A stretch of DNA of 64,000 nt. It comes from Mumia sp. Pv4-285. Its GTDB lineage: Bacteria > Actinomycetota > Actinomycetes > Propionibacteriales > Nocardioidaceae. Positions 1 to 64,000 of the stretch are shown here, one piece after another. Below the pieces are notes generated by a model that was not told where the DNA came from, searched no databases, and worked only from the letters and a program-made list of their open reading frames with translations. Positions within the stretch are counted from its first letter, which is position 1. The number at the start of each line of letters is the position of its first letter. A program made the translations under genes and the position numbers. The DNA lies in contig NZ_CP162023.1 of the NCBI RefSeq assembly GCF_041320275.1, positions 62,001 to 126,000 on the forward strand, written 5' to 3'.

Positions 1-572
1 CCTCGGGAACGAGCTCGTGGGGTACGGCGATCGTCGCGGCTGCGCAGCGCTTCCGCGCCGACCACGGGGACACGCCTGATCCGGGGGTCGAGACGACAGC
101 GTCGGCGGCCGACGACCCGGCAATGAAGGAGTACGCGTTCCACTCGTTCGGAGCCGTGTTCGCGGAGACGCGCGTGCACCGCTGGACCGGTGAGATCCGG
201 GTGCCGCGGATGCTCGGCGTCTACTCGGTGGGGCGGGTCGTCAACCCGACCACGGCTCGCTCGCAGCTCCTCGGAGGACTCGTCATGGGTCTGTCCGCGG
301 CGCTGTTCGAGGAGTCGTACCGCGATGCGCGCTTCGGCCACGTGGTGACGCAGGACCTGGCGACCTATCACGTCGCCTCGCACGCCGACGTGCTCGGCAT
401 CGAGGCCGAGTGGCTCGAGGAGTCGGACGATCGGTTCAACCCGATGGGGTCGCGTGGGATCGGCGAGATCGGGATCGTCGGCACGGCTGCCGCCGTCGCC
501 AACGCGGCGTACCACGCGACCGGGGTACGGGTGCGTTCGCTGCCGGTCACCGCCGACCACTTCCTGGGGTAG
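1..572 (+). CDS. Xanthine dehydrogenase-family molybdopterin-binding subunit, C-terminal part
   Basis: The reading frame is open from base 3, so the gene begins left of the window; about 189 codons are visible. Members of this family are the large molybdenum-cofactor subunits of hydroxylases acting on purines, aldehydes or N-heterocycles. The visible part shows the typical C-terminal block: a glycine-rich stretch (SRGIGEIG) that contains the family's catalytic glutamate, followed by AAAVANAAYHATGVRVRSLP. The exact substrate cannot be told from this fragment. The iron-sulfur and FAD subunits would be expected upstream, outside the window. The stop at 570-572 is followed by a promoter region for the next gene, so this is the end of its operon. 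Confidence 0.85.
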   Translation, partial: SGTSSWGTAIVAAAQRFRADHGDTPDPGVETTASAADDPAMKEYAFHSFGAVFAETRVHRWTGEIRVPRMLGVYSVGRVVNPTTARSQLLGGLVMGLSAALFEESYRDARFGHVVTQDLATYHVASHADVLGIEAEWLEESDDRFNPMGSRGIGEIGIVGTAAAVANAAYHATGVRVRSLPVTADHFLG

Positions 573-608
573 CCCCGCGGCGCGTGGCGCAGAACACCAC
601 AAATCGGC

Positions 609-670
609 TTGAGCCGCACGGATTCGGGACTGTACCGTCTGGACGGGAATGACTGTACCGTCTGGACGGT
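609..670 (+). promoter_or_regulatory. Promoter with two tandem TetR-type operators
   Basis: A 19-bp sequence, GACTGTACCGTCTGGACGG, occurs at 628-646 and again at 651-669 (period 23 bp). Each copy contains the palindrome ACCGTC-TG-GACGG(T), perfect in the second copy (657-670). A possible -35 TTGAGC (609-614) and -10 TACCGT (633-638, 18-bp spacer) put the first operator on the -10. The arrangement is typical of a TetR-repressed exporter; no tetR gene is adjacent within the window. Confidence 0.6.
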
Positions 671-700
671 TAGACACCATGAACCCGTGAGGAGGACCCG

Positions 701-2239
701 ATGACCACCACGACCAACCCCCGTGCGTACACGCCGACCCCTGACCGTGCCGGCTGGCGCCAGTGGAGCGCGCTCGCGGTCCTCATGCTGCCCGTGCTCA
801 TGGTGAGCATGGACAACACCGTCCTCAGCTTCGCGCTGCCCGACATCAGCTCCTCGCTGCACCCCTCGGGCACCGCGCTCCTGTGGGTCGTCGACATCTA
901 CGCGCTGATGCTCGCCGGCCTGCTCGTCGCGATGGGCTCGCTCGGCGACCGCATCGGGCGCCGCCGGCTCCTGATCGGTGGTGCCGTCGGGTTCGGTGCG
1001 GTGTCGTTCTTCGCCGCGTTCTCGTCCGACATCGGCCAGCTCATCGCCGCGCGCGCCCTGCTCGGCGTCTTCGGTGCGACCCTGATGCCCTCGACGCTGT
1101 CGCTCCTGCGCAACATCTTCGTCGACCGGCAGCAGCGCCGCGTCGCGATCGCCGTGTGGGCCGCCGGCTTCTCGGCCGGGGCCGCGCTCGGGCCGGTGAT
1201 CGGGGGCTACCTGCTCGAGCACTTCAGCTGGGGCTCGGTGTTCCTCATCAACCTGCCGGTCGTCGCGATCCTCGTGCCCCTGGCGCTGTGGCTCGTCCCG
1301 GAGTCGCGCGACCCGTTCCCGGGTCCGGTAGACCCGACCAGCATCGCGCTGTCGATGACGGCGATGATCCCGATCGTCTACGCGATCAAGGGTTTCGCCG
1401 AGCACGGCTTCACCGGTGTCGTCGGCTGGGCGCTCGCCCTCGGCGTCGCCAGCCTCGTCGTGTTCGTCCGGCGTCAGCTCGTCCGGGAGCACCCGCTGGT
1501 CGACGTCCGGATGTTCAGCAACCGGGTCTTCTCCGGCGCGCTCGTCGCCAACCTGCTGAGCCTGATGGGTTTGACAGGATTCCTGCTCTTCGCGGCGCAG
1601 TTCCTGCAGCTCGTCGTCGGGCTCGAGCCGATGGACGCCGCCCTCGTGCTCGTCCCGGGTCTCGTCGCCACCATCGCGGCCGGTCTCCTGGTCGTACGGC
1701 TCGTCCCGCTGTTCGGTGTCCGCGCCGTCGTGACCACCAGCTTCGGGCTGTCGGCCGCCGGCTACGCGATCGCCGCGTTCGCCGGGACGGTGCCGTCGGC
1801 CACGTCGATCGCCATCGCGTTCCTCGTGCTCGGGACCGGCATCGGGTTCGCCGAGACCCTGACCAACGACGTCGTCGTCTCGAGCGTCCCGGCCGAGAAG
1901 TCGGGAGCCGCGTCCGCGCTGTCAGAGACCGCGTACGAGATCGGTGCCGTGCTCGGTACGGCGGTGCTCGGAGGCGTGCTGACCGCGACGTACCGGTCGG
2001 AGGTCGTGGTGCCGCCGCTGGTCGGCACCACCGACACGGAGCGCGAGGCCGCCGGGGAGACGCTCGGGGGTGCGATGGACCTCGCGTCGTCGCTGCCCGC
2101 CCAGGTCGGTGACTGGCTGGCGTCGTCGGCTCACCTCGCGTTCGACCACGCGATCCAGACCACCACGACCATCGCGATCCTCGTCGCGCTGGGCGCCGCG
2201 GCCGTCTCGTGGTTCACGCTGCGCGACGCCGAGCGCTGA
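701..2239 (+). CDS. MFS drug-efflux transporter, DHA2 (14-TM) family
   Basis: A 512-residue integral membrane protein of the length and layout of the EmrB/QacA branch of proton-driven multidrug exporters. TM1 carries the antiporter motif region (VSMDNTVLSFALPDI, about residues 35-49). The loop-2 motif A is seen as GSLGDRIGRRR at 79-89, and the C-terminal half has a further series of hydrophobic segments. The ATG at 701 is preceded by GGAGGA (691-696). The promoter carries two TetR-type operators, so induction by an exported compound is likely. Substrate unknown. It is transcribed alone; its 3' end faces the protease gene across a repeat and a terminator. Confidence 0.9.
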   Translation: MTTTTNPRAYTPTPDRAGWRQWSALAVLMLPVLMVSMDNTVLSFALPDISSSLHPSGTALLWVVDIYALMLAGLLVAMGSLGDRIGRRRLLIGGAVGFGAVSFFAAFSSDIGQLIAARALLGVFGATLMPSTLSLLRNIFVDRQQRRVAIAVWAAGFSAGAALGPVIGGYLLEHFSWGSVFLINLPVVAILVPLALWLVPESRDPFPGPVDPTSIALSMTAMIPIVYAIKGFAEHGFTGVVGWALALGVASLVVFVRRQLVREHPLVDVRMFSNRVFSGALVANLLSLMGLTGFLLFAAQFLQLVVGLEPMDAALVLVPGLVATIAAGLLVVRLVPLFGVRAVVTTSFGLSAAGYAIAAFAGTVPSATSIAIAFLVLGTGIGFAETLTNDVVVSSVPAEKSGAASALSETAYEIGAVLGTAVLGGVLTATYRSEVVVPPLVGTTDTEREAAGETLGGAMDLASSLPAQVGDWLASSAHLAFDHAIQTTTTIAILVALGAAAVSWFTLRDAER

Positions 2240-2246
2240 CCGCTCC

Positions 2247-2335
2247 CCGTTTGGGGTGTGAACACCTCAAACGAGGGGATCCCACCTCGAATATGGGGTG
2301 CGATCCCAGCGCTTGCGGTGTGAGCACCTCAAACG
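2247..2335. repeat. Inverted-repeat cluster between convergent genes
   Basis: Two near-copies of the same small palindrome, centred on GGTGTGARCACCTCAAACG, lie at about 2249-2273 and 2310-2335. They are separated by a third imperfect inverted repeat (GGGATC...GATCCC, about 2276-2306). The outer ends of the block (CGTTTGG...CCTCAAACG) are also complementary, so the stretch can fold as a branched cruciform. It lies between the convergent MFS and protease genes. Confidence 0.6.
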
Positions 2336-2361
2336 CGGAGGCGGGCGGACGCACACGAGAA

Positions 2362-2391
2362 CGGGCCCCGGGGATCTCTCCCCAGGGCCCG
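2362..2391. terminator. Hairpin terminator between MFS and protease genes
   Basis: CGGGCCC and GGGCCCG form a 7-bp outer stem. After one mismatch, GGGGA/TCCCC continues it around a TCTC loop. There is no T-run, as is common in high-GC actinobacteria. It lies 20 bp past the protease stop, between two convergent genes, and probably serves both. Confidence 0.65.
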
Positions 2392-2410
2392 CTCCCGTCG
2401 TCGAGTCAGG

Positions 2411-4837
2411 TCAGTTGAACTTGACCGTCATCGAGGTGCCCTGCTGCTCGAGCACCTTCACCTTGACGCCGACCGCGGGGAGCTTGACCCCGTGGTTCGG
2501 CAGCTCGGCGTACCAGTACTTCTTGGTGTCGTTGAACACCGGCTGCGCAGGCTGTGCCCGGATGTAGCTGGGCTGGCCGTTGGTGTGCAGCGTCATCGAG
2601 TCGGCCTTCTTCAGCCCGAACGGCGCGTCGTACACCTGGATGCGTGCACGCCAGGGGGCGCCCGTCGCGAGGTTGATGATCGGCTCCGGGTGGGCGTCGA
2701 TCGGCAGGTTCCGACCCTGACCGGGGTGGTCGGTCGTGTTGTTGTCAGCGACCGACGTGTCCCAGTACGAGATCAGCAGGCCCTGGCCGTAGCGGTAGTG
2801 CTCCACCCAGTCGGGCTTCGTGTTGAGCCAGCCGAAGTTGTACGGCCCGGTCTGCAGGTACTTGTCGTACCCGACGTACGACCGGTGGCCCATCACGTAG
2901 TAGTTGTTGTAGAGCATGGTCGTGGTCGCCCCGACGATGCTGTAGCCGTCGAAGGTCCAGGCCGCGCCGCCGTCCTCGGCACCGTCGGACAGGACCGTCG
3001 CACCGTCGGCGGTCACCACGATGTCGTCGAGGAACAGACCGGGACGAGTGAGGCCGCCGTCGGTCTTGTAGTACGACCGGAACAGGATCTTCTGCCCCGC
3101 GTACGCGTCCAGCGGCACGACCAGGTTGCCCCAGGCCGGGTGGGCGCCGTCGAGAGCCGGGGCGTCGGAGGCGTCGCGGTCGAACGGGTTGCCGTCGACC
3201 GTGCCGTCGAGCGACGTCCACGACTTGCCACCGTCGGTGGACGCCTGGAAGTACGCGTAGTCGTACCCGGCCTCGATGTCCCAACGCGCCTTCGCTGCGA
3301 ACGACGCCGACGTCTTGCCGGTGAGGTCGAGCTCCGTCGTCATCGAGTTCGCCAGGTCGTCGCCTGCACCGGAGAAGAACTGCTTCGTCCCGGAGGCAGG
3401 TGCGCCGTAGCTGCGCGTGACCGGCTTCTTCGGCAGCACGACGACCGCGCCCTGCGCCTTGTCGGAGTTCCACTCCTGCGGGCCGAGCTCCAGCTTCTTC
3501 TTCTGGTTGGCCGCGACCACCTCGTAGTCGAGCCAGCCGAGCTGCAGCTTCTCCCACGCGCCGAGGTCGCCGGGGCGGGTGCCCAGCGGCTCGCCGGCGT
3601 CGTTGAGGCGGCTCTGCGCCATCAGCGTCCAGTACTCGTTGGAGTTGTCGCCCTTGCTGGAGGTGTCGTACGCGTCCGGCAGACCGAGGTCGTGACCGTA
3701 CTCGTGGACGAAGACCGACAGGCCGCCGTTCTCAGGCTGGAGCGTGTAGTCGCCGACCCACAGGCCGGTGTTGCCGATCTGCGTGCCGCCGAGCGGGTTC
3801 TCCGCCGGGCCGGTGATGCCGGCGTCGGTGATGTAGGCGTACCAGCGGTGCGACCACAGCGCATCGCTGCCGTAGATCGGGTCACCGTCGGCCTCGTCGC
3901 CGCCCGCGTGGACGATCTGGAAGTGGTCGATGTAGCCGTCGGACTCGTTGAAGTTGCCGTCGCCGTCGAAGTCGTAGCGGTCGTAGGCGTCGTACGAGGC
4001 GAGCGTCTGCTTGATCTGGGCGTCGGTCTGACCCTTGGCCTTCTGGTCGGCGACCCAGGCGGTGACGCCGTCCTTGATCAAGGCCCACGAGTTGGTCTCG
4101 TCGGGGTTGCCGTCCTCGTCAAACGTGGTGCGGCCATAGCGGGCCTCGTTGTAGGGGACCTTCACCCAGTCCGAGACGGCGCCGTCGACGGTGTAGCGAC
4201 CCGACGACTGTGCCTCGTAGTAGGTCTTCACGGACTCGGCCTTCTTGCCGGTCTTGAAGTACACGTCCTCGTAGTGCTCGCGGTTGTAGTCCGCCTGCCA
4301 GACCGTCGAGTTGTCCTTGGTGCGGTCGGGCTCAGGGATCTCGTTGTGCAGAGGGCCGCCGAAGCGCTGCGGCTCGACCGCGCCCTCCTCGGTCTCCCAA
4401 CCGTCGTCGGGGTAGTCGGGGTGACGCTCGTCGCCGAACTCGGTGAGGATCACGAAGATCTTGTCGGCGCGCTCCTGCTCGAGCTCGACGTACTGGTCCT
4501 GCTTCTGGGCCTTGGTCCCGGCCTTCGCGAGCGCCTTGCGGCCGCGGGCGGTGCCGAGCGCGGCGGCCTCGGCGGGCGAGTAGGACTTGCCGACCTTGAC
4601 GACACTCGTGCCGTTCTTGGTGACGGGCTTCGACTCGCCGTTGACGACCGAGGTGATCGCCTCCTCGCGGAGGGCCCGACGCTTGTCCTCGAGCGGGTTC
4701 GGAAGCTCGTGGTCCTTCGCCGACTTCTCGGCGGCGGTGACGGGCGGTGCCGGAGACGCCGATCCCGGTGAGGCGTACGCGGCGCCGAACGAGGCCGCGA
4801 CGCCGATCGTGATGAGTGCCGTGCTGAGTCGTCTCAA
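2411..4837 (-). CDS. Secreted M6-family metalloprotease (immune inhibitor A-like)
   Basis: An exported zinc endopeptidase of about 808 residues. The zinc site HEYGHDLGLPD, of the form HExGHxxGxxD, is at about residues 378-388. A calcium-site-like DFDGDGNFNESDGY lies near residue 290, and the C-terminal half holds the beta-sandwich region usual for immune inhibitor A proteins. The start is taken as TTG (codon at 4837-4835): it directly follows GGGGAGAGAAG and gives a clean signal peptide (RRLSTALITIGVAASF...AYAS). The same frame is open further upstream to 4987, but that extension has no signal-peptide character. Transcribed alone, divergent from the phosphorylase gene. Confidence 0.85.
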   Translation of the reverse strand: MRRLSTALITIGVAASFGAAYASPGSASPAPPVTAAEKSAKDHELPNPLEDKRRALREEAITSVVNGESKPVTKNGTSVVKVGKSYSPAEAAALGTARGRKALAKAGTKAQKQDQYVELEQERADKIFVILTEFGDERHPDYPDDGWETEEGAVEPQRFGGPLHNEIPEPDRTKDNSTVWQADYNREHYEDVYFKTGKKAESVKTYYEAQSSGRYTVDGAVSDWVKVPYNEARYGRTTFDEDGNPDETNSWALIKDGVTAWVADQKAKGQTDAQIKQTLASYDAYDRYDFDGDGNFNESDGYIDHFQIVHAGGDEADGDPIYGSDALWSHRWYAYITDAGITGPAENPLGGTQIGNTGLWVGDYTLQPENGGLSVFVHEYGHDLGLPDAYDTSSKGDNSNEYWTLMAQSRLNDAGEPLGTRPGDLGAWEKLQLGWLDYEVVAANQKKKLELGPQEWNSDKAQGAVVVLPKKPVTRSYGAPASGTKQFFSGAGDDLANSMTTELDLTGKTSASFAAKARWDIEAGYDYAYFQASTDGGKSWTSLDGTVDGNPFDRDASDAPALDGAHPAWGNLVVPLDAYAGQKILFRSYYKTDGGLTRPGLFLDDIVVTADGATVLSDGAEDGGAAWTFDGYSIVGATTTMLYNNYYVMGHRSYVGYDKYLQTGPYNFGWLNTKPDWVEHYRYGQGLLISYWDTSVADNNTTDHPGQGRNLPIDAHPEPIINLATGAPWRARIQVYDAPFGLKKADSMTLHTNGQPSYIRAQPAQPVFNDTKKYWYAELPNHGVKLPAVGVKVKVLEQQGTSMTVKFN

Positions 4838-5017
4838 GACTTCTCTCCCCTTCTGCAACGGTTGACCCGAGCAAACGTAGGCTCGTTCGTACGATCCGTC
4901 TAGAGCCTGAATTTGTTTCGCTCGGAGGAAATACCGCCACAGAACATTCAGTCCGGATGGCGGGTCGTAGCACGTTACCCAGCGCACGCGTGGCTAAACC
5001 CGTGCAAATATGCCGTC

Positions 5018-5860
5018 ATGCACGAGGATCGCGCCCGGCAGGCAGCGATGGCGATCGCCGAGGCGAGCGGCGTGGCTCGCCACGACGCGGTCGTCGTGCT
5101 CGGGTCCGGCTGGAGCGGGGCGCTGCAGTCGATCGGCGACCCGACCTGGACCGCGGCGGCGACGGACCTCCCGGGCTTCGCGGCGCCCACCGCACCCGGG
5201 CACGCCGGTGCCGTCGCCTCCGTGCCTCTGCGCACGGACCACGGCAAGGTGGTGCACGTGCTGATCCTGAGCGGACGCACGCACCTGTACGAGGAGCGCG
5301 GCGTCGAGGCGGTCGCGCACGGCGTCCGGACCGCCGCCGCGTGCGGTGCTCGGGTGTGCGTGCTCACCAGCGCGAACGGGTGCCTGCGCGACGAGTGGGA
5401 CGCGGGGACGGGCATGCTCGTCGCCGACCACCTCAACCTCACTGCGACTTCGCCGCTGGAGGGGGCGGCCTTCGTCGATCTCACCGACTGCTGGTCCCCG
5501 CGGCTGCGTGAGGTCGCGCGCGAGCTCGACCCATGCCTGGTCGAGGGCACGTACGCGATGCTGCGCGGTCCGGAGTACCAGACGGTGGCCGAGCTGCGGA
5601 TGCTCCGCGCGCTCGGTGCGGACGCGGTCGGCATGTCGACCGTGCACGAGGCGATCGCCGCCCGAGCCGCCGGGATGGAGGTCCTCGGCATCTCCGTCGT
5701 CACCACCACCGAGCTCGACGCCGACGGACGGCACCCCGAGATCACCGACCCCGACGCCGTGGTCGAGACCGCAGCAGCCGCCGCCACCGGGTTCGGCAGC
5801 ACGATCCACAGCATCCTTGCCGCTACCCTGCCGGACGCCGAAGAGCCCGAGGAGACCTGA
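5018..5860 (+). CDS. Purine-nucleoside phosphorylase family protein
   Basis: A 280-residue cytosolic phosphorylase of the trimeric PNP/MTAP family, which cleaves purine nucleosides with phosphate to base plus pentose-1-phosphate. Visible signatures are the phosphate loop VVLGSGWSGAL near the N-terminus, GRTHLYEERG, the TSANG block, and GADAVGMSTVHEA followed by GISVVTT in the C-terminal half. The start ATG at 5018 fits the family length; no ribosome site precedes it, so a leaderless or weakly initiated message is likely. Its stop overlaps the permease start (TGATG at 5858-5862), which ties salvage of the base to its transport. Whether it prefers guanosine, inosine or methylthioadenosine cannot be judged. 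Confidence 0.85.
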   Translation: MHEDRARQAAMAIAEASGVARHDAVVVLGSGWSGALQSIGDPTWTAAATDLPGFAAPTAPGHAGAVASVPLRTDHGKVVHVLILSGRTHLYEERGVEAVAHGVRTAAACGARVCVLTSANGCLRDEWDAGTGMLVADHLNLTATSPLEGAAFVDLTDCWSPRLREVARELDPCLVEGTYAMLRGPEYQTVAELRMLRALGADAVGMSTVHEAIAARAAGMEVLGISVVTTTELDADGRHPEITDPDAVVETAAAAATGFGSTIHSILAATLPDAEEPEET

Positions 5861-7359
5861 TGTCCCGCTACGACTTCCCCGACCCGTCCACGCCACCGCC
5901 CGGAGCCGGCCCAGTGAGTGCGCCCGCCAGCGCCATCGAGGCGAACGGCATCAACGTCATCGACGAGTCCGAGCGCAAAGGCACGCCTCGTTCGCTGTTC
6001 TGGCCGTGGTGCGCGTCCAACATCTCGGTCTTCGGCGTCGCGTACGGGGCGTACTTCCTCGGTTTCGGCGTGTCCTTCTGGCAGGCGCTCGTCGCGGGCC
6101 TGATCGGGACGATCCTGTCGTTCCTGCTCGTCGGCATCGTCTCCATCGCAGGCAAGCGCGGTTCGGCGCCGACGATGGTGCTCTCGCGTGCGGCGTTCGG
6201 CGTACGCGGCAACGCGCTCCCGAGCGCGGTCTCGTACGTGCTGCTGGTCGGCTGGGAGACGGTGCTCGTCGCCCTCGCAGCGCTCGCGAGCGCTGCGGTG
6301 ATCGAGGAGCTCGGTGGGACCGGCGGCGACGGCGCACGGATCCTCGGGTTCGTCCTCACTGCAGCCGTCGTGATCGGCGCCGGCATCCTCGGTTTCGACA
6401 CGATCATGCGGCTGCAGCGGTGGATCACGATCGCGACCGCGGTCCTCACGGTCGGCTACGTGGCGCTGACGATCGACCACGTCGACTGGGACGTCGCGTC
6501 GTCGTTGCCGTCGGGCGGGACGGCCGCGGTCGTCGGGCTCGCGATCTTCGCGACCGCGGGGTTCGGGATCAGCTGGGTGAACTCGGGCGCGGACTACTCG
6601 CGCTACCTGCCTCGTACGGCCCCGGCCGGCGGGGTCGTCCTCTGGACCACGCTCGGCGGGGCGGTCGCTCCGGTGTTCCTTGTGGTGTACGGCCTGCTGC
6701 TCGCGGGATCCGATGCGGCGCTGCTCGCCTCGCTCAGCGCCGACCCGATCGGCACCCTCGTGACGCTGCTGCCGACCTGGTACCTCGTCCCGTTCTTCCT
6801 CGTCGCTCTCGCGGGGCTGGTCGGTGGCGCCGTGCTCGACATCTACTCCTCGGGCCTGGCGCTGCTCACGCTCGGTCTGAAGACGCCGCGCTGGGTCGCG
6901 GCCGGGATCGACGGCGTCATCATGGTGATCGGCGCGATCTACTTCCTGTGGTTCGCCGACGACTTCTTCGGGCCGTTCCAGGGCTTCCTCATCACGCTCG
7001 CCGTGCCGATCGCGGCCTGGGCGGGCATCTTCATCGCCGACATCGCGCTGCGGCGGCGCGACTACGCGGCGCTCGACCTGTACGACCCCTCGGGGCGGTA
7101 CGGCGCCTGGAACGTGTGGACCGTGGTCTGGTTCCTGGTCGCGGTCGTCGTCGGATGGGGCACCGTCATCAACACGTTCGCGGACTGGCTGTCCTGGCAG
7201 GGCTACCTGCTCGGTCCGCTGGGACTCGGCGGCAAGGAGGGCGAGTGGGCGTTCGCCAACCTCGGCGTCGTCGCCGCACTCGCGATCGGCTTCGTCGGCT
7301 ACCTGATCACGGGTCGCGGCCAGGTCGCTCGCCAGGAGGCCGGCGCGAGAGGGCGGTGA
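5860..7359 (+). CDS. NCS1-family purine/pyrimidine permease
   Basis: A 499-residue membrane protein with about 12 hydrophobic segments of the nucleobase:cation symporter-1 family (cytosine, purine, allantoin or thiamine uptake). A soluble N-terminus of about 45 residues ends in ERKGTPRSLFWPWCASNISV, a typical family opening. The segment GFGISWVNSGADYSRYLPR in the middle is the conserved helix 6 region. Translation is coupled to the upstream phosphorylase (start ATG overlaps its TGA). The pair probably imports and salvages nucleobases. A hairpin repeat follows the stop. Confidence 0.87.
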   Translation: MSRYDFPDPSTPPPGAGPVSAPASAIEANGINVIDESERKGTPRSLFWPWCASNISVFGVAYGAYFLGFGVSFWQALVAGLIGTILSFLLVGIVSIAGKRGSAPTMVLSRAAFGVRGNALPSAVSYVLLVGWETVLVALAALASAAVIEELGGTGGDGARILGFVLTAAVVIGAGILGFDTIMRLQRWITIATAVLTVGYVALTIDHVDWDVASSLPSGGTAAVVGLAIFATAGFGISWVNSGADYSRYLPRTAPAGGVVLWTTLGGAVAPVFLVVYGLLLAGSDAALLASLSADPIGTLVTLLPTWYLVPFFLVALAGLVGGAVLDIYSSGLALLTLGLKTPRWVAAGIDGVIMVIGAIYFLWFADDFFGPFQGFLITLAVPIAAWAGIFIADIALRRRDYAALDLYDPSGRYGAWNVWTVVWFLVAVVVGWGTVINTFADWLSWQGYLLGPLGLGGKEGEWAFANLGVVAALAIGFVGYLITGRGQVARQEAGARGR

Positions 7360-7373
7360 CCGGGTGCGCCCCA

Positions 7374-7432
7374 CGATTTGACGCGTTATCCACCGAATCT
7401 GGCGGCGAGAACGTGGATACGGCGTCAAATCG
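7374..7432. repeat. 59-bp palindromic element, related to the CGATTTG family
   Basis: Inverted repeat with 19-bp arms (7375-7393 and 7413-7431) that differ at two positions. It begins CGATTTG and ends CAAATCG, exactly like the 60-bp elements at 11731, 27571 and 48198, and is almost the same length. Its inner arm (ACGCGTTATCCAC) differs from theirs. It lies between the convergent permease and MocR genes. Confidence 0.65.
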
Positions 7433-7527
7433 GCGGGCGCGGACTCGAAGAAGCCAGAGAGGCTGATCGCCGGACGCTCAAGGTAGGCAAGTGAAGTCCG
7501 CGACCGAGCGAATCGAGGAAGGCGTGG

Positions 7528-8877
7528 TCAGGAGGCCAAGCGCTGACCGGACGCGACGAGCCACGCGACGATGTCGTGCTCGAAGCGGAGCCCGGCCGTC
7601 GCGAGTCGAAGGTGGCGTGATCCTTCGACCGGCCCGGAGATCTCGGTTCCCAGTCCCGCGCGGATGCCGGCGCGAGCGAGACGCCGAGCAGCGGCCGGCG
7701 CGTCCGAGACCCGCACCCACAGCGCGAGCCCGTTCACGCCCGGGACGCTGATGCCCCGGCGCCGCAGTGCGCCTGCGAGCGTGTGCCACCGCTGTTCGTA
7801 CCGCGAGGCCGCCTGCGACACCATCGCCTGGACGGCGGGGTCGCCGAGCATCAGGGCGACCTTCCGCTGCGCCGTCAGCGGGGTGAAGGAACCGGTGATG
7901 TCCTGGCGGGCGCGGAGCCGGTCCGTGACGGCGGCCGAACCGCCGACGAGCGCCATCCGGATCGTGGGGCCGAGCGAGCGCTGATAGCCGCGGACGAGCA
8001 CGGACTGGTCCGGGAGCCAGCGTCCGACCGATGCCGCGGACCGGTTCGCGAGGCTCGCCGCACCGTCCTCCTCGACGACGAGGACGGCGCGCTCGGCCAG
8101 CACGGTGGCGAGCGCGCGGGCCCGGCCCGCTGTCAGGTGGTGGGCGAGCGGGTCGGCCATCCGTGGCTGGATCACGACCATCACCGGTCGCGACGCAAGC
8201 GCCTCCTCGAGGGCCTCGGGGATCATGCCCGCCTCGTCGCACGGGACATGGACGACCTGCGCGCGGACGGCAGCCAGGACCGCGCTCGTGTCCGGTGAGC
8301 ATGCCGACTCGACCGCGACCCGGTCGCCGGGGTGCACGACCAGCGCGGCGAGCTGCGCGAGCGCATCGGCGTATCCCCACGCGACGGCGAGCCCGTCCGG
8401 CACGAACGGCCACGAGTCGTACGCGACTCCTGCGAGGTCTTCGTCGACCTCGCTCGTCTCCGTGCGGTGCCACGCGAGCCGTTCTGCGGCGGCCGTGAGG
8501 TACGGGCCGGGGTCCGGGACGAGGTCGACGTCGTACGCCGGCGCGTCGAGGTCGATCCGTACCGGGGTCTCGGCACCGGCTTCCGGGCGGGACGACAGCG
8601 TGCTGAGGTCGTGGACGAAGGTGCCGTTGCGGCCGTCGGACCGGACGAGGTGCTCGTGGCGCAGCAGCGTCCACGCGGTCGCCACCGTTGTCGCACCGAC
8701 GTGCAGCGCGGAGGCGGTCGCGCGGACGGTAGGCAGCCGCGTGCCGTCGGGGAGCGTCCCCTGGCGGATCAGGCGCGAGACGTGGTCGGCGATCCCGCGG
8801 GCGGACGGCTCTGTCACGCCGGCGGCGAGCTCAGCAGCCGGCATCGACACGCTGAGTCGACGATGCCTTCCCGTCAT
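7528..8877 (-). CDS. MocR/PdxR-type GntR regulator with aminotransferase-like domain
   Basis: A 449-residue protein with an N-terminal winged helix-turn-helix (about residues 25-85, including GTRLPTVRATASALHVGATT) fused to a fold-type-I aminotransferase-like domain. In MocR proteins that domain binds PLP through a lysine in an SK motif. Here the corresponding segment reads RGYQRSLGP, with arginine (about residue 300) in place of the lysine, so PLP may not be bound as a Schiff base. The start at 8877 lacks a good ribosome site; GTG or ATG codons near residues 10-12 are alternatives. Divergent from the M14 peptidase gene; the target genes are not evident. Confidence 0.82.
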   Translation of the reverse strand: MTGRHRRLSVSMPAAELAAGVTEPSARGIADHVSRLIRQGTLPDGTRLPTVRATASALHVGATTVATAWTLLRHEHLVRSDGRNGTFVHDLSTLSSRPEAGAETPVRIDLDAPAYDVDLVPDPGPYLTAAAERLAWHRTETSEVDEDLAGVAYDSWPFVPDGLAVAWGYADALAQLAALVVHPGDRVAVESACSPDTSAVLAAVRAQVVHVPCDEAGMIPEALEEALASRPVMVVIQPRMADPLAHHLTAGRARALATVLAERAVLVVEEDGAASLANRSAASVGRWLPDQSVLVRGYQRSLGPTIRMALVGGSAAVTDRLRARQDITGSFTPLTAQRKVALMLGDPAVQAMVSQAASRYEQRWHTLAGALRRRGISVPGVNGLALWVRVSDAPAAARRLARAGIRAGLGTEISGPVEGSRHLRLATAGLRFEHDIVAWLVASGQRLAS

Positions 8878-8918
8878 GGTGAATTCTTAACCCGGCTGGC
8901 GACCTGCCGCCACTCCGC

Positions 8919-8934
8919 TGTCCGGAAGCGGACA
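8919..8934. promoter_or_regulatory. Palindrome in MocR / peptidase divergent region
   Basis: TGTCCG-GAAG-CGGACA is a perfect 6-bp-arm palindrome in the 180-bp gap between the divergent MocR and M14 peptidase genes. A GTGTCC...GTCCGC pair lies just to its right. It could be an operator for the MocR-like protein or a short hairpin in one of the leaders; the function is not shown. Confidence 0.35.
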
Positions 8935-9057
8935 CGTGTCCTACCGGGAAGTCCGCACAATGCCGAACAATCGCGACAGGTCCGGTCTCGTGAACGCTCA
9001 TTAACGTGAGGCAACCCCGCCGCGCACCAGCGGCGGGCTCACGTGGAAGGGCAGCAC

Positions 9058-11712
9058 ATGAGACACAGCCGATTGCTCTCCGCCGCCGTCGTCACGGCGT
9101 CGGTCGCCTTGCTCGGGACCAGCCTGGTCGCGTCCACCGCCACCGCGGAGGCGCCGTACCGGGTCACCTTGCCGGCCGCAGCGGAAGGCATCCAGACACC
9201 CGAGGAGTTCTTCGGGTTCGAGATGGGAGCGGAGGGGAAGCTCGCCGCGTACCCCGACGTCCTCGACTACATGAAGTCCATCGCCAAGAGCTCCGACCGG
9301 GTCGACTACGAGACGGTCGGCGAGACGACGATGGGGAACGAGTACGCGACCGTCTTCATCAGCGCACCGAAGAACCTCGAGCGGCTCGACGAGATCGTCG
9401 CGGCCAACCAGAAGCTGTCCGACCCGCGCAACACGTCGGAGGCCGAGGCGAAGGCGCTCGCCAAGAACAGCCTTCCGATCTACCACCTCGAGGCCACGAT
9501 CCACTCGACCGAGGTCGGCAACGGGCAGGCGATCAACGACATCGTGCACCGCCTCGCGACCGAGGACTCCGAGTTCACCGAAGAGGTCCTCACCAACTCG
9601 GTCATCATGCTCGTGCCGTCGCAGAACCCTGACGGCCAGCACCTCGTCGTGGACCACTTCAACCGGACCGCGGGCACCAACCTGGCGAGGACGTACCCGG
9701 ACCTCTACCACAAGTACACCGGGCACGACGACAACCGTGACTGGACGATGTTCACGCAGATCGAGGCTCAGTACCGCCTCGAGCTGGAGAAGAAGTACCG
9801 CCCGGTGATGACGCACATCCTGCATCAGCAGGGCAACTCCGGTGAGCGCCTCTTCGTTCCGCCGTACGGGGGCGTGACCAGCGCCAACGTGCCGCCCAAC
9901 ATGAACGCCCTCAGCTCCGCCGTCGGTCAGCACGCGATGCGGCAGCTCGCGGCGGAGGGCAAGTCCGGTGTGGGGACGGACGACTACCACATCTTCTGGA
10001 CCCTGGAGCAGCCCGTCGGATTCTTCCCGTTCACGGGCACCGGCGCGTACCTCACCGAGCTCGCCTCGGCCGTCGACCTCGCGTACCCGCAGAAGTCGAA
10101 CGACGGCAAGCCGCTCGGCCCGCAGGTCCCGACCCAGGCGCTGATCGAGCCGTACGAGAAGGACACCTGGACGCTCAAGGACATCGTCGAGTACGCCAAC
10201 ACGGCCACGTACGCGGGCATGGAGTACGTCGCGCAGAACGGCGAGAAGCTGCTGTACGACAACCTTTTCGCGGTCCCGCAGGAGTACATGGAGAACGGTG
10301 TGAAGTCCGGGGTCCAGGCGTACGTCGTCGACGCCGAGCAGCGCGACCCGTACGCGACGTACGAGATGCTGCAGCGCCTCGACTGGACACAGGTCGAGAT
10401 CGATCGGGCGACCGCCCCGTTCACCGCCGGCGGCAAGGAGTACGCCGCCGGGTCGTACGTGATCCAGACCAAGCAGCCGCGCGGCAACTGGGTCGACCAG
10501 GTGCTCGGCAAGGACACCTACCCGACCGACGACCTGCCGTACGCCGAGGCGACGACGAGCCTACCGATCCAGATGGGCGTCGCGGTCGACGAGGTGAAGG
10601 AGCCGGTCCAGGCGCAGGTCGAGCGGGTCGAGTCGGTGGAGGTTCCCGAGGTGACGATGCCGGCAGCGCCGGGCGCATCCGGGGCGTACCTCGTACGGCC
10701 TGAGTCGTACGGCACGATCCAGATGGTGGCGGCGCTGCAGAAGTCCAACATCACCACCTTCCGCGCCGGCAAGGAGTTCGCCGACGGTGGCACGACGTAC
10801 CCGGCGGGCACGTACGTGGTCCCGGCGACGCCGCAGGCGCGCTCCGTCCTGGCGACGGCGAGCAAGAAGGTCGGCGTCCCGGTGGCGGCGACCGCGGCGG
10901 CTCCGAGGGTCGAGGGCATCCAGCTCAAGCCGCGTACGCGGGTCGGCCTGCTCCGTGGGGCGAACAACATGCCCGGCGGCTGGGACATGTGGCTGATGGA
11001 CCAGTACAAGGTCAACTACGAGGTCGTCGGTGCTCAGGACTTCCAGAGCGGGAAGCTCATCGATGTGTACGACACGATCGTGCTGCCGCAGGGCATCTCC
11101 AAGTCGCGCATCGTCGACGGGCTCGACCCGGAGCGCTACGACGAGGAGTTCGCGTGGGCGTACGGCGTCGGTGAGGAGGGCTGGAAGAAGCTGCGCCAGT
11201 TCGTCCGCCAGGGCGGCACGCTGCTCGCGATCGGGTCGTCGGTGGCGACGGCCAAGGAGCTGCTGGACCTGCCGATCGAGCCGTCGCTGCCGACCGACCG
11301 TGACGAGTTCGCGACCGGCGGCAGCCTGCTGAACCACGAGTTCGACAACACCGACATGGTGGCGTGGGGCATGCCGGACGAGTGGCCGGTGTGGCTGTAC
11401 AACACGCAGGCGTGGACGCCGACGGGTCGCAAGGCGGACGTGGTCTCCACGTACCCGGAGTCGAACGTGCTCGCCAGCGGCTACCTCAAGGGCGAGGAGC
11501 ACATCGCGGGTGACGCCAACGTGGTGTCGTTCGACATCGGCAAGGGCAAGGTGGTGACGTACGGGTCGGAGATCACGTTCCGGTCGCTGCCCCGCTCGTC
11601 GTTCAACCTGCTCTACAACGCGGTGTACGGCGGACCGGCGGCGGAGGTGAACCGGACCCAGATGCGGGGTCTCAAGCCGGCGTTCTCCGCCAACGGCACG
11701 CTGCTGCAGTAG
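9058..11712 (+). CDS. Secreted M14-family zinc carboxypeptidase
   Basis: An 884-residue exported peptidase. The signal peptide spans about residues 1-31 (RHSRLLSAAVVTASVALLGTS...). The M14 zinc motif is HSTE (His149, Glu152), followed by a conserved NPDG near residue 190 and the third ligand region HILHQQGNSG near residue 255. The C-terminal third (from about residue 625, RVGLLRGANNMPGG) resembles a class-I amidotransferase-like fold seen in large secreted M14 proteins. The start at 9058 follows GGAAGGG; an in-frame GTG at 9043 is less well placed. Probably digests extracellular peptides or cell-wall material; specificity unknown. It is a single gene, ending at a 60-bp palindromic element. 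Confidence 0.87.
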   Translation: MRHSRLLSAAVVTASVALLGTSLVASTATAEAPYRVTLPAAAEGIQTPEEFFGFEMGAEGKLAAYPDVLDYMKSIAKSSDRVDYETVGETTMGNEYATVFISAPKNLERLDEIVAANQKLSDPRNTSEAEAKALAKNSLPIYHLEATIHSTEVGNGQAINDIVHRLATEDSEFTEEVLTNSVIMLVPSQNPDGQHLVVDHFNRTAGTNLARTYPDLYHKYTGHDDNRDWTMFTQIEAQYRLELEKKYRPVMTHILHQQGNSGERLFVPPYGGVTSANVPPNMNALSSAVGQHAMRQLAAEGKSGVGTDDYHIFWTLEQPVGFFPFTGTGAYLTELASAVDLAYPQKSNDGKPLGPQVPTQALIEPYEKDTWTLKDIVEYANTATYAGMEYVAQNGEKLLYDNLFAVPQEYMENGVKSGVQAYVVDAEQRDPYATYEMLQRLDWTQVEIDRATAPFTAGGKEYAAGSYVIQTKQPRGNWVDQVLGKDTYPTDDLPYAEATTSLPIQMGVAVDEVKEPVQAQVERVESVEVPEVTMPAAPGASGAYLVRPESYGTIQMVAALQKSNITTFRAGKEFADGGTTYPAGTYVVPATPQARSVLATASKKVGVPVAATAAAPRVEGIQLKPRTRVGLLRGANNMPGGWDMWLMDQYKVNYEVVGAQDFQSGKLIDVYDTIVLPQGISKSRIVDGLDPERYDEEFAWAYGVGEEGWKKLRQFVRQGGTLLAIGSSVATAKELLDLPIEPSLPTDRDEFATGGSLLNHEFDNTDMVAWGMPDEWPVWLYNTQAWTPTGRKADVVSTYPESNVLASGYLKGEEHIAGDANVVSFDIGKGKVVTYGSEITFRSLPRSSFNLLYNAVYGGPAAEVNRTQMRGLKPAFSANGTLLQ

Positions 11713-11724
11713 CGGGTCCCACCT

Positions 11725-11796
11725 CGTCCCCGATTTGGGGGGTACGACAAGGTTTTCGTGACCGGATTCCTTGTCAAACCCGCCAAATCGGGGACG
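11725..11796. repeat. 60-bp palindromic element (CGATTTG family), copy 1
   Basis: Core 11731-11790 begins CGATTTG and ends CAAATCG. The arms 11725-11752 and 11769-11796 pair over 28 bp with four mismatches and include GACAAGG and CCTTGTC. Core length (60 bp), ends and the inner CCGATTCCTTGTC-like segment match the elements at 27571-27630 and, in reverse orientation, 48198-48257. It lies between convergent genes and may also stop transcription. Confidence 0.75.
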
Positions 11797-11809
11797 GGCG
11801 CGTCCGGGG

Positions 11810-12334
11810 TCAGTCCGCGTCGCGGTGCAGCTCGCTCAGCGCGAGGTAGTTGCGGGCATTGGTCTTCAACCCTTCACGCTCCTCGTCGGTGAGCGGGCGC
11901 CGCACCTTGCCCGGGACGCCCGCGACGAGCGATCCCGGCGGAACCTCGGTGTCCTGGAGGACGACGGCGCCCGCGGCGACCATCGAACCGGCGCCGATGT
12001 GAGCACCGTTGAGCACGACCGCGCCCATCCCGATCAGGCAGTCGTCCTCGACGGTGCAGCCGTGCAGCACCGCCCGGTGGCCGACGGAGACACCGGCGCC
12101 GAGGCTCACGGGCTTGTCGGTGTCGACGTGGAAGACGCACCCGTCCTGGACGTTGCTGCGTTCGCCGATGGTGATGGGGGCGTTGTCGGCGCGGAGCACG
12201 GCGCCGTACCAGACGCTCGCCTGCGGCCCGAGCGTCACGCTGCCGGTGAGCACGGCCGTCGGTGCGACGTACGAGGTCGGATCGAGGTCAGGGCTGGTCC
12301 CGCCGATGGTGCGGAGCAGAGGTGCGTCGGTCAT
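11810..12334 (-). CDS. Gamma-carbonic anhydrase family protein
   Basis: A 174-residue left-handed beta-helix protein with hexapeptide repeats throughout (for example IGAGSMVAAGAVVLQ). The three zinc-ligand histidines of the gamma class are present: one in GCVFHVDTD and two in VGHRAVLHGC. Such proteins hydrate CO2 or act as related acyltransferase-like enzymes; most actinobacterial members are uncharacterised. The stop lies 14 bp from the palindromic element. The TetR gene on the same strand ends 31 bp upstream of its ATG, so the two may share a transcript. Confidence 0.88.
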   Translation of the reverse strand: MTDAPLLRTIGGTSPDLDPTSYVAPTAVLTGSVTLGPQASVWYGAVLRADNAPITIGERSNVQDGCVFHVDTDKPVSLGAGVSVGHRAVLHGCTVEDDCLIGMGAVVLNGAHIGAGSMVAAGAVVLQDTEVPPGSLVAGVPGKVRRPLTDEEREGLKTNARNYLALSELHRDAD

Positions 12335-12365
12335 GCAGCCGATCGTGCCACGACCGGGCGGGTGC

Positions 12366-12917
12366 TCATCCGAGCAGGGCGCGTCGGGCCATCTGCGTGA
12401 GGAGCTCGGCCATCGCGTCGGTCGAGATCCGGGCGCTGTGCGGGGTGGAGTTCAGCAGGCCGAACGTCGCCTGCACGGCAGCGCGGGCGGTGCGCTGGTC
12501 GAGCTCCGGGCGGAGGCTGCGGAGGGCGGTGACCCAGGTGTCGACGTAGTCGAGCTGGAGCTCGCGCACGCTCTCCTGGCTCGCCTCGTCGAGGTTGGTC
12601 CACTCGCGCTCCTGCACGACGATCAGCGCCGGGTTGGAGAGTGCGAAGTCGATGTGGAACGCGACCAGTGCGTCGAGGGCCTCCTTGGCGTCGGTCGCCT
12701 CGTCGACCCGCGTACGACCGCCGCTGCGGAGGGTGTGGCTGATGCCGATCAGCATCTCGGACAGGATCGCGTCCTTGCCGGCGAAGTGACGGTAGAGCGC
12801 CGGACCCGACACTCCGCACGCGGCGCCGATGTCGTGCACGGAGACGCCGTGGAAACCGCGCTCGGCGAAGAGCGAGGCTGCGGTGGTGAGGATCTGCTCC
12901 TGACGGGTGGTGGCCAC
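12366..12917 (-). CDS. TetR-family transcriptional regulator
   Basis: A 183-residue repressor with an N-terminal TetR helix-turn-helix (about residues 8-55, FAERGFHGVSVHDIGAACGV...ALYRHFAGKD) and an all-helical ligand-binding domain. Initiation is at GTG 12917. A -10 box TAGCAT (12929-12924 on the minus strand) lies only 6 nt before it, so the message is probably leaderless. An 18-bp palindrome overlaps that -10 and suggests autorepression. The downstream gene is the gamma-carbonic anhydrase. Ligand unknown; a role in acyl-CoA metabolism is possible but not shown. Confidence 0.88.
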   Translation of the reverse strand: MATTRQEQILTTAASLFAERGFHGVSVHDIGAACGVSGPALYRHFAGKDAILSEMLIGISHTLRSGGRTRVDEATDAKEALDALVAFHIDFALSNPALIVVQEREWTNLDEASQESVRELQLDYVDTWVTALRSLRPELDQRTARAAVQATFGLLNSTPHSARISTDAMAELLTQMARRALLG

Positions 12918-12935
12918 GCGGCCATGCTAGGCCGC
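12918..12935 (-). promoter_or_regulatory. Self-operator and -10 box of the TetR gene
   Basis: GCGGCC-ATGCTA-GGCCGC is a perfect 18-bp palindrome whose centre is the -10 hexamer (TAGCAT, minus strand). It ends one base before the GTG start. A repressor bound here would block both polymerase and the leaderless start. Confidence 0.5.
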
Positions 12936-12989
12936 AGCGGTACGCCCGTCCCTGTCGGCGCCCGGACCAGAGAGAAGTGCGTGAAAAAA

Positions 12990-13047
12990 AGCGGCCGGCG
13001 GAGAACCGCCGGCCGCTGGTCCGTGAGCGGTCTCGGGTCCGCTCACG
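12990..13047 (-). terminator. Strong leftward terminator with two stacked hairpins
   Basis: On the minus strand a 9-bp perfect hairpin (13047-13022) is followed by a 12-bp perfect GC-rich hairpin with a 4-nt loop (13017-12990), and then by a run of seven T. This is the most canonical intrinsic terminator in the window. No recognised leftward gene ends here: the next real gene to the right is on the plus strand. It therefore implies an unannotated leftward transcript starting within about 200 bp. Confidence 0.75.
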
Positions 13048-13270
13048 AACGCTTCTCCTCCGCGTCACGGGGGCCGCGCGGAAGAGGTTCGGGGTGTTAC
13101 AGAGAGAAATCTGCCATGAATTCACCGCTGTGGGAATGGCAGAATGCAGCCATGTCATTAATACGCCACACGATGGCGGCGTGCCCTGTGATTCCCGCAA
13201 TTCCAGGACAGGGGCCGTAGTCCACGTGGGACGATCGCGCATCGAGAAGAGAGAACGAGGGAGGTGGAAC
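13048..13270. other. Low-GC regulatory gap, possible small transcript
   Basis: Bases 13085-13210 are clearly poorer in G+C than the surroundings and contain several overlapping inverted repeats (CTGCCAT...ATGGCAG, CCCTGT...ACAGGG, GCCAT...ATGGC). ATTAATA near 13157 could be the core of promoters on either strand. The gap holds the upstream region of the TrmB/LuxR-like regulator and the origin of whatever leftward transcript ends at 12990. Confidence 0.4.
13116..13220 (+). CDS. Possible 34-residue small protein
   Basis: An ATG-to-TAG frame of 34 residues (begins MNSPLWEWQNAAMSL) preceded at some distance by AGAGAGAAA. Its codon third positions are only about half G/C, unlike every gene around it, so it may be non-coding or recently acquired. 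It is listed because it is short, tryptophan-containing and immediately upstream of a regulator, an arrangement seen for signalling peptides. The opposite strand also holds a short frame (18 residues). Neither is supported beyond this. Confidence 0.2.
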   Translation: MNSPLWEWQNAAMSLIRHTMAACPVIPAIPGQGP

Positions 13271-14239
13271 GTGCTCGAGGTGCTGGGCTTCTCCCGCGAC
13301 GAGTTCGACCTGTACCGCGCGCTCGTCGAGGTCGCGAGCGCCACGGCGGCGGAGCTCGCCGCGACGGTCGGCATGGACACCGACGAGGTCGCCGCTTTCC
13401 TCGCCTCGCTCGAGCAGCGAGGACTCGTCAGCAGGCACGAGAACGAGCACCCCGCCCACTTCACCGCGTCGCCGCCGACGGTCGCGATCGGGTCGCTCAT
13501 CGTCGAGCGGCAGCGCTGGCTGCGGCGGGCCGAGATCGAGCTCGAGCGCCTCAACGACCTCTACCGGAAGGCGGCCGACGACCGGACCGCCTCCGACCTC
13601 GTCGACCTCGTGCCCGGACGCGAGGCCGGCATGCAGCGGATCAACCAGCTGCTCCGCGGTGCCCGCCGGGAGGCGCGGATGACCATCCGGACGACCAAGC
13701 TGACCTCGGACGGCTACGACTTCGTGGAGGAGCGCCGCGCGCTGGACCGCGGCGTGACGTTCCGCCTGCTCTCCGAGCGTGGCGTGCTCGATCGCCCGAA
13801 CTCGTTCGGCGAGTTCCGTGACGGGCAGGGCCTGGACGTACGCCTCGCCGCCTCGCTCCCGTCCCGCCTGCTGATCGTCGACTCGGAGATCGCGATGGTG
13901 CCGGTGATGGCGGCGCCGGACGACCTGAGCGGCGGCGCGCTGATCGTGCACCGCAGCGGACTCCTCGACAGTCTCATCGCGCTGTTCGAAGGGCTCTGGA
14001 CAGCCGGTGCGCCGCTGCTCGAGAGCGCGGCCGCCGAGGGAGGTCCGAGCGAGCTCGACGAGACCGACGCACGGATCCTCCGACTGCTCAATGCGGGCCT
14101 CACCGACCACAAGGTCGCCAACCAGCTGGGGCTCTCCGCGCGTACGGTCCAGCGCCGCATGAGCAACCTCATGGAGAAGGCCGAGGTCGAGACGCGCCTG
14201 CAGCTCGGTGTCGCGGCGAAGCGTCGGGGCTGGCTCTAG
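13271..14239 (+). CDS. TrmB-like / LuxR-type transcriptional regulator
   Basis: A 322-residue cytosolic regulator. The N-terminal 70 residues resemble the TrmB winged helix (FSRDEFDLYRALVEVASATAAELAATVGM). A middle domain of unknown ligand follows, and the C-terminus is a LuxR-type helix-turn-helix (DARILRLLNAGLTDHKVANQLGLSARTVQRRMSNLM). GTG 13271 is chosen because GAGGGAGG precedes it at a good distance; the frame extends upstream but without coding character. This two-HTH architecture is common in actinobacteria and mostly unstudied. The upstream gap is unusually AT-rich for this genome. It converges on an SDR gene 3 bp away. Confidence 0.78.
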   Translation: MLEVLGFSRDEFDLYRALVEVASATAAELAATVGMDTDEVAAFLASLEQRGLVSRHENEHPAHFTASPPTVAIGSLIVERQRWLRRAEIELERLNDLYRKAADDRTASDLVDLVPGREAGMQRINQLLRGARREARMTIRTTKLTSDGYDFVEERRALDRGVTFRLLSERGVLDRPNSFGEFRDGQGLDVRLAASLPSRLLIVDSEIAMVPVMAAPDDLSGGALIVHRSGLLDSLIALFEGLWTAGAPLLESAAAEGGPSELDETDARILRLLNAGLTDHKVANQLGLSARTVQRRMSNLMEKAEVETRLQLGVAAKRRGWL

Positions 14240-14242
14240 CGG

Positions 14243-14983
14243 TCAGAGCCCGCCGGCGATCCGCAAGGTCGAGCCGGTCACGTACGACGCCTCGTCCGAG
14301 AGCAGCCAGGCGACGGCCGGCGCGATGTCGTCGGGGACCCCCGCGCGGCCCAGCGGGATGCGCGCCGCGACACGGGCCGGGCGGCCAGGGTCGCCGGCAT
14401 CGGCATGGATGCGCGTCTCGATCGTCCCGGGCGCGACGCCGACCACCCGGATGCCTCGCCCGGCGACCTCCTTGGCGAGCCCGAGGGTGAGCGCGTCGAC
14501 ACCGGCCTTGGCAGCCGCGTAGTGGACGTACTCGCCCGGAGAGCCGGTCGTCGCCGCACCCGACGAGATGTTGACGATCGTGCCCGCGGCGCCGACGGCG
14601 TCGAAGGCGATCACCGCCCGACGTGCGCACAGCACGGCGGCGGTGAGGTTGAGGTCGACGACGCGACGGACCGTCTCGGTCGGCGTCTCGGCGAGCGGGC
14701 CGACGTGGAGCGTGGCTCCGGCGTTGTTGACGAGACCCGTCAGGGGACCGAGCCGGTCGGCGGCGGAGAAGACCGCCTCGACGCCGTCGTCTGTCGTCAC
14801 GTCCGCACGGACGATCTCGACCGCGGTGGTGGTCGCGAGCTCGTCGCGCAGCAAGGCCGCCGCCGCGTCGTCGCGGGCGTAGCCGAGCACGAGCGCGTGT
14901 CCGTCCCGGGCGAGCCGACGTGCGACGGCGGCGCCGATCCCCCGGGTGCCGCCCGTGACGACGGTGACGTGTTGAGTGCTCAC
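14243..14983 (-). CDS. SDR-family oxidoreductase
   Basis: A 246-residue classical short-chain dehydrogenase. The NAD(P) site TGGTRGIGAA is near residue 11, NNAG near residue 85, and the catalytic Ser-Tyr-Lys set is visible as NISSG and YVHYAAAKAG. The closing block (VAWLLSDEASYVTGSTLRIAGG) is typical of the FabG-like branch, which reduces 3-oxoacyl or other ketone groups. The GTG start at 14983 leaves a full-length Rossmann N-terminus. Transcribed alone, convergent with the regulator. Substrate unknown. Confidence 0.9.
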   Translation of the reverse strand: MSTQHVTVVTGGTRGIGAAVARRLARDGHALVLGYARDDAAAALLRDELATTTAVEIVRADVTTDDGVEAVFSAADRLGPLTGLVNNAGATLHVGPLAETPTETVRRVVDLNLTAAVLCARRAVIAFDAVGAAGTIVNISSGAATTGSPGEYVHYAAAKAGVDALTLGLAKEVAGRGIRVVGVAPGTIETRIHADAGDPGRPARVAARIPLGRAGVPDDIAPAVAWLLSDEASYVTGSTLRIAGGL

Positions 14984-15063
14984 GGTCGGACTCTAGTCAC
15001 GACCGCGGACGGGCGGGCTCTGCGGTGTGGTGACGCGTGAGACGCCGTCTCGCGCCTCGTCCG

Positions 15064-15092
15064 TTGACCGCACCTGAGCGGGCGCTTAGTGT
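15064..15092 (+). promoter_or_regulatory. Promoter of the lipase gene
   Basis: TTGACC (15064-15069) and TAGTGT (15087-15092) are separated by 17 bp, the canonical housekeeping spacing. The predicted transcript start near 15099 leaves a short leader carrying AGGAGA (15115-15120) before GTG 15125. Confidence 0.6.
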
Positions 15093-15124
15093 CGTGGATC
15101 ACATTCCGGCCCTCAGGAGATTCC

Positions 15125-16450
15125 GTGAAGCGTGCGCTCGGTTCGGTCGTCGTCGTCCTCCTGCTCCTCCTCGCCGTCCTCGCGTCACCGGCGTCGGCCG
15201 GGTCCCCTGGCGGGTCCCGTGGTCATGACCGTGAAGTCCGTCCCATCGTCTTCGTGCACGGGTCCGCGGGCTCGGCCAGCCAGTTCCAGACACCGGCGCT
15301 GCGTTTCGCGAGCAACGGGTACGAGGCGGAGGACATCGAGGCCGTCGAGTACGACACCCAGTTCCAGACCAACACGCTCGCCCAGGTCCACGCGCGGATC
15401 GACGCCGCGGTCGCGGCGCTGCTGCGCCGTACGGGTTCGGACCGTGTCGACCTCGTGGGGCACTCGCTCGGCACCTACGTCTCCCAGCAGTACCTCAACA
15501 GCTCCCCCGATCGGGCCGCTCGCGTGGCCCACTACGTGAACATCGACGGCGTCACGGCGACCGCGCCGCCCGGAGGCGTCGACACTCTGGCGCTGTGGGC
15601 CGAGCCGTGGCGCTACCCCGGTGTGACGCGCGAGATCACCGGTGCGACGAACGTCGATCTCGGCGAGCAGGGGCACACCGAGGCAGTCACCTCCGAGAAG
15701 AGCTTCCGCGAGATGTTCCGGTTCTTCACCGGCCGTGCGCCGGCAACCGTCGACGTCCGCCCCGAGCGCGGTCGCCGCGTGGTCTCGGGCCGGGTCCACT
15801 TCTTCGTGAGCAACCTGCCCGTGGTCGACGGGACGCTGAAGGTCTATCGCGTCAACAGGCTGAACGGTGCTCGCGTCGGCCGTCCCGTGTCGACGTTCGC
15901 GGTCACCGACGGTGCGTTCGGCCCGTTCGTGGCCGCGCCGTTCGCGCGGTACGAGTTCGAGCTCACCCGCGGCGAGATCACCCACCACTTCTACACGGAG
16001 CCCTTCACGCGCTCGGACCGGTTCGTCCGCCTCATGACCGACCAGCCGGGCGGCATCGTCCGCAGCATCATGACGGCGTCGCCACGGCACACGAACCTCA
16101 CGATCAGCCGCAACAAGGAGTGGTGGAGCGACCAGGGCGACCGCAACGACACCCTCAGCATCGACGGCGCCGAGATCCTCGACGGGATCGCGCCCCGGAC
16201 CAAGCGTGCGATCGGCATCGCGGTCGGCGACCAGCTCGCGGACGGCACCAGCGTGCTGGGTCAGCCGATCGCCGCGTTCGCCGCGGTCCCGTTCATCACC
16301 GGCGTCGACCAGTACCTTCCGGCGCCGCGCCGGTTCAGCGGCATCCGGCTCCGTGCGGTGCCGCGTGGTTCCCATCGGGCGCACACGCTCGTCGTCCCGG
16401 CGTGGCCGTCGTCGGACCACTGGGTGTCGGTGCAGTTCGACGCGCACTGA
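15125..16450 (+). CDS. Secreted lipase / alpha-beta hydrolase
   Basis: A 441-residue exported hydrolase. Starting at GTG 15125 (AGGAGA upstream) gives a signal peptide (VKRALGSVVVVLLLLLAVLASPASAG). The hydrolase fold shows FVHGSAG near residue 43 and the nucleophile elbow GHSLG at 112-116. The region after about residue 230 forms one or two beta-rich domains that occur in large actinobacterial lipases and may bind lipid or polymer. Likely an extracellular esterase or triacylglycerol lipase. Single gene with its own TTGACC/TAGTGT promoter. Confidence 0.83.
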   Translation: MKRALGSVVVVLLLLLAVLASPASAGSPGGSRGHDREVRPIVFVHGSAGSASQFQTPALRFASNGYEAEDIEAVEYDTQFQTNTLAQVHARIDAAVAALLRRTGSDRVDLVGHSLGTYVSQQYLNSSPDRAARVAHYVNIDGVTATAPPGGVDTLALWAEPWRYPGVTREITGATNVDLGEQGHTEAVTSEKSFREMFRFFTGRAPATVDVRPERGRRVVSGRVHFFVSNLPVVDGTLKVYRVNRLNGARVGRPVSTFAVTDGAFGPFVAAPFARYEFELTRGEITHHFYTEPFTRSDRFVRLMTDQPGGIVRSIMTASPRHTNLTISRNKEWWSDQGDRNDTLSIDGAEILDGIAPRTKRAIGIAVGDQLADGTSVLGQPIAAFAAVPFITGVDQYLPAPRRFSGIRLRAVPRGSHRAHTLVVPAWPSSDHWVSVQFDAH

Positions 16451-16456
16451 GAGGGC

Positions 16457-16487
16457 TTGACCTCAAGTCGACTTGAGCATCGACACT
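16457..16487 (+). promoter_or_regulatory. SoxR-box promoter
   Basis: TTGACC (16457-16462) and GACACT (16482-16487) are separated by 19 bp, the over-long spacing that MerR-family activators require. The spacer contains the perfect 16-bp palindrome CTCAAGTCGACTTGAG (16462-16477), which matches the classical SoxR site CTCAAGTTAACTTGAG at 14 of 16 positions. The ATG lies 9 nt past the -10, so the message is leaderless. A SoxR gene is present at 41886. Confidence 0.8.
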
Positions 16488-16495
16488 GGGTCACC

Positions 16496-17509
16496 ATGAC
16501 CCCGAGCGAGGCGACGATGCGAGCGGTGCAGGTGCAGCAGTACGGAGATCCCGAGGTGATGAAGGTCGTCGACCTCCCGCCTCCGGTGCCCGGACCAGGT
16601 GAGCTCGTGGTCGACGTCGCGGTCGCGGACGTGATCTTCCTGGATGCCCTGCTGCGCGGCGGTGGTGGCGAGGGCTGGGGGATGTCGACCCCGTACGTCG
16701 GTGGTGGTGCCGTCGCCGGCACGGTCGCCGCGGTCGGTGTCGGGGTCGACCCGGCGCGGATCGGCGAGCGGGTCGTCGCTCGCTCGGGGACGCAGGGGGC
16801 GTACGCCGAGCGTGTCGCGGTCGCCGACGTGCTGGCCGTCGCACTGCCGGACGAGGTCGGCGACGAGGAGGCCGCGGCGCTGTCCCGGGACGGTGTGACG
16901 GCGCTCCGCCTGCTCGACGTCACCCGTGTCGGTGCGGGCGACCGGGTGCTGGTCAACGCGGCGACGGGCGGCTGCGGGGCGCTCGTCGTCCAGGCGGCGC
17001 TCGAGCGTGGTGCGACCGTGGTCGGGGCTGCGCGCGGTGAGCGCAAGCTCGCGCTGGTCCGCGAGCTCGGAGCCGAGGCGGTCGACTACTCGCTGCCCGG
17101 GTGGACGGAGAAGGTCGTCGCCGCGCTGGGTGGTCAGCCGCCGACGGTCCTGCTCGACGGTGCCGGTGGGACGCCAGGACAGGAGGCGTTCACGGTGCTG
17201 GCCGATGGCGGCCGGCTGGTCGCGTACGGGGCAGCGGGTGGGTTTCTGGAGCCGGACGAGCGCGAGGTCCGCCGCCGGGGACTCCAAGTGGACGGCATCG
17301 CGGGTGTTCAGCTCGCGGACGAAGACATCCGGGCGCTGACCGTCCAGGCGCTGGAGATGCTGAGGGGTGGGAGGTGGTCGCCGGTGATCCGGCAGCGGTA
17401 CCCGCTCGACGCGGCCGCGGACGCGCACCGAGGGCTGGAGGAGCGTACGGCGATCGGCAAGACGCTGCTCGTCGTCGCACCGTTGGTGCCGGAGGTTAAC
17501 AACCGTTAA
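16496..17509 (+). CDS. Zinc-binding dehydrogenase / quinone oxidoreductase-like protein
   Basis: A 337-residue medium-chain dehydrogenase of the NADPH:quinone reductase type. It has the GroES-like N-terminal half (MRAVQVQQYGDPEVMKVVDLPPP) and a nucleotide-binding half with VLVNAATGGCGALVVQAAL near residue 155 and LLDGAGG near 220. The zinc-binding cysteines of true alcohol dehydrogenases are not evident. The ATG at 16496 is 9 nt from the -10 of a SoxR-box promoter; ATG 16517 is an internal alternative that fits the usual family start. Control by SoxR points to detoxification of redox-active quinones. Its last codons overlap the promoter of the next operon. Confidence 0.85.
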   Translation: MTPSEATMRAVQVQQYGDPEVMKVVDLPPPVPGPGELVVDVAVADVIFLDALLRGGGGEGWGMSTPYVGGGAVAGTVAAVGVGVDPARIGERVVARSGTQGAYAERVAVADVLAVALPDEVGDEEAAALSRDGVTALRLLDVTRVGAGDRVLVNAATGGCGALVVQAALERGATVVGAARGERKLALVRELGAEAVDYSLPGWTEKVVAALGGQPPTVLLDGAGGTPGQEAFTVLADGGRLVAYGAAGGFLEPDEREVRRRGLQVDGIAGVQLADEDIRALTVQALEMLRGGRWSPVIRQRYPLDAAADAHRGLEERTAIGKTLLVVAPLVPEVNNR

Positions 17510-17512
17510 CAT
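17483..17512 (+). promoter_or_regulatory. Promoter and operator of the leucine-catabolism operon
   Basis: TTGGTG (17483-17488) and TAACAT (17507-17512) are 18 bp apart. GTTAAC-AACC-GTTAAC (17495-17510), a 16-bp inverted repeat, covers the -10. ATG 17519 is 6 nt past the -10, so the transcript is probably leaderless. The site lies inside the 3' end of the preceding gene. A TetR or similar repressor responding to an acyl-CoA is a reasonable guess; none is adjacent. Confidence 0.5.
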
Positions 17513-17518
17513 CGACGC

Positions 17519-19093
17519 ATGCACCCCACCGGCATGCGCGAGCTCGTCGCCGAGCTGCGCGAACGCCTCGGCACCGTGCGCACCGGCGGCCCCGCCCGTG
17601 CCCGCGACAAGCACGAGAAGCGCGGCAAGCTGTTCGTCCGCGACCGCGTCGACCGTCTCCTCGACCCCGGCTCGCCCTTCCTCGAGATCGCGCCGCTCGC
17701 GGCGTACGGGATGTACGGCGCCGACGGCGACCCGTACGCGGTCCCGAGCGCCGGTGCGGTCGCCGGCATCGGCCGCGTGTCGGGGCGCGAGTGCGTGATC
17801 GTCGCGAACGACGCGACCGTCAAGGGCGGCACCTACTACCCGTTGACCGTCAAGAAACACCTCCGTGCCCAGACGATCGCCGCCGAGAACCACCTCCCGT
17901 GCCTCTATCTCGTCGACTCCGGCGGCGCCTTCCTGCCGATGCAGGACGAGGTGTTCCCAGACCGTGAGCACTTCGGACGCATCTTCTTCAACCAGGCGCA
18001 GATGTCGGCGCGGGGCATCCCCCAGATCGCGGCCGTGATGGGCTCGTGCACCGCCGGCGGCGCGTACGTCCCCGCGATGAGCGACGAGACCGTCATCGTC
18101 CGCGACCAGGGCACGATCTTCCTCGGCGGTCCCCCGCTGGTGAAGGCCGCGACCGGCGAGGTCGTCACGGCGGAGGAGCTCGGTGGCGGAGAGGTCCACG
18201 CACGCCGGTCCGGCGTGGTCGACCACCTGGCGGACGACGACGCCCACGCGCTCGCGATCCTGCGCAGCATCGTCTCCACCTTCGAACGCCGCACGCCGCC
18301 GAGCCTCGAGCGCAGCGCCGTGGTGGAGCCGCTCGAGGCGCCCGACACCCTGTACGACGTGGTGCCGACCGACTCGCGCACCCCGTACGACGTGCGCGAC
18401 GTGATCCGGCGCGTGGTCGACGGCTCGACGTTCCACGAGTTCAAGCCGCTCTACGGCGAGACCCTCGTGTGTGCGTTCGCCCGGATCTGGGGCTACCCGG
18501 TCGCGATCGTCGCCAACAACGGCATCCTCTTCTCGGAGTCGTCGCTCAAGGGCGCACACTTCATCGAGCTCGCCAACCAGCGGGGTGTGCCGCTCGTCTT
18601 CCTCCAGAACATCTCCGGCTTCATGGTCGGGCGCGAGTACGAGAACGGCGGCATCGCGAAGGACGGCGCCAAGCTCGTCACGGCGGTCGCCTCCTCGGTC
18701 GTGCCGCGGTTCACGGTCGTCATCGGCGGCTCGTACGGTGCCGGCAACTACGGCATGTCCGGCCGGGCGTACGACCCGCGGTTCCTCTGGATGTGGCCCA
18801 ACGCCAAGATCTCCGTGATGGGCGGCGAGCAGGCGTCGTCCGTGCTCGCGACCGTCCGCCGCGACGGCATCGAGGCGCGCGGCGAGGAGTGGAGCTCCGA
18901 GGACGAGGAGGCGTTCCGGGCGCCGATCCGCGCGCAGTACGAGGAGCAGGGCTCGGCCTACTACTCCACCGCCCGGCTCTGGGACGACGGGATCATCGAC
19001 CCCGCCGACACCCGGCGCGTACTCGGCATGGCGCTGCAGGCGTCGTCGAACGCGCCGATCCCAGAACCCCACTACGGCGTCTTCCGGATGTGA
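17519..19093 (+). CDS. Methylcrotonyl-CoA carboxylase beta (carboxyltransferase) subunit
   Basis: A 524-residue carboxyltransferase that moves CO2 from carboxybiotin to an acyl-CoA. Two crotonase-fold halves are visible: the acyl-CoA oxyanion region [16 protein letters not shown] near residue 175 and the biotin side [16 protein letters not shown] near residue 403. Full length and the [22 protein letters not shown] ending match the methylcrotonyl-CoA branch better than the propionyl-CoA branch. It is followed after 5 bp by the biotin carboxylase subunit and then HMG-CoA lyase, which supports leucine degradation. The gene starts a leaderless transcript. Confidence 0.9.
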
Positions 19094-19098
19094 GTGCG

Positions 19099-21075
19099 AT
19101 GACCCAGAGATTCAACAGCGTGCTCGTCGCCAACCGCGGCGAGATCGCCGTACGCATCGTCCGCGCCGTGCAGGCCGCGGGGCTCCGGGCGATCGCGGTG
19201 CACTCCGACGCCGATGCGCGAGCCCCACACGTCCTCCTCGCCGATCACGCCGAGCCGCTACGAGCCGCCACCACCGTTCCGTACCTGTCGCTCGACGCGA
19301 TCCTCGACGCCGCCCGCCGCAGCGGCGCCCAGGCCGTGCACCCCGGCTACGGATTCCTGTCGGAGCGCGCCGACGCGGCCCGTGCCGTGGTCGGAGCGGG
19401 TCTCGTCTGGATCGGGCCGACCGCGGACGTCATCGACCTGATGGGGCGCAAGGACCGCGCCCGCGAGGTCGCCGAGCGCGCGGGGGTGCCGGTGACGCGC
19501 CGGTACGACGTGCCGGTGGGGTCTCGATCCTCCGCTGGCGCTCCGGCCTCGACCAGCGGTCGTGGTGCTGGCGCTCCGGCCTCGACCAGCGGTCGTGGTG
19601 CTGGCGCCGTCGCGTACCCCGTCCTGGTCAAGGCCGCGGCCGGCGGAGGCGGCAAGGGCATGCGGGTCGTCCGCGACCCCGCCGACCTGGAGGCCGCCGT
19701 CGCTTCCGCGCGCCGCGAGGCCGCGTCGGCGTTCGGTGACGACACGCTGCTCGTCGAGGAGTACGTCGAGCGCGGTCGGCACGTCGAGGTGCAGGTCGTC
19801 GGTGACGAGCACGGCACCGTGCTGCACCTGTTCGAGCGGGACTGCTCAGCACAGCGTCGCCACCAGAAGGTGCTCGAGGAGGCGCCGGCACCGACCATCT
19901 CCGACGCCACCCGCGCCCGCCTGACCGAGGCGGCGGTCGCGCTGTGCCGCGAGGTCGGCTACGTCAACGCCGGCACCGTCGAGTTCCTGGTGCACGGCGA
20001 GGACGACAGCGCGATCGCGTTCCTCGAGATGAACACGCGCCTCCAGGTCGAGCACCCCGTGACCGAGGCGATCACCGGCCTCGACCTCGTCGCGATCCAG
20101 CTGCGCGTCGCGCAGGGCCTGCCGCTCGGGATCACGCAGGAGGACGTGGCCGCGACCGGTCACGCGATCGAGGCGCGCGTCTACGCCGAGGACCCGTACA
20201 CGGGATTCCTCCCCCAGGCAGGCCGCGCCACCACGGTGGTCTGGCCGGAGCACGTGCGGGTCGACGCCGCCCTGGAGTCGGGCGCCGAGGTCACGACGGC
20301 GTACGACCCGATGCTCGGCAAGCTGATCGCGCACGGACCCGACCGCGAGGCGGCTCGTGCTGCGCTCGTCGACGCTCTCGACCGGACCGCCGTCCTGGGT
20401 GTCACCACCAACGCCGGATTCCTGCGGCGGCTCGTGGCATCCGACGCGTTCCGCGACGCGACGATCCACACCGCGTGGCTCGACTCGTCCGCGGCCGAGG
20501 AGCTCACCACCCGCCCCGCCGTACCCGAGGGAGCCGCCCGCTCCGCTGCTCGGGCCTGGGCGCGGTCGTACGTGTCCCCCGCCGACGACCCGTTCGGGGC
20601 TGCCGACGGATGGCGCTCCGCAGCCGGGCCAGCGCCGGTGCTGGTGTCGCTCGTCGACGTCGACGGCGCGCCGACCGAGCTCGCGCTCGCCCCCGGGTCT
20701 TACGAGGTCCCCGGTCCCGAGGACGGAACGTCGGTCGTGGACCACGCCGGTGTCGTCGTCGCGTACGAGGGGCAGGCGTGGACCTTCCGCCATCCCGATC
20801 CAGCCCGCGACCGCGCCGGCGAGGGCATCGGCGACGCCGACGTCGTGTCGCCGATGCCCGGCACCGTGCTGTCGGTCGCGGTGTCCGCAGGTGAGACCGT
20901 GGACGAAGGGCAGGTCCTCGGAGTGGTGGAGGCGATGAAGATGGAGATCGCGCTCAAGGCGCCCTACGCCGGCACGGTCGCCCGCGTCGGTGCGGCGGTC
21001 GGCGACCAGGTCGCGCTGGGTGCGCTGCTGTTCCGCGTGGACGGTCTCGACGCACCTGCTGGAGACGACGCATGA
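19099..21075 (+). CDS. Methylcrotonyl-CoA carboxylase alpha subunit, with in-frame repeat insertion
   Basis: A 658-residue biotin carboxylase plus biotin-carrier protein. It charges biotin with bicarbonate and ATP for the beta subunit. The N-terminal domain (ANRGEIAVRI), the ATP-grasp glycine loop KAAAGGGGKGMRVV (178-191), EMNTRLQVEHPVTE and the biotin site EAMKM (Lys614) are all present. Residues 141-170 (GSRSSAGAPASTSGRGAG...) are not part of the family: they are the translation of a genomic repeat placed between the N-terminal and ATP-grasp domains, just before AYPVLVKAAAG. The frame is kept, and all catalytic blocks are intact, so the enzyme is probably active. Stop overlaps the lyase start (ATGA). 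Confidence 0.92.
   Translation: MTQRFNSVLVANRGEIAVRIVRAVQAAGLRAIAVHSDADARAPHVLLADHAEPLRAATTVPYLSLDAILDAARRSGAQAVHPGYGFLSERADAARAVVGAGLVWIGPTADVIDLMGRKDRAREVAERAGVPVTRRYDVPVGSRSSAGAPASTSGRGAGAPASTSGRGAGAVAYPVLVKAAAGGGGKGMRVVRDPADLEAAVASARREAASAFGDDTLLVEEYVERGRHVEVQVVGDEHGTVLHLFERDCSAQRRHQKVLEEAPAPTISDATRARLTEAAVALCREVGYVNAGTVEFLVHGEDDSAIAFLEMNTRLQVEHPVTEAITGLDLVAIQLRVAQGLPLGITQEDVAATGHAIEARVYAEDPYTGFLPQAGRATTVVWPEHVRVDAALESGAEVTTAYDPMLGKLIAHGPDREAARAALVDALDRTAVLGVTTNAGFLRRLVASDAFRDATIHTAWLDSSAAEELTTRPAVPEGAARSAARAWARSYVSPADDPFGAADGWRSAAGPAPVLVSLVDVDGAPTELALAPGSYEVPGPEDGTSVVDHAGVVVAYEGQAWTFRHPDPARDRAGEGIGDADVVSPMPGTVLSVAVSAGETVDEGQVLGVVEAMKMEIALKAPYAGTVARVGAAVGDQVALGALLFRVDGLDAPAGDDA
19518..19609. 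repeat. GGTCTCGATC repeat inserted in a carboxylase gene
   Basis: Bases 19518-19559 are identical over 42 bp to 28545-28586 in an intergenic array. From 19534 a 33-bp unit (GCTGGCGCTCCGGCCTCGAC...) is repeated in tandem (19534-19566, 19567-19599) with a partial third copy. Because 33 and the whole insertion are multiples of three, the host frame is preserved. Confidence 0.85.
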
Positions 21076-22001
21076 GTCTCCCCGCGGTGCACCGTGACCC
21101 GGCGCTGCCGGAGGGCGTGACCATCTATGAGGTCGGCGCGCGTGACGGCCTCCAGAACGAGTCCGCGCTGGTCCCGCTCGAGACCAAGCTCGACTTCGTG
21201 CAGCGGCTCACCGCCGCGGGTCTGCCGATCGTCGAGGCGACCAGCTTCGTCCACCCGAAGTGGGTTCCGCAGCTCGCCGACGCCGCCGACCTGGTGGCTC
21301 GCCTCGACCTGGACGGCGTCGTCCCGTACCCGGTCCTGGTCCCCAACGAGCGTGGCCTCGACCGTGCCCTGGAGGCTGGCGTCACCCACGTCGCGATCTT
21401 CGCCAGCGCGACGGAGACCTTCGCGACCAAGAACCTCAACAGCACCTACGAGACGCAGTTCGCGATGTTCGAACCGGTCGTACGCCGTGCGCTCGACGCC
21501 GGCGTGGCGGTGCGGGCGTACCTGTCGATGTGTTTCGGAGACCCTTGGGAGGGCGAGGTCGCCATCGACCGCGTCGTCACCGCGGGCAAGCGGCTCCTCG
21601 ACCTGGGGGCGTACGAGCTGTCGATCGGCGACACGATCGGCGTGGGGACGGCGCACCACGTGGAGGCGATGCTCGACGCGTTCGCCGCCGCCGGGGTCGG
21701 GACCGATCGGCTCGCCATGCACTTCCACGACACGTACGGTCAGGCGCTCGCCAATGCGTACGCGGCTCTACGGCGCGGCGTCACGACCTTCGACGCCTCC
21801 GCGGGCGGCCTCGGCGGGTGTCCGTACGCGAAGTCCGCGACCGGCAACCTCGCCACCGAGGACCTGGTGTGGATGCTCGACGGTCTCGGCGTGGCGCACG
21901 GCGTCGATCTGCCCGCTCTCGTCCAGACGAGCACGTGGATGGCGGAGCAGCTCGGTCGCCCGTCGCCGTCCGCGGTCGTGCGGGCCCTCGCGGCAGGATG
22001 A
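21072..22001 (+). CDS. Hydroxymethylglutaryl-CoA lyase
   Basis: A 309-residue TIM-barrel lyase that splits HMG-CoA into acetoacetate and acetyl-CoA, the last step of leucine breakdown. The opening EVGARDGLQNE carries the catalytic Arg-Asp. LNSTYETQF and the signature GGLGGCPYAKSATGN, with its active-site cysteine, are present. The start overlaps the stop of the carboxylase alpha gene by 4 bp. A hairpin terminator (22009-22037) follows. The route's intermediate hydratase (methylglutaconyl-CoA) and isovaleryl-CoA dehydrogenase are not in the window. Confidence 0.93.
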   Translation: MSLPAVHRDPALPEGVTIYEVGARDGLQNESALVPLETKLDFVQRLTAAGLPIVEATSFVHPKWVPQLADAADLVARLDLDGVVPYPVLVPNERGLDRALEAGVTHVAIFASATETFATKNLNSTYETQFAMFEPVVRRALDAGVAVRAYLSMCFGDPWEGEVAIDRVVTAGKRLLDLGAYELSIGDTIGVGTAHHVEAMLDAFAAAGVGTDRLAMHFHDTYGQALANAYAALRRGVTTFDASAGGLGGCPYAKSATGNLATEDLVWMLDGLGVAHGVDLPALVQTSTWMAEQLGRPSPSAVVRALAAG

Positions 22002-22008
22002 TCGCCGA

Positions 22009-22037
22009 AGATCCGAGCCACCAGGTGACTCGGATCT
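22009..22037. terminator. Hairpin terminator between convergent genes
   Basis: AGATCCGAG and CTCGGATCT form a perfect 9-bp stem around an 11-nt loop, 8 bp after the HMG-CoA lyase stop and 35 bp from the stop of the convergent secreted-protein gene. Probably bidirectional. Confidence 0.7.
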
Positions 22038-22071
22038 CGGGCCGTCCGTGCGTGATCGAACCGGCGCGCGC

Positions 22072-22617
22072 TCAACCGCGCTTGAGGTAGCGCGTGTAGC
22101 GGGTGCGGTCGTCGTAGAAGTCGTGCCCCGGACCGACCCGCGCGAGGATGCCGGCGCGTGCCTTCAAGCGCGTGCCGTGGTGCTTGGTCAGGCAGGACTG
22201 CGGGACCGAGATCTTGGTCCGCTTGCCGATCCACGCCTGCCGGATGCCGGTGCACGGGACCGGCGTGTAGGTGCTCGGGTCGTCGCCCTGCTGCCAGGCG
22301 AGCGTCTTGTCGGTGACCTTGCCGGCGGCGTCGCGGTGGATCGACACGATGTAGATCCATCCCGCGTTGCGCTTCGGCTTGATCTCCAGGTTGGTGAAGG
22401 CCAGCTTCTTGAGCTTGCGGTGCGGCACCGTGATCACGCCGGTGGCGCGGTAGGTGCCGTTCTTGAACTTCAGCTTGGTGATGTCGGCGACCTTCGGCGC
22501 GTCGCCGCGCGGGTCGTTCACGTTCCCGGTCGCCGCGTGCGCAGTTCCCGGCACCAGCCCGACGGCCAGGACCGTCGCTGCGGCAACTGCCCCGATTCGT
22601 ACCCCACGTCTGGCCAT
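22072..22617 (-). CDS. Secreted protein of unknown function
   Basis: 181 residues with a clear signal peptide ([27 protein letters not shown]). The mature part is basic and rich in beta-strand-like segments. It contains [20 protein letters not shown], a calcium-pocket-like opening often found in small actinobacterial secreted beta-sandwich proteins, and one cysteine pair (CTGIRQAW...QSC). A GGGGGAC ribosome site precedes ATG 22617. I do not recognise a characterised family. Transcribed alone, divergent from fur. Confidence 0.7.
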
Positions 22618-22697
22618 GATGTCCCCCTTGACTCGTCAGTTCTCGTCCGACCATGGCAGCACACGGAGAGGGTCAGCAGCCACTGCGTTGGCGCGAA

Positions 22698-22721
22698 CTT
22701 TCTTTGACTCATTCAAGAAAG
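22698..22721 (+). promoter_or_regulatory. Fur-type operator at the furA-katG promoter
   Basis: CTTTCTT and AAGAAAG, perfectly complementary, flank a 10-bp centre (TGACTCATTC). This AT-rich palindrome in a GC-rich genome is immediately upstream of the Fur gene and fits the autoregulatory FurA sites known before actinobacterial furA-katG operons. Confidence 0.6.
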
Positions 22722-22738
22722 CGAGGCAGACTGGCGAG

Positions 22739-25475
<2,737 letters not shown>

Positions 25476-25484
25476 CCGTCTGAC

Positions 25485-25570
25485 ACTCTGCGTTGGCCCC
25501 CACGCAACCGTCGCGCCCCACCGATCACCTGCGGTGGGGCGTGGCGTCTTCGTGGGGGCCAACGCAGAGT
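25485..25570. repeat. 86-bp nested palindrome (long-palindrome family)
   Basis: The outer arms 25485-25504 and 25551-25570 (ACTCTGCGTTGGCCCCCACG and its complement) are perfect over 20 bp. Inside lies a second hairpin built on CGCCCCACCG and CGGTGGGGCG. The same layout and the CGTTGG-CCCCCACG arm recur at 51336-51423 and, decayed, at 62109-62196. It separates the convergent katG and ecsC-like genes and could serve as their shared terminator. Confidence 0.75.
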
Positions 25571-25600
25571 GAAGGCCGCCAGACGTGCCGCCCTACGTGC

Positions 25601-26293
25601 TCAGCGGGGCAGGGCGAGACGGCGGTCGCGGAGCTCGGAGCGGGCGTACCCCGCGAGCTTGGCGGTGTGGACCGCGTCGCTCACCGCGCCGACGCTGCCG
25701 CCGAGGATCGGCACCTTGCGGATGAGGACCGACGCGCCCTGCTTGCCGCTGACCCGCCCGAACATCGCCGTCGTGACCTCGCGGGCGATCCGGTCGTCGA
25801 GCAGCGGGTCGTGGACGGGCGACGTCGCCAGACCCATGGGGGTCGACGGGAGGCGCTGGTCCTTGATCGCCTTGGTGACCTCGTCCTTGCCGAGAAGGCA
25901 CGCCATCACTGCGTTGCGGACGCGCGGGTCGTCGAGGTCGTAGCCGCGCAGGTAGGCGATCGCTGCCACCATGTGGCACTGGAGGACGGCGAGGCCTGTC
26001 ACGTTCGCAGGCACGGTGACGACCATGGACGCGACCCCGCCGACGTTCGTGAGGAACCCCTGCGCGCTGGCGTAGCGCACGTGGACGCGTACGACGTCGT
26101 CGATGGCGTCCTCCACGCGTCCACCCGCGAGCGCGAGCCGTGCGTCGGCGGCGACCCGGACGGGCTTGAACGGACCGGCGCCGTCGATCGCGCGCTCGAG
26201 CAGCACACGGACGTAGCCCGACGTGACCTTCGGCCCTGCGGCGGACGCGACCCGCGGGCCTACGAGCTTGGCGGTCGATCTGGCGATGCCCAC
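25601..26293 (-). CDS. EcsC-family protein
   Basis: About 230 residues, matching the EcsC protein family (GGRVEDAIDDVVRVHVRYASAQGFLTNVGG and the two alanine/glycine-rich hydrophobic helices after it). The biochemical role of this family is not established; it often sits in membranes. GTG 26293 is chosen because AGGAGG lies six bases before it. The frame is open to 26347, but that extension lacks a ribosome site. Transcribed alone and divergent from aat. Confidence 0.75.
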   Translation of the reverse strand: MGIARSTAKLVGPRVASAAGPKVTSGYVRVLLERAIDGAGPFKPVRVAADARLALAGGRVEDAIDDVVRVHVRYASAQGFLTNVGGVASMVVTVPANVTGLAVLQCHMVAAIAYLRGYDLDDPRVRNAVMACLLGKDEVTKAIKDQRLPSTPMGLATSPVHDPLLDDRIAREVTTAMFGRVSGKQGASVLIRKVPILGGSVGAVSDAVHTAKLAGYARSELRDRRLALPR

Positions 26294-26414
26294 CTTCAGC
26301 CTCCTGTGGACGGGGTACTCCCCATCGTAGGACGGCCGCTCAACCACGTCCGGACGTGCAGACGAGGATCGTCAACGACCCGACAGGGCTCACGTGGCGC
26401 GAGATACTTGAAGG

Positions 26415-27089
26415 GTGACACCGAAGCCGCTTCCGCTGAACCGATGGGACTTCGGGCGCGACGACTGGCCGGTCGACGACGACTTCGTCGGGGTCGGTGC
26501 CGACCTGGAGCCGGGGACGCTGGTCGCCGCCTACGCGGCGGGGATGTTTCCCATGCCGGTGGAGCCGGGCGGCCCGATCGGGTGGTGGTCACCCGTACGG
26601 CGTGGCGTCCTGGAGCTCTCCAAGCTCCGGGTGACCCGCTCGTTGCGCAAGTCGACGCGACATTTCGCCGTGACCATCGACACGGCTTTCGACGAGGTCG
26701 TCGCGGCCTGCGCGGACCCTGTCCGCGAGGGCGCGTGGATCGACGGCCAGATCGCCGACGCGTACGGCCGTCTGCACCGTCTCGGATGGGCTCACTCGAT
26801 CGAGGTCCGGACCGCTGGAGGCGCGCTCGCAGGCGGTCTGTACGGCGTCGCGATCGGTGGCCTTTTCGCAGGTGAGAGCATGTTTCACCGTGAGCGCGAC
26901 GCCTCCAAGGCGGCGCTCGTCGGGCTCGTGGAGATGCTGTCGGACGAGCATGCCGACCAGCGCCTCGTGGACACCCAGTGGCTGACCCCGCACCTGGCCT
27001 CGCTGGGGGTCGAGGAGTGGCCCCGCGAGAAGTACCTCGAGGCGCTCCCGCAGGTCCTCGAAACGCCGTTACCGGGTCCGTGGCGCTGA
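26415..27089 (+). CDS. aat: Leucyl/phenylalanyl-tRNA-protein transferase
   Basis: A 224-residue transferase that adds Leu or Phe to proteins with N-terminal Lys or Arg, marking them for ClpS/ClpAP degradation. Family signatures are visible: GGPIGWWSPVRRGVLEL near residue 54, GWAHSIEVR, and GLFAGESMFHRERDASKAAL. The GTG start at 26415 has no ribosome site; a -10-like GATACT (26403-26408) lies 6 bases before it, so the gene is likely leaderless. Single gene. Confidence 0.93.
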   Translation: MTPKPLPLNRWDFGRDDWPVDDDFVGVGADLEPGTLVAAYAAGMFPMPVEPGGPIGWWSPVRRGVLELSKLRVTRSLRKSTRHFAVTIDTAFDEVVAACADPVREGAWIDGQIADAYGRLHRLGWAHSIEVRTAGGALAGGLYGVAIGGLFAGESMFHRERDASKAALVGLVEMLSDEHADQRLVDTQWLTPHLASLGVEEWPREKYLEALPQVLETPLPGPWR

Positions 27090-27224
27090 AACCGTGCGCG
27101 TCGTGGGCTACTGTCGAGTCGCACCACACCGGCGTGGGAGCCCGTAAATACGGGGAATTCTGGCATTTCTTCCTATGCTGGTGTGGACACAAGACAACCG
27201 TCCAACGCACGTCGGAGGAATCCC

Positions 27225-27497
27225 GTGAACCGTACTGAACTCGTAGCCGCCGTCGCCGAGACCGCCGGCACCACCAAGGCCGACGCCGACGCGGTCCTCA
27301 GCGCCTTCGGTGACACGCTCATCGACGCCGTCGGCAAGGGCGAGAAGGTCCAGATCCCGGGCCTGCTGACCGTCGAGCGCGTTGAGCGCGCCGCGCGCAC
27401 CGGCCGCAACCCCGCGACCGGCGAGACCCTGGAGATCCCCGCCGGTTACGGCGTGAAGGTCACCGCGGGCAGCAAGCTCAAGGGCGCCGTCAAGTAA
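27225..27497 (+). CDS. hup: HU-family nucleoid protein
   Basis: A 90-residue histone-like dimer subunit (NRTELVAAVAETAGTTKADADAVL...) with the DNA-binding arm motif RTGRNPATGETLEIPAGYGVKVTAGSKLK. It lacks the lysine-rich tail found in mycobacterial HupB. GTG 27225 has a GGAGGA site eight bases upstream. A -10-like TATGCT at 27174-27179 suggests a 40-base leader. A 13-bp-stem terminator follows directly, so it is monocistronic. Confidence 0.95.
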   Translation: MNRTELVAAVAETAGTTKADADAVLSAFGDTLIDAVGKGEKVQIPGLLTVERVERAARTGRNPATGETLEIPAGYGVKVTAGSKLKGAVK

Positions 27498-27510
27498 GAC
27501 GTTCCACCGA

Positions 27511-27547
27511 AGGGACCCCGGGTACGCACCAGCGACCCGGGGTCCCT
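27511..27547 (+). terminator. Intrinsic terminator of the HU gene
   Basis: AGGGACCCCGGGT and ACCCGGGGTCCCT form a perfect 13-bp stem around an 11-nt loop, 14 bp after the HU stop. No strong T-run follows (CGCGTTTCC). Confidence 0.8.
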
Positions 27548-27567
27548 CGCGTTTCCGCACGCCCCGA

Positions 27568-27633
27568 CCCCGATTTGTGCAGCGGGACAAGGGAACTCAT
27601 CTCCGATTCCTTGTCCCACTGCACAAATCGGGG
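27568..27633. repeat. 60-bp palindromic element (CGATTTG family), copy 2
   Basis: Core 27571-27630. The arms 27568-27592 and 27609-27633 pair over 25 bp with one mismatch. Ends CGATTTG/CAAATCG and the inner GACAAGG...CCGATTCCTTGTC match the copy at 11731-11790. It lies between the HU terminator and the glycosylase gene, so it is not needed as a terminator for HU. Confidence 0.8.
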
Positions 27634-27654
27634 ACGGGACGGCACACTGGTGGC

Positions 27655-28545
27655 GTGCCTGAGCTCCCGGAGGTCGATGCGCTGGTCGGCGACCTGTCGC
27701 GTCGCCTGGGCGTCTCCGAGGGAGAGCCCCGTGCGATCGTCGCCGCGTACCCGGCCGCGATCAGTGCACTGAAGACGTACGACCCGCCCGTGAGCGCGCT
27801 CGCCGGCCTCCTCGTCGACGACGTCACGCGCCGCGGCAAGTTCCTCGACATCTCCGCAGGGGGTCTCCACCTCGTCATCCACCTCGCCCGTGCGGGATGG
27901 CTGCGGTGGAAGGACGAGCAGCCGAAGGCGCCACCGCGACCGGGTGGCGGCAAGAACCCCCTCGCCTTCCGTGTGGTCCTCGACGACGGGTCGGGCTTCG
28001 ACCTCACGGAGGCCGGCACCAAGAAGGGGCTCGCGGTCTACCTCGTACGCGACCCCGCCGAGGTCCCCGGCATCGCCCGGCTCGGACCCGAGCCGCTCGA
28101 CGACGCGTTCACGCTCGACGTCTTCCGCGGCATCCTCGAGGCGGCAGGCCGGTCGCAGATCAAGGGCGTGCTGCGCGACCAGTCCCAGATCGCCGGCATC
28201 GGCAACGCCTACTCCGACGAGATCCTGCACGTCGCGAAGATGTCGCCGTTCAAGCCGGCGAGCGCGATCGTCGCGTCCGACGAGGACCTCGAGACGCTGT
28301 ACGCGGCGATCGGTACGACGCTGCGCGACGCGATCGCCCGCTCCGACGGACTGGCCGCGTCCGAGCTCAAGCGGGAGAAGAAGTCGGGGCTGCGCGTCCA
28401 CGCCCGTACGGGTGAGACCTGCGAGGTCTGCGGCGACACCGTCCGCGAGGTGTCGTTCGCCGACTCGTCCCTGCAGTACTGCCCGACCTGCCAGACCGGC
28501 GGCAAGCCGCTCGCCGACCGGCGGATGTCGAAGCTGCTGCGGTAG
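27655..28545 (+). CDS. Fpg/Nei-family DNA glycosylase
   Basis: A 296-residue base-excision repair enzyme with AP-lyase activity. The N-terminus PELPEVDALV supplies the catalytic Pro2 and Glu3 once the initiator is removed. The helix-two-turn-helix region (QIAGIGNAYSDEILH) and a terminal zinc finger (CEVCG...CPTCQ) are present. GTG 27655 is the only start that exposes the catalytic proline. The insert PKAPPRPGGGKNPLAF and a shortened N-terminal half place it in the divergent actinobacterial branch rather than classical MutM. The stop codon is next to a repeat array. Confidence 0.9.
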   Translation: MPELPEVDALVGDLSRRLGVSEGEPRAIVAAYPAAISALKTYDPPVSALAGLLVDDVTRRGKFLDISAGGLHLVIHLARAGWLRWKDEQPKAPPRPGGGKNPLAFRVVLDDGSGFDLTEAGTKKGLAVYLVRDPAEVPGIARLGPEPLDDAFTLDVFRGILEAAGRSQIKGVLRDQSQIAGIGNAYSDEILHVAKMSPFKPASAIVASDEDLETLYAAIGTTLRDAIARSDGLAASELKREKKSGLRVHARTGETCEVCGDTVREVSFADSSLQYCPTCQTGGKPLADRRMSKLLR

Positions 28546-28716
28546 GGGTCTCGATCCTCCGCTGGCGCTCCGGCCTCGACCAGCGGGGGTGAGGTGGCGC
28601 GGTCTCGATCGCTTCGCGCCTCGACCAGCGGGGGTGAGGTGGCGCGGTCTCGATCGCTTCGCGCCTCGACCACTGGGGGTGAGGTCAGACCAGCGGGGGT
28701 GAGGTCAGACCAGCGG
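28545..28716. repeat. Intergenic array of the GGTCTCGATC...CTCGACCAGCGG repeat
   Basis: Copy 1 (28545-28594) carries the long form that is identical over 42 bp to a segment inside the carboxylase gene at 19518. Copies 2 and 3 (28601-28645, 28646-28690; period 45 bp) carry the short form GGTCTCGATCGCTTCGCGCC. They are followed by 20-bp units (CAGACCAGCGGGGGTGAGGT) at 28686-28705 and a partial one at 28706, which already lies in the rhodanese gene. The array starts on the last base of the glycosylase stop codon and ends within the next gene's last codons. Confidence 0.85.
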
Positions 28717-29019
28717 ACGGCCGGCCTGGTGCCAGGCGATCACACCGCCGGCGAGGTTGACCGCGTCGACGCCGCGCTGCTGCAGGAACGCGGTGGCGCG
28801 AGCCGAACGGCCGCCGACATGGCAGTAGACGAGCACCTGGCCGTCGGCGGGGATCTCGTCCGCGCGAGACGGGAGGTCGCCGAGGGGGATGTGAAGCGCG
28901 CCGTCGATGTGACCGCTCGCCCACTCATCTGGCTCGCGGACGTCGACGACGACGAGGCCTGCGGGAACGGGTTCCGGAACGCCTGCGACCTCGACGGTCG
29001 GGATGGTGATCTCCTCCAT
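28705..29019 (-). CDS. Rhodanese-like domain protein
   Basis: A single-domain sulfurtransferase-like protein of about 104 residues. It has VVVDVREPDEWASGHIDGALHIPL and an active-site loop with cysteine (VYCHVGGRSARA), which would carry a persulfide. The chosen ATG (29019) has GAGAGG at a workable distance; ATG 29028 is an alternative three codons upstream. The last codons (PLV, stop) are made of the adjacent repeat unit CAGACCAGCGG, so the 3' end has been duplicated by, or shaped from, the array. Confidence 0.85.
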   Translation of the reverse strand: MEEITIPTVEVAGVPEPVPAGLVVVDVREPDEWASGHIDGALHIPLGDLPSRADEIPADGQVLVYCHVGGRSARATAFLQQRGVDAVNLAGGVIAWHQAGRPLV

Positions 29020-29119
29020 GCCGTCCATCCTCTCAGCAGCCACAACTGTCCTCCCGGCGCAGGCGTTCGTTAGGCTGACCCCGCCGGGCGCATGGGCGGT
29101 ACCGGCCCGAGGAGGATTC

Positions 29120-30106
29120 ATGTCGCAAGGCCCGCAGGACCCGTATGGACGCCCGTACGGCTCTGGTCCCGGACAGCCCGCAGGCTCGTCGTGGGGCGGT
29201 TCGCCCGCTCCGTCGTCCCAGGGTGGCCAGGGTGGCCAGCCCGGGCAGCAGCAGGGCGGTCAGCACTGGTCCACGCCGCACGCTCCTCCGACCTCGCGTG
29301 GCCGTGACGTCGAGTCGTCGTCCTCCCCGTGGGGCATGGTCGCCGTCGTCGCGCTCGCCATCGCGGCGCTGGTGTCGCTGGGCTACGCGATCTACGCACT
29401 GACGTCGCGTCGCGGCATCTTCGCCGACCTCGCCGACGACCCGGGCTCGGTCAGCCGCAGCGTCGCCGAGGACAGTGACTCGCTCAACTCGATCCTCGTC
29501 GTGGCGACCGTCGTCGTCGTGCTGGTCGCCCTTGCTCTCTGGGCCGTCGCGCTCGCCGGTGGACGCGGCCGCACGATCGTCGGATGGGCCGGCCTGGGTG
29601 TCGTCGTGCTCGGCGGGATCGTCGCGGGTGCCGGCGCCGCCATGACGAGCGGCGTCGAGAGCGCCGACGACGTCGACGACGCAGTCACCGGCTACCTGCT
29701 CGTCGGTGGAGGCACCGCGCTGGTCGCGCTGGGTCTCGTCCTGGGCATCCTCGGCATCCTGGGGTCGCGCAAGGCGCCTGCCGCGCCGGCGCCCTCCCCG
29801 TACGGTCAGCCCTCCTCGCAGCCGGAGCCGACGCAGCAGCTGCCGAGCCAGCAGCCGTACGGTCAGCGTCCGCAGCAGCCGTACGGCCAGCCACAGCCCT
29901 CGTACGGTCAACCGGGCCAGCCTTCGTACGGCCAGCCCCACTACGGCCAGCCGGGCCAGCCCGGTCAGCCCGGCCAGCAGCCCCAGCAGCCGCCGTACGG
30001 CCAGCAGCCCCAGCAGCCGCCGTACGGTCAGCCGGGCCAGCAGGGCCAGCAGCCTCCGTACGGCCAGGGCCCCTACCCGCCGCAGGGTCCGAGCAGCGGC
30101 CGCTGA
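29120..30106 (+). CDS. Membrane protein with PYGQ-rich C-terminal tail
   Basis: 328 residues. A disordered Gly/Gln/Ser-rich N-terminus (about 65 residues) is followed by four hydrophobic segments (near 75-95, 125-148, 155-177 and 190-212) and a 110-residue tail dominated by repeats of PYGQ, QQP and GQPGQ. Such tails occur in many actinobacterial envelope proteins, and DUF4190-like proteins show the same plan; no function is assigned. GAGGAGG precedes ATG 29120. It is followed 48 bp later by the DUF5926 gene. Confidence 0.75.
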   Translation: MSQGPQDPYGRPYGSGPGQPAGSSWGGSPAPSSQGGQGGQPGQQQGGQHWSTPHAPPTSRGRDVESSSSPWGMVAVVALAIAALVSLGYAIYALTSRRGIFADLADDPGSVSRSVAEDSDSLNSILVVATVVVVLVALALWAVALAGGRGRTIVGWAGLGVVVLGGIVAGAGAAMTSGVESADDVDDAVTGYLLVGGGTALVALGLVLGILGILGSRKAPAAPAPSPYGQPSSQPEPTQQLPSQQPYGQRPQQPYGQPQPSYGQPGQPSYGQPHYGQPGQPGQPGQQPQQPPYGQQPQQPPYGQPGQQGQQPPYGQGPYPPQGPSSGR

Positions 30107-30154
30107 GCCGCCTCGACCCGCGTCGTACCCGTCACTCACTCAGGAGAACCCACC

Positions 30155-31015
30155 ATGGGCAAGAAGTCGCGTCGTCGCGTCAAGCCGGCGAAGGTCGAGC
30201 GGGTGCCGTTCCGCGCGCGCACGTTCGAGGGGCTGCCCGGTGAGTGCGACTGGGTGGCCATGCGCGAGTTCGTGCCGTCGGCCACGGCGGTCGTCACGCT
30301 CCGACCGGAGATCGCGGTGGACGCCACCGTCCGGGTCTGCACCCTTCTGCCGGCGGCAGCGCCCGGACTCGTCCGTCCCGACGGAGAGCTCTGGGTCGGC
30401 CTCCAGGTGACCCACAACTTCGGTGACGTGAGCCGTGACATCGCTGCAGCGATCGAGCAGGGTCTCGGACTCGAGCCGGGCTCCGAGATCGTCGCCACCG
30501 ACCCTGGCGTCGGTCCACGCCTGCAGGAGATCGTCGACCCCGCGTCGGAGTTCGCCGTCGATGTCCAGGAGGGCTTCGACTTCTGGACCGCCGGCGTGGA
30601 CGACCCGACCGGTGACATCGCTGCCGGCATGGAGCAGGCCAACCAGCTGGCGACTCCGACGGCGCGCCTCGAGGAGGTCGACGCCGCCTACTGGACCCAG
30701 CTCGGCGAGCGCCAGTTCCTGCGCTGGGTGATGCCCCACGACGAGGAGACGCTGCTCAGCGCGCTCGCCCGGCTCCACGTCGCCGGTGACGACCGCCTGG
30801 GCGACGACGTACGCCTCATCGGCTCGTTCCGCGCGCACGGTCTCCTCGTCCCGGTGTGGGAGATGGAGAAGCCCACCGAGGCCGCTGAGCTCGAAGGACC
30901 GGTGGCGGCGTTCCAGTCACGCCTGAACGACGCGCTAGCGGATTCGACGCCGTTGACGACCGAGCAGCGGGGCGCCAGGAACGGTCTCGCGAACCGTCAG
31001 ATCACCGTCCGCTGA
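30155..31015 (+). CDS. DUF5926-family protein
   Basis: A 286-residue conserved actinobacterial cytosolic protein. It starts with a basic segment (GKKSRRRVKPAKVERVPF) and has no membrane segment. I recognise the family by FEGLPGECDWVAMREFVPSATA and WVMPHDEETLLSALARLH; its function is unknown. The start follows CAGGAGAA. It may be cotranscribed with the PYGQ-tail protein. A hairpin at 31104-31149 lies downstream. Confidence 0.8.
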   Translation: MGKKSRRRVKPAKVERVPFRARTFEGLPGECDWVAMREFVPSATAVVTLRPEIAVDATVRVCTLLPAAAPGLVRPDGELWVGLQVTHNFGDVSRDIAAAIEQGLGLEPGSEIVATDPGVGPRLQEIVDPASEFAVDVQEGFDFWTAGVDDPTGDIAAGMEQANQLATPTARLEEVDAAYWTQLGERQFLRWVMPHDEETLLSALARLHVAGDDRLGDDVRLIGSFRAHGLLVPVWEMEKPTEAAELEGPVAAFQSRLNDALADSTPLTTEQRGARNGLANRQITVR

Positions 31016-31067
31016 GGGCCTCGGCCGGTCTTCGTACGGCGCGTGAGCCAGGTCACAAAATGCCCTC

Positions 31068-31096
31068 TTGAACGCCTGTACAGGATGCCTTAGAGT
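31068..31096 (+). promoter_or_regulatory. Promoter upstream of a hairpin
   Basis: TTGAAC (31068-31073) and TAGAGT (31091-31096) are 17 bp apart, a near-consensus housekeeping promoter. Its predicted start, near 31103, coincides with the first base of the 46-nt hairpin below. Confidence 0.55.
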
Positions 31097-31103
31097 TCAC
31101 GTC

Positions 31104-31149
31104 AGACCCCGGTCGTTGCTGTATCCCCCGTCAGCAGCGGTCGGGGTCT
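31104..31149 (+). terminator. Long hairpin at the predicted transcript start
   Basis: AGACCCC...GGGGTCT and an inner GTTGCTG/CAGCAGC stem give about 15 base pairs, followed by TT. It could terminate the DUF5926 transcript. Because a good promoter ends just before it, it could instead be a structured 5' end, or a small RNA. Confidence 0.55.
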
Positions 31150-31204
31150 TCCCATTCCCCCGCGCGCGTTCCGCTGGTGCCGTCGTGCTAGCGTCTGCGA
31201 CGTG
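31150..31204 (+). promoter_or_regulatory. Promoter of the DAHP synthase leader
   Basis: TAGCGT at 31189-31194 is a typical actinobacterial -10, with no clear -35. Transcription would begin at or just before the leader-peptide start (GTG 31202 or ATG 31205), giving a leaderless leader peptide. Nothing else is seen in this stretch. Confidence 0.45.
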
Positions 31205-31261
31205 ATGAGCGGACGATTTTATGGGCGCGACGTGCTGGTGCAGCCAGCGGTCGGCGTCTGA
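31205..31261 (+). CDS. Leader peptide controlling DAHP synthase
   Basis: An 18-residue frame, MSGRFYGRDVLVQPAVGV, followed by TGA. Codons 5 and 6 are Phe (TTT, rare here) and Tyr (TAT, rare here), the end products of the pathway that the next gene opens. It is followed by alternative pairings (GTGCTGG 31232-31238 with CCAGCAC 31284-31290; GCTGG 31234-31238 with CCAGC 31244-31248; GTCGG with CCGAC) and then by a strong terminator. This is the layout of classical ribosome-mediated attenuation. Confidence 0.65.
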   Translation: MSGRFYGRDVLVQPAVGV

Positions 31262-31291
31262 CCTTTCCGACTCGCACAGCTAGCCAGCACA

Positions 31292-31318
31292 GGCACGGAC
31301 CACACGGTCCGTGCCTTT
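31292..31318 (+). terminator. Attenuator of the DAHP synthase gene
   Basis: GGCACGGACC and GGTCCGTGCC form a perfect 10-bp stem with an ACAC loop, followed by TTT. It lies 30 bp after the leader-peptide stop and 54 bp before the enzyme's start codon, so transcription must read through it to express the enzyme. Confidence 0.8.
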
Positions 31319-31371
31319 CGTCATTCGTGGCGGTGCCGGCTCGACATCGGCGCCGCCGAGAGGAAGCGCCG

Positions 31372-32478
31372 ATGTCATCGACAGCCCCGGTCCAGACCGG
31401 AACCACGACCCCGCCCCGTACGAGCGACCTGCGCGTGCAGTCGCTCGAACCGCTCGAGCCGCCGCGCGAGGTCGTCGCGGCTCGCCCGCTCAACGACGCG
31501 GCGGCCGATCTGGTGGCGGCCTCGCGGGATGCGGCTGCCGCGATCATGTCCGGCCGAGACGACCGGCTCCTCGTCGTGGTGGGGCCGTGCTCGATCCACG
31601 ACCCGAGCGCCGCGCTCGACTACGCCCACCGCCTCGCGCCGCTGCGGACCGCGTACGCCGACGACCTCGAGATCGTCATGCGCGTCTACTTCGAGAAGCC
31701 GCGGACGACGGTCGGGTGGAAGGGCCTCATCAACGATCCCGGCATGGACGAGTCGTACGACGTGCGGCGCGGGCTGCGCCTCGCCCGGTCGGTGCTGCTC
31801 GACGTGCTCGCGACCGGGTTGCCGGCGGGCACCGAGCTCCTCGAGCCCACGAGCCCGCAGTACCTCGCCGACGCGGTCTCGTGGGGGGCGATCGGTGCGC
31901 GTACGCCGGAGAGCCAGGTGCACCGGCAGATGGTGTCGGGGCTGTCGATGCCGGTGGGCTTCAAGAACGCCACCGACGGGTCGGTCCAGGCAGCCGTCGA
32001 CGGGTGCCGTGCGGCAGCCGCAGCGCAGACGTTCTTCGGGATCGACGGCGACGGGCGGGCGAGCGTCGTGTCGACCAGCGGCAACCCCGACTGCCACGTC
32101 ATCCTGCGGGGCGGCCACGACGGCCCCAACTACGGCGTGGCGTCGCGGCGCGCTGCGCTCGAGCTGCTCGAGCGGGCCGGCATGCCGCAGCGGCTCGTCG
32201 TCGACGCGAGCCACGGCAACTCGGGGAAGGACCACGTACGCCAGGCCGCGGTGGTGCGCGAGCTCGCGCACGACGTCGCGGCCGGTGACCGCGGGATCGC
32301 CGCGGTGATGCTGGAGAGCTTCCTGGTCCCCGGCAAGCAGGCGCCGGCGCCGGCCGGCCTCACGTACGGTCAGAGCGTCACCGACGCGTGCATCGGCTGG
32401 GACGTCACCGAAGGGCTGCTCGCCGAGCTCGCGTCGGCGTCGGCAGCGCGCCGGGTCGACCGGCAGAGCGGGGCCTAG
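31372..32478 (+). CDS. 3-deoxy-7-phosphoheptulonate (DAHP) synthase, class I
   Basis: A 368-residue cytosolic enzyme that joins phosphoenolpyruvate and erythrose-4-phosphate to start the shikimate pathway. Family blocks are VVGPCSIHDPSAALDYAHRL, MRVYFEKPRTTVGWKGLINDP, GARTPESQVHRQMVSGLSMPVGFKN and VDASHGNSGKDH. It matches the AroF/G/H type rather than the class II enzyme common in actinobacteria. GAGAGGA precedes ATG 31372. The leader with Phe-Tyr codons and its attenuator suggest control by charged tRNA-Phe or tRNA-Tyr, so this is probably the Phe- or Tyr-regulated isozyme. Confidence 0.93.
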   Translation: MSSTAPVQTGTTTPPRTSDLRVQSLEPLEPPREVVAARPLNDAAADLVAASRDAAAAIMSGRDDRLLVVVGPCSIHDPSAALDYAHRLAPLRTAYADDLEIVMRVYFEKPRTTVGWKGLINDPGMDESYDVRRGLRLARSVLLDVLATGLPAGTELLEPTSPQYLADAVSWGAIGARTPESQVHRQMVSGLSMPVGFKNATDGSVQAAVDGCRAAAAAQTFFGIDGDGRASVVSTSGNPDCHVILRGGHDGPNYGVASRRAALELLERAGMPQRLVVDASHGNSGKDHVRQAAVVRELAHDVAAGDRGIAAVMLESFLVPGKQAPAPAGLTYGQSVTDACIGWDVTEGLLAELASASAARRVDRQSGA

Positions 32479-32506
32479 GCTGGATACCTACCCCCGGGTA
32501 GCCGGC

Positions 32507-32528
32507 TAAGCGCGCGCTTACCTAGGCT
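32507..32528 (+). promoter_or_regulatory. Palindromic operator and -10 of the acyl-CoA dehydrogenase operon
   Basis: TAAGCGCGCGCTTA (32507-32520) is a perfect 14-bp palindrome placed just upstream of TAGGCT (32523-32528), a strong -10. The predicted start near 32535 leaves a short leader with AGGAGAG before ATG 32568. The palindrome has the form of a TetR-family operator; no such gene is adjacent. Confidence 0.55.
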
Positions 32529-32567
32529 GTCCCCATCACCAGGTCGTACGCCACCAGGAGAGCGAAC

Positions 32568-33743
32568 ATGAGGCTTGCCCTGTCAGCGGAGGACGCACAG
32601 CTCCAGCAGGAGCTGCGCGAGTTCTTCACCACCAAGGTTCCGCAGGAGATCCGCGACACCGTCCGCAGCGGTGGGGAGCTCACCAAGGAGCAGATCATCG
32701 AGGCTCAGCGGGTGCTCAACGCTGGCGGGTACGCGGTGCCGAACTGGCCCGTCGAGTGGGGCGGCAAGGGATGGACGCCGCTGCAGCGCCACATCTGGCT
32801 GGACGAGATGCAGACCGCCGCTGTTCCCGCGCCGCTCGCGTTCAACGCCAGCATGGTCGGTCCGGTGATCGCGACGTTCGGCTCGCAGGAGCAGAAGGAG
32901 CGCTTCCTCCCTCCGACCGCGAACCTCGACATCTGGTGGTGCCAGGGCTTCTCCGAGCCGGACGCCGGCTCCGACCTCGCCTCGCTGCGCACGACCGCCG
33001 TCCGTGACGGTGACGAGTGGGTGGTGAACGGCCAGAAGACGTGGACCACGCTCGGCCAGTTCGCCGACTGGATCTTCTGCCTCGTCCGCACGAACCCGGA
33101 CGCGCCGAAGCGGCAGCAGGGGATCTCGTTCGTGCTGTTCGAGATGTCGACGCCTGGCGTGACCGTGCGCCCGATCAAGCTGATCGACGGTGGCTACGAG
33201 GTCAACGAGGTCTTCTTCGACAACGTTCGTGTTCCTGCCGACCAGCTCGTCGGGGAGGAGAACCGAGGCTGGGACTACGCGAAGTTCCTCCTCGGCAACG
33301 AGCGTGACGGCATCGGTGCGACCGGCAGCACCAAGCTCCGCCTCGAGGTCCTCAAGGAGCACGCCTCCGTGCCTCTCGCCGACGGCAGCCGCCCGATCGA
33401 CGACCCTGCCGTCGCCGCACGGTTCGCATCGCTCGAGAACCAGCTGCTCGCGCTCGAGCTCACCGCGCTCCGCGTTGCGGGCGCCTCGAAGGACGGCAAG
33501 CCCGACCCGGTCTCGTCGATCCTCAAGCTCCGCGGCTCGGTGCTCATCCAGGAGGTCAGCGAGCTCGCCGTCGACCTGGCCGGCGGCGACGTCCTGGCCG
33601 CGGGTGCCGACGACGACTCCGACGTTCCGTCGTGGGCGGGCCACTCGGTGCCGACCTACCTGAACCTCCGCAAGGTGTCGATCTTCGGCGGGTCCAACGA
33701 GATCCAGCGCACGATCATCGCCGGCACGATCCTGGGACTGTGA
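32568..33743 (+). CDS. Acyl-CoA dehydrogenase, first subunit of a pair
   Basis: A 391-residue flavoprotein that would desaturate an acyl-CoA. The FAD/substrate blocks GFSEPDAGSDLASLRTTA and VNGQKTWTTLGQFADWIF, and the C-terminal SIFGGSNEIQRTIIAGTILGL, are clear. In single-gene dehydrogenases the catalytic glutamate lies in a YEGT-like motif; here that position reads FGGS, so this subunit alone lacks the usual base. With the shorter partner 9 bp downstream it resembles the alpha2-beta2 enzymes of steroid and side-chain catabolism (FadE26-27 or FadE28-29 type). Substrate unknown. Confidence 0.88.
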   Translation: MRLALSAEDAQLQQELREFFTTKVPQEIRDTVRSGGELTKEQIIEAQRVLNAGGYAVPNWPVEWGGKGWTPLQRHIWLDEMQTAAVPAPLAFNASMVGPVIATFGSQEQKERFLPPTANLDIWWCQGFSEPDAGSDLASLRTTAVRDGDEWVVNGQKTWTTLGQFADWIFCLVRTNPDAPKRQQGISFVLFEMSTPGVTVRPIKLIDGGYEVNEVFFDNVRVPADQLVGEENRGWDYAKFLLGNERDGIGATGSTKLRLEVLKEHASVPLADGSRPIDDPAVAARFASLENQLLALELTALRVAGASKDGKPDPVSSILKLRGSVLIQEVSELAVDLAGGDVLAAGADDDSDVPSWAGHSVPTYLNLRKVSIFGGSNEIQRTIIAGTILGL

Positions 33744-33752
33744 GGGACTGAC

Positions 33753-34871
33753 ATGGATTTCAACTACGACAAGGAGCAGACCGCCCTTCGTGGCGCGGTC
33801 CGCGGCATCCTCGGCGAGTCGGCCGGCAACCGTGAGAAGGTCACGGCGACCGAGCCCGGCTGGGACCGCGACGTCTGGAGCAAGCTCGCCGACATGGGCC
33901 TGCTGGGCCTGCCGTTCGACGAGGCGTACGACGGTGCCGGCGCGACCGCGGTCGAGGTCGGGATCGTCGCTCAGGAGATCGGGCGCGTCCTCGCTCCCGA
34001 ACCCTTCATCGACGTGGTCGTCGGCGCCGGCGAGCTGATCGCCGACGCGGGTACCGACGAGCAGAAGCAGGACCTCCTCCCTAAGATCGCCTCCGGCGAG
34101 CTGGTCGCGGTCATCGCGCACAGCGAGGCGCGCGCGCCCCACGGCACCGCGGCCTACGGCGTGACGGCCACGTCCGCCGACGGCGGCTGGACCCTCGACG
34201 GCGTCAAGGAGCCGGTACGCCACGGCGGTGTGGCCGACGTCTTGATCGTCAGCGCGAAGGACGGCGACACGACCCGTCTCTTCGTCGTCGACGCGACGGC
34301 CGACGGCGTCACCCGTACGACGTACGCGACTCCCGACGACGGGTTCGCGGCTCGCATCGTGTTCTCGGGCGCGGCAGCGACCCCGCTCGGCGAGGGAGGC
34401 GAGGCAGCGCTGGCGTCCGCATTCGCCCGACTCCAGACGGCGTACGGCGCAGAAGCGGTCGGCGCGATGGAGGTCTCGGTCGAGACCACCGTCGGCTACC
34501 TCAAGACGCGCAAGCAGTTCGGTGTCACGCTGTCGAAGTTCCAGGCGCTGACCTTCCGTGCGGCCGACATCTACACGTCGCTCGAGCTCGCTCGTTCCAT
34601 CTCTCTGTGGGCCACGATGTCGCTCGCGGAGAAGGGACCCGACGTCCTCGTGGCCGCGCGGCTGCAGGCCGAGCTCGGTCGTACGGCTCGCCACATCAGC
34701 CAGGAGTCGATTCAGCTGCACGGCGGCATCGGCGTCACTGCCGAGTACTCGATCGGCCACTACGCCGCGCGCCTCACGGTGCTCGAGCGGACGCTCGGCA
34801 ACGAGGCGTACCACCTCGCGCAGATCGCCGACGACATCGCCGACCGCGGGATCGTCGAGCTCCTGCACTGA
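33753..34871 (+). CDS. Acyl-CoA dehydrogenase, second subunit of a pair
   Basis: A 372-residue member of the same fold. The N-terminal helical domain (NYDKEQTALRGAVRGILGE) and the C-terminal bundle (LKTRKQFGVTLSKFQALTFRAADIYTSLELA; ESIQLHGGIGVTAEYSIGHYAARL) are recognisable. The middle beta domain is divergent, with no clear flavin-loop motif. It begins 9 bp after its partner (ribosome site GAGGGACTGAC), so the two are cotranscribed and probably form a heterotetramer sharing active-site residues. Function could be in sterol-ring, dicarboxylate or branched acyl-CoA oxidation. Confidence 0.85.
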   Translation: MDFNYDKEQTALRGAVRGILGESAGNREKVTATEPGWDRDVWSKLADMGLLGLPFDEAYDGAGATAVEVGIVAQEIGRVLAPEPFIDVVVGAGELIADAGTDEQKQDLLPKIASGELVAVIAHSEARAPHGTAAYGVTATSADGGWTLDGVKEPVRHGGVADVLIVSAKDGDTTRLFVVDATADGVTRTTYATPDDGFAARIVFSGAAATPLGEGGEAALASAFARLQTAYGAEAVGAMEVSVETTVGYLKTRKQFGVTLSKFQALTFRAADIYTSLELARSISLWATMSLAEKGPDVLVAARLQAELGRTARHISQESIQLHGGIGVTAEYSIGHYAARLTVLERTLGNEAYHLAQIADDIADRGIVELLH

Positions 34872-34901
34872 CGCGTAGGGGGCCACCCGGCCCCACCCGT
34901 A

Positions 34902-34974
34902 CGGTGAGCCACGTCTGCCGGTGGTGAGCGACGGTACTGAACCCGCGCTCACCACTGGTACGTGTGGCTCACCG
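34902..34974. repeat. 73-bp palindrome with GTGAGCCAC ends
   Basis: The arms 34902-34930 and 34946-34974 pair over 29 bp except for a central block of mismatches; the ends are CGGTGAGCCAC and GTGGCTCACCG. It is intergenic between two genes on the same strand. No second copy with the same core is seen in the window. Confidence 0.6.
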
Positions 34975-35009
34975 CGATGAGTTCGGCCGCAGCACGGGGT
35001 CGTTCCTTC

Positions 35010-35756
35010 ATGACTACCTTCGTCCTCATTCCCGGAGCCGGCGGCGACCCTGCGTACTGGTCGCTCCTGGTGCCCGAGCTCGAACGCCGCGACCACACCG
35101 CGATCCCCGTCGACGTGCCGCAGCACGACGCGTCGACGGGGATCCAGGACCACGTGCAGACCGTGCTCGAGGCGATGACCGCGAAGGACGCCCCGAGCGG
35201 CGAGAAGCTTGTCGTGGTCGCGCAGTCGATGGGGGCGTTCATCGGCCCGGTCGTCTGCACCCGGGTCCCGGCCGACCTGCTCGTCCTGCTGAATCCGATG
35301 ATCCCGTCGCCGGGCGAGACCGCCAGCGAGTGGTGGTCGGCGACCGGGTCGTCCGCCGCGCGCCGTGAGGCAGGCTGGGACGACTTCGACGTCGCGCGCG
35401 ACTTCTTCCACGACGTGCCGGACGACCTCGCGGCCGAGATCCTCGCCAACGGGGACCGCGAGCCGTCGGATCGTTCGTTCGCCGAGCCCTGGCCGTTGGA
35501 CGCGTGGCCCGAGGTTCGGACCGCCGTGATCGCCGGGACCGACGACCGGATCTTCCCGATCGCCTTCCAACGTCGCGTCGCGCAGGACCGGCTGGGGCTC
35601 GACCCGTACGAGATGCCGGGCGGTCACCTCGTCGCGCTCAGCCGCCCGTCGGAGCTCGCCGACCAGCTCGAGGCTCTGGTCCGCGACCAGGTCGGAAAGA
35701 AATCTCCAGAAAGTTCGCGCACTCTGTCGAAAACCCGGGGCGCCCGTTCGGCGTAG
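35010..35756 (+). CDS. Alpha/beta hydrolase
   Basis: A 248-residue hydrolase. It has FVLIPGAGGDPAYW at the start, the nucleophile elbow VVAQSMGAF near residue 70, and a late AGTDDRIFP (Asp) and GGHLVALSRP (His). No signal peptide. The family includes esterases and the EstC/HNL-like group; substrate not predictable. Start ATG 35010 has only a weak site (CGGGGT) upstream; the frame extends to 34962 without a better start. Single gene between a palindrome and the DGPF gene. Confidence 0.78.
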   Translation: MTTFVLIPGAGGDPAYWSLLVPELERRDHTAIPVDVPQHDASTGIQDHVQTVLEAMTAKDAPSGEKLVVVAQSMGAFIGPVVCTRVPADLLVLLNPMIPSPGETASEWWSATGSSAARREAGWDDFDVARDFFHDVPDDLAAEILANGDREPSDRSFAEPWPLDAWPEVRTAVIAGTDDRIFPIAFQRRVAQDRLGLDPYEMPGGHLVALSRPSELADQLEALVRDQVGKKSPESSRTLSKTRGARSA

Positions 35757-35817
35757 GGGTGAGAGGCCCCTCCGGCACTAGGGTCGAGGCGGCACCGAAC
35801 CGACAAGGGAGAACATC

Positions 35818-36252
35818 ATGCGCGTCATGGTCATGGTCCAGTCCACCCCCGCCTGGGAGGCCGAGGGGCAGATCCCCACCACCGAGATGCTCGAGGCGAT
35901 GGGCAAGTACAACGAGGAGCTCGTCAAGGCCGGCATCATGCTGGACGGCGACGGCCTCAAGAACAGCGACGAGGGCGCCCGAGTCGTCTTCGGCGAAGGC
36001 GAGACCCGGGTCGTCGACGGCCCGTTCACCGAGAGCAAGGAGCTGCTGGCCGGCTACTGGATCTGGGAGGTCAAGTCGTTCGAGGAGGCCGTCGAGTGGG
36101 CCAAGCGCTGCCCCCACGACCCGTCCGAGCCGAGCCAGCTCGAGCTGCGACCCCTCCACGAGGCCGCGGACTTCGGCGACGAGTACACGCCGGAGCTGCG
36201 CCAGCAGGACGATCAGCTCCGCGAGACGATCCAGCAGCAGCACGGCTCCTGA
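35818..36252 (+). CDS. DGPF/YCII-related protein
   Basis: 144 residues with the family signature RVVDGPFTESKELLAGYWIWEVKSFEEAVEWAKRCP. In actinobacteria such small proteins are almost always next to an ECF42-type sigma factor, as here (34 bp downstream, same strand), and are thought to be under its control. The biochemical role is not established. AAGGGAGAA lies before ATG 35818. Confidence 0.85.
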   Translation: MRVMVMVQSTPAWEAEGQIPTTEMLEAMGKYNEELVKAGIMLDGDGLKNSDEGARVVFGEGETRVVDGPFTESKELLAGYWIWEVKSFEEAVEWAKRCPHDPSEPSQLELRPLHEAADFGDEYTPELRQQDDQLRETIQQQHGS

Positions 36253-36286
36253 CGGCGAACGAGCGGAGCAGAGGGACGACACGACG

Positions 36287-37558
36287 ATGCCTGGCGAGAC
36301 CCATCGCACGATCGATGCGATCTGGCGCATCGAGTCGGCGAGGGTCGTCGCCGGGCTCGTGCGTGTCGTGAACGACGTCGGCTACGCCGAGGACCTTGCG
36401 CAGGACGCGCTCGTCCTCGCGCTCGAGAAGTGGCCGCGCGACGGCATCCCCGACAACCCCGGCGCGTGGCTGACCAAGGTCGCGCGCAACCTCGCGGTGG
36501 ACCGGGTCCGGCGCGACCAGAACCTCACCCGCAAGTACGCGGTGCTCGCCCCCGACCTCGAGGACGACCGCCGCGCCGCCACCCCCGATCCGGACGCGAT
36601 CGTGGAGGATCCGGTCGGTGACGACGTGCTGCGGCTGGTGTTCGTCGCCTGCCACCCCGTCCTGGCCCGTGATGCGCAGGTCGCCCTGACCCTGCGGATG
36701 CTGGGCGGCTTGTCGACCGACGAGATCGCCCGCGCCTTCCTCGCACCGTCGGCGACCGTCGGACAACGCATCTCGCGGGCGAAGCGGACTCTCACGGCGG
36801 CGCAGGTCCCTTTCGAGATCCCCTCCGCGCAAGACCTCCCGGCGCGGCTGGCAGCGGTGCTCGAGGTCGTCTACCTGATCTTCAACGAGGGCTACTCGGC
36901 GAGCTCCGGCGACCGTGTGATCCGCGACGACCTGTGCCGCGAGGCGATGCGGCTCGGGCGCGTCCTGACTGCTCTGCTGCCGCGCGAGCCCGAGCCGTAC
37001 GGGCTGGTCGCCCTGATGGAGATCCAGGCGTCGCGGTTCTCGGCGCGTACCGACCGTCACGGGGCCCCGGTCCTGCTCGACGACCAGGACCGCGGCCGCT
37101 GGGACCGTACTCTCATCCGCCACGGCCTGGGCGCGATCGACCGGTCGGTCGCGCTCAAGCGCCCGCTCGGGCCGTACACGCTCCAGGCGGCGATCGCTGC
37201 CTGCCACGCGCGCGCCGCAACGCCGGGCGACACCGACTGGAAGCGCATCGTCGCCCTGTACGACGCCCTGGCCGAGCTCAACCCGTCACCCGTGATCACG
37301 CTGAACAGGGCGGTCGCGGTCAGCCGGGCGTACGGGCCCGGCGAGGCGTTGGAAGCGCTGGAGCCGCTGCGGCGCGACCCCAGGATGGCCGCCTACCACC
37401 TGCTCCCCAGCGTGCGCGCGGACCTGCTCGTCCGGCTCGGTCGAGACGCCGAGGCAGCGGCGGAGTTCGAGAGCGCCGCCACGTTGGCCGGCAACGCGCA
37501 CGACCGTCGCGCCCTGCTCGAGCTGGCAGCCTCCGCACAACACCGCGCCGCGGGCTGA
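36287..37558 (+). CDS. ECF42-type RNA polymerase sigma factor
   Basis: A 423-residue protein. The N-terminal 180 residues are sigma-2 (GYAEDLAQDALVLALEKWPRDGIPDNPGAWLTKVARNLAVDRVRR) and sigma-4 (ALTLRMLGGLSTDEIARAFLAPSATVGQRISRAKRTL). They are followed by a long helical extension with tetratricopeptide-like repeats, including GYSASSGDRVIRDDLCREAMRLGRVL. This extension is the mark of the ECF42 group, which has no anti-sigma partner and needs the C-terminal part for activity. It sits just after a DGPF gene, its typical neighbour. The inducing signal is unknown. Confidence 0.9.
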   Translation: MPGETHRTIDAIWRIESARVVAGLVRVVNDVGYAEDLAQDALVLALEKWPRDGIPDNPGAWLTKVARNLAVDRVRRDQNLTRKYAVLAPDLEDDRRAATPDPDAIVEDPVGDDVLRLVFVACHPVLARDAQVALTLRMLGGLSTDEIARAFLAPSATVGQRISRAKRTLTAAQVPFEIPSAQDLPARLAAVLEVVYLIFNEGYSASSGDRVIRDDLCREAMRLGRVLTALLPREPEPYGLVALMEIQASRFSARTDRHGAPVLLDDQDRGRWDRTLIRHGLGAIDRSVALKRPLGPYTLQAAIAACHARAATPGDTDWKRIVALYDALAELNPSPVITLNRAVAVSRAYGPGEALEALEPLRRDPRMAAYHLLPSVRADLLVRLGRDAEAAAEFESAATLAGNAHDRRALLELAASAQHRAAG

Positions 37559-37578
37559 GTGCGCCGTACGGTGGCGGG

Positions 37579-38049
37579 GTGAAAGCCCTCGACATCGTGC
37601 CGCTGGACCTGACCGACGACGAGGTCGCCGTCGCGCTGCTGTCGGTGCAGCGGGCGTCGTACGCGATCGAGGCGGAGCTGATCGGATTCCCGGAGCTCCC
37701 CATGCTGCACGAGACGCTCGACGAGCTGATGGCGAGCGACGAGGAGTTCCTGGGGGCGTACGCCGACGGGGTGCTCGTCGGGGCCGTCTCGTGGAAGCGG
37801 CTCGACGACGGGACCGTCGACATCTACCGCCTCTTCGTGCACCCCGACGCCCACCGCCAGGGCATCGCGTCGACGCTGCTGGAGATGCTGGCCCTCCTCG
37901 AGCCCACGCACCGCACGATCGTGTCGACCGGCTCCGTCAACGCACCGGCCCTCGCCCTGTACGCCGGGCTCGGCTTCGTCGTCGTCGGCGTGCGCGAGGT
38001 CGGGCCGGGCATCGGGCTCACCGACCTCGAGCGTCGCGCGATACCGTGA
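37579..38049 (+). CDS. GNAT-family N-acetyltransferase
   Basis: 156 residues. The acetyl-CoA pyrophosphate loop is LFVHPDAHRQGIASTLLEML near residue 90, preceded by VDIYR on strand 4. The end VNAPALALYAGLGFVVVGVREV is the usual GNAT C-terminal fold. GTG 37579 follows a weak purine stretch (GGTGGCGGG). Substrate unknown. It lies 3 bp before the universal-stress gene, so these are cotranscribed. Confidence 0.82.
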   Translation: MKALDIVPLDLTDDEVAVALLSVQRASYAIEAELIGFPELPMLHETLDELMASDEEFLGAYADGVLVGAVSWKRLDDGTVDIYRLFVHPDAHRQGIASTLLEMLALLEPTHRTIVSTGSVNAPALALYAGLGFVVVGVREVGPGIGLTDLERRAIP

Positions 38050-38052
38050 GGC

Positions 38053-38565
38053 ATGACCACGAAGGAGATCGACTTCGACGGCGGGATCCTGGTCGGGCAC
38101 GACGGGTCCGACTTCTCTGACCAGGCGGTCCTCTGGGCTCTCGAGTACGGCAAGCTCACCGGTCAGCCGGTGACCGTCGTCCGGGCGTGGGTGCTGACCA
38201 CCGCGCCGCGTCCCCGCACCTGGGAGCCTGGCTACATGCCGCCGCTCGAAGACTTCGCCGAAGCGGTCGTGGAGCGGCTCGAGGAGGACCTCGTCCCCCT
38301 CCGCACCGACTTCGCCGACGTGGACGTCCGCACGTGCGCTGTCCACGGCAAGCCCGCACCGCGACTGATCGAGGCCTCCGAGAAGGCGTCGATGGTCGTC
38401 GTCGGACGCCGTGGGCTCGGAGGGTTCAAGGGCCTGGTCCTGGGATCGGTGAGCGAGCAGGTCGTCCGCCACGCCAGCGCGACCGTCGTCGTCATCCACC
38501 CCGACTCCGTCGACGCGACGCCGGGTGCGCGCAACGTCCTCGACTCGAGCCTCTCCGACTCCTGA
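38053..38565 (+). CDS. Universal stress protein (UspA family)
   Basis: 170 residues, one Usp domain. The nucleotide-binding signature G-2X-G-9X-G-S is visible as GRRGLGGFKGLVLGSVSEQV near residue 118, preceded by ASMVVV; the N-terminal GILVGHDGSDFSDQAVLWAL supplies the adenine-side Asp. Such proteins are induced by starvation or hypoxia in relatives. It lies between the acetyltransferase and the DUF503 gene with gaps of 3 and 2 bp. Confidence 0.9.
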   Translation: MTTKEIDFDGGILVGHDGSDFSDQAVLWALEYGKLTGQPVTVVRAWVLTTAPRPRTWEPGYMPPLEDFAEAVVERLEEDLVPLRTDFADVDVRTCAVHGKPAPRLIEASEKASMVVVGRRGLGGFKGLVLGSVSEQVVRHASATVVVIHPDSVDATPGARNVLDSSLSDS

Positions 38566-38567
38566 GC

Positions 38568-38861
38568 ATGTGGGTCGGCACGATCGAGTTCGACCTGCTT
38601 CTGGGTGACGTGCACACGTTGAAGGAGAAGCGCTCCTTCGTGCGACCGTTGGTCGCCGACGTGCGGCGCACGTTCGACGTGTCGGTGGCGGAGACCGACA
38701 ACCAGGACCTGTACCGCAGGGCGACGGTCGGTGTCGCGGCCGTCTCCGGCGACAACGCGCACGTCATCGACGTCCTGGACCGCGTCGAGCAGTTCGTCGC
38801 GGGTCGCCCCGGGCTCGACCTGCTGTCGGCGCACCGCACCTTCTTCAACACCGACGACTGA
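38568..38861 (+). CDS. DUF503-family protein (YlxP-like)
   Basis: 97 residues with GTIEFDLLLGDVHTLKEKRSFVRPLVADVRRTFDVSVAETDNQDLYRRATVGVA, the typical DUF503 N-terminal block. Homologues are often encoded near ribosome-maturation genes; function unresolved. ATG 38568 is 2 bp past the stress-protein stop, so it is translated from the same mRNA. Confidence 0.85.
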   Translation: MWVGTIEFDLLLGDVHTLKEKRSFVRPLVADVRRTFDVSVAETDNQDLYRRATVGVAAVSGDNAHVIDVLDRVEQFVAGRPGLDLLSAHRTFFNTDD

Positions 38862-38898
38862 GCCTTCACTGATCGACCCTTCAACACCGAGGAGCACC

Positions 38899-39336
38899 AT
38901 GTCCACCACCGCTGACCGGTTCCGCGCCGCCGTCGAGAGCGGCGACATCGCCTCGGCCGAGGCGCTGCTCGCCGACGACGTGACGTTCCACAGCCCGGTG
39001 AAGTTCTCGCCGTTCGCGGGCAAGGCGATGGTGATGGCCGTCCTCGGCTTCGTGACACAGGTGTTCGAGGACTTCCGCTACGTGGGTGAGCTGGAGGGCA
39101 CCGGCTCGCGTGCCGACGAAGGCGACGCGGTGCCGTCGGAGATCCTCGTCTTCCGGGCGAACGTCGCCGGCAAGGCGATCCACGGGCTCGACCTGCTCCA
39201 GCTGGACGACGACGGACTGATCAGCGAGTTCACCGTGATGGTCCGGCCGCTGTCGGCCGTGATCGCGCTGAGGGACGCCATGAACCAGAAGATGGTCGAG
39301 GCCGGGTTCGCGCCGGCGTCGGTGCTTCAGGGCTGA
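38899..39336 (+). CDS. SnoaL-like / NTF2-fold protein
   Basis: 145 residues forming a cone-shaped NTF2-like fold: the N-terminal helix ADRFRAAVESGDIASAEALLADDVTFHSPV, then beta strands ending FTVMVRPLSAVIALRDAM. The fold is used by ketosteroid isomerases, cyclases and hydrolases as well as non-enzymes, so no reaction is assigned. GAGGAG lies five bases before ATG 38899. Possibly the last gene of the run that starts at 37579. Confidence 0.78.
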   Translation: MSTTADRFRAAVESGDIASAEALLADDVTFHSPVKFSPFAGKAMVMAVLGFVTQVFEDFRYVGELEGTGSRADEGDAVPSEILVFRANVAGKAIHGLDLLQLDDDGLISEFTVMVRPLSAVIALRDAMNQKMVEAGFAPASVLQG

Positions 39337-39355
39337 CCGCGAGTCCCTCCCGCAC

Positions 39356-39387
39356 TTGACCTTCACAGTGATGTCAGGGTTTAGCCT
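39356..39387 (+). promoter_or_regulatory. MerR-type promoter of the VOC gene
   Basis: TTGACC (39356-39361) and TTAGCC/TAGCCT (39381-39387) are 19-20 bp apart, with TCAC-A-GTGA (39363-39371) in the spacer. The long spacer with a palindrome is the hallmark of MerR-activated promoters. ATG 39394 is 6 nt past the -10, so the message is leaderless. The sequence is unlike the two SoxR boxes here. Confidence 0.5.
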
Positions 39388-39393
39388 GCGGAG

Positions 39394-39858
39394 ATGACCA
39401 CTGACAACCCGGTCCTGCAGCTGCGACTCGTCGTCGAGGCCGACGACTACGACGAGGCGGTGCGGTTCTACCGCGACGTCCTGGGTCTGCCCGAGCAAGC
39501 CGCGTACGAAGGCGACGGCGACGCCCGCGTCACGATCCTGGACGCCGGACGGGCGACGCTCGAGCTGGCCAACCCGGCGCAGCGGCGCATGATCGACGAC
39601 GTCGAGGTCGGGCGCCCGACCACTCCGCGCCTCCGCGTCGCGTTCGAGGTTCTCGACGGCGAGGCACGTACGAGGCGTCTGGTGGACGCCGGTGCGACGC
39701 TCGTCGCGTCCCCTCGCGAGACGCCGTGGCGTTCCCTCAACTCGCGCCTCGACGCTCCTGCGGGCCTGCAGATCACCCTGTTCGAGGAGCTGATGACGCT
39801 CGATGAGCGGCGGTCTCTCGACGGGTTCGGGACGGACGGAGAGCGACGCGACGCCTAG
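39394..39858 (+). CDS. VOC-superfamily (glyoxalase/bleomycin-resistance-like) protein
   Basis: 154 residues with two beta-alpha-beta-beta-beta modules (EADDYDEAVRFYRDVLGLP; RVAFEVLDGEARTRRLVDAGATLV; NSRLDAPAGLQITLFEEL). The family includes metal-dependent dioxygenases, glyoxalases and drug-binding proteins. The Glu in LQITLFEE is a typical metal ligand position. Expressed alone from a MerR-like promoter, which suggests a stress or drug response. Confidence 0.82.
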   Translation: MTTDNPVLQLRLVVEADDYDEAVRFYRDVLGLPEQAAYEGDGDARVTILDAGRATLELANPAQRRMIDDVEVGRPTTPRLRVAFEVLDGEARTRRLVDAGATLVASPRETPWRSLNSRLDAPAGLQITLFEELMTLDERRSLDGFGTDGERRDA

Positions 39859-39884
39859 CGATCCAGCGTGCGATCGGCCTGACG

Positions 39885-40190
39885 TCACGCCGCGCAGGGC
39901 TCGCAGTCCTCGCGCTCCTCGTCCGGGGTTGCGCGGCGTACGCGGGGCCGACCGCGGCCGCGCTTGTGGTCGACCGGACGCCCCTTCACGAACACCTCTC
40001 CGCCCCAGACGCCCCAAGGCTCCTGGCGGTCGAGCGCGGCAGCGAGGCACTCCGCGCGGATCGGGCACTCCAGGCACAACGCCTTCGCCCGCTCGACGTC
40101 GCCCGACTGCTCGGCGAACCACAGGTCCGGCCCGAGGACGCGGCACGGGACGTCGGGTGCGTCGAGTGCCGTTCTTGCGACGGTGGTCAT
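39885..40190 (-). CDS. WhiB-family iron-sulfur regulator (WhiB7-like)
   Basis: 101 residues. The four cluster cysteines are Cys16, Cys39, Cys42 and Cys48 (ERAKALCLECPIRAEC), followed by the sigma-binding turn GVWGG (60-64) and a C-terminal AT-hook RGRGRPR (77-83). The AT-hook marks the WhiB7 class, which binds SigA and activates antibiotic-resistance genes. Unusually, its ATG overlaps the stop of the transketolase C gene (ATGA), so it is translationally coupled to a metabolic operon that has a SoxR-type promoter. That would place it under redox control. A further CxxC (DCEPC) at the very end is not part of the usual domain. Confidence 0.9.
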   Translation of the reverse strand: MTTVARTALDAPDVPCRVLGPDLWFAEQSGDVERAKALCLECPIRAECLAAALDRQEPWGVWGGEVFVKGRPVDHKRGRGRPRVRRATPDEEREDCEPCAA

Positions 40191-41089
40191 CCGAGCAGCT
40201 CCTTCACCCGCGCACGGATCCCGGCTGCGTCGAGCCCGTGCGCGGCGGCATGGTCCTTGGGTGACCCGTAGCGGCGCAGCTCCTGCCCACGGGGGACGCC
40301 GACGTGCAGCACGCGGCTCGGTCGGTCGGCGAGTGCGGCAGCGACGGCGGCGGCGCTGGTGCCCTCGAGGTACGGCTCGACCAGCGCCAGGCTCGGCGCC
40401 GGGCCGGCCAGCGTCCGGAGGCCCTGCGTGTCGAGAGGGTGCGGTGTCGACGTGTAGGCGACCCGCACCGGCAGGTCGCTCGTCGCCTCGAGCACGGTGT
40501 CGAGGAGCGGCCCGACCGCGACGACCAGCGGCAGCGCGTGTGCGCCCCCACGGACGAGGTGGAGCAGACCGTCGACGGGGTGGGCCGTTGCATTCTGCAG
40601 CGACGACATCCGGACGTACACGCGTCGGCTCGTCGACGCCTCGCGGCGCACGATGCGGGCCAGCTCGTCGGCGTGGCCCGGGACGTGGACCGTCCAACCC
40701 GGCAGCGCCGAGATCAACGCGACGTCGGCCGGCGCCTGGTGGGTGCGGCCTGCGGTGCTCGCGTCGTACGAGGCACCGGTGCTGACGAGGAGGGCGCCGA
40801 CGTCCTGGTGGCCGAGGTCGAGCTTCACCTGCTCGTACGCTCGCTCGACGAGGAACGGCGCGTAGGTGTGCACGATCGGCCGCATCCCTGCGAGCGCGAG
40901 TCCGCCGGCGACACCGACCATCGTCTGCTCACGGATCCCGACGTCGATCACGCGGTCGGGATGGCGGGCGGAGGTGTCGGCCAGCGCGGCGGCCCCGATC
41001 ACGGCGAGGACGACCGCAACGCGCGGATCCTCGTCCAGGACGGAGCCGAGCTCGGCGTAGAAGCGTTCGCGCATCGGCGTACGGGTCAT
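40187..41089 (-). CDS. Transketolase, C-terminal subunit
   Basis: 300 residues covering the pyrimidine-binding and C-terminal domains of a split transketolase or DXS-like enzyme. It has VIDVGIREQTMVGVAGGLALAGMRP, including the cofactor-activating glutamate, and the closing domain LALVEPYLEGTSAAAVAAAL. Together with the N-terminal subunit upstream (4-bp ATGA overlap) it would transfer two-carbon units between sugar phosphates, or act on a related specialised substrate. ATG 41089 is chosen for the coupled start; ATG 41074 is internal. Confidence 0.88.
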   Translation of the reverse strand: MTRTPMRERFYAELGSVLDEDPRVAVVLAVIGAAALADTSARHPDRVIDVGIREQTMVGVAGGLALAGMRPIVHTYAPFLVERAYEQVKLDLGHQDVGALLVSTGASYDASTAGRTHQAPADVALISALPGWTVHVPGHADELARIVRREASTSRRVYVRMSSLQNATAHPVDGLLHLVRGGAHALPLVVAVGPLLDTVLEATSDLPVRVAYTSTPHPLDTQGLRTLAGPAPSLALVEPYLEGTSAAAVAAALADRPSRVLHVGVPRGQELRRYGSPKDHAAAHGLDAAGIRARVKELLG

Positions 41090-41829
41090 GCGGCTGCTCC
41101 CTTCGCGGTGAGATCGGTCACTGCCGTATCTGACTGGTCGGCTCCACGGAACTCGTCGGTCGTGGCCGCGACGACCACGGTCGGCCGGTCGGGCGCGGTG
41201 CGGAGGAGCGCCGTACGGAGGGCCGCGTGGTCGCGTCCGGCGACGTCGGCGCTGACCCATCCCTCTACGGCGAAGCGGGCGGCGATCCCGCCCGGCCAGC
41301 CGAGCTTGTCGCTGCGGTTGTCGACGACGACGCAGGTGAGGTTGCCGAGCCCGAGCCGCGCGGCCGTCGCGATCGCCTCCGCGTTGCTCCCCTCGTCGAG
41401 CTCGCCGTCGCCGACCAGGACGACGACGCGGGCGGAGCTGTGCTGGATGCGCAGGCCGAGCGCGAGACCGACGGCGATCGGGAGGCCGTGCCCGAGCGAG
41501 CCGCTGCCGATCTCGATCCCGGGGACGAGGACGCGGTCGGGGTGGTGGCCGAGGCGCGACTCCCACGAGGCGACGTCGTCGAGCCAGGCGTGCGGGATGA
41601 ACCCCTTCGCGGCGAGGACGGCGTACGTCGAGGCCGGGCCGTGGCCCTTCGACAGCAGGAAGCGGTCGCGTCCCGGGTCGTCGGTCCGGTCGGGCGCGAC
41701 GTCGAGGACCTGGTCGTACAGCACCCACACGACGTCGAGGGTCGAGTGGGCGCTCGGGTCGTGCTTCTCGTCACCGGTGATGCGCGCGAGGAGCCCGAGG
41801 ACGGGCGGCGGGACGGTCGTCGTGGTCAT
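41086..41829 (-). CDS. Transketolase, N-terminal (thiamine-diphosphate) subunit
   Basis: 247 residues with the ThDP domain: FLLSKGHGPASTYAVLAAKG, GSLGHGLPIAVGLALG and the motif GDGELDEGSNAEAIATAARLGLGNL...DNR. It is the first gene of an operon tkN-tkC-whiB. The promoter is a SoxR-type box with a 19-bp spacer, and the ATG lies 7 nt after the -10, so translation is leaderless. Split transketolases in actinobacteria often work beside the housekeeping enzyme; supplying pentose-pathway NADPH or sugar phosphates under redox stress is a reasonable guess. Confidence 0.88.
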   Translation of the reverse strand: MTTTTVPPPVLGLLARITGDEKHDPSAHSTLDVVWVLYDQVLDVAPDRTDDPGRDRFLLSKGHGPASTYAVLAAKGFIPHAWLDDVASWESRLGHHPDRVLVPGIEIGSGSLGHGLPIAVGLALGLRIQHSSARVVVLVGDGELDEGSNAEAIATAARLGLGNLTCVVVDNRSDKLGWPGGIAARFAVEGWVSADVAGRDHAALRTALLRTAPDRPTVVVAATTDEFRGADQSDTAVTDLTAKGAAA

Positions 41830-41836
41830 ACCGGCT

Positions 41837-41867
41837 ATCGTGCAAGTTAAAGTTCACTTGAGATCAA
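41837..41867 (-). promoter_or_regulatory. SoxR-box promoter of the transketolase-whiB operon
   Basis: On the minus strand TTGATC (41867-41862) and CACGAT (41842-41837) are 19 bp apart. The spacer begins with CTCAAGTGAACTTTAA (41862-41847), which agrees with the SoxR site CTCAAGTTAACTTGAG at 13 of 16 positions, with an intact left half. It has the same architecture as the promoter at 16457. The site lies in the 56-bp gap between this operon and soxR, so SoxR could also affect its own expression. Confidence 0.75.
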
Positions 41868-41885
41868 GCCTTCGGGAGGAGCGAC

Positions 41886-42353
41886 GTGATCACCGAGCCC
41901 CACCTCACGATCGGCGAGGCCGCCCAGCGCAGCGGCGTGGCGCCGTCCGGACTGCGCTACTACGAGTCACTGGGGCTGATCCAGTCCGAGCGGACCGCCG
42001 GCAACCAGCGCCGCTACGCCCGCAGCACGCTGCGCCGCATCGCCTTCGTCCGCACGGCGTCGCGTGTCGGTCTCAGCCTGGACGAGATCCGCGACGCCCT
42101 GGCGACGCTGCCGGAGGGCCGCACCCCGACCAAGAAGGACTGGAGCAGGTTGTCACGCGCCTGGCGCCCCCGTCTCGACGCCCAGATCGCCGAGCTGGAG
42201 CGCCTGCGGGACACGCTCGACGCGTGCATCGGGTGCGGCTGCCTGTCGCTCAACCGCTGCAAGCTGTCGAACCCTGGTGATCGCGCGGCGGCGTTCGGTC
42301 CGGGGCCGCGTTTCCTGGAGGGTGACCGTCCGGCCGACGCCGCGAAGGAGTGA
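41886..42353 (+). CDS. soxR: Redox-sensing transcriptional activator SoxR
   Basis: 155 residues. The MerR helix-turn-helix occupies the N-terminal 70 residues (LTIGEAAQRSGVAPSGLRYYESLGLI). A dimer helix follows, and then the [2Fe-2S] site C-x2-C-x-C-x5-C formed by Cys114, Cys117, Cys119 and Cys125, with the same spacing as characterised SoxR. Oxidation of the cluster by redox-cycling compounds turns on its promoters. GTG 41886 follows GGGAGGA. Actinobacterial SoxR normally controls quinone reductases and monooxygenases. Here two boxes in the window point to a quinone reductase and the divergent transketolase-whiB operon. Confidence 0.97.
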   Translation: MITEPHLTIGEAAQRSGVAPSGLRYYESLGLIQSERTAGNQRRYARSTLRRIAFVRTASRVGLSLDEIRDALATLPEGRTPTKKDWSRLSRAWRPRLDAQIAELERLRDTLDACIGCGCLSLNRCKLSNPGDRAAAFGPGPRFLEGDRPADAAKE

Positions 42354-42367
42354 CGCGCCGGACGTCG

Positions 42368-42676
42368 CTAGCGCGCCGTGACCTCGACGGTGACGGCGTC
42401 GCCCTCCTCCAGGCCCTCGGCCTGCCGCACCGGCTTCTTGAGCGGCAGCACGTAGCAGCCGCTGCGAGCGTCGGGGAACACCGACGTCTCCCACCGGCTC
42501 TCACCGACCCGTACGTGGACCGGAACCGACCCGAACCCAGGCCGGCCGCCGCCGTCGCTCCGCGCCCGGATGTCGTCGGAGACATCGGCCGGCAGCGTGA
42601 CGAAGTGCCAGGCCGCGTCGCCGGGCACGCACCAGACCCGGGACTCGAACGCGTACGTCGGCGGCTGACCTCCCAT
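42368..42676 (-). CDS. DUF1905-family protein
   Basis: 102 residues with YAFESRVWCVPGDAAWHFVTLPADVSDDIRAR and a closing GCYVLPLKKPVRQAEGLEEGDAVTVEV, the usual DUF1905 beta-barrel pattern. Function unknown. It follows pobA by 44 bp on the same strand and may be cotranscribed; its 3' end converges with soxR. Confidence 0.8.
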   Translation of the reverse strand: MGGQPPTYAFESRVWCVPGDAAWHFVTLPADVSDDIRARSDGGGRPGFGSVPVHVRVGESRWETSVFPDARSGCYVLPLKKPVRQAEGLEEGDAVTVEVTAR

Positions 42677-42720
42677 GCGACGCACCCTAGAGCGCCCCGC
42701 CGACAACCGAGCCGTCCGTG

Positions 42721-43905
42721 TCAGATCTCGAACGGCATGCCGGCGTAGTTCTCGGCCAGCCCCTTCGCTCCGGCCTCGGACGACGTGACCCAGCGCAGCT
42801 GCGAGAGCTGGAGCTGCTCGTCGAACGGGTCGCCGTTGTGGTGCAGCATGGTCGTCATCCACCAGGAGAAGTGGGTGCAGCGCCAGACGCGGCGCAGCGC
42901 GGTGTCGGAGTAGGCGTCGGTGAGCCGCGCATCGCCCTTGCCGACGAGCTCGGCCAGCGCGGGCGCCAGCAGCGCGACGTCCGCGATCGCGAGGTTGAGG
43001 CCCTTGGCTCCCGTCGGGGGGACGATGTGGGCCGCGTCGCCGGCGAGGAACAGGCGCCCGTGGCTCATCGGAGCATGGACGTACGAACGCATCGGCAGCA
43101 CGCTCTTGTCCGTGATCGGTCCGGGCTCCAGCTGCCAGCCGTCCTGGCCGTGGCCGAGACGGGTCGCGAGCTCGTCCCAGATCCGGTCGTCCGACCACGA
43201 GTCGGGATCGGTGCCGGGCTCGACCTGGAGGTACAGCCGGCTCACGCTCTCCGAGCGCATGGAGTGCAGCGCGAACCCGTTCGGGTGCCAGGCGTAGATC
43301 AGCTCGTCGGTGGAGGGCGCGACGTCGGCGAGGATGCCGAACCACGAGTACGGGTAGGTCCGCTCCCAGGTCGTACCGCCGGGGATCGCGGAGCGACTCG
43401 GGCCGAACGAACCGTCGCAGCCGGCGATCGCGTCGGCCTCCAGGCGTTGCGGTGCGCCGTCGGCGTCCCGGTAGGTCACGGACGGGCGGTCGCTGTCCAG
43501 GTCGTGGAGCTCGGTGTCGCTGATCTCGTAGACCCACTGCTGCCCCGCGGCGGCGCGGGCGTCGACGAGATCCTTCTGCACCTCGGTCTGCCCGTAGACG
43601 TAGACGCTGCGGCCGATCAGGCCCTGGAAGTCGATGTGGTGCCGCTCGTGCGGGAACTGCAGGTAGATGCCGCGGTGCTGGTCGCCCTCGCGTGCCAGCC
43701 GGTCGCCGAGCCCGACCTCGGTGAGGAGGTCGACGCTGCTCTGCTCGAGGATCCCGGCGCGGATGCGCGCTCCGACGTACTCCTGGCTGCGGGTCTCGAG
43801 GACGACCGAGTCGATCCCGCGGGCGGCGAGCAGGTGCGAGAGCAGGAGACCGGCGGGTCCGGCGCCGATGATGGCGACCTGGGTGCGGGACGGTGCGGGA
43901 TTCAT
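42721..43905 (-). CDS. pobA: 4-hydroxybenzoate 3-monooxygenase
   Basis: A 394-residue FAD-dependent aromatic hydroxylase that converts 4-hydroxybenzoate with NADPH and O2 to protocatechuate. The dinucleotide site IIGAGPAGLLLSHLL is at about residue 12. The motif GCDGSFGPSR and the late GRLFLAGDAAHIVPPTGAKGLNLAI (FAD ribityl) are typical. Length and the residues RYPYSWFG-like (TYPYSWFGILAD) match PobA. The upstream gap carries TTCCGCTGGGCGAAA, which is nearly the same palindrome as at the pcaH promoter, so the neighbouring IclR protein probably controls it. It supplies the substrate for pcaHG. Confidence 0.95.
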   Translation of the reverse strand: MNPAPSRTQVAIIGAGPAGLLLSHLLAARGIDSVVLETRSQEYVGARIRAGILEQSSVDLLTEVGLGDRLAREGDQHRGIYLQFPHERHHIDFQGLIGRSVYVYGQTEVQKDLVDARAAAGQQWVYEISDTELHDLDSDRPSVTYRDADGAPQRLEADAIAGCDGSFGPSRSAIPGGTTWERTYPYSWFGILADVAPSTDELIYAWHPNGFALHSMRSESVSRLYLQVEPGTDPDSWSDDRIWDELATRLGHGQDGWQLEPGPITDKSVLPMRSYVHAPMSHGRLFLAGDAAHIVPPTGAKGLNLAIADVALLAPALAELVGKGDARLTDAYSDTALRRVWRCTHFSWWMTTMLHHNGDPFDEQLQLSQLRWVTSSEAGAKGLAENYAGMPFEI

Positions 43906-43948
43906 GGCGCCATTGCACCGCGCGACCGGTCGAGCCGCGAACGAAGCC

Positions 43949-43963
43949 TTCCGCTGGGCGAAA
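43949..43963 (-). promoter_or_regulatory. IclR operator upstream of pobA
   Basis: TTCCGCTGGGCGAAA differs from the pcaH/iclR site TTCCGCTGGACGGAA at only two positions. It lies 44 bp before the pobA ATG. A TGCAAT (43915-43910, minus strand) six bases before the ATG is a possible -10. Confidence 0.6.
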
Positions 43964-43972
43964 CCCGCCTGG

Positions 43973-44716
43973 TCACAGCTGGCGCCCGATCCCCTGCGAC
44001 GCGACCTGCAGGGCGGCGACGAGGCGGCCGCGGTCGCGCTTGAGGTTCGGGACGACCACGCCGATCGACGCGACGACCTGGTCGCCGCGGCGTACGGGGA
44101 CGGCGGCCGAGCAGGCGCCGAGCGACATCTCCTCGTACGTTGTCGCGTAGCCGTCGCGCCGGACCCGGACGAGCTGGTCCTCGAGGATCCCCGGCTGGGT
44201 GACGGTGTAGGGAGTCACGCGGGTCAGCGACGCGAGGACGCGGCGGCGTACGTCGTCCGGCGCGTAGGCGAGCAGCACCTTGCCGACGCCGGTCGCGTGC
44301 ATCGGCAGCGTGGAGCCGATGCTGCTGACCACCGGCACCGACGTGCGACCGCGCATCCGCTCCAGGTAGAGCACCTCGTCGCCGTCGCGCACCGCCAGGT
44401 GCACGGTCGCGAGCGTGGCGGCGTAGATGTCGTGGAGGAACGGCTCGGCAACCTGACGGAGGCCGGCCTCCACCGGCGCGAGCAGCCCGATGTCCCAGAT
44501 CAGGCGGCCGATGACGTACCGGCCGTCCGGGCGCCGCGACAGCGCGCCAGCGGTGGCGAGCTCCCCGACGAGGCGGTGCGCTGTCGGCACCGGGAGGTCG
44601 GCACGGCGGGCGAGCTCGCTGAGGGTGAGCCGTCGGTGGTCGGCGTCGAACGCCGAGAGCAGCGCGAGGATGCGTGTGGCGACCGTGGTGCCGGGTGCCG
44701 ACGTGTTGCCCGCCAT
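43973..44716 (-). CDS. IclR-family regulator of pobA and pca genes
   Basis: 247 residues. The N-terminal winged helix (RILALLSAFDADHRRLTLSELARRADLPVPTAHRLVGELATAGAL) is followed by the IclR effector domain (HLAVRDGDEVLYLERM; SSIGSTLPMHATGVGKVLLAY; LGACSAAVPVRRGDQVVASIGVVVP). It sits between pobA and pcaH and resembles PcaU/PobR/PcaR-type proteins that sense protocatechuate, 4-hydroxybenzoate or 3-oxoadipate. A -10 TATGAT (44764-44759, minus strand) overlaps the shared operator, which fits autorepression together with activation of pcaH. Confidence 0.88.
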   Translation of the reverse strand: MAGNTSAPGTTVATRILALLSAFDADHRRLTLSELARRADLPVPTAHRLVGELATAGALSRRPDGRYVIGRLIWDIGLLAPVEAGLRQVAEPFLHDIYAATLATVHLAVRDGDEVLYLERMRGRTSVPVVSSIGSTLPMHATGVGKVLLAYAPDDVRRRVLASLTRVTPYTVTQPGILEDQLVRVRRDGYATTYEEMSLGACSAAVPVRRGDQVVASIGVVVPNLKRDRGRLVAALQVASQGIGRQL

Positions 44717-44744
44717 GGCCGCCTCACGTCCCTCGTACGGATCC

Positions 44745-44796
44745 TTCCGCTGGACGGAATCATAGTCTTCATCGCGTGAGCGCGGTCACCTAGCGT
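44745..44796. promoter_or_regulatory. Divergent iclR / pcaH control region
   Basis: The operator TTCCG-CTGGA-CGGAA is at 44745-44759. Leftward, the iclR -10 TATGAT (44764-44759) is covered by its edge. Rightward, the pcaH -10 TAGCGT (44791-44796) lies 31 bp downstream, a position suited to activation. pcaH ATG 44804 is seven bases past its -10, so that transcript is leaderless. Confidence 0.65.
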
Positions 44797-44803
44797 GCGG
44801 GAC

Positions 44804-45604
44804 ATGACCACACCTCCGCCCAGCTCCGACAGCGCGATGGCTTCCCAGGCCGAGGTCACCGCCGAGATCCGGGAGATCGAGGCCGCCTACCAGCGCTCCG
44901 GCGTCGAGGAGACGCAGCCTCGGCGCGACTACCCGCCGTACCGCAGCAGCATCCTGCGCCACCCGACGAAGGACCTCCACCACGCCGACCCGGAGACGAT
45001 CGAGCTCTGGGCGCCCTGCTTCGGGCACCGCGACGTCGATCCGCTCGAGGCTGACCTGACGATCCAGCACAACGGCGAGCCGATCGGTGAGCGCATGGTC
45101 GTCACTGGTCGTGTGGTCGACGGAGAGGGGCGCCCCGTACGCCACCAGCTGGTCGAGCTCTGGCAGGCCAACGCCGGCGGCCGCTACATCCACAAGCGCG
45201 ACCAGCACCCCGCGCCGCTCGACCCGAACTTCACCGGCATCGGGCGCTGCCTCACCGACGCCGACGGGGTCTACCGGTTCCAGACGATCAAGCCCGGGCC
45301 GTACCCGTGGAAGAACCACCACAACGCCTGGCGTCCGGCGCACATCCACTTCTCGCTCTTCGGCACCGAGTTCACGCAGCGGATGGTCACGCAGATGTAC
45401 TTCCCGGGCGACCCGCTCTTCCCCCTCGACCCGATCTATCAGACCGTCACCGACGCGAAGGCGCGCGAGCGGCTCGTGGCGACGTACGACCACGATGTCA
45501 CCAGCCACGAGTGGGCCACCGGCTACCGCTGGGACATCGTGCTCACCGGCAGCAACCGGACCTACATGGAGCCCGAGGCTGATTCGAGCGAAGGAACAGC
45601 ATGA
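44804..45604 (+). CDS. pcaH: Protocatechuate 3,4-dioxygenase beta subunit
   Basis: A 266-residue non-heme Fe(III) intradiol dioxygenase subunit that holds the iron and opens the ring of protocatechuate to 3-carboxy-cis,cis-muconate. The iron ligands are in GPYPWKNHHNAWRPAHIHFSLFG (Tyr, two His) and MYFPGDPLF carries the second Tyr region. GRVVDGEGRPVRHQLVELWQANAGGRY is the beta-sandwich signature. First gene of pcaHGB(DC); the stop overlaps pcaG by 4 bp. Confidence 0.96.
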   Translation: MTTPPPSSDSAMASQAEVTAEIREIEAAYQRSGVEETQPRRDYPPYRSSILRHPTKDLHHADPETIELWAPCFGHRDVDPLEADLTIQHNGEPIGERMVVTGRVVDGEGRPVRHQLVELWQANAGGRYIHKRDQHPAPLDPNFTGIGRCLTDADGVYRFQTIKPGPYPWKNHHNAWRPAHIHFSLFGTEFTQRMVTQMYFPGDPLFPLDPIYQTVTDAKARERLVATYDHDVTSHEWATGYRWDIVLTGSNRTYMEPEADSSEGTA

Positions 45605-46158
45605 GCGCCCTTACCCCCACGCCCGGCCAGACCGTCGGACCGTTCTTCCACTACGCCCTCCCGTACGACGGCGACCGCGAGATCGTGCCGCCGGGCACGG
45701 CAGGGGCGATCCAGCTGCACGGCACGGTGTACGACGGCGCGGGCGCGCCGATCCCCGACGCGCTGATCGAGATCTGGCAGGCCGCCCATGACGGCACGGT
45801 CGTCCAGCAGCCGGGCTCGCTGCGGCGCGACGGCTGGACGTTCACCGGCTTCGGGCGGGCGAGCACGCGGCGCGACGGGACGTACTCCCTCTCGACGCTG
45901 GTGCCGGGGCCGACCGAGGAGGGCGCGGCGGCGTTCTTCGCGGTCACGGTGTTCGCGCGGGGGTTGACGAACCGCCTGTTCACGCGCGCGTACGTCCCGG
46001 GTGACGACGCCGCGCTGGCCGCGGATCGGCTGCTCGGCTCCGTCGACGAGGACCGTCGGGGGACGCTGCTGGCGGTCGAGGACGCGCAGGGGTTGCGCTT
46101 CGACATCCGCCTCCAGGGCGCGGACGAGACGGTCTTCCTCCGATTTCCGGGACACTGA
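45601..46158 (+). CDS. pcaG: Protocatechuate 3,4-dioxygenase alpha subunit
   Basis: 185 residues, the structural partner of PcaH. It shares the fold (PTPGQTVGPFFHYALPYDG; GAPIPDALIEIWQAAHDG; GRASTRRDGTYSLSTLVPG) but lacks the iron ligands, as expected for the alpha chain. The start ATG overlaps the pcaH stop. 5 bp separate it from pcaB. Confidence 0.95.
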   Translation: MSALTPTPGQTVGPFFHYALPYDGDREIVPPGTAGAIQLHGTVYDGAGAPIPDALIEIWQAAHDGTVVQQPGSLRRDGWTFTGFGRASTRRDGTYSLSTLVPGPTEEGAAAFFAVTVFARGLTNRLFTRAYVPGDDAALAADRLLGSVDEDRRGTLLAVEDAQGLRFDIRLQGADETVFLRFPGH

Positions 46159-46163
46159 GACCC

Positions 46164-47438
46164 ATGACGGATCTGCTCTGGCCCGGTGACGAGCGGGCCG
46201 GAGGCCTGCTGTCCGACGCGGCCGTCCTCGCGGCGATGGTCCAGGTCGAGCAGGCCTGGCTCGATGCGCTCGTCGACGCCGGGCTCGCCCCGAAGGCGCT
46301 CGACCTGGTCGGCCTCGTCGGTCCGGACGACGTGTCGGCGCTGGCGGCCGGCGCGGAGGGCGGCGGCAATCCCGTGATCGGGCTCGTGACGCTCCTGCGC
46401 GAGCGCGCGGTGCCGCCCGGTGCGGTGGAGTCCGACGCGAGCTGGATCCACCGGGGCCTCACGAGCCAGGACGTCGTCGACACCGGGCTCATGCTCGTCG
46501 TCCGCGACGCTCTCGACCGGATCACGGCCGACGTCCGCGACCAGACGGCATCGCTGATCGGGCTCGTCGAGGCGCACCGCTCGACGACGATGGTCGGACG
46601 CACGCTGACCCAGCACGCCGGGCCGACGACCTTCGGGCTCGTCGCCTCCGGGTGGCTGGACGGCGTGGTCGACGCCGGCGAGGAGATCGGTCGGGTCCGC
46701 GCGTCGCTCCCCGTCCAGGTGGGTGGCGCCGTCGGCACGCTGGCGGCGAGCACGGAGCTGGCGCGGCTCGCGGGTCTGCCTGATCCGGAGTCGACGGCAG
46801 CTCGGGTCGCGCAGCAGACCGCAGGATCGCTCGGGCTGGTCGCGGCGCGGCCTTGGCACGTACGCCGCGGGCCGGTCACGCGGGTCGGTGACGCGCTGGT
46901 CGCGGCCACCGACGTGTGGGGCCAGATCGCGACCGACGTCGTCACGCTCTCCCGCCCCGAGATCGGTGAGCTGGCCGAGCCTGCGAAGGAGGGGCGTGGA
47001 GGTTCGTCGACCATGCCCCAGAAGCAGAACCCGGTCCTGTCGGTGCTCCTGCGTCGCGCCGCGCTCGCCGCGCCCCCGCTCGCCTCCTTGCTGCACACCG
47101 CCGCCTCGCTCGCCGTGGACCAGCGACCGGACGGCTCCTGGCACGCCGAGTGGGACACCCTTCGTACGCTCGCGCGCCGGGCCGTCGTCGCCTCGTCGCA
47201 GGCCGGTGAGCTCCTCGCGGGACTGCGGGTCGATGCCGAGCGGATGCGCGCCAACCTCGATGCTGCTCGGCCGGGAGTCCTCGCCGAGCGGGACGGCATC
47301 CGGCGGCTCGCATCGGGGGCCTCGGCCACCACCACGCCCGCGGATGACCACACCGCCGATTCGTACCTCGGCGCCACCGACCTGCTCGTGGACACGGCGC
47401 TCGCCCGCGCCCGTACCTTCCTGGAGGAACCTGCATGA
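46164..47438 (+). CDS. pcaB: 3-carboxy-cis,cis-muconate cycloisomerase
   Basis: A 424-residue enzyme of the fumarase/aspartase superfamily that lactonises the dioxygenase product. The signature GGSSTMPQKQNPVLSVLL near residue 280 and SWIHRGLTSQDVVDTGLML near residue 95 are clear. The stop overlaps the next start by 4 bp (ATGA). Confidence 0.95.
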   Translation: MTDLLWPGDERAGGLLSDAAVLAAMVQVEQAWLDALVDAGLAPKALDLVGLVGPDDVSALAAGAEGGGNPVIGLVTLLRERAVPPGAVESDASWIHRGLTSQDVVDTGLMLVVRDALDRITADVRDQTASLIGLVEAHRSTTMVGRTLTQHAGPTTFGLVASGWLDGVVDAGEEIGRVRASLPVQVGGAVGTLAASTELARLAGLPDPESTAARVAQQTAGSLGLVAARPWHVRRGPVTRVGDALVAATDVWGQIATDVVTLSRPEIGELAEPAKEGRGGSSTMPQKQNPVLSVLLRRAALAAPPLASLLHTAASLAVDQRPDGSWHAEWDTLRTLARRAVVASSQAGELLAGLRVDAERMRANLDAARPGVLAERDGIRRLASGASATTTPADDHTADSYLGATDLLVDTALARARTFLEEPA

Positions 47439-48643
47439 CCGTCCCCCGCATCACCGGCGTCGAGCTGGCCGGGCACGGCGCGCTCCCCCTCCTCGTCGTC
47501 GGTCCGTCGCTCGGGACGTCGGCTCGGGCGCTGTGGTCGGCTGCGGCCAAGGAGCTCGGCGACGCCTTCCACGTGATCGGGTGGGACCTGCCGGGTCACG
47601 CCGACGGACCCGTCCGAGGGGCGTTCTCGATCGCTGAGCTGGCCGAGGGCGTCCTCGCCTTCGCCGGCGGTGCGGCCGAGGCGCGAGGGGACGAGGCACT
47701 GCGGTTCGCGTACGCGGGTGACTCCGTCGGTGGAGCGGTCGGGTTGCAGCTGATGCTCGACGCCCCCGACGCCGTCACCGCCGCGGTCCTGCTCTGCACC
47801 GGCGCGCAGATCGGGGACGCCGCGATGTGGCAGGAGCGCGCCGCGACCGCACGCGCGTCGGGGACGCCGGCGCTGGTGACGACGTCGGCTCAGCGCTGGT
47901 TCGCGCCGGGGTTCCTCGAGCGTGAGCCCGCGGCCGGGTCGGCGCTGCTGCACGTGCTGCAGGGTGCGGACGCGGAGGGGTACGCGCAGGTGTGTGAGGC
48001 GTTGACGACGTTCGACGTGCGTGATCGGCTGGGCGAGATCACCGTCCCTGTGCTCGCGGTCGCAGGCGCTCATGACGTCGCGACCCCGCCCGCGAAGCTC
48101 GAGGAGATCGTCGCCGGAGTGCAGGACGGCGAGCTGCTCCTCCTCCCCGACGTCGCGCATCTCGCCCCTGTGGAGGCGCCGGCGGAGGTAGCGTCCGCGA
48201 TTCGTGCAGTTGGTCAAGGAATCCCGGGGACAGAACCTGGATCACCTGCACAAATCGCGGACGCTGCGGATGCGTACGCGCGGGGCATGGACGTACGGCG
48301 CGCGGTGCTCGGAGACGCGCACGTCGACCGCGCCACCGCGAACGCGGACCCGTTGACACGTCCGTTCCAGGAGCTGATCACCCGGTACGCATGGGGGGAC
48401 GTCTGGGGGCGCGACGGGCTCGACCGCCGGAGTCGGTCGATGATCACGCTGGCGCTGCTCGCCGCGCTCGGGCACGAGAAGGAGCTCGCGATGCACGTCC
48501 GGGCGGCGTTGCGCAACGGGCTGACGCGCGAAGAGATCGCCGAGGTGCTGCTGCACACGGGGGTGTACGCCGGGGTGCCCGTCACGAACGCCTCGCTCGC
48601 TGTGATGCAGGGCGTCTTCGCCGATCTGGACCAGGAGACCTGA
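47435..48643 (+). CDS. pcaL: Fused 3-oxoadipate enol-lactonase / 4-carboxymuconolactone decarboxylase
   Basis: 402 residues performing two successive steps. Residues 1-250 are the PcaD alpha/beta hydrolase (nucleophile in YAGDSVGGAVG; GAHDVATPP; LLLPDVAHLAPVEAP with the His). Residues from about 275 on are PcaC (RRAVLGDAHVDRATANADPLTRPFQELITRYAWGDVWGRDGLDRRSRSM...). PcaD-PcaC fusions are known in actinobacteria as PcaL. What is odd is the linker (residues 253-276, about ASAIRAVGQGIPGTEPGSPA): its DNA is a copy of the 60-bp palindromic element found in gene gaps. Confidence 0.95.
   Translation: MTVPRITGVELAGHGALPLLVVGPSLGTSARALWSAAAKELGDAFHVIGWDLPGHADGPVRGAFSIAELAEGVLAFAGGAAEARGDEALRFAYAGDSVGGAVGLQLMLDAPDAVTAAVLLCTGAQIGDAAMWQERAATARASGTPALVTTSAQRWFAPGFLEREPAAGSALLHVLQGADAEGYAQVCEALTTFDVRDRLGEITVPVLAVAGAHDVATPPAKLEEIVAGVQDGELLLLPDVAHLAPVEAPAEVASAIRAVGQGIPGTEPGSPAQIADAADAYARGMDVRRAVLGDAHVDRATANADPLTRPFQELITRYAWGDVWGRDGLDRRSRSMITLALLAALGHEKELAMHVRAALRNGLTREEIAEVLLHTGVYAGVPVTNASLAVMQGVFADLDQET
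48193..48262. repeat. 60-bp palindromic element (CGATTTG family) inside pcaL
   Basis: Core 48198-48257. The arms 48193-48209 and 48246-48262 (GTCCGCGATTCGTGCAG and its near-complement) pair over 17 bp with one mismatch. Aligned in reverse orientation to 27571-27630 it has the same 60-bp length, shares TGCAG and CTGCACAAATCG at the ends, and has TCAAGGAATC where that copy has ACAAGGAATC. The central 12 bp have diverged. Confidence 0.75.
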
Positions 48644-48656
48644 GCGCCGATCGTGC

Positions 48657-48697
48657 TAACGTGTTCACGTAACGCACTTGTGTTCGCATAGCGAACA
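48657..48697 (+). promoter_or_regulatory. Promoter and IclR-type operator of pcaFIJ
   Basis: TAACGT (48657-48662) is a possible -10. TGTTCGC-ATA-GCGAACA (48681-48697) is a perfect palindrome downstream of it, so a bound regulator would repress. The same TTCGCATWGCGAA core occurs at 58101-58117 beside the second iclR gene. The site lies between pcaL and pcaF, giving pcaFIJ separate control from pcaHGBL. Confidence 0.65.
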
Positions 48698-48719
48698 TCG
48701 CAGATCTTCGAGGAGCACG

Positions 48720-49922
48720 ATGTCCGCGTACGTGTACGACGCCGTCCGGACCCCCTTCGGCCGTTACGGCGGCGCTCTCTCCGGCGTCCGACCGGACGAC
48801 CTCGCCGCGACCGTCGTCCGTACGACGCTCGAGCGGTCCCCGGCACTCGACCCCGAGGCCATCGGTGACGTGGTGTGGGGCAACGCCAACGGTGCCGGCG
48901 AGGAGAATCGCAACGTCGGCCGCATGGCCGCACTCCTCGCCGGACTGCCCGTCGGCGTCCCCGGCACGACGATCAACCGCCTCTGCGGCTCCAGCCTCGA
49001 CGCCGCGATCACCGGCTCGCGCGCCATCGAGGTCGGCGACGCCGACGTGGTCCTGACCGGGGGCGTCGAGTCGATGAGCCGCGCGCCGTGGGTCATGCCG
49101 AAGCCGAGCCGCGCGTTCCCTGCCGGCAACGTCGAGGCCGTGTCGACCACACTCGGTTGGCGCCTGGTGAACCCGGCGATGCCGAAGGAGTGGACCATCT
49201 CCCTCGGCGAGTCCAACGAACAGCTCCAGGAGCGCTTCGGTATCTCCCGCGAGCGGCAGGACGCGTTCGCGGCGGCGTCGCACCAGCGGGCGTACGCCGC
49301 CTGGGAGGCCGGTCACTACGACGACCTCGTCGTCGGCGTCGAGGGCGCCGAGCTCACGCGCGACGAGGGCATCCGTCCCGACTCCTCGGCGGAGACCCTC
49401 GCGCGGCTCAAGCCGTCGTTCCGCCCCGACGGAACGATCACCGCCGGCAACGCGTCGCCGCTCAACGACGGAGCGTCCGCGGTCCTCCTCGGATCCGAGC
49501 GCGGTGCGGAGCTCATCGGGCGCGATCCCCTGGCCCGAATCGCCGGTCGCGGTGTGATGGCTCTGGAGCCCCAAGCCTTCGGGTACGCCCCCGTCGAGGC
49601 GGCCAACCGCGCGCTCGCTCGTGCCGGGATCGGCTGGGACCAGGTCGGCGCCGTCGAGCTCAACGAGGCCTTCGCCGTCCAGAGCCTCGCCTGCGTCGAC
49701 GCGTGGCCGATCGACGCCGACATCGTCAACCAGTGGGGCGGCGCGATCGCGATCGGTCACCCCCTCGGTGCCTCGGGTGGCCGGATCCTCGGCACGCTCG
49801 CCGCCGTGCTCCGTACGACCAACCAGCGCTGGGGCGTCGCCGCGATCTGCATCGGTGTCGGCCAGGGCCTGGCGGTCGTCCTCGAGAACACCGGCTCCTC
49901 CGAGGGTGGGGCGTCGGCCTGA
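48720..49922 (+). CDS. pcaF: 3-oxoadipyl-CoA thiolase
   Basis: A 400-residue thiolase that splits 3-oxoadipyl-CoA into succinyl-CoA and acetyl-CoA. The acyl-enzyme cysteine is in NRLCGSSLDAA near residue 90. The C-terminal blocks VELNEAFAVQSLACVDAW and GGAIAIGHPLGASGGRI, and the final Cys in AAICIGVGQG, are present. GAGGAG precedes ATG 48720. The stop overlaps pcaI (TGATG). Confidence 0.95.
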   Translation: MSAYVYDAVRTPFGRYGGALSGVRPDDLAATVVRTTLERSPALDPEAIGDVVWGNANGAGEENRNVGRMAALLAGLPVGVPGTTINRLCGSSLDAAITGSRAIEVGDADVVLTGGVESMSRAPWVMPKPSRAFPAGNVEAVSTTLGWRLVNPAMPKEWTISLGESNEQLQERFGISRERQDAFAAASHQRAYAAWEAGHYDDLVVGVEGAELTRDEGIRPDSSAETLARLKPSFRPDGTITAGNASPLNDGASAVLLGSERGAELIGRDPLARIAGRGVMALEPQAFGYAPVEAANRALARAGIGWDQVGAVELNEAFAVQSLACVDAWPIDADIVNQWGGAIAIGHPLGASGGRILGTLAAVLRTTNQRWGVAAICIGVGQGLAVVLENTGSSEGGASA

Positions 49923-50614
49923 TGCGGGTGGTGGACGCCGAGACAGCCGTCGCCGACGTCGCGGACGGTTCGACGGTCCTCATCGGCGGCTTCGGCACCG
50001 CCGGCATGCCTTTCACCCTGGTCGACGCTCTCGTCAGTCAGGGCGCTCGCGACTTGACTGTGGTGAGCAACAACGCCGGCAACGGCGACACGGGTCTCGC
50101 CGCTCTGCTCGCCGCAGGTCAGGTCCGCAAGATGATCTGCTCGTTCCCGCGGCAGGCCGACTCGTACGTGTTCGACGAGCTCTACCGCTCCGGCAAGATC
50201 GAGCTCGAGGTCGTCCCGCAGGGCAACCTCGCCGAGCGCATGCGGGCTGCCGGGGCCGGCATCGGGGCGTTCTTCACGCCGACCGGGTACGGCACGATGC
50301 TCGCCGAGGGCAAGGAGGCGCGGACCATCGACGGTCGCGGCTACGTCCTCGAGTACCCGTTGCGCGGTGACGTCGCCCTGATCGCCGCGCGCCGTGCGGA
50401 CACGGCCGGCAACCTGCTCTTCCACAAGACCGCGCGCAACTTCGGCCCCGTGATGGCGACCGCGGCGACGCTCACCATCGCCGAGGTCGACGACGTCGTC
50501 GAGGCCGGCGCGATCGATCCCGAGGCCGTCGTCACGCCGGGCATCTTCGTCGACCGCGTCGTCGCCCTCGGTGCCGAGCAGCGCGTCGCCGCCCGCGAAG
50601 GAGCGAGCGCATGA
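49922..50614 (+). CDS. pcaI: 3-oxoadipate CoA-transferase subunit A
   Basis: 230 residues. The family I CoA-transferase alpha signature DGSTVLIGGFGTAGMPFTLVDAL is at residues 16-40, followed by SNNAGNGDTGLAAL. With PcaJ it transfers CoA from succinyl-CoA to 3-oxoadipate. Coupled to pcaF upstream and pcaJ downstream by overlapping codons. Confidence 0.95.
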   Translation: MRVVDAETAVADVADGSTVLIGGFGTAGMPFTLVDALVSQGARDLTVVSNNAGNGDTGLAALLAAGQVRKMICSFPRQADSYVFDELYRSGKIELEVVPQGNLAERMRAAGAGIGAFFTPTGYGTMLAEGKEARTIDGRGYVLEYPLRGDVALIAARRADTAGNLLFHKTARNFGPVMATAATLTIAEVDDVVEAGAIDPEAVVTPGIFVDRVVALGAEQRVAAREGASA

Positions 50615-51297
50615 CCGCCGTCGATTCTCCGGTACGCACCGTCGAGCACGCCGACCGTGGACCCCTGTCACGCGATGAGATGGCGCAGGCGATCGCCCGC
50701 GACATCGAGGCCGGGTCGTACGTGAACCTCGGCATCGGCCAGCCGACGCTGGTCGCGAACCACCTCGACATCGAGTCGGGCGTCGTCCTGCACACCGAGA
50801 ACGGCATGCTCGGCATGGGGCCCGCTGCCTCCGGCGACGCTGTCGACCCCGACCTGGTCAACGCCGGCAAGGTCCCGGTCACGGAGCTCGCCGGCGCCTC
50901 GTACTTCCACCACGCCGACTCGTTCGCCATGATGCGCGGCGGCCACCTCGACGTCTGCGTCCTGGGTGCCTTCCAGGTGTCGCAGCACGGCGACCTCGCC
51001 AACTGGCACACCGGCGCGCCGGACGCCATCCCAGCGGTCGGCGGCGCGATGGACCTGGCGGTCGGCGCGAAGCGCGTGTTCGTGATGATGTCGCTGTTCG
51101 CGAAGGACGGGTCGAGCAAGCTGGTGGAGTCGCTCAGCTACCCGGTGACGGGGCTCGCCTGCGTGAGCCGCGTCTACACCGAGCACGCCGTGTTCGACGT
51201 CGGCGCGGACGGCGTGGTCGTACGCGAGACGCACGGCATCTCGGTCGACGAGCTGCGCGAGCGGTTGCCCGTCGCCGTACGCCGGCTCGAGGACTGA
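50611..51297 (+). CDS. pcaJ: 3-oxoadipate CoA-transferase subunit B
   Basis: 228 residues. The beta-subunit block YVNLGIGQPTLVANHL is near residue 37, and the catalytic glutamate is in LHTENGMLGMGP. The start overlaps pcaI by 4 bp. The gene ends the pca cluster; an 88-bp palindrome separates it from the convergent decarboxylase. Confidence 0.95.
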   Translation: MTAVDSPVRTVEHADRGPLSRDEMAQAIARDIEAGSYVNLGIGQPTLVANHLDIESGVVLHTENGMLGMGPAASGDAVDPDLVNAGKVPVTELAGASYFHHADSFAMMRGGHLDVCVLGAFQVSQHGDLANWHTGAPDAIPAVGGAMDLAVGAKRVFVMMSLFAKDGSSKLVESLSYPVTGLACVSRVYTEHAVFDVGADGVVVRETHGISVDELRERLPVAVRRLED

Positions 51298-51335
51298 GGC
51301 GCTCCTCGGCGGTCGTCGCCGCAGTCCGCCGCGCT

Positions 51336-51423
51336 CACTTTCCGTTGGCCCCCACGCAGCGTTCACGCCCCACCTGAACGTTCCGGTGGTGCCGCGACTC
51401 TCCGTGGGGACCAACGGAAAGTG
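51336..51423. repeat. 88-bp nested palindrome (long-palindrome family)
   Basis: The arms 51336-51356 and 51403-51423 (CACTTTCCGTTGGCCCCCACG and complement) pair over 21 bp with one mismatch. An inner hairpin is centred on AACGTT (CCACC...GGTGG). It shares the CGTTGG-CCCCCACG arm with 25485-25570 and the AACGTT centre and outer arm with 62109-62196. Located between convergent genes. Confidence 0.75.
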
Positions 51424-51520
51424 ATGGGCCGTACGGACGCGCGACCGTACGCATCAACGTGCCCGCCTCGCCTCCCCGGGGGTGTGGACGCGATGCGGGC
51501 ACGTGGTCGGTGTCGCGCCG

Positions 51521-53188
51521 CTAGGGCGCGAAGCTGGTGTCGGGCGCCACGGCGACCTCGATGAGCAGCGGGCCGCCGGGCTCCCGCAGCCGTGATCCTG
51601 CGTCGTCGAGGGCGTCGGCCAGTGCTGTCTCGTCGTCGACGTGCACGACGCGGCAGCCGAGTGCCTCGGCGATCCTGCCGACGGACAGCTCGGGGAACGA
51701 CGGCCACGGCGGCTTGCCCTCGACACGCTCGGCCAGCCGGTCCATCACGGCGTAGCCACCGTTGGCCATCACGATCCACAGCACGCCGACGTCGCGTTGC
51801 GCAGCGGTCCACAAGGACTGCACCGCGTACATCGCCGACCCGTCGCCGACCACCGCCACGACCGGCCGGTCCGGCAGCGCCATCTTGAGGCCGATCGCGG
51901 CGGGCATCGCGAAGCCGAGCCCGCCCATCGCGGCGGAGACGAACCCGAGCGGCTCGCGCGCGGGGACCATCGCCTGCAGGAGCGGACGCGACGACGGCGA
52001 CTCCTCGACGAGGACCGTGTCGCGTGGGAGGACGTCGGCCAGCGCGCGGAAGACGTCGGCGGAGCGGAGCGGAGAGTGGTGGTCTCGATCGCTCGTCCTG
52101 AGGAGCCCGAGCTCGCGAGGGCGTCCCGAAGGGCTTCGCGCCTCGACCAGCGGGGGTGTCCGCGCCTCGACCAGCGGGGGCCGCGGTGGCTCGGCGTCGG
52201 TGGGGGCGGGGCCGAGGAGGGCCAGCAGGGCGCGTACGACCTCCGTCGGGTCGGCGACCAGGGCAAGCTCCGCGGGTGAGCGGTACGCCTCGTCGGGGTC
52301 GGCGGACACCACCGCGACGCGGACGCCGTCGGGGACGAGGGGACCCTCGGCGTACGGGTACTGGCGCAGAGCAGCGCACCCGACGACCAGGAGCAGGTCG
52401 GCGCCGGCCAGCGCCTCGCGGACGCGGGGCCGGTCCGCCGGAAGGTGGCCGGCGAACAGTGGATGGTCCTGCGGGAACCCTGCCCGCGACCCGAACGGCT
52501 CCTGCCACACCGGCGCCTCGATCCGCTCCGCGAGCGCGACCAGCCGGTCCCAGCCGTCCAGGCTGTCGTTGCCGGAGCCCGCCACGACGACCGGGTGCGC
52601 CGCGTCGGCGACCATCCGTGCCAGGTCGGCGACGTCGACGGTGCGCGGCACGGGCGTGCGAACCACGCGGGCGGCGGACACGTCGGCCGCGTCGTACGGC
52701 GCCTCCCAGTCGTCCATCGGGACGACGACGATCACTGGGCCCTGGTCGCGCCGTGCTCGGTGCGTCGCGCGCGCGACCGCCGAGGGCACGTCCTGGGCGC
52801 GTACGGGCGAGATGACCTCCAGCGGGTAGTCGCCCGCGAGGCCCTCGAGCCGCCCCGCGAGGAACGGCTCGAGCGCGAGGTGGCGACGGTCCTGCTGGCC
52901 GACCACGATCACCATCGGCGCACGGTTGACGCGGGCCGTCGCGATCGCGCCGACCGCGTTGCCGAGCCCGGCCGTGGTGTGGAGCAGCACAAAGGCGGGC
53001 TCACGTCGCGCGATCGCCCACCCTGACGCGACCCCCACGACGGAGCCCTCGTGCAGCGCGAGGACGAAGTCGAGGTCGTCGGGCAGGTCGACGAGGAACG
53101 CGACCTCCGTCGAACCGGGGTTGGAGAAGATCGTCGTCATCGCCTGGCGGCGCATGACGTCGTACGTCGCCTCCCGGACCGTGGTCAC
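51521..53188 (-). CDS. mdlC: Benzoylformate-decarboxylase-like ThDP enzyme, with in-frame repeat insertion
   Basis: A 555-residue thiamine-diphosphate decarboxylase of 2-oxo acids. Ser26, Glu47 and His70 fall at the same numbers as in characterised benzoylformate decarboxylase, and the ThDP motif is GDG (448-450) to Asn476. The segment that holds the second catalytic histidine in that enzyme reads LRQYPY (274-279) here, with no histidine, so substrate or rate may differ. Residues about 337-371 (PPLVEARTPPLVEARSPSG...) are a translated genomic repeat in the linker before the C-terminal domain. GTG start overlaps the ATPase stop. Last gene of a six-gene operon with an aldehyde dehydrogenase, which would oxidise its aldehyde product. 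Confidence 0.88.
   Translation of the reverse strand: MTTVREATYDVMRRQAMTTIFSNPGSTEVAFLVDLPDDLDFVLALHEGSVVGVASGWAIARREPAFVLLHTTAGLGNAVGAIATARVNRAPMVIVVGQQDRRHLALEPFLAGRLEGLAGDYPLEVISPVRAQDVPSAVARATHRARRDQGPVIVVVPMDDWEAPYDAADVSAARVVRTPVPRTVDVADLARMVADAAHPVVVAGSGNDSLDGWDRLVALAERIEAPVWQEPFGSRAGFPQDHPLFAGHLPADRPRVREALAGADLLLVVGCAALRQYPYAEGPLVPDGVRVAVVSADPDEAYRSPAELALVADPTEVVRALLALLGPAPTDAEPPRPPLVEARTPPLVEARSPSGRPRELGLLRTSDRDHHSPLRSADVFRALADVLPRDTVLVEESPSSRPLLQAMVPAREPLGFVSAAMGGLGFAMPAAIGLKMALPDRPVVAVVGDGSAMYAVQSLWTAAQRDVGVLWIVMANGGYAVMDRLAERVEGKPPWPSFPELSVGRIAEALGCRVVHVDDETALADALDDAGSRLREPGGPLLIEVAVAPDTSFAP
52081..52180. repeat. GGTCTCGATC repeat inserted in the decarboxylase gene
   Basis: Starts GGTCTCGATCGCT and ends GCTTCGCGCCTCGACCAGCG, as in the array at 28601, but with a longer centre (CGTCCTGAGGAGCCCGAG...GGGACGCC-like arms). 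A second CGCGCCTCGACCAGCGGGGG follows directly (52160-52180). The host reading frame on the opposite strand is kept, giving two PPLVEAR repeats. Confidence 0.8.
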
Positions 53189-54030
53189 GCCGCGTCGCCG
53201 CCCTTGCCGCGCTTCGCCTTCTGAATCTCCGCGTACACGTGCGTCCGGAGCTCGGTGAACCGCGGCATCGACCGCGTCGTGAGCTGGTCGCGGTCCGCCG
53301 GCAGGTCGATCGTGAGGTCCTCCTGGATGACCGTCGGCGAGTTCGACAGGATCAGGACCCGCTCACCCAGGTAGACGGACTCGTCGATGTCGTGCGTGAT
53401 GAAGAGGACGGTGACGCCCAGCTCCTTCCACACGCGGCGGATCAGGTCCTCGAGGTCGGCGCGGGTCTGCGCGTCGACCGCGGCGAACGGCTCGTCCATG
53501 AGCAGGACCTCGGGCTTGTACGCGACGGCGCGCGCGATCGCGACGCGCTGCTGCATGCCGCCCGAGAGCTGCCACGGGTACGACGACTCGGCGTGCTCGA
53601 GACCCACGGCGTGCAGCGCCTCCGAGACGGCCTGCTTGCGCTCGCCCTTCGGCATGCCCGCGTTCTTCAGCGGCAGCTCCACGTTCTGGCGGACGGTCAT
53701 CCACGCGAACAGGCTCCGCCCGTACTCCTGGAACACGACCGCCATCTTCTTCGGCGGCCCGGAGACCACGGCGCCGTCGAGGGTCACCGTGCCGGCGGTC
53801 GGCGTGAGGAGCCCGGCGATGCATCGCAGGAGGGTCGTCTTGCCGCAGCCGGAGGGTCCGACGAGGCAGACCAGCTCGCCCTGACGGAGCTCGAAGGTGA
53901 GGTCCCGGACCGCTTCGACGTCTCCGTTGTCGGACGTGTAGATCTTCTGCAGTCCCTGGACCGAGAGTGCGACGGGGGCGCCGACGTCCTCACGAGGACC
54001 GGACGCGACGGTGGCGCTGTCACCGACCAT
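53185..54030 (-). CDS. ABC transporter ATP-binding protein (NitT/TauT type)
   Basis: 281 residues. Walker A GPSGCGKTT is near residue 59, the signature LSGGMQQR near 154 and Walker B VLLMDEP near 174, with the switch His in FITHD. This is the branch of ATPases for nitrate, sulfonate, taurine and aromatic acids. Its start overlaps the preceding permease by 11 bp and its stop overlaps the decarboxylase start. Confidence 0.93.
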   Translation of the reverse strand: MVGDSATVASGPREDVGAPVALSVQGLQKIYTSDNGDVEAVRDLTFELRQGELVCLVGPSGCGKTTLLRCIAGLLTPTAGTVTLDGAVVSGPPKKMAVVFQEYGRSLFAWMTVRQNVELPLKNAGMPKGERKQAVSEALHAVGLEHAESSYPWQLSGGMQQRVAIARAVAYKPEVLLMDEPFAAVDAQTRADLEDLIRRVWKELGVTVLFITHDIDESVYLGERVLILSNSPTVIQEDLTIDLPADRDQLTTRSMPRFTELRTHVYAEIQKAKRGKGGDAA

Positions 54031-54793
54031 GCTGCACCTCTTTCTGGCCGTAGTACCAATGCAGGACCCTGCGCTCGCAGACCTGGAAGACGATCGACAC
54101 GGCGACCCCGATCAGGCCGAGGAGCACGATGCCGCTCCACATCTCGGTGACCGCGAACGACCGCTGGAACAGCACGATGGTGAAGCCGAGCCCGGACGAG
54201 GACGCGAACATCTCCGAGATCACCATCAGGATCAGCCCGATGGACAGGGCTTGCCGAATCCCGGCGGCGATCTGGGGCGCGGCGCTCGGCAGGACGAGGG
54301 TGCGGAGCCTCTGCCAGCGCGTCAGCCCGTACGTCCGGGCGGTGTCGACCAGGACGGGATCGACGGCACGGACGCCCTCGATGGTGTTGAGGAGCACCGG
54401 CCAGATGGCGCCGAAGACGATCACGATGACCTTCATGCGGTCGTTGATGCCGACGAGCACCATCAGGATCGGGACGAGCACCGGCGGCGGGATGGCGCGG
54501 AAGAACTCGAGCATCGGCTCCAGCAGCGACCGCAACCAGCGAATCGAACCGATGCAGACGCCGGCGGCGATGCCGAGCACGATGGCGAGCAGCGTGCCGG
54601 CGGCGAACCGGGCGATGCTCGGCAGCACGTCCTCGCGGAACCGCTCACCGAACCACGTGTCGACGAACGTCGTCGCTAGCTCCCCGGGCTTCGGGACGTA
54701 GAAGTTGGTCGAGTCGATCGTGAGGACCCACCACAGGAGGATCAGCAGCACGGGCAGTGTCACGGCGTACGCGATGCTCTTGAGGACCTTCAC
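54020..54793 (-). CDS. ABC transporter permease (NitT/TauT type), second
   Basis: 257 residues with about six membrane helices and the EAA-type cytoplasmic loop (VLVDTARTYGLTRWQRLRTLVLPSAAPQIAAGIRQALS) that contacts the ATPase. GTG 54793 is chosen because GGAGGGAGG precedes it and because it overlaps the upstream permease stop (GTGA). Confidence 0.9.
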   Translation of the reverse strand: MKVLKSIAYAVTLPVLLILLWWVLTIDSTNFYVPKPGELATTFVDTWFGERFREDVLPSIARFAAGTLLAIVLGIAAGVCIGSIRWLRSLLEPMLEFFRAIPPPVLVPILMVLVGINDRMKVIVIVFGAIWPVLLNTIEGVRAVDPVLVDTARTYGLTRWQRLRTLVLPSAAPQIAAGIRQALSIGLILMVISEMFASSSGLGFTIVLFQRSFAVTEMWSGIVLLGLIGVAVSIVFQVCERRVLHWYYGQKEVQHGR

Positions 54794-55629
54794 AGCGCCT
54801 CCCTCCGGACGGAGACGTGCCAGTGGAGCGCGCGGCGCTCGACGACACGGGCGACGAGGTTGACGACGACGCCGATGAGGCCGGCCACGACGACCAGGGC
54901 GTACATCTGGGGCACGGCGCCACCGGACTGCGCAAGCGCGATCTCGGTGCCGATGCCGCCGCCCCCGATGACGAGCTCGCCGGTGACGGTGAGGATGAGC
55001 GCGACGGCCGCCCCGAGCCGCAGGCCCGTCATGACGTACGGCAGCGCGGTCGGCCACGTGAGGTAGCGGATCCGGGCCAGGCCGCCGAGCCGGAAGCTGC
55101 GGGCGGTGTCGGAGGCGACCGGGTCGACGTCACCGACGCCGTACAGGACTTGGATGAGGACCTGCCAGAACGCGGCGTACACGACGAGAAGGAGGGTCGC
55201 CTGCATCGAGGTGCCGTACAGCAGGACCGCGAGCGGGATCAGTGCGACGGACGGGATCGGCCGCAGGAACTCGATCGTCGAGTGCGTCGCCCGGCGCAGG
55301 AAGCGGCTGGGGCCGATGACGAGGCCGATGACGACCGCGGCGCTCGCGGCGATCGCGAGACCGATCGCCCAGGTGCGGACCGTACGACCGAGCGCCGCCC
55401 AGAACTCGCTGGTGCCGGCCATCTCGACCATCTCGCGAACCACGGTCGACGCCGCGGGAAGGTACTCCGCCTCGACCAGCCCGGAGCGTACGACGAGCTC
55501 CCAGGTCGCGAGGAAGCCGACGATCCCGAGGACGCCGAGGACCGAGGACGGAAGACGGATGCCCCGCCCGTGAGCCAGACCCGGGGGTGACGTCTGGCTC
55601 ACGGGCGGGGACGCACTTGCGGAGGTCAT
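54790..55629 (-). CDS. ABC transporter permease (NitT/TauT type), first
   Basis: 279 residues. The N-terminal 25 residues are hydrophilic and are followed by six predicted helices. The EAA-type loop is VASDTARSFRLGGLARIRYLTWPTALPYVMTGLRLG. ATG 55629 overlaps the binding-protein stop. Codons 7-23 are part of a perfect 19-bp hairpin in the DNA, which may reduce permease translation relative to the binding protein. The two different permeases would form a heterodimeric channel. Confidence 0.9.
   Translation of the reverse strand: MTSASASPPVSQTSPPGLAHGRGIRLPSSVLGVLGIVGFLATWELVVRSGLVEAEYLPAASTVVREMVEMAGTSEFWAALGRTVRTWAIGLAIAASAAVVIGLVIGPSRFLRRATHSTIEFLRPIPSVALIPLAVLLYGTSMQATLLLVVYAAFWQVLIQVLYGVGDVDPVASDTARSFRLGGLARIRYLTWPTALPYVMTGLRLGAAVALILTVTGELVIGGGGIGTEIALAQSGGAVPQMYALVVVAGLIGVVVNLVARVVERRALHWHVSVRREAL
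55562..55610 (-). repeat. Perfect 19-bp hairpin in the 5' end of the permease gene
   Basis: CCCCGCCCGTGAGCCAGAC (55562-55580) and its exact complement (55592-55610) flank an 11-nt loop. It lies 16 bp downstream of the binding-protein stop in the direction of transcription and inside the permease coding sequence. Confidence 0.85.
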
Positions 55630-56579
55630 GGAAGCAGCGCGTCCAGGTCCGGCTCGTCCTCGAGGGTCCCGAACTCGACCGCCGCGGCGCCGAGCTGCTC
55701 CATCGACGGCTCGTCGAACTCCGGGCGGAACACGGGCAGCACCATCTTGGCGCGGGTGGGCTCGTCGATCTTGGTGTACGTGCCGACGATGTCGCGGACC
55801 TCGTCATCGTTCTCACCGGCGTACTCGAGCGACTTGTTCATCGCCCGGGTGAAGCGCTCGACGAGGTCCTCGTTCTCGCCGATGTACTGCTTGGTCGTGA
55901 AGTAGCCGGCGATGTCGAGCTTGGGCGACATGTCGAGGTAGTTGTACGTGACCACACGCGCGCCGTCGGCGAGCGCCGCCGACATGAACGGCTCCAGCAC
56001 CCAGATCGCGTCGACCTGCTTCTTGGTGAGGGCGGCGGGCGCGTCCGGGAACGGCACCTCCACGAACTTGACGTCCTCGGGGTCGCCGCCGTCCTTCTCG
56101 ATGGCGGCGCGGATCGTGGTGTCGCCGATGTTCTTGAGGTTGTTGACGGAGACAGTCTTCCCGGCGAGGTCCGCGGGCGACTGGATCGGCGAGTCCTCGG
56201 GCACGAGGACGGCACCGAAGTCGGGGTCGACGCCCGCCGACGACGTCCCGTTGGTCACGAACTGGAGCGGCAGGCCCTGCTCGGCGCCGACCATGAGCGA
56301 CACGACGTTGCCGAACGCGAAGTCGAAGTCGCCGCTGACCACGCCGGGCACCGCGGCAGCACCGCCGGTGGTCGTGACGATCTCGAGGTTGATGTCCTCG
56401 TCGTCGAAGAACCCCTTCTCCTTGCCGAGCCAGATCGGCGCGGTGTCGACGATCGGGATGACGCCGACCTTGACGTCGTCCGGGCCTCCGCCGGACGTGT
56501 CGTCGTCACCTCCGCCGCCGCAGGCAGCGAGGAGGGTGAGCGCGGCAGCCGCGGTGGCAACCTTCGTGATCCGGCGCAT
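55626..56579 (-). CDS. ABC transporter substrate-binding lipoprotein (NMT1/TauA type)
   Basis: 317 residues. The signal peptide ends in the lipobox LLAAC (Cys20), so the protein is membrane-anchored outside the cell. The mature part has the periplasmic-binding-protein-2 fold (VKVGVIPIVDTAPIWLGKEKGFFDDEDINLEIV; GDFDFAFGNVVSL; PFPDAPAALTKKQVDAIWVLEPF). The acidic GGGGDDDTSGGG linker is typical. The operon context suggests an aromatic 2-oxo or hydroxy acid as ligand. Followed by a hairpin that may protect its mRNA. Confidence 0.92.
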   Translation of the reverse strand: MRRITKVATAAAALTLLAACGGGGDDDTSGGGPDDVKVGVIPIVDTAPIWLGKEKGFFDDEDINLEIVTTTGGAAAVPGVVSGDFDFAFGNVVSLMVGAEQGLPLQFVTNGTSSAGVDPDFGAVLVPEDSPIQSPADLAGKTVSVNNLKNIGDTTIRAAIEKDGGDPEDVKFVEVPFPDAPAALTKKQVDAIWVLEPFMSAALADGARVVTYNYLDMSPKLDIAGYFTTKQYIGENEDLVERFTRAMNKSLEYAGENDDEVRDIVGTYTKIDEPTRAKMVLPVFRPEFDEPSMEQLGAAAVEFGTLEDEPDLDALLP

Positions 56580-56606
56580 GGGTGTCGTCTCCTTGTAGGG
56601 GGTGGC

Positions 56607-58067
56607 TCAGAAGGGGTACGTCGGGGGCTCGCTGCGCAGCGTCACCCAACGGGTCTCGGTGAAGGCTTCGATGTTGGCCTCAGAGCCGCCGTGACGGGAC
56701 CCGGTGCCGGAGGCGCCCACGCCGCCGAACGGGGCGTTCGCCTCGTCGTTCACGGTCTGGTCGTTGACGTGGACGATGCCCGACGGGATGCGACCCGCGA
56801 GCTCGAGGCCACGCATCGCGTCGCGGGTCACGATGCCGAGCGACAGGCCGTAGTCGCCGCTCGACGCGAGCTTGACGGCTTCGTCGAGGGTCGAGAACTT
56901 CGCGACGGACGCGACCGGCCCGAACACCTCCTCGACGAACGCCGGCGCGTCGATCGGGGAGTCCGCGAGCACCGTGGGGCGGTAGAAGAGCCCCTCGTAC
57001 GAACCTCCCGCGACCAGTCGTGCACCGGCCTCCTGGCTGGCGGTGACGAGCCCGTGGATCTTGTCGCGCTGGCCTTCGTCGATGATCGGGCCGAGCGCGA
57101 CCTGCTCCGTCGAGGGGTTGCCGACCGGGAGGTGGTCGGCCTTCTCCGCGAGCTTCTCGACGTAGGCGTCGTACAGGCTCTCGTGCACCAGGTGGCGTCC
57201 GACGGTCATGCAGATCTGACCCTGGTGGAAGAACGCGCCCCAGGCGGCGAGGTTGACCGCCTGGTCGACGTCGGCGTCCTCGAGGACGACGAACGCCGAG
57301 TTGCCACCGAGCTCCAGGTGGGCCCGCTTGAGGTGCCGGCCGGCGGCCTCGCCGACCTTGCGTCCTGCCGCGGTCGAGCCGGTGAAGGCGATGACGCGGA
57401 TGCTCGGGTCGGACGTGAGCGCCTCGCCGACGTCCGCGCCGCCGGGGAGGACCTGGAGCACGCCCGGCGGGAGCCCGGCCTCCTCGAAGATCTGGGCCAT
57501 CGTGACGCCGCCGGTGACCGCCGTACGGGGGTCGGGCTTGAGGATGACGGCGTTGCCGAGGGCGAGCGCCGGCGCGACGGCACGGATGCCGAGGATGAGC
57601 GGCACGTTGAACGGCGCGATGACCGCGACCACGCCTGCGGGGACTCGCTGGGCGAGCGAGAGGCGCGGCTCGGCGGTGGCGAGGACCTGGCCGTGCGGGT
57701 GCGACGGGAGGGAAGCCGCCTCGTAGCACTCCTGCGCGGCGACGCTCTGGGCGAATCCGGCCATGCCGGGGATCGCACCGACCTCGCGGACGTTCCAGTC
57801 CATGACCTCGTCGGCGTGGGTGTTCCACAGGTCGCCGGCGCGGCGGAGCACCGCGGCGCGCTCGGCGTGCGGAACGGCGGCCCAGGCGCGCTGGGCCTCG
57901 GTGGCGACCTGCCCGGCGGACCGTACGTCGTCGGGTCCCGCGCGGCCGATGCGTCCGAGCTCGGCGCCGGTGGCGGGCTCCACGACGGGGTACGTCTGGC
58001 CGGCCGCCGGTGCGACCCACTCCCCGCCGAGATAGATCCGTTCGTTCCAGACGGATGCTTCGAGCAT
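56607..58067 (-). CDS. Aldehyde dehydrogenase (benzaldehyde-dehydrogenase-like)
   Basis: A 486-residue NAD(P)-dependent dehydrogenase. The glutamate motif LELGGNSAFVVLEDAD and the coenzyme turn FTGSTAAGRKVGEAAG are near residue 230-270. The nucleophile region is FFHQGQICMTVGRHLV (Cys). The sequence style (MLEASVWNERIYLGGEWV) is that of benzaldehyde/vanillin dehydrogenases. ATG 58067 has AGGAGGA nine bases upstream; an extended frame to 58154 crosses the promoter. First gene of the six-gene operon; it would oxidise the aldehyde made by the decarboxylase to the benzoate-type acid. Confidence 0.9.
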   Translation of the reverse strand: MLEASVWNERIYLGGEWVAPAAGQTYPVVEPATGAELGRIGRAGPDDVRSAGQVATEAQRAWAAVPHAERAAVLRRAGDLWNTHADEVMDWNVREVGAIPGMAGFAQSVAAQECYEAASLPSHPHGQVLATAEPRLSLAQRVPAGVVAVIAPFNVPLILGIRAVAPALALGNAVILKPDPRTAVTGGVTMAQIFEEAGLPPGVLQVLPGGADVGEALTSDPSIRVIAFTGSTAAGRKVGEAAGRHLKRAHLELGGNSAFVVLEDADVDQAVNLAAWGAFFHQGQICMTVGRHLVHESLYDAYVEKLAEKADHLPVGNPSTEQVALGPIIDEGQRDKIHGLVTASQEAGARLVAGGSYEGLFYRPTVLADSPIDAPAFVEEVFGPVASVAKFSTLDEAVKLASSGDYGLSLGIVTRDAMRGLELAGRIPSGIVHVNDQTVNDEANAPFGGVGASGTGSRHGGSEANIEAFTETRWVTLRSEPPTYPF

Positions 58068-58086
58068 GGAGCCGGATCCTCCTGCG

Positions 58087-58117
58087 ATGCTAGGCTGAAG
58101 CGTTCGCATTGCGAACG
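58087..58117 (-). promoter_or_regulatory. Promoter and IclR-type operator of the aromatic uptake operon
   Basis: CGTTCGC-ATT-GCGAACG (58101-58117) is a 17-bp palindrome with the same TTCGCATWGCGAA core as the pcaF operator. The -10 TAGCAT for the leftward operon is at 58092-58087, so the operator covers the -35 region. The second iclR gene starts 76 bp to the right on the other strand. Confidence 0.7.
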
Positions 58118-58192
58118 TGTGTGCAGTAGACGAACCTACTATGGCCCAGGTCACAGGTCAACGCGAAGCCGCCCGCGCGGACGAACTGGCAG

Positions 58193-59011
58193 GTGACCGC
58201 CACGCTGACGGATAAGGTGCGAGACGTGACGATCCCCCCGGACGGCAGACCGATGGAGTCGGTCCAGTCCCTGCAGCGCGGGCTCGCGGTGATCCGCGCC
58301 TTCGACGCCGACCACCCCCGGATGACGCTCGCCGAGGTCGCGCGCCAGACCGACCTGACCCGGGCCACCGCGCGCCGGTTCCTCCACACGCTCGTCACGC
58401 TCGGCTACACCGCCACGGACGGCCGCGAGTTCTGGTTGTGCCCGCGCGTCCTCGAGCTCGGCTACGCCTACCTCTCCGCCAGCTCGCTCCCCGAGATCGC
58501 CACGCCGCACCTCAAGACCTTCACCGACAAGGTCAACGAGTCGTCGTCGGTCTCGGTCCTGGACGGGCCCGACATCGTCTACGTGGCGCGCGTGCCCACC
58601 CGCCGGATCATGGCGGTCGCGATCAGCGTCGGCACCCGCTTCCCGGCGTACGCGACGTCGATGGGCCGTGTGCTGCTGGCCAGCCTCCCCGAGGACGAGC
58701 TCGACGACGCCCTCGAGGCGTCGACACTGGCCAAGCTCACCCCGCACACGACGACGTCACGCTCGGCGCTCAAGCGCGAGCTCGACAAGGTACGTCGCCA
58801 GGGCTGGGCCCTCAACGAGCAGGAGCTCGAGCTCGGGCTGCGCTCGATCGCCGCCCCGGTGCGCGATCCCCGTGGTCGCACGATCGCCGCGGCCAACGTG
58901 TCGATGAGCGCGAACACGACCACGGTGGACGAGGCACGCGAGCGCCTGCTGCCGGCGCTCCTCGATGCCGCCGCCCAGATCGAGCGCGACCTGCGGGTCT
59001 CGGCACCGTGA
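58193..59011 (+). CDS. IclR-family regulator (PcaR-like)
   Basis: Up to 272 residues. The winged helix is in SVQSLQRGLAVIRAFDADHPRMTLAEVARQTDLTRATARRFLHTLVTLGY, and the effector domain in VLDGPDIVYVARVPTRRIMAVAISVGTRFPAYATSMGRVLLA. PcaR-type members respond to 3-oxoadipate or its precursors. The start is uncertain: GTG 58193, 58217, 58226 or ATG 58253 are possible; 58226 has AAGG upstream. It lies beside the aldehyde dehydrogenase promoter and probably binds the palindrome there and at pcaF. Confidence 0.87.
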   Translation: MTATLTDKVRDVTIPPDGRPMESVQSLQRGLAVIRAFDADHPRMTLAEVARQTDLTRATARRFLHTLVTLGYTATDGREFWLCPRVLELGYAYLSASSLPEIATPHLKTFTDKVNESSSVSVLDGPDIVYVARVPTRRIMAVAISVGTRFPAYATSMGRVLLASLPEDELDDALEASTLAKLTPHTTTSRSALKRELDKVRRQGWALNEQELELGLRSIAAPVRDPRGRTIAAANVSMSANTTTVDEARERLLPALLDAAAQIERDLRVSAP

Positions 59012-59056
59012 CGAAGACCCCGGCCAGCAGTCGCTGACCAGGGTCTCGTCGTACGG

Positions 59057-59143
59057 CGGAGGTGGCGGGATTTGAACCCGCGAGAGGTTTCAACCTCAAC
59101 CCGCTTAGCAGGCGGGCGCACTAGGCCACTATGCGACACCTCC
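59057..59143 (-). tRNA. tRNA-Ser (GCT)
   Basis: 87-nt class II tRNA on the minus strand. The acceptor stem GGAGGTG/CACCTCC is perfect, with discriminator G at 59057. The anticodon loop in CCCGCCTGCTAAGCGGG gives GCT. The long variable arm (TTGAGGTTGAAACCTCTC) and T arm (GCGGGTTCAAATCCCGC) are intact. CCA is not encoded. Confidence 0.95.
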
Positions 59144-59199
59144 AGGCGTGCCGCTCAAGGCTACAAGGTCGGGTGTGCGGCGAACCAGTCGGGGCAGGA

Positions 59200-59904
59200 T
59201 CAGCCGGGGAGCTCGCCCCCGCTGTCGCCGGGCAGGTGTCGTGTGGCGACGAGCTCCTCGGCGACGGCCCGCAGCTTGAGGTTGTGGGTCTGGGAGTAGC
59301 GGCGGAGCACCGCGAACGCCTGGTCGCCCTGGAGACCGAAGCGTTCCATGAGAATCCCCTGGGCCTGACCGATCAGCTTGCGGGTGTCGAGAGCGACGTG
59401 CAGGTTGGCATGGCTGAACGACTCCTGGAGGGCGAGCGCGGCGTGGCGCGCGAAGATGTGCGCGTACGCGGCGTCGTCGGAACTGATGTCTCGACGTTCG
59501 CGCCAGTAGAGGTTGATGGAGCCGATCCGCCTGTCGCTGCTCGACAGCTCGGCCGCGAGGGCGCTCGTGATGCCGAGGGCGGCTGCCTTCGGGCCCCACT
59601 GCGGCCAGCGCGGGTCACATCTCAGATCGCGCGCAACGAGCGTCCGATCGTGCCAGGCGCTGTCTCGGCAAGGGCCTTCGTCGAGCTCGTACTGGAGCCG
59701 GTCCACGGTCTCGACGAGGGGATCGCTGGGCGCCGCCGTGATGAGCCGGCCTCCGGCCCTGATGAGCGTCAGGCCCGCCCAGTCGGCGTCGAGCTGGTCC
59801 CGGGCATAGGCCACGACCTGCTCGGCCGTGTCGGTCGGCGTGGGCCTGGTGTGGAGCGCCTCGGCGATGTCGGCGAACTCCCGTGCGTCCAGCTCGCGAG
59901 CCAT
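59200..59904 (-). CDS. GAF-ANTAR domain RNA-binding regulator
   Basis: 234 residues. The N-terminal GAF domain (about 25-165) has CRDSAWHDRTLVARDLRCDPRWPQW and INLYWRERRDI. The C-terminal ANTAR domain (about 170-225) reads LDTRKLIGQAQGILMERFGLQGDQAFAVLRRYSQTHNLKLRAVAEELV. ANTAR proteins bind two-hexaloop RNA hairpins and prevent termination. First of three such proteins in a row, and divergent from the other two. The GAF ligand is unknown. Confidence 0.9.
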   Translation of the reverse strand: MARELDAREFADIAEALHTRPTPTDTAEQVVAYARDQLDADWAGLTLIRAGGRLITAAPSDPLVETVDRLQYELDEGPCRDSAWHDRTLVARDLRCDPRWPQWGPKAAALGITSALAAELSSSDRRIGSINLYWRERRDISSDDAAYAHIFARHAALALQESFSHANLHVALDTRKLIGQAQGILMERFGLQGDQAFAVLRRYSQTHNLKLRAVAEELVATRHLPGDSGGELPG

Positions 59905-59991
59905 CAGCTCACCTCCGCATGACGGGTCTCCAGGTGCGAGACTGCCTGCCCCTCACAATACGCGCGCTCGCCAGCTTCGGACGCCGCCGCG

Positions 59992-59997
59992 TAGGGT
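59992..59997 (+). promoter_or_regulatory. -10 box of the GAF-ANTAR pair
   Basis: TAGGGT lies 20 bp before ATG 60018, with GGGAGGCGG (60005-60013) between. No clear -35 is seen. Confidence 0.4.
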
Positions 59998-60017
59998 GGA
60001 TTTTGGGAGGCGGAGCG

Positions 60018-60758
60018 ATGGATGGCGGCGAGGACGACGTGCGTGAGCCCTCGGTCGGCGAGCGCGGCAGGCTCCTGTCGCGATGGGCCGCGATGCTGGC
60101 GTCGCTGCCCACCGATCGACCTCAGCCGTGGCGGTTGTGCGAGGCGCTGCGCAAGCTCGTCGGCGCGGACGGCGCAGCCATCACCATCGCCTACCTCTCC
60201 GACGCGCGGACGACCGTCTGCGCTACCGACGAGGTCATCAGCGGTCTCGAAAGCCTGCAGGAGGTCCTCGGTGAGGGACCGGGCCCGGATGCGGCTCGTA
60301 CGTCCGAGGCCGTCGTCGCAGACATCGACGGCTCCTCGAGGTGGCCGATGCTCGCCCAAGCGGTCGACGAGCAGTTCGGCCCGCTCCGGCTGCACGCGAT
60401 CCCGCTCGATGCCGGTGACGGGCTGCTGGGCGTGGTGACCTTCTACACCCCGATCGGTGCCGACCTCGCCGAGCCCGCCGAGAACGCCGTCTTCCTGGTC
60501 AACGCGGCAGGACCGGCGCTGGCGGCCGACTCCGCTGACCACAGCCTCGACGACGGTGACGACGATCCCTGGTCCTCGCGCGCTGTCGTCCACCAGGCGA
60601 CGGGGATGATCATGGCGCAGCTGCGGGTGCCGCCTGGTGACGCGCTGGCCCTGCTGCGGGGACACGCGTACGCCTTGGAGACGGACGTCGCCGACGTCGC
60701 GGAGCGCGTCATCGACCGCAGCATCAACTTCTCGAACTTTGAGGTGGAGGGAGACTGA
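60018..60758 (+). CDS. GAF-ANTAR domain RNA-binding regulator
   Basis: 246 residues. The GAF-like domain (LCEALRKLVGADGAAITIAYL...; RLHAIPLDAGDGLLGVVTFYTP) is followed by ANTAR (SRAVVHQATGMIMAQLRVPPGDALALLRGHAYALETDVADVAERVI). GGGAGGCGG precedes ATG 60018. Two base pairs separate it from the next GAF-ANTAR gene, so the two are cotranscribed and may form a heterodimer. Confidence 0.88.
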   Translation: MDGGEDDVREPSVGERGRLLSRWAAMLASLPTDRPQPWRLCEALRKLVGADGAAITIAYLSDARTTVCATDEVISGLESLQEVLGEGPGPDAARTSEAVVADIDGSSRWPMLAQAVDEQFGPLRLHAIPLDAGDGLLGVVTFYTPIGADLAEPAENAVFLVNAAGPALAADSADHSLDDGDDDPWSSRAVVHQATGMIMAQLRVPPGDALALLRGHAYALETDVADVAERVIDRSINFSNFEVEGD

Positions 60759-60760
60759 CG

Positions 60761-61459
60761 ATGACAGCCACCAGCAGCAGTGACGCGTTCGCCGCAGCGT
60801 CAGCGGCCATGGTCCACGGTGTCGACGCCGCCAGCACGGTGCACGTCCTCGTCGCGGACTGCCTGTCGTTGCTCGCCGCTGACACGGCGGGCATCCTGGT
60901 CCGCCTCGCGGACAACGACCTCGAGCTCCTCGTGGCCTCGTCCCACCGCGCTACCGAGCTCGAGCTGCACCAGGCTCACGCGAGGTCCGGTCCGTGCTTC
61001 GACGCCGTGAAGACCGGGTACGCGATCCACGCCGTGGGTGACGAGATCGCGGATCGCTGGCCGGACTTCGCCACGACCATGTACGGCGCAGGGTTCCATG
61101 CCGTGCACGCCATGCCGTTGCGCTGGCGATCCCGGATCCTCGGCGGTCTCAACCTGTTCTGGACCGAGCCGGAGCGGTTGGACGAGGAGCGGATCCGGAC
61201 GGCCCAGGCCTTCGCCGACATCTGCAGCCTGGCCATCATGCAGTCGCCCGAGGCCAGCGACCTCGGCGCGTTCGACGAGCGCCTCCGTGCCGCCCTGGAG
61301 GGACGGGTCGTCATCGAGCGCGCCAAGGGTGTGCTCAGCGAGCTGCACGACCTCGACATGGCCGAGTCCTTCCAGCGCCTGATCGAGCTCAGCGAAGCTG
61401 CCGAGGAGCCGCTGGCAGAGACCGCGTCGCGGATCGTCGAGCAGACCTACACGTCCTGA
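60761..61459 (+). CDS. GAF-ANTAR domain RNA-binding regulator
   Basis: 232 residues with the same plan: GAF (VADCLSLLAADTAGILVRLAD; CFDAVKTGYAIHAVGDEIADRWPDF; RILGGLNLFWTEPERL) then ANTAR (EGRVVIERAKGVLSELHDLDMAESFQRLIELSEAAEEPLAETASRIV). The last 13 bp overlap the 3' end of the convergent membrane-protein gene. Confidence 0.88.
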   Translation: MTATSSSDAFAAASAAMVHGVDAASTVHVLVADCLSLLAADTAGILVRLADNDLELLVASSHRATELELHQAHARSGPCFDAVKTGYAIHAVGDEIADRWPDFATTMYGAGFHAVHAMPLRWRSRILGGLNLFWTEPERLDEERIRTAQAFADICSLAIMQSPEASDLGAFDERLRAALEGRVVIERAKGVLSELHDLDMAESFQRLIELSEAAEEPLAETASRIVEQTYTS

Positions 61460-61947
61460 CCGCTGCTGCTGTCGGTGGGAGGGAGCTGGCGATAGCCGTG
61501 CGCCGCATCGAGGCGCCCGCGGATGTCGCGCTGGACGTCGAGCCCTTCCAGGCCGAACAGGCCGATCGGCAGCTCCGTCGTACGCCCGTGCTCGAGGCCG
61601 ATGACCAGGATCGCGCTGCCGTCGGTCGCCGGCTTGTCGTCGACACGCTCGACCTGCGACCACATCGCGTGCCGGACGCCGGCGCCGCGGACGCGGTGGA
61701 CCTGGTAGCCGGTGGTCGTCAGCGAGATCAGTCGGGGCGGCCACCGCAGCGCGATCAGCGAGGCGAGCACGAGGAGTGCGACCAGCACGGCGACGAGGAC
61801 GCCCCACGCGGTGGCCTTGCCGCCGATCGTGATGAGCACGGCGGACAGCACCGCTCCGAACGCGGCGATCATCATGCGGATGCCGAAGAGCCTCAGCGCC
61901 AGGATCAGCGTGAGGCGGTACGTGGTGGGCTTCATCGTGTCAGTCAT
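61447..61947 (-). CDS. Membrane protein with PH-like domain
   Basis: About 166 residues. Two hydrophobic segments near the N-terminus (LRLFGIRMMIAAFGAVLSAVLITIGG; WGVLVAVLVALLVLASLIALRW) are followed by a soluble beta-rich part (PRLISLTTTGYQVHRV...WSQVERVDDK...LVIGLEHGRTTELPIGLFGL) that resembles bacterial PH domains. ATG 61947 lies just after the tRNA-Ser gene; ATG 61935 is an alternative. Neither has a good ribosome site. Function unknown. Confidence 0.65.
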   Translation of the reverse strand: MTDTMKPTTYRLTLILALRLFGIRMMIAAFGAVLSAVLITIGGKATAWGVLVAVLVALLVLASLIALRWPPRLISLTTTGYQVHRVRGAGVRHAMWSQVERVDDKPATDGSAILVIGLEHGRTTELPIGLFGLEGLDVQRDIRGRLDAAHGYRQLPPTDSSSGQDV

Positions 61948-61951
61948 GGAG

Positions 61952-62040
61952 CAGAGGGGGCGGGATTCGAACCCGCGGCTGACACTTCTGCCAGCGACCG
62001 CTTTCAAGGCGGTTCCGATCGGCCACTCCGGCACCCCTCC
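61952..62040 (-). tRNA. tRNA-Ser (TGA)
   Basis: 89-nt class II tRNA on the minus strand. The acceptor GGAGGGG pairs with CCCCTCT (one G-U at the end), with discriminator G at 61952. The anticodon loop in CCGCCTTGAAAGCGG gives TGA. A long variable arm and the T arm GCGGGTTCGAATCCCGC are present. CCA is not encoded. Confidence 0.95.
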
Positions 62041-62108
62041 TGGAACCGTGCGAGCACGGCGCCGTGTCCGATTGTCGCACCCAGGGCGTACGGGCCGGCC
62101 GCGTGGTT

Positions 62109-62196
62109 CCCTCTTCGTCGGGCCCCACGCAGAGTCGCTCGCCCACCGGAACGTTCAGGTGGGCGACGCACTCTCCGTGGGGACCACCGGAAAGTG
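62109..62196. repeat. 88-bp nested palindrome (long-palindrome family), decayed copy
   Basis: The inner hairpin GCCCACC-GGAACGTTCA-GGTGGGC is intact. The right arm CGTGGGGACCACCGGAAAGTG (62176-62196) is close to the right arm at 51403-51423, but the left arm (62109-62129) has several mismatches. Total length equals that of the copy at 51336. Confidence 0.65.
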
Positions 62197-62211
62197 GTCG
62201 ACCGGCGCGGG

Positions 62212-63282
62212 CTACTTGAGGGCGGCGAAGCGCGGCGGCTCCGGACGGACGTACGTGTCGCCGTCGCGGCGGGCTGCTCGACGGCCGGAGCGCGAGGTGG
62301 ATCCGGGGTCGAGCGCGCGCACCACGAGGCCGAGGCCGAGACCGATGATCGCGGAGTAGAGCGTCGACAGCGCGACGTACTTGATGTCCGCGTTCGGGGA
62401 GGCGAGCGCCGACGCCATCACGGCGGTGCCGACGACGCCGAACGCGCACATCCACCAGCCCTGGCGGCGGTTGGAGCGCGTGCTGATGCCCCACACGAGC
62501 GCGGGGAAGCCGATCAGCACCTCGGTCGGCCGTGGGACGCCGCCGACGGTGTCGCGCAGCCAGACCACGGCGTCGTCGATCGCATCGACCACGCCGGGTG
62601 AGCCGTACGACCGGACGATCGACCCGTAGACGAGCAGCACGACGACGATCAGTGCGCCGCCGAGGATGAGGCCGACACCGCGCCGGCCCAGCCCGTGGAG
62701 ACCCGCACCGAGGCTCCAGACGATGCCGAACGCGGTCACCAGCGCGGCCCCGAGCACGATCAGGTAGAAGCGCGTGTAGATCAGCGGCGCGTTCCACGCG
62801 GCCACCGCGACGGCGGCGCTGGTGGCGACGATCAGGGCGATCACGTACTCACGGACCACCCCTGACAGCGTCGCCGACGGGCGGGTGAGCAGGACGGCGA
62901 GCACGGCGCCGAACGTCGCCGTGATGACCGACGCTCCCGCCATCGCCCACGACCAGTCCGTGAGCAGCGCGATGCCGGCGAGCACCGCGACGAGCGTGGC
63001 CCACAGCGTGCTGCGCCCGCCGCTGCGCCGCGCGACGCCGGCGGTGAAGACCACGGCGAGCACCGCGGCGCCGTAGCGGGCGTAGCGATCGGGGAAGCCC
63101 ACCGCCACCACGGACGTGAGCGCGACCGCGAATCCGCCGAGCCAGGCGAGGAACAGTCCGCTGACGCCTGCGGCCCGCAGCGCCTTCATGCTGAAGCGGG
63201 GCTCGCGCACCGGCGGGAGGTAGCTGATCGTGTCGTTCGCCCGTCGGCGCGGCGCTGCGCGACGGCCTCCAGCGGTGCTCAC
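62212..63282 (-). CDS. Polytopic membrane protein of unknown function
   Basis: 356 residues with about nine or ten hydrophobic helices between residues 37 and 320, a basic N-terminus (TAGGRRAAPRRRAND) and a basic C-terminus. No transporter or enzyme motif is recognised. GTG 63282 overlaps the stop of the nitrilase gene (GTGA), so the two are translated together. Confidence 0.75.
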   Translation of the reverse strand: MSTAGGRRAAPRRRANDTISYLPPVREPRFSMKALRAAGVSGLFLAWLGGFAVALTSVVAVGFPDRYARYGAAVLAVVFTAGVARRSGGRSTLWATLVAVLAGIALLTDWSWAMAGASVITATFGAVLAVLLTRPSATLSGVVREYVIALIVATSAAVAVAAWNAPLIYTRFYLIVLGAALVTAFGIVWSLGAGLHGLGRRGVGLILGGALIVVVLLVYGSIVRSYGSPGVVDAIDDAVVWLRDTVGGVPRPTEVLIGFPALVWGISTRSNRRQGWWMCAFGVVGTAVMASALASPNADIKYVALSTLYSAIIGLGLGLVVRALDPGSTSRSGRRAARRDGDTYVRPEPPRFAALK

Positions 63283-64000
63283 GAGTCGGCTCCCTCGGTC
63301 GGGTCAGCGGATGGGGGTACGCCGATGCGGCGGTTCGCGAGGGACGGGTTGGTCGCGCGGGCCCGCTGGAGGCGCTCGGCCGACAGCGTCGCGCGGACCA
63401 CCGCAGGCTCCTCGCCGGCGGCCGCGACGACCACCCCGAGCGGGTCGACGACCATGCTGTGGCCCACGTACGGTGCGCACTGCCCGGCGGCGACCACGTC
63501 GACCGTGTTCTCGATCGCGCGAGCCCGCAGCAGGGTCTGCCAGTGGTCTTCCTTGAGTGGGCCGCGCATCCAGGCGGCCGGGACGCAGAGCACGTCGGCG
63601 CCGGCGTCGACGAGCATCCGGGCGAGCTCGGGGAAGCGCAGGTCGTAGCAGGTCATCAGCCCCACCCGGCGCCCCGCGACGTCGAGCACGACGGGCGTGA
63701 TCTCACCCGGCGCCAGCCGCTCGGACTCTGCATAGCCGAAGGAGTCGTACAGGTGGATCTTGCGGTACGACGCCGCGAGCGTGCCGTCCGGCGCCAGCGC
63801 GAGGAGCACGTTGTAGGGAAGGTCGGGCTCGCCCGAGTCGTCGACCCGAGGCTCGAACCCGCCGGCGACCACGTGGGCGCCGAGGCGCTTCGCGTGGCCG
63901 GCGAGGAGCGCGGAGAACGGTCCGTCGAGCGGCTCGGCGGCACCGCGCAGGTCGTACGAGGGGTCGCCGAACCCGTGCATCGTCGCCTCCGGGAGGACGA
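63279..64000 (-). CDS. Nitrilase/carbon-nitrogen hydrolase family protein, N-terminus beyond the window
   Basis: The frame is open through base 64000, so the gene starts outside. The catalytic triad is visible: Glu in LPEATMHGFG at the very edge, Lys in YRKIHLYDSF and Cys in MTCYDLRFPELARML. The ending NPSLANRRIGV is typical of the Nit/omega-amidase branch, which hydrolyses amides of dicarboxylates or deaminated glutathione. Cotranscribed with the membrane protein downstream. Confidence 0.9.
   Translation of the reverse strand, partial: VLPEATMHGFGDPSYDLRGAAEPLDGPFSALLAGHAKRLGAHVVAGGFEPRVDDSGEPDLPYNVLLALAPDGTLAASYRKIHLYDSFGYAESERLAPGEITPVVLDVAGRRVGLMTCYDLRFPELARMLVDAGADVLCVPAAWMRGPLKEDHWQTLLRARAIENTVDVVAAGQCAPYVGHSMVVDPLGVVVAAAGEEPAVVRATLSAERLQRARATNPSLANRRIGVPPSADPTEGADS

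Follow-up and report, generated by a model that had tools for sequence, protein, structure and literature searches.

Dispersed palindromes in Mumia probably form a REPIN/RAYT-like repeat system with an AbiEi-Vsr nuclease as its enzyme

REP-type repeats that have an enzyme of their own are tied to Y1 transposases, and other short palindrome families have been described without an enzyme. The enzyme of the former, RAYT (REP-associated tyrosine transposase), is a Y1 protein (HUH, with a catalytic tyrosine) of the IS200/IS605 type. MITEs carry terminal inverted repeats with a target-site duplication and depend for their mobility on a related autonomous transposon that acts in trans. In AbiE type IV toxin-antitoxin systems, the AbiEi gene adjoins that of the nucleotidyltransferase toxin AbiEii; to our knowledge, fusions of AbiEi and DUF559 have otherwise been classed either as antitoxin-like or as proteins of unknown function. 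REPIN/RAYT systems consist of an enzyme gene between two inverted cognate repeats, together with dispersed hairpin-forming doublets; one genome can hold several types, each with a single-copy enzyme, enzyme and repeat co-diverge, and the repeats are mostly extragenic and near the 3' ends of genes (PMC2817692, PMC3116915, PMC3733652). The CGTC-tagged REPs (Di Nocera et al. 2013) are dispersed palindromes said to be without a known transposase; their stems measure 8-9 bp, their tag is not paired, and the members listed include no actinobacteria (PMC3733652). For the EDxHD homing endonuclease I-Bth0305I, the published target is nearly 60 bp long and is bound by a dimer (PMC3943268).

The window analysed here is a stretch of 64,000 nucleotides from Mumia sp. 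Pv4-285, positions 62001-126000 of a one-contig genome of 4,649,352 bases. An earlier note, made from the letters of the window alone, had described four self-folding elements with constant ends in unrelated surroundings, at 7374-7432, 11731-11790, 27571-27630 and 48198-48257. These coordinates are exact, all four copies fit CGATTYG-N45/46-CAAATCG (no matches in 100 dinucleotide shuffles of the window), and their RNA folding energies lie 5 to 11 standard deviations below those of shuffled sequences. The surroundings, on the other hand, are related: the stem continues for 6-8 bp past the 60-mer on both sides in subfamily-specific sequence, so that the full element is ~72-75 bp long, with a stem of ~28 bp and a loop of ~16 nt. 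At this length, and entered without strand, the copies of subfamily A span 11725-11796 (covariance model E 1e-16, and folding energy), 27565-27636 (covariance model E 1e-17) and 48190-48265, and the one copy of subfamily B spans 7366-7440, the last two being covariance model matches. An Rfam scan of the window returned two tRNAs only, with no match to the palindromes at gathering score.

Genome-wide, the pattern has 28 matches per strand at 29 places, and the reversed-pattern control has none. A covariance model built from the pattern matches finds 35 places at E<=1e-5 (E 3e-6 or better) plus one weak one, and within the window exactly the four known copies; the earlier note had set the threshold for a mobilised family at about ten copies in the genome. 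The layout is CGTCC[C/G]-CGATTTGTGCAGTTGATCAAGG-16 nt-CCTTGATCAACTGCACAAATCG-[G/C]GGACG in subfamily A, with CGTCC[C/G]...[C/G]GGACG as the stem extension, and GCGCCCCA-CGATTTGACGC..TTATCCACC-17 nt-GGTGGA.AA..GCGTCAAATCG-TGGGGCGC in subfamily B, extended by GCGCCCCA...TGGGGCGC. Apart from their length, the two share the outer CGATTTG and a few positions of the stem, and nothing else. Across the aligned copies, 15 of the 28 stem pairs are altered on both sides. The covariation score is 0.40 vs. 0.13 in shuffles, cells altered on both sides number 139 vs. 59, and shifting the partner by one base lowers the paired cells from 89% to 40-46%. The outer CGATTTG is near-invariant, with consensus ends of CGTCCSCGATTTG or GCGCCCCACGATTTG, and the inner arm is the part that distinguishes types; family members in other Mumia have identical outer ends and different inner arms.

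Like REPINs, the Mumia palindromes are dispersed inverted doublets in tens of copies, here with a covarying 28-bp stem. Unlike REPINs, they lack the GTAG (GT(A/G)G) head, they form one ~28-bp stem rather than two short REP hairpins, and their hosts are Actinobacteria. Membership among the CGTC-tagged REPs was considered, since 'CGTC' stands at the outer end of type A, and was rejected: those repeats have short stems, an unpaired tag and no listed actinobacteria, whereas in type A the CGTC is paired, and in B-type palindromes it is missing.

Each window copy has its own setting. The 7374 copy lies between convergent permease (5533-7359, + strand) and GntR/aminotransferase (7528-8877, - strand) genes, and the 11731 copy lies between the stop of a zinc-carboxypeptidase ORF (9043-11712, + strand) and that of a hexapeptide-transferase ORF (11810-12334, - strand). 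The 27571 copy is 3' of the gene for an HU-like DNA-binding protein and immediately ahead of a Fpg/Nei-like glycosylase gene. As the earlier note had remarked, a separate hairpin precedes it: an ordinary one outside the palindrome family (GGGACCCCGGGT..ACCCGGGGTCCC, 27512-27546, + strand), read 3' of the HU-like gene and kept in part in relatives. The 48198 copy is in frame within a 402-residue ORF (47435-48643), between the hydrolase and CMD domains. There, the palindrome amounts to ~20 extra in-frame codons in the hydrolase/carboxymuconolactone decarboxylase linker, and it is absent in one species.

With genes called by a simple codon-usage method, 15 of 33 copies are in convergent, 13 in tandem and none in divergent intergenic positions, and five are within ORFs; most are no more than ~25 bp from a stop codon. 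This placement, together with very stable hairpins, is what would be expected of bidirectional terminators or mRNA 3'-end hairpins whose sequence likeness is accidental. We consider that explanation very improbable. No T-run (>=4 T) follows the element within 12 nt on any of 66 copy-strands, and we dropped the plain intrinsic-terminator reading. The length is fixed and the outer motif conserved, the type-specific sequence tracks a flanking nuclease gene (below), and copies are also found 5' of that gene and within ORFs. Without a T-run, the palindromes are not canonical intrinsic terminators, though they might influence mRNA ends, and a secondary part at gene 3' ends, in termination or at the mRNA end, may belong to them.

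In this genome and its relatives, some palindromes are paired ~1.02-1.07 kb apart, and each pair encloses one gene, always of one homologous family. Here, A palindromes flank a nuclease gene at 1,773,330-1,774,244, and B palindromes flank another at 1,024,393-1,025,322; the two proteins are 62% identical. A third homolog, 33% identical, is flanked by a different palindrome, GGTGAGC..GGTCCCACC, which is 48 bp long and has five exact copies in the genome, two of them those flanking its nuclease. Elsewhere, this third palindrome has 10 and 9 copies in two other Mumia, three in the Mumia genome G003, and one in G002, a species without a third-type nuclease. A further Mumia genome, G004, has no exact copy, and its homolog carries a shifted version of the palindrome.

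The C-terminus of the nuclease is DUF559 (PF04480 above cut-off), and the N-terminal ~165-180 residues are AbiEi-like (PADLOC AbiEi E 2e-18). An AlphaFold2 model (pLDDT 87.7) was compared with known structures, with fold matches of Z under 8 disregarded. Residues 185-289 of the model matched the catalytic domain of I-Bth0305I (3r3p) with Z 12.1 and 2.4 Å over 96 residues, NGO0050 with Z 11.2 and Vsr with Z 10.0, while residues 1-180 matched the AbiEi antitoxin 6y8q with Z 10.9 and 5.2 Å over 174 residues. Foldseek matches to mitoribosomal proteins span the Vsr-like domain only. Across 24 homologs, the active-site-type residues E188, D221 and E232 never vary, and H238 is nearly invariant. The protein is thus predicted to combine an AbiEi-like DNA-binding region with a nuclease of EDxHD homing-endonuclease/Vsr fold.

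This composition sets the Mumia system apart from each of its nearest counterparts. The enzyme gene is flanked by two cognate repeats, as in REPIN/RAYT systems, and the earlier note had proposed a search for a RAYT-like (Y1) transposase; a dedicated flanking enzyme does exist, but it is an AbiEi-Vsr/EDxHD (DUF559) nuclease and not a Y1/HUH transposase. Because both enzyme and tag differ, the system is REPIN/RAYT-like in behaviour and not a member. With EDxHD homing endonucleases it has in common the predicted fold of the C-terminal domain, and the ~60-bp target of I-Bth0305I has the length of the symmetric Mumia site. In contrast to these enzymes, the Mumia gene is in no intron or intein; it sits between two intact target-like palindromes and appears to interrupt none, its product has an AbiEi-like N-terminal region, and the putative target is dispersed in tens of copies. 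Compared with AbiEi antitoxins, which the N-terminal region resembles, the protein is fused to a nuclease, and the palindromes are on both sides of the gene and genome-wide rather than only at a promoter. The neighbouring ORFs of the five units that we read resemble, by eye, housekeeping genes (meaB, citrate synthase, pyc, lpd), and no AbiEii toxin gene was seen beside these units.

Do enzyme and palindrome types change together? We compared inner arms of 15 nt from six Mumia genomes, which together gave 182 solo half-sites. Solo arms are closest to the arms that flank the nucleases of their own genome, and the true labelling ranks first of 720 permutations. The distance between flanking arms tracks protein distance (Mantel r 0.37-0.67, P<=0.005), with the strongest correlation for residues 61-180. 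A reading of the inner arm by the N-terminal wHTH alone was considered and is unsupported, as residues 61-180 correlate better. In one unit of G001, the closest relative, the palindrome types differ between the two sides.

We next consider individual sites across species. By comparison of flanking DNA, at least 14 copies lie at sites that also hold a palindrome or a unit in another Mumia, and the arm has often been replaced there by that of another palindrome type: site 4,467,266 has four types in four species, and site 2,829,622 has B in this genome and GTTGTGAAAGC.. in G003. Within the window, the 27571 site is occupied in four species (this genome and three other Mumia) with differing arms, and the 48198 site in three, of which G001 and G003 carry arms of other types; it is empty, with the frame kept, in G005. 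The orthologous junction of 11731 has another palindrome type or none in relatives, and the 7374 site has no palindrome in G001. As an observation at the 11731 junction, G001 has tandem CGCTGGTTGAGCGAGCACCCTC units and G003 a palindrome GGTTGAGCCTGTCGAAACCCGGGTTTCGACAGGCTCAACC. At the pyc/lpd junction (3,681,109), unit and solo copy have been exchanged: this genome has a solo palindrome, and all five other Mumia have a palindrome-nuclease-palindrome unit, with differing arm types. Since orthologous sites in other species carry an altered inner arm, many copies are old, and by these comparisons the family is not a product of recent hopping alone.

Sites have also been gained or lost cleanly. 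The comparison with relatives that the earlier note had proposed found precise empty sites in sister species: those for 351,431 and 3,708,612 are clean in both G001 and G003, and several more are in G001. Neither of these two best empty sites has a clear target-site duplication. If the palindromes are set beside MITEs, the whole element is inverted repeat, and the part of the autonomous transposon would fall to the nuclease unit. The units themselves are mostly inherited vertically at a few loci, so the enzyme gene itself moves rarely. A move of the A unit from pyc/lpd to rnhA/yaaA could not be shown, as the protein tree lacked resolution.

These site histories bear on the main rival explanation, in which the palindromes are fixed host sites (a regulon, or nucleoid or replication sites) bound by a domesticated AbiEi-nuclease regulator, their sequence following its specificity by selection. 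Arms that have switched at orthologous sites in step with the resident nuclease would suit it, as would the vertical inheritance of units and a TGTGGA motif conserved before the nuclease gene. So would the loops, which are more alike at orthologous sites with differing arms (0.51 vs. 0.45, P 0.02), a weak indication that they were retained while the arms were altered in place. This explanation accounts for the persistence of sites, but not for the clean presence and absence between sister species. It also has to contend with an in-frame copy within a coding region that is missing in one species, with palindromes numbering from a few to tens per genome, and with the rewriting of both arms at dozens of sites, for which selection alone, with no copying involved, is difficult to envisage. 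On balance we find it unlikely.

To see how general the pairing is, we collected 57 homologs from three actinobacterial orders, in Mumia, other Nocardioidaceae, other families of the order, Prescottella/Rhodococcus and Halosaccharopolyspora. Hairpins occur at 1.75 per kb in the upstream flank, 1.96 per kb in the downstream flank and 0.02 per kb elsewhere in the loci, a ~90-fold difference. A strong flanking hairpin is present in 38 of the 57 (20/24 in Mumia), and on both sides in 18. Among more distant homologs (E>1e-30), only 1 of 11 has one, so the pairing is not common to all AbiEi-DUF559 proteins. The Prescottella/Rhodococcus homologs, at 33-34% identity, have CGCGTTTTGCGCACTTATCGCG.. palindromes of the same ~60-bp length class, with 17-30 exact inverted pairs of the CGCGTTTTGCGCACTTATCGCG type per genome, and this is an independent replication of the palindrome-nuclease pairing in another order. 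Halosaccharopolyspora has yet another palindrome type on both sides of the nuclease gene, and in a genome of genus g18 (G022), the GGATACTTAGACGCG type that stands beside the nuclease is present in 16 copies. No relative was found in the viral contigs searched.

The spread across orders also speaks to the possibility that the palindromes belong, as MITEs or REPs, to another, unseen transposase, whether RAYT/Y1 or a DDE element, with the nuclease genes as passengers that inserted beside them. Inverted repeats and solo copies suit MITEs and REPINs generally, and the nuclease-poor G002 retains a third-type palindrome without the third-type nuclease. Yet the genes found between paired palindromes are nuclease genes only. 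This holds in several orders and independent lineages, each of which has a palindrome type to itself, and we give the possibility little credence.

The reading that we prefer, and think probable from the sequence comparisons, is a REPIN/RAYT-like system in which the AbiEi-Vsr nuclease serves as the enzyme and the palindromes are its dispersed, non-autonomous repeats. The choice of the earlier note for a REP-like mobilised unit over independent terminators agrees with the ~35 copies, the empty sites, the missing T-run and the dedicated flanking enzyme gene. In each type, one or a few nuclease genes would be enclosed by cognate palindromes in units of ~1.2 kb, and solo copies would lie around the chromosome. 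In the mechanism that we infer, the nuclease both cuts the palindromes and causes them to spread. The protein would bind the ~60-bp symmetric site as a dimer, with its AbiEi-like region recognising the inner arm in the inverted half-sites and its EDxHD/Vsr domain cutting or nicking the DNA close to, or right at, the constant CGATTTG of the outer ends. As the DNA is repaired or re-joined, the palindrome, and sometimes the whole unit, could be copied to new places, or a palindrome already present could be overwritten so that it takes on the arm type of the nuclease in residence. Recombination between the two palindromes of a unit would delete the enzyme gene and leave a solo copy.

A more far-reaching version, which we put forward tentatively and hold to be somewhat less likely true than not, is that the palindromes are both homing target and cargo. 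The AbiEi-EDxHD nucleases would convert orthologous sites to their own type, so that the whole set shifts together, and would form a new class that is widespread across Actinobacteria. If true, this would be a bacterial counterpart of target-and-enzyme drive, in which the set of sites in a genome changes specificity together. A search of open-access full text, with subscription papers and preprints outside its scope, returned no report linking DUF559, AbiEi or Vsr-like nucleases to dispersed palindromes, and we regard the novelty of the system as provisional. Together, the palindromes and nuclease resemble an independent second version of the REP/RAYT system of mobile bacterial repeats; on the genomic comparisons made here, an unrelated nuclease fold would have arrived at the REP/RAYT architecture in Actinobacteria. 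They also supply a hypothesis for the function of AbiEi-DUF559 fusion proteins. Because a genome can hold several enzyme-palindrome pairs and the arms switch at orthologous sites, enzyme-target co-evolution is directly testable.

Several minor observations accompany these results. The TGTGGA/TCCACA motif is no more than 160 bp upstream in 53 of 57 homologs, compared with 3.3% of control windows, and is often a near-perfect DnaA box (TTGTCCACA, TTATCCACA). In loci such as L062, L067 and L111, it is 50-130 bp before the start; several have it twice, 27-28 bp apart, and it also precedes distant homologs without hairpins. Expression of the nuclease could be coupled to DnaA. In Prescottella/Rhodococcus, arrays of single half-sites in 41-42-bp steps, directed toward the gene, flank the nuclease gene (L111-L114, about 2243-2344 and 3349-3450), with one full palindrome upstream in addition. 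A genome of the same order as Mumia (G056, 8.7 Mb), with no nuclease homolog at E 1e-15, has three palindromes of 57 bp, CGATTTGCCGCTCGTCTGCTACCTG.., whose outer ends are those of the Mumia palindromes. At 3,808,748 (L053), the site of a B palindrome in this genome, both G001 and G003 carry another, divergent AbiEi-nuclease-like gene (L225:904-2043, and L226), whose product is Pfam AbiEi_4 with an hhalign E of 4e-8 to the nuclease family; other short inverted repeats are nearby. Finally, 15 of the 35 copies lie no more than 450 kb from the contig ends, where 19% would be expected.

Follow-up and report, generated by a model that had tools for sequence, protein, structure and literature searches.

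The closest described system is the AroR leader of Corynebacterium glutamicum, which was reportedly described as the attenuator of aroF by Neshat and co-workers in 2014. Leaderless leader peptides are known for C. glutamicum attenuators, that of AroR among them. AroR is an F-Y-F leader that precedes aroF and is reported to work by attenuation (PMC11802643, PMC4046766). According to the part of a review that deals with this operon, aroF transcription goes up when Phe is limiting and is unaffected by the supply of Tyr. Attenuation has also been suspected for aroF of E. coli and Shewanella (PMC8632094, PMC2659441). The available text of a survey of actinobacteria from 2005 records that operons for Phe or Tyr are not preceded by any conserved element (PMC1262725), and our literature search of open papers met no description of a wide actinobacterial distribution of aroF leaders.

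We analyzed a window of 64,000 nucleotides from Mumia sp. Pv4-285 (all coordinates are on its forward, +, strand), for which an initial annotation had proposed ribosome-mediated attenuation of DAHP synthase by Phe and Tyr supply. The comparisons described below suggest, with a probability of about 0.85, that the aroF leader is an AroR-type ribosome-mediated transcription attenuator. Its kind is already known from AroR of C. glutamicum, and the window leader adds a further member; the main interest is in the inverted use of the control codons and in the output step.

A conserved leader upstream of aroF

The aroF gene (31372-32478) encodes a class I DAHP synthase of 368 amino acids (PF00793, 282 bits; TIGR00034 aroFGH, 475 bits at a cut-off of 173) and has the Shine-Dalgarno sequence GAGAGGAAG at 31358-31366. 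A class II DAHP synthase was found in all six congeneric genomes, with an aromatic leader upstream in none of them, which argues that aroF is the regulated second isoenzyme. Upstream of one class II gene (L181), TACGCT stands 6 nt before a GTG, which gives this gene a leaderless look; no aromatic leader was seen there. Outside the genus, aroF was found in none of the 31 other members of the family, and the wider survey adds one genome of a different genus (G353).

The 18-codon frame with adjacent TTT and TAT codons described in the initial annotation is present, running from ATG at 31205 to the TGA stop at 31259-31261, but its start probably lies one codon earlier, at GTG 31202. The resulting ORF (31202-31261) encodes (V)MSGRFYGRDVLVQPAVGV, with the control codons TTT TAT (one Phe and one Tyr; no Trp is present) at 31217-31222. 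A -10-like hexamer, TAGCGT, preceded by TG-C, is located at 31189-31194 and predicts a transcription start at or beside the leader start codon. The distance from the end of TANNNT to this codon is exactly 7 nt in all five congeners with aroF, in which the hexamer reads TAGCGT, TACTGT, TACTCT or TAGCCT. Because the codon 7 nt past the -10 hexamer is always GTG or ATG in the congeners (the second codon being ATG after GTG and TTG after ATG), GTG 31202, giving 19 codons, is a likelier start than ATG 31205. Among 90 actinobacterial leaders the spacing was 7 nt in 72, 6 nt in 13 and 8 nt in 5, a statistic that is inflated since leader picking preferred starts with a -10 hexamer; of the control ATG/GTG codons, 15 of 2883 had a comparable -10 spacing. 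The leader ORF has no evident Shine-Dalgarno sequence. With a -10 hexamer that ends 7 nt upstream of the start codon, the leader transcript is probably leaderless, as has been described for leader peptides of Streptomyces lividans (PMC8079986).

Six genomes of the genus were compared, five of which carry aroF, and the leader is present at all five loci. Leader frame, TTT TAT codons, pairing segments and hairpin are all kept in these five, and no locus was found that retained the hairpin and had lost the frame. The comparison of orthologous upstream regions that had been proposed as a check thus speaks for the leader, as F-Y codons and hairpin are conserved in the genus and the majority of the class I aroF genes inspected in actinobacteria have an aromatic leader before them. 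Among the congeners, 6 of 150 third positions differ in the leader versus 915 of 2980 (0.31) at identical residues of aroF; with synonymous third positions nearly frozen, the leader RNA itself appears to be constrained. When the own genome was searched for the leader core with up to three mismatches allowed, a single place matched, and no further copy was found. No Rfam 15 family reached its gathering score over the leader in the window and in the loci of 20 relatives, the best score being 25.9 bits to Bcj14 (gathering 59).

Further upstream, at 31099-31153, a conserved hairpin with a C-rich loop, TATCCCCCGTC, was observed. Its match to the mycobacterial F6 small RNA (RF01791) is weak (20 bits with a gathering score of 46, E 0.18). 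The loop pattern was found in 21 of 39 relatives with up to three mismatches, including the congener without aroF, compared to 3 of 39 for the reversed-pattern control. This element is probably an independent F6-like small RNA.

Distribution of aromatic leaders and inverted use of control codons

A class survey of 394 genomes gave 80 matches, of which 78 were taken as true aroF and two (G414, G152) were dropped as too weak for aroF. Also dropped were L021 and L022, which are two pieces of one genome, and L027, the upstream region of which is masked. L079, L080, L100 and L114 were struck by hand as false leaders; L079 and L080 resemble the tails of upstream genes. An aromatic leader with a -10 hexamer at 5-8 nt was present at 52 of the 78 class-survey aroF loci. 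The other 26 loci comprise 23 in family f20 as well as L096 and L097, all of which have no leader, and the masked L027. At the f20 loci (e.g., L044, L045, L048), aroF lies behind a frame ending in ...EFWEEDLPGLK or similar. Judged from these sequences, f20 may represent a group from which the attenuator was lost or in which it never existed.

In the nearest relatives, each of the 20 aroF loci that are intact has an aromatic leader. One was also found at 21 of 30 named actinobacterial loci (the named locus L120 has no leader on one reading and lay outside the second leader scan) and at 22 of 23 further loci of the family of Mycobacterium, taken as one per genus except for three from g161. Leaders of individual genera include VKRSYWRFFEWPALVPGDSADR (Kribbella), VNIGVRAYWRFIVAPGGASDAASG (Mycobacterium), MTNRWYAYFSLALEGPASN (Arthrobacter) and MQRYFWFTKPAPGGHGGVNPR (Amycolatopsis). 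Two small-genome relatives in the family of Mycobacterium carry the F-Y-F leaders MRMWRFYFSKAPEAETS and MRNWRFYFEWGSGR, each with a complement after the stop codon and a hairpin; as F-Y-F is the motif reported for AroR, these leaders are likely to be its close kin. Among other loci, rich aromatic leaders precede aroF in 25 of 51 (two of which were too short), mostly in Proteobacteria, with MSAKFYFYFFWHLKPLADREG of Burkholderia as an example. At the non-actinobacterial loci L122, L129, L134, L140, L155 and others, from Xanthomonas, Caballeronia, Bradyrhizobium and relatives, the class I DAHP synthase gene was also seen to follow a leader ORF very rich in aromatic residues. The lone attenuator of C. 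glutamicum thereby becomes a trait that is spread over much of the phylum, and the natural leader variants could sense Phe and Tyr only, or Tyr, Trp and Phe jointly.

TTT and TAT had been noted to be rare in this genome, and indeed the five neighbouring genes contain 49 TTC and 24 TAC codons and neither TTT (0) nor TAT (0). Codons were counted on 81 distinct actinobacterial leader sequences, since L104 and L113 apparently come from the same genomes as L072 and L081. In these leaders TTT/TAT outnumber TTC/TAC by 179 to 18 (Phe: TTT 86, TTC 11; Tyr: TAT 93, TAC 7), versus 4 to 729 in the aroF bodies of complete loci (TTT 2, TTC 410, TAT 2, TAC 319). Fisher tests gave a p of about 1e-82 each for Phe and Tyr, although the leaders are related and the counts are therefore not independent. 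Other codons ending in C or T are mostly used in a genome-like manner in the same leaders (AAC 28/32, CAC 11/12, TGC 16/20, ATC 43/44), with Asp departing from this pattern (GAT 22, GAC 23). The inversion of control codons is thus specific to Phe and Tyr, Asp being the exception among the other C/T-ending codons. It is present in nearly all leader types; in YFWF-type leaders the middle Phe is usually TTC, and in one small type Tyr is encoded by TAC three times and by TAT once. The 22 leaders at the further loci of the family of Mycobacterium contain TTT 25, TAT 20, TTC 11 and TAC 3, and a weaker bias was found in 25 leaders from outside the survey, mostly of Proteobacteria (TTT 71, TTC 21, TAT 37, TAC 30).

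According to the portion of published reporter work available, NNC codons are decoded faster than NNU codons where a single tRNA serves both (PMC4046918), which makes slow control codons the natural reading of this inversion, and the TTT/TAT leaders look as if natural selection had favoured slow decoding in them. The isoacceptor charging by which the choice of control codons is explained in the accessible part of PMC1183508 would not account for the inversion of Phe and Tyr codons seen here. A narrow literature search met no published report of rare control codons for Phe and Tyr.

Long-range pairing and the hairpins before aroF

The pairing between GTGCTGG and CCAGCAC that had been proposed is present. 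Segment A (GTGCTGG, 31232-31238) is located in the leader tail, 12 nt past the first base of the Tyr codon, and is invariant in the congeners; segment C (CCAGCAC, 31284-31290) pairs with A and abuts hairpin D:E. A local alternative partner of A, CCAGC, is found at 31244-31258 together with GGTCGGCGTC, a near copy of the 3' arm of the proposed terminator; the hairpin of A with this local segment (A:B) has an energy of -7.5 kcal/mol. Of 1000 shuffles, 22 equalled the duplex that the leader tail forms with the segment after the stop codon. D:E (31291-31316), the proposed terminator, has 11 bp, a loop ACAC and an energy of -22.1 kcal/mol, and the energy of this region was equalled in 0 of 1000 shuffles. 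The whole 141-nt stretch, in which promoter DNA is included, folds with z = -5.6.

The initial annotation had described D:E as a 10-bp terminator hairpin plus TTT immediately upstream of the enzyme gene. Ten base pairs are indeed formed at 31292-31301/31306-31315, and 11 with the flanking A-T pair, but the hairpin ends 55 nt before the aroF ATG. The TTT is part of the tail TTTCGTC (31316-31322), its first T being the last base of the hairpin; this is a short T run and no U-tract, and a scan of 31000-31500 for standard terminators (at least 5 T in 8) found none. Across 72 segmented loci, the hairpin is followed by a T run and then CGTC or CGCC in 44, and the T run has a length of 2-4 in 67. At 31316-31325 and in relatives with many leader types, the short T run was seen to be followed by CGTCATT or CGCCATT. 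Another hairpin, GTGGCGGTGCCGGC.../...GGCGCCGCC (31327-31360), directly 5' of the Shine-Dalgarno sequence, is predicted in all five congeners and carries GTGCCGGC, in which 7 of 8 positions could pair with C.

Pairing tests were performed with 72 of the 90 loci, representing 11 leader types grouped by hand on peptide motif. The 18 leaders set aside consist of six that were mis-segmented (L011, L012, L013, L016, L043, L102), one with a shifted frame (L017) and 11 for which no separate terminator hairpin was found (L087-L091, L095, L107, L121, L123, L124, L145). Cognate A:C pairing was better than noncognate pairing in all 11 leader types, and the cognate mean was reached by 0 of 2000 permutations in each of five draws. 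The helix between leader tail and post-stop segment covaries across the 11 leader types. Pairing of C with a further segment, F, on the far side of the hairpin, gave a weak signal, as the cognate value was reached by 8, 51, 49, 66 and 11 of 2000 permutations in five draws. Pairing of F with the segment before the Shine-Dalgarno sequence (F:G) gave no clear signal (619, 159, 241, 128 and 210 of 2000 permutations), and sequestration by F:G was therefore rejected. Pairing of the leader tail with the 5' arm of the terminator (X:D) reaches -14.6 kcal/mol in this genus versus -10.2 kcal/mol for shuffled sequences and shows no signal in the permutation test across leader types; an antiterminator of the overlap type was therefore rejected, and X:D was retained as a genus-level hint. 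A:C abuts D:E in 63 of 72 loci and in none of the seven Kribbella-type loci. Compared to shuffled tails the excess is modest (54/64 versus 1172/1920), and since shuffled tails reach 61%, abutment was dropped as evidence.

When the window leader was folded with the nucleotides under a ribosome masked, A:C was formed with the ribosome stalled at the Phe or the Tyr codon and was lost with the ribosome at the stop codon. In this model the control codons are placed such that a stalled ribosome would alter long-range pairing, as a classical trp-type attenuator needs. For most of the other leader types, part of A would lie under a ribosome stalled at the last aromatic codon. Seven loci were folded in this way, and D:E had a probability of about 1 wherever the ribosome was placed (0.83 in one locus). 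As D:E forms in all simulated states, thermodynamics alone yields no switch. No antiterminator that shares a strand with the terminator stem was found at the window locus, where A:C ends at the point at which D:E begins and has no base in common with it. The sensing end of the system is thus well supported and the output end is not, as A:C and D:E are compatible secondary structures.

YFWF-type leaders (L087, L089, L090, L091, L121, L124, L145 and others) have no separate terminator hairpin. By eye, C pairs with the next segment in these loci, and that segment seemingly also pairs just before the Shine-Dalgarno sequence. Such an arrangement resembles a form of the switch that acts on translation.

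Proposed mechanism, alternatives and relation to known systems

In the proposed AroR-type attenuator, transcription would begin at the GTG/ATG or next to it, with ribosome loading on the leaderless 5' end. With ample charged Phe-tRNA, and possibly Tyr-tRNA, the ribosome would quickly reach the stop codon and cover A, and RNA polymerase would terminate at D:E. When charged tRNA is short, a stall at TTT or TAT would free A for pairing with C, and transcription would proceed into aroF. The U-ending control codons would be read more slowly and would hence make stalling easier. Attenuation by Phe and Tyr supply as claimed in the initial annotation is thus plausible in substance, given the conservation in the genus, the actinobacterial leaders and the analogy with C. 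glutamicum. The Tyr half finds no support in the available report on C. glutamicum, and is to be held cautiously since Tyr is reportedly ineffective there. As to the output, either A:C hinders the touching D:E by its position, or D:E is a pause site or partial terminator and the choice between A:C and C:F decides. Tentatively, at somewhat less than even odds, we picture an old attenuator that actinobacterial aroF genes have in common and that follows a design peculiar to it. Its leader would be leaderless, with Phe and Tyr control codons kept in the slowly read, U-ending form that is otherwise avoided by the host, though a single tRNA should serve both forms. Its stall helix would not contest individual bases with the terminator and would instead block it by position or compete with a second helix beyond.

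The most serious alternative retains a leader-controlled switch and moves its output downstream. The OFF state would be C:F (GCCAGCAC with GTGCCGGC), control would come into play past D:E, either at the ribosome binding site or through termination further on, and D:E would act as a pause site or partial terminator. A:C and C:F both use C and would exclude each other in textbook fashion, most permutations fall short of C:F, and the hairpin directly before the Shine-Dalgarno sequence is kept in the genus; in the YFWF-type leaders, which lack a separate D:E, C:F is by eye the sole evident hairpin soon past the leader. However, the support for C:F is weak and its segment is rich in G and C, no clear permutation signal was obtained for F paired with the segment before the Shine-Dalgarno sequence, and attenuator transcripts have been reported at aroF of C. 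glutamicum, which favours termination. We regard this arrangement as rather unlikely.

Two further explanations would do away with tRNA sensing. The near-invariance of the peptide beyond the FY residues within the genus would suit a leader that acts by nascent-chain arrest or as a trans-acting peptide; outside the genus, however, the peptide is conserved only at the aromatic residues and at those encoded by segment A, and the third positions are constrained too, as a function of the RNA would predict, which leaves this explanation very improbable. Less credible still is that the leader ORF arose by chance and that D:E merely serves as a constitutive terminator for transcripts from upstream, be it from the DUF5926 gene or from the F6-like RNA. 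Directly upstream there are indeed a gene and a hairpin like that of the F6 small RNA, and D:E is a strong hairpin with T residues after it, but the leader promoter and an ORF with frozen synonymous sites intervene, many other genera have aromatic leaders with the same spacing before aroF, and A:C covaries.

Among known systems, the classical trp and pheA attenuators resemble the proposed AroR-type attenuator at the window locus in having control codons in a leader peptide, alternative pairings over a long range and a hairpin before the gene. The window locus differs from them in that its supported stall-dependent helix has no base in common with the terminator stem, its leader has no evident Shine-Dalgarno sequence and a U-tract is absent. 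The ilvBNC attenuator of C. glutamicum likewise combines an actinobacterial leader peptide with a terminator hairpin, but its antiterminator and terminator hairpins, as described in the available text (PMC11857589), overlap, whereas the supported helix and the hairpin of the window do not. The LEU element before leuA is also an actinobacterial leader ORF with conserved RNA pairing; in the part of the source that describes it, a leucine run pairs with the Shine-Dalgarno sequence at the base of a pseudoknot (PMC1262725), whereas the window leader has no Leu run. The uORFC-13-1 motif of Acholeplasma similarly places a Phe-containing upstream ORF and a terminator before aroF, but belongs to a different phylum and, in the text available, has its own ribosome binding site, unlike the window leader (PMC8632094). 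AroR itself has an F-Y-F motif and C. glutamicum reportedly responds to Phe only, whereas the window leader has a single Phe, a single Tyr and no Trp; as far as the partial accounts of AroR extend, both loci place a leader with Phe and Tyr before a class I aroF and have the class II enzyme elsewhere in the genome.
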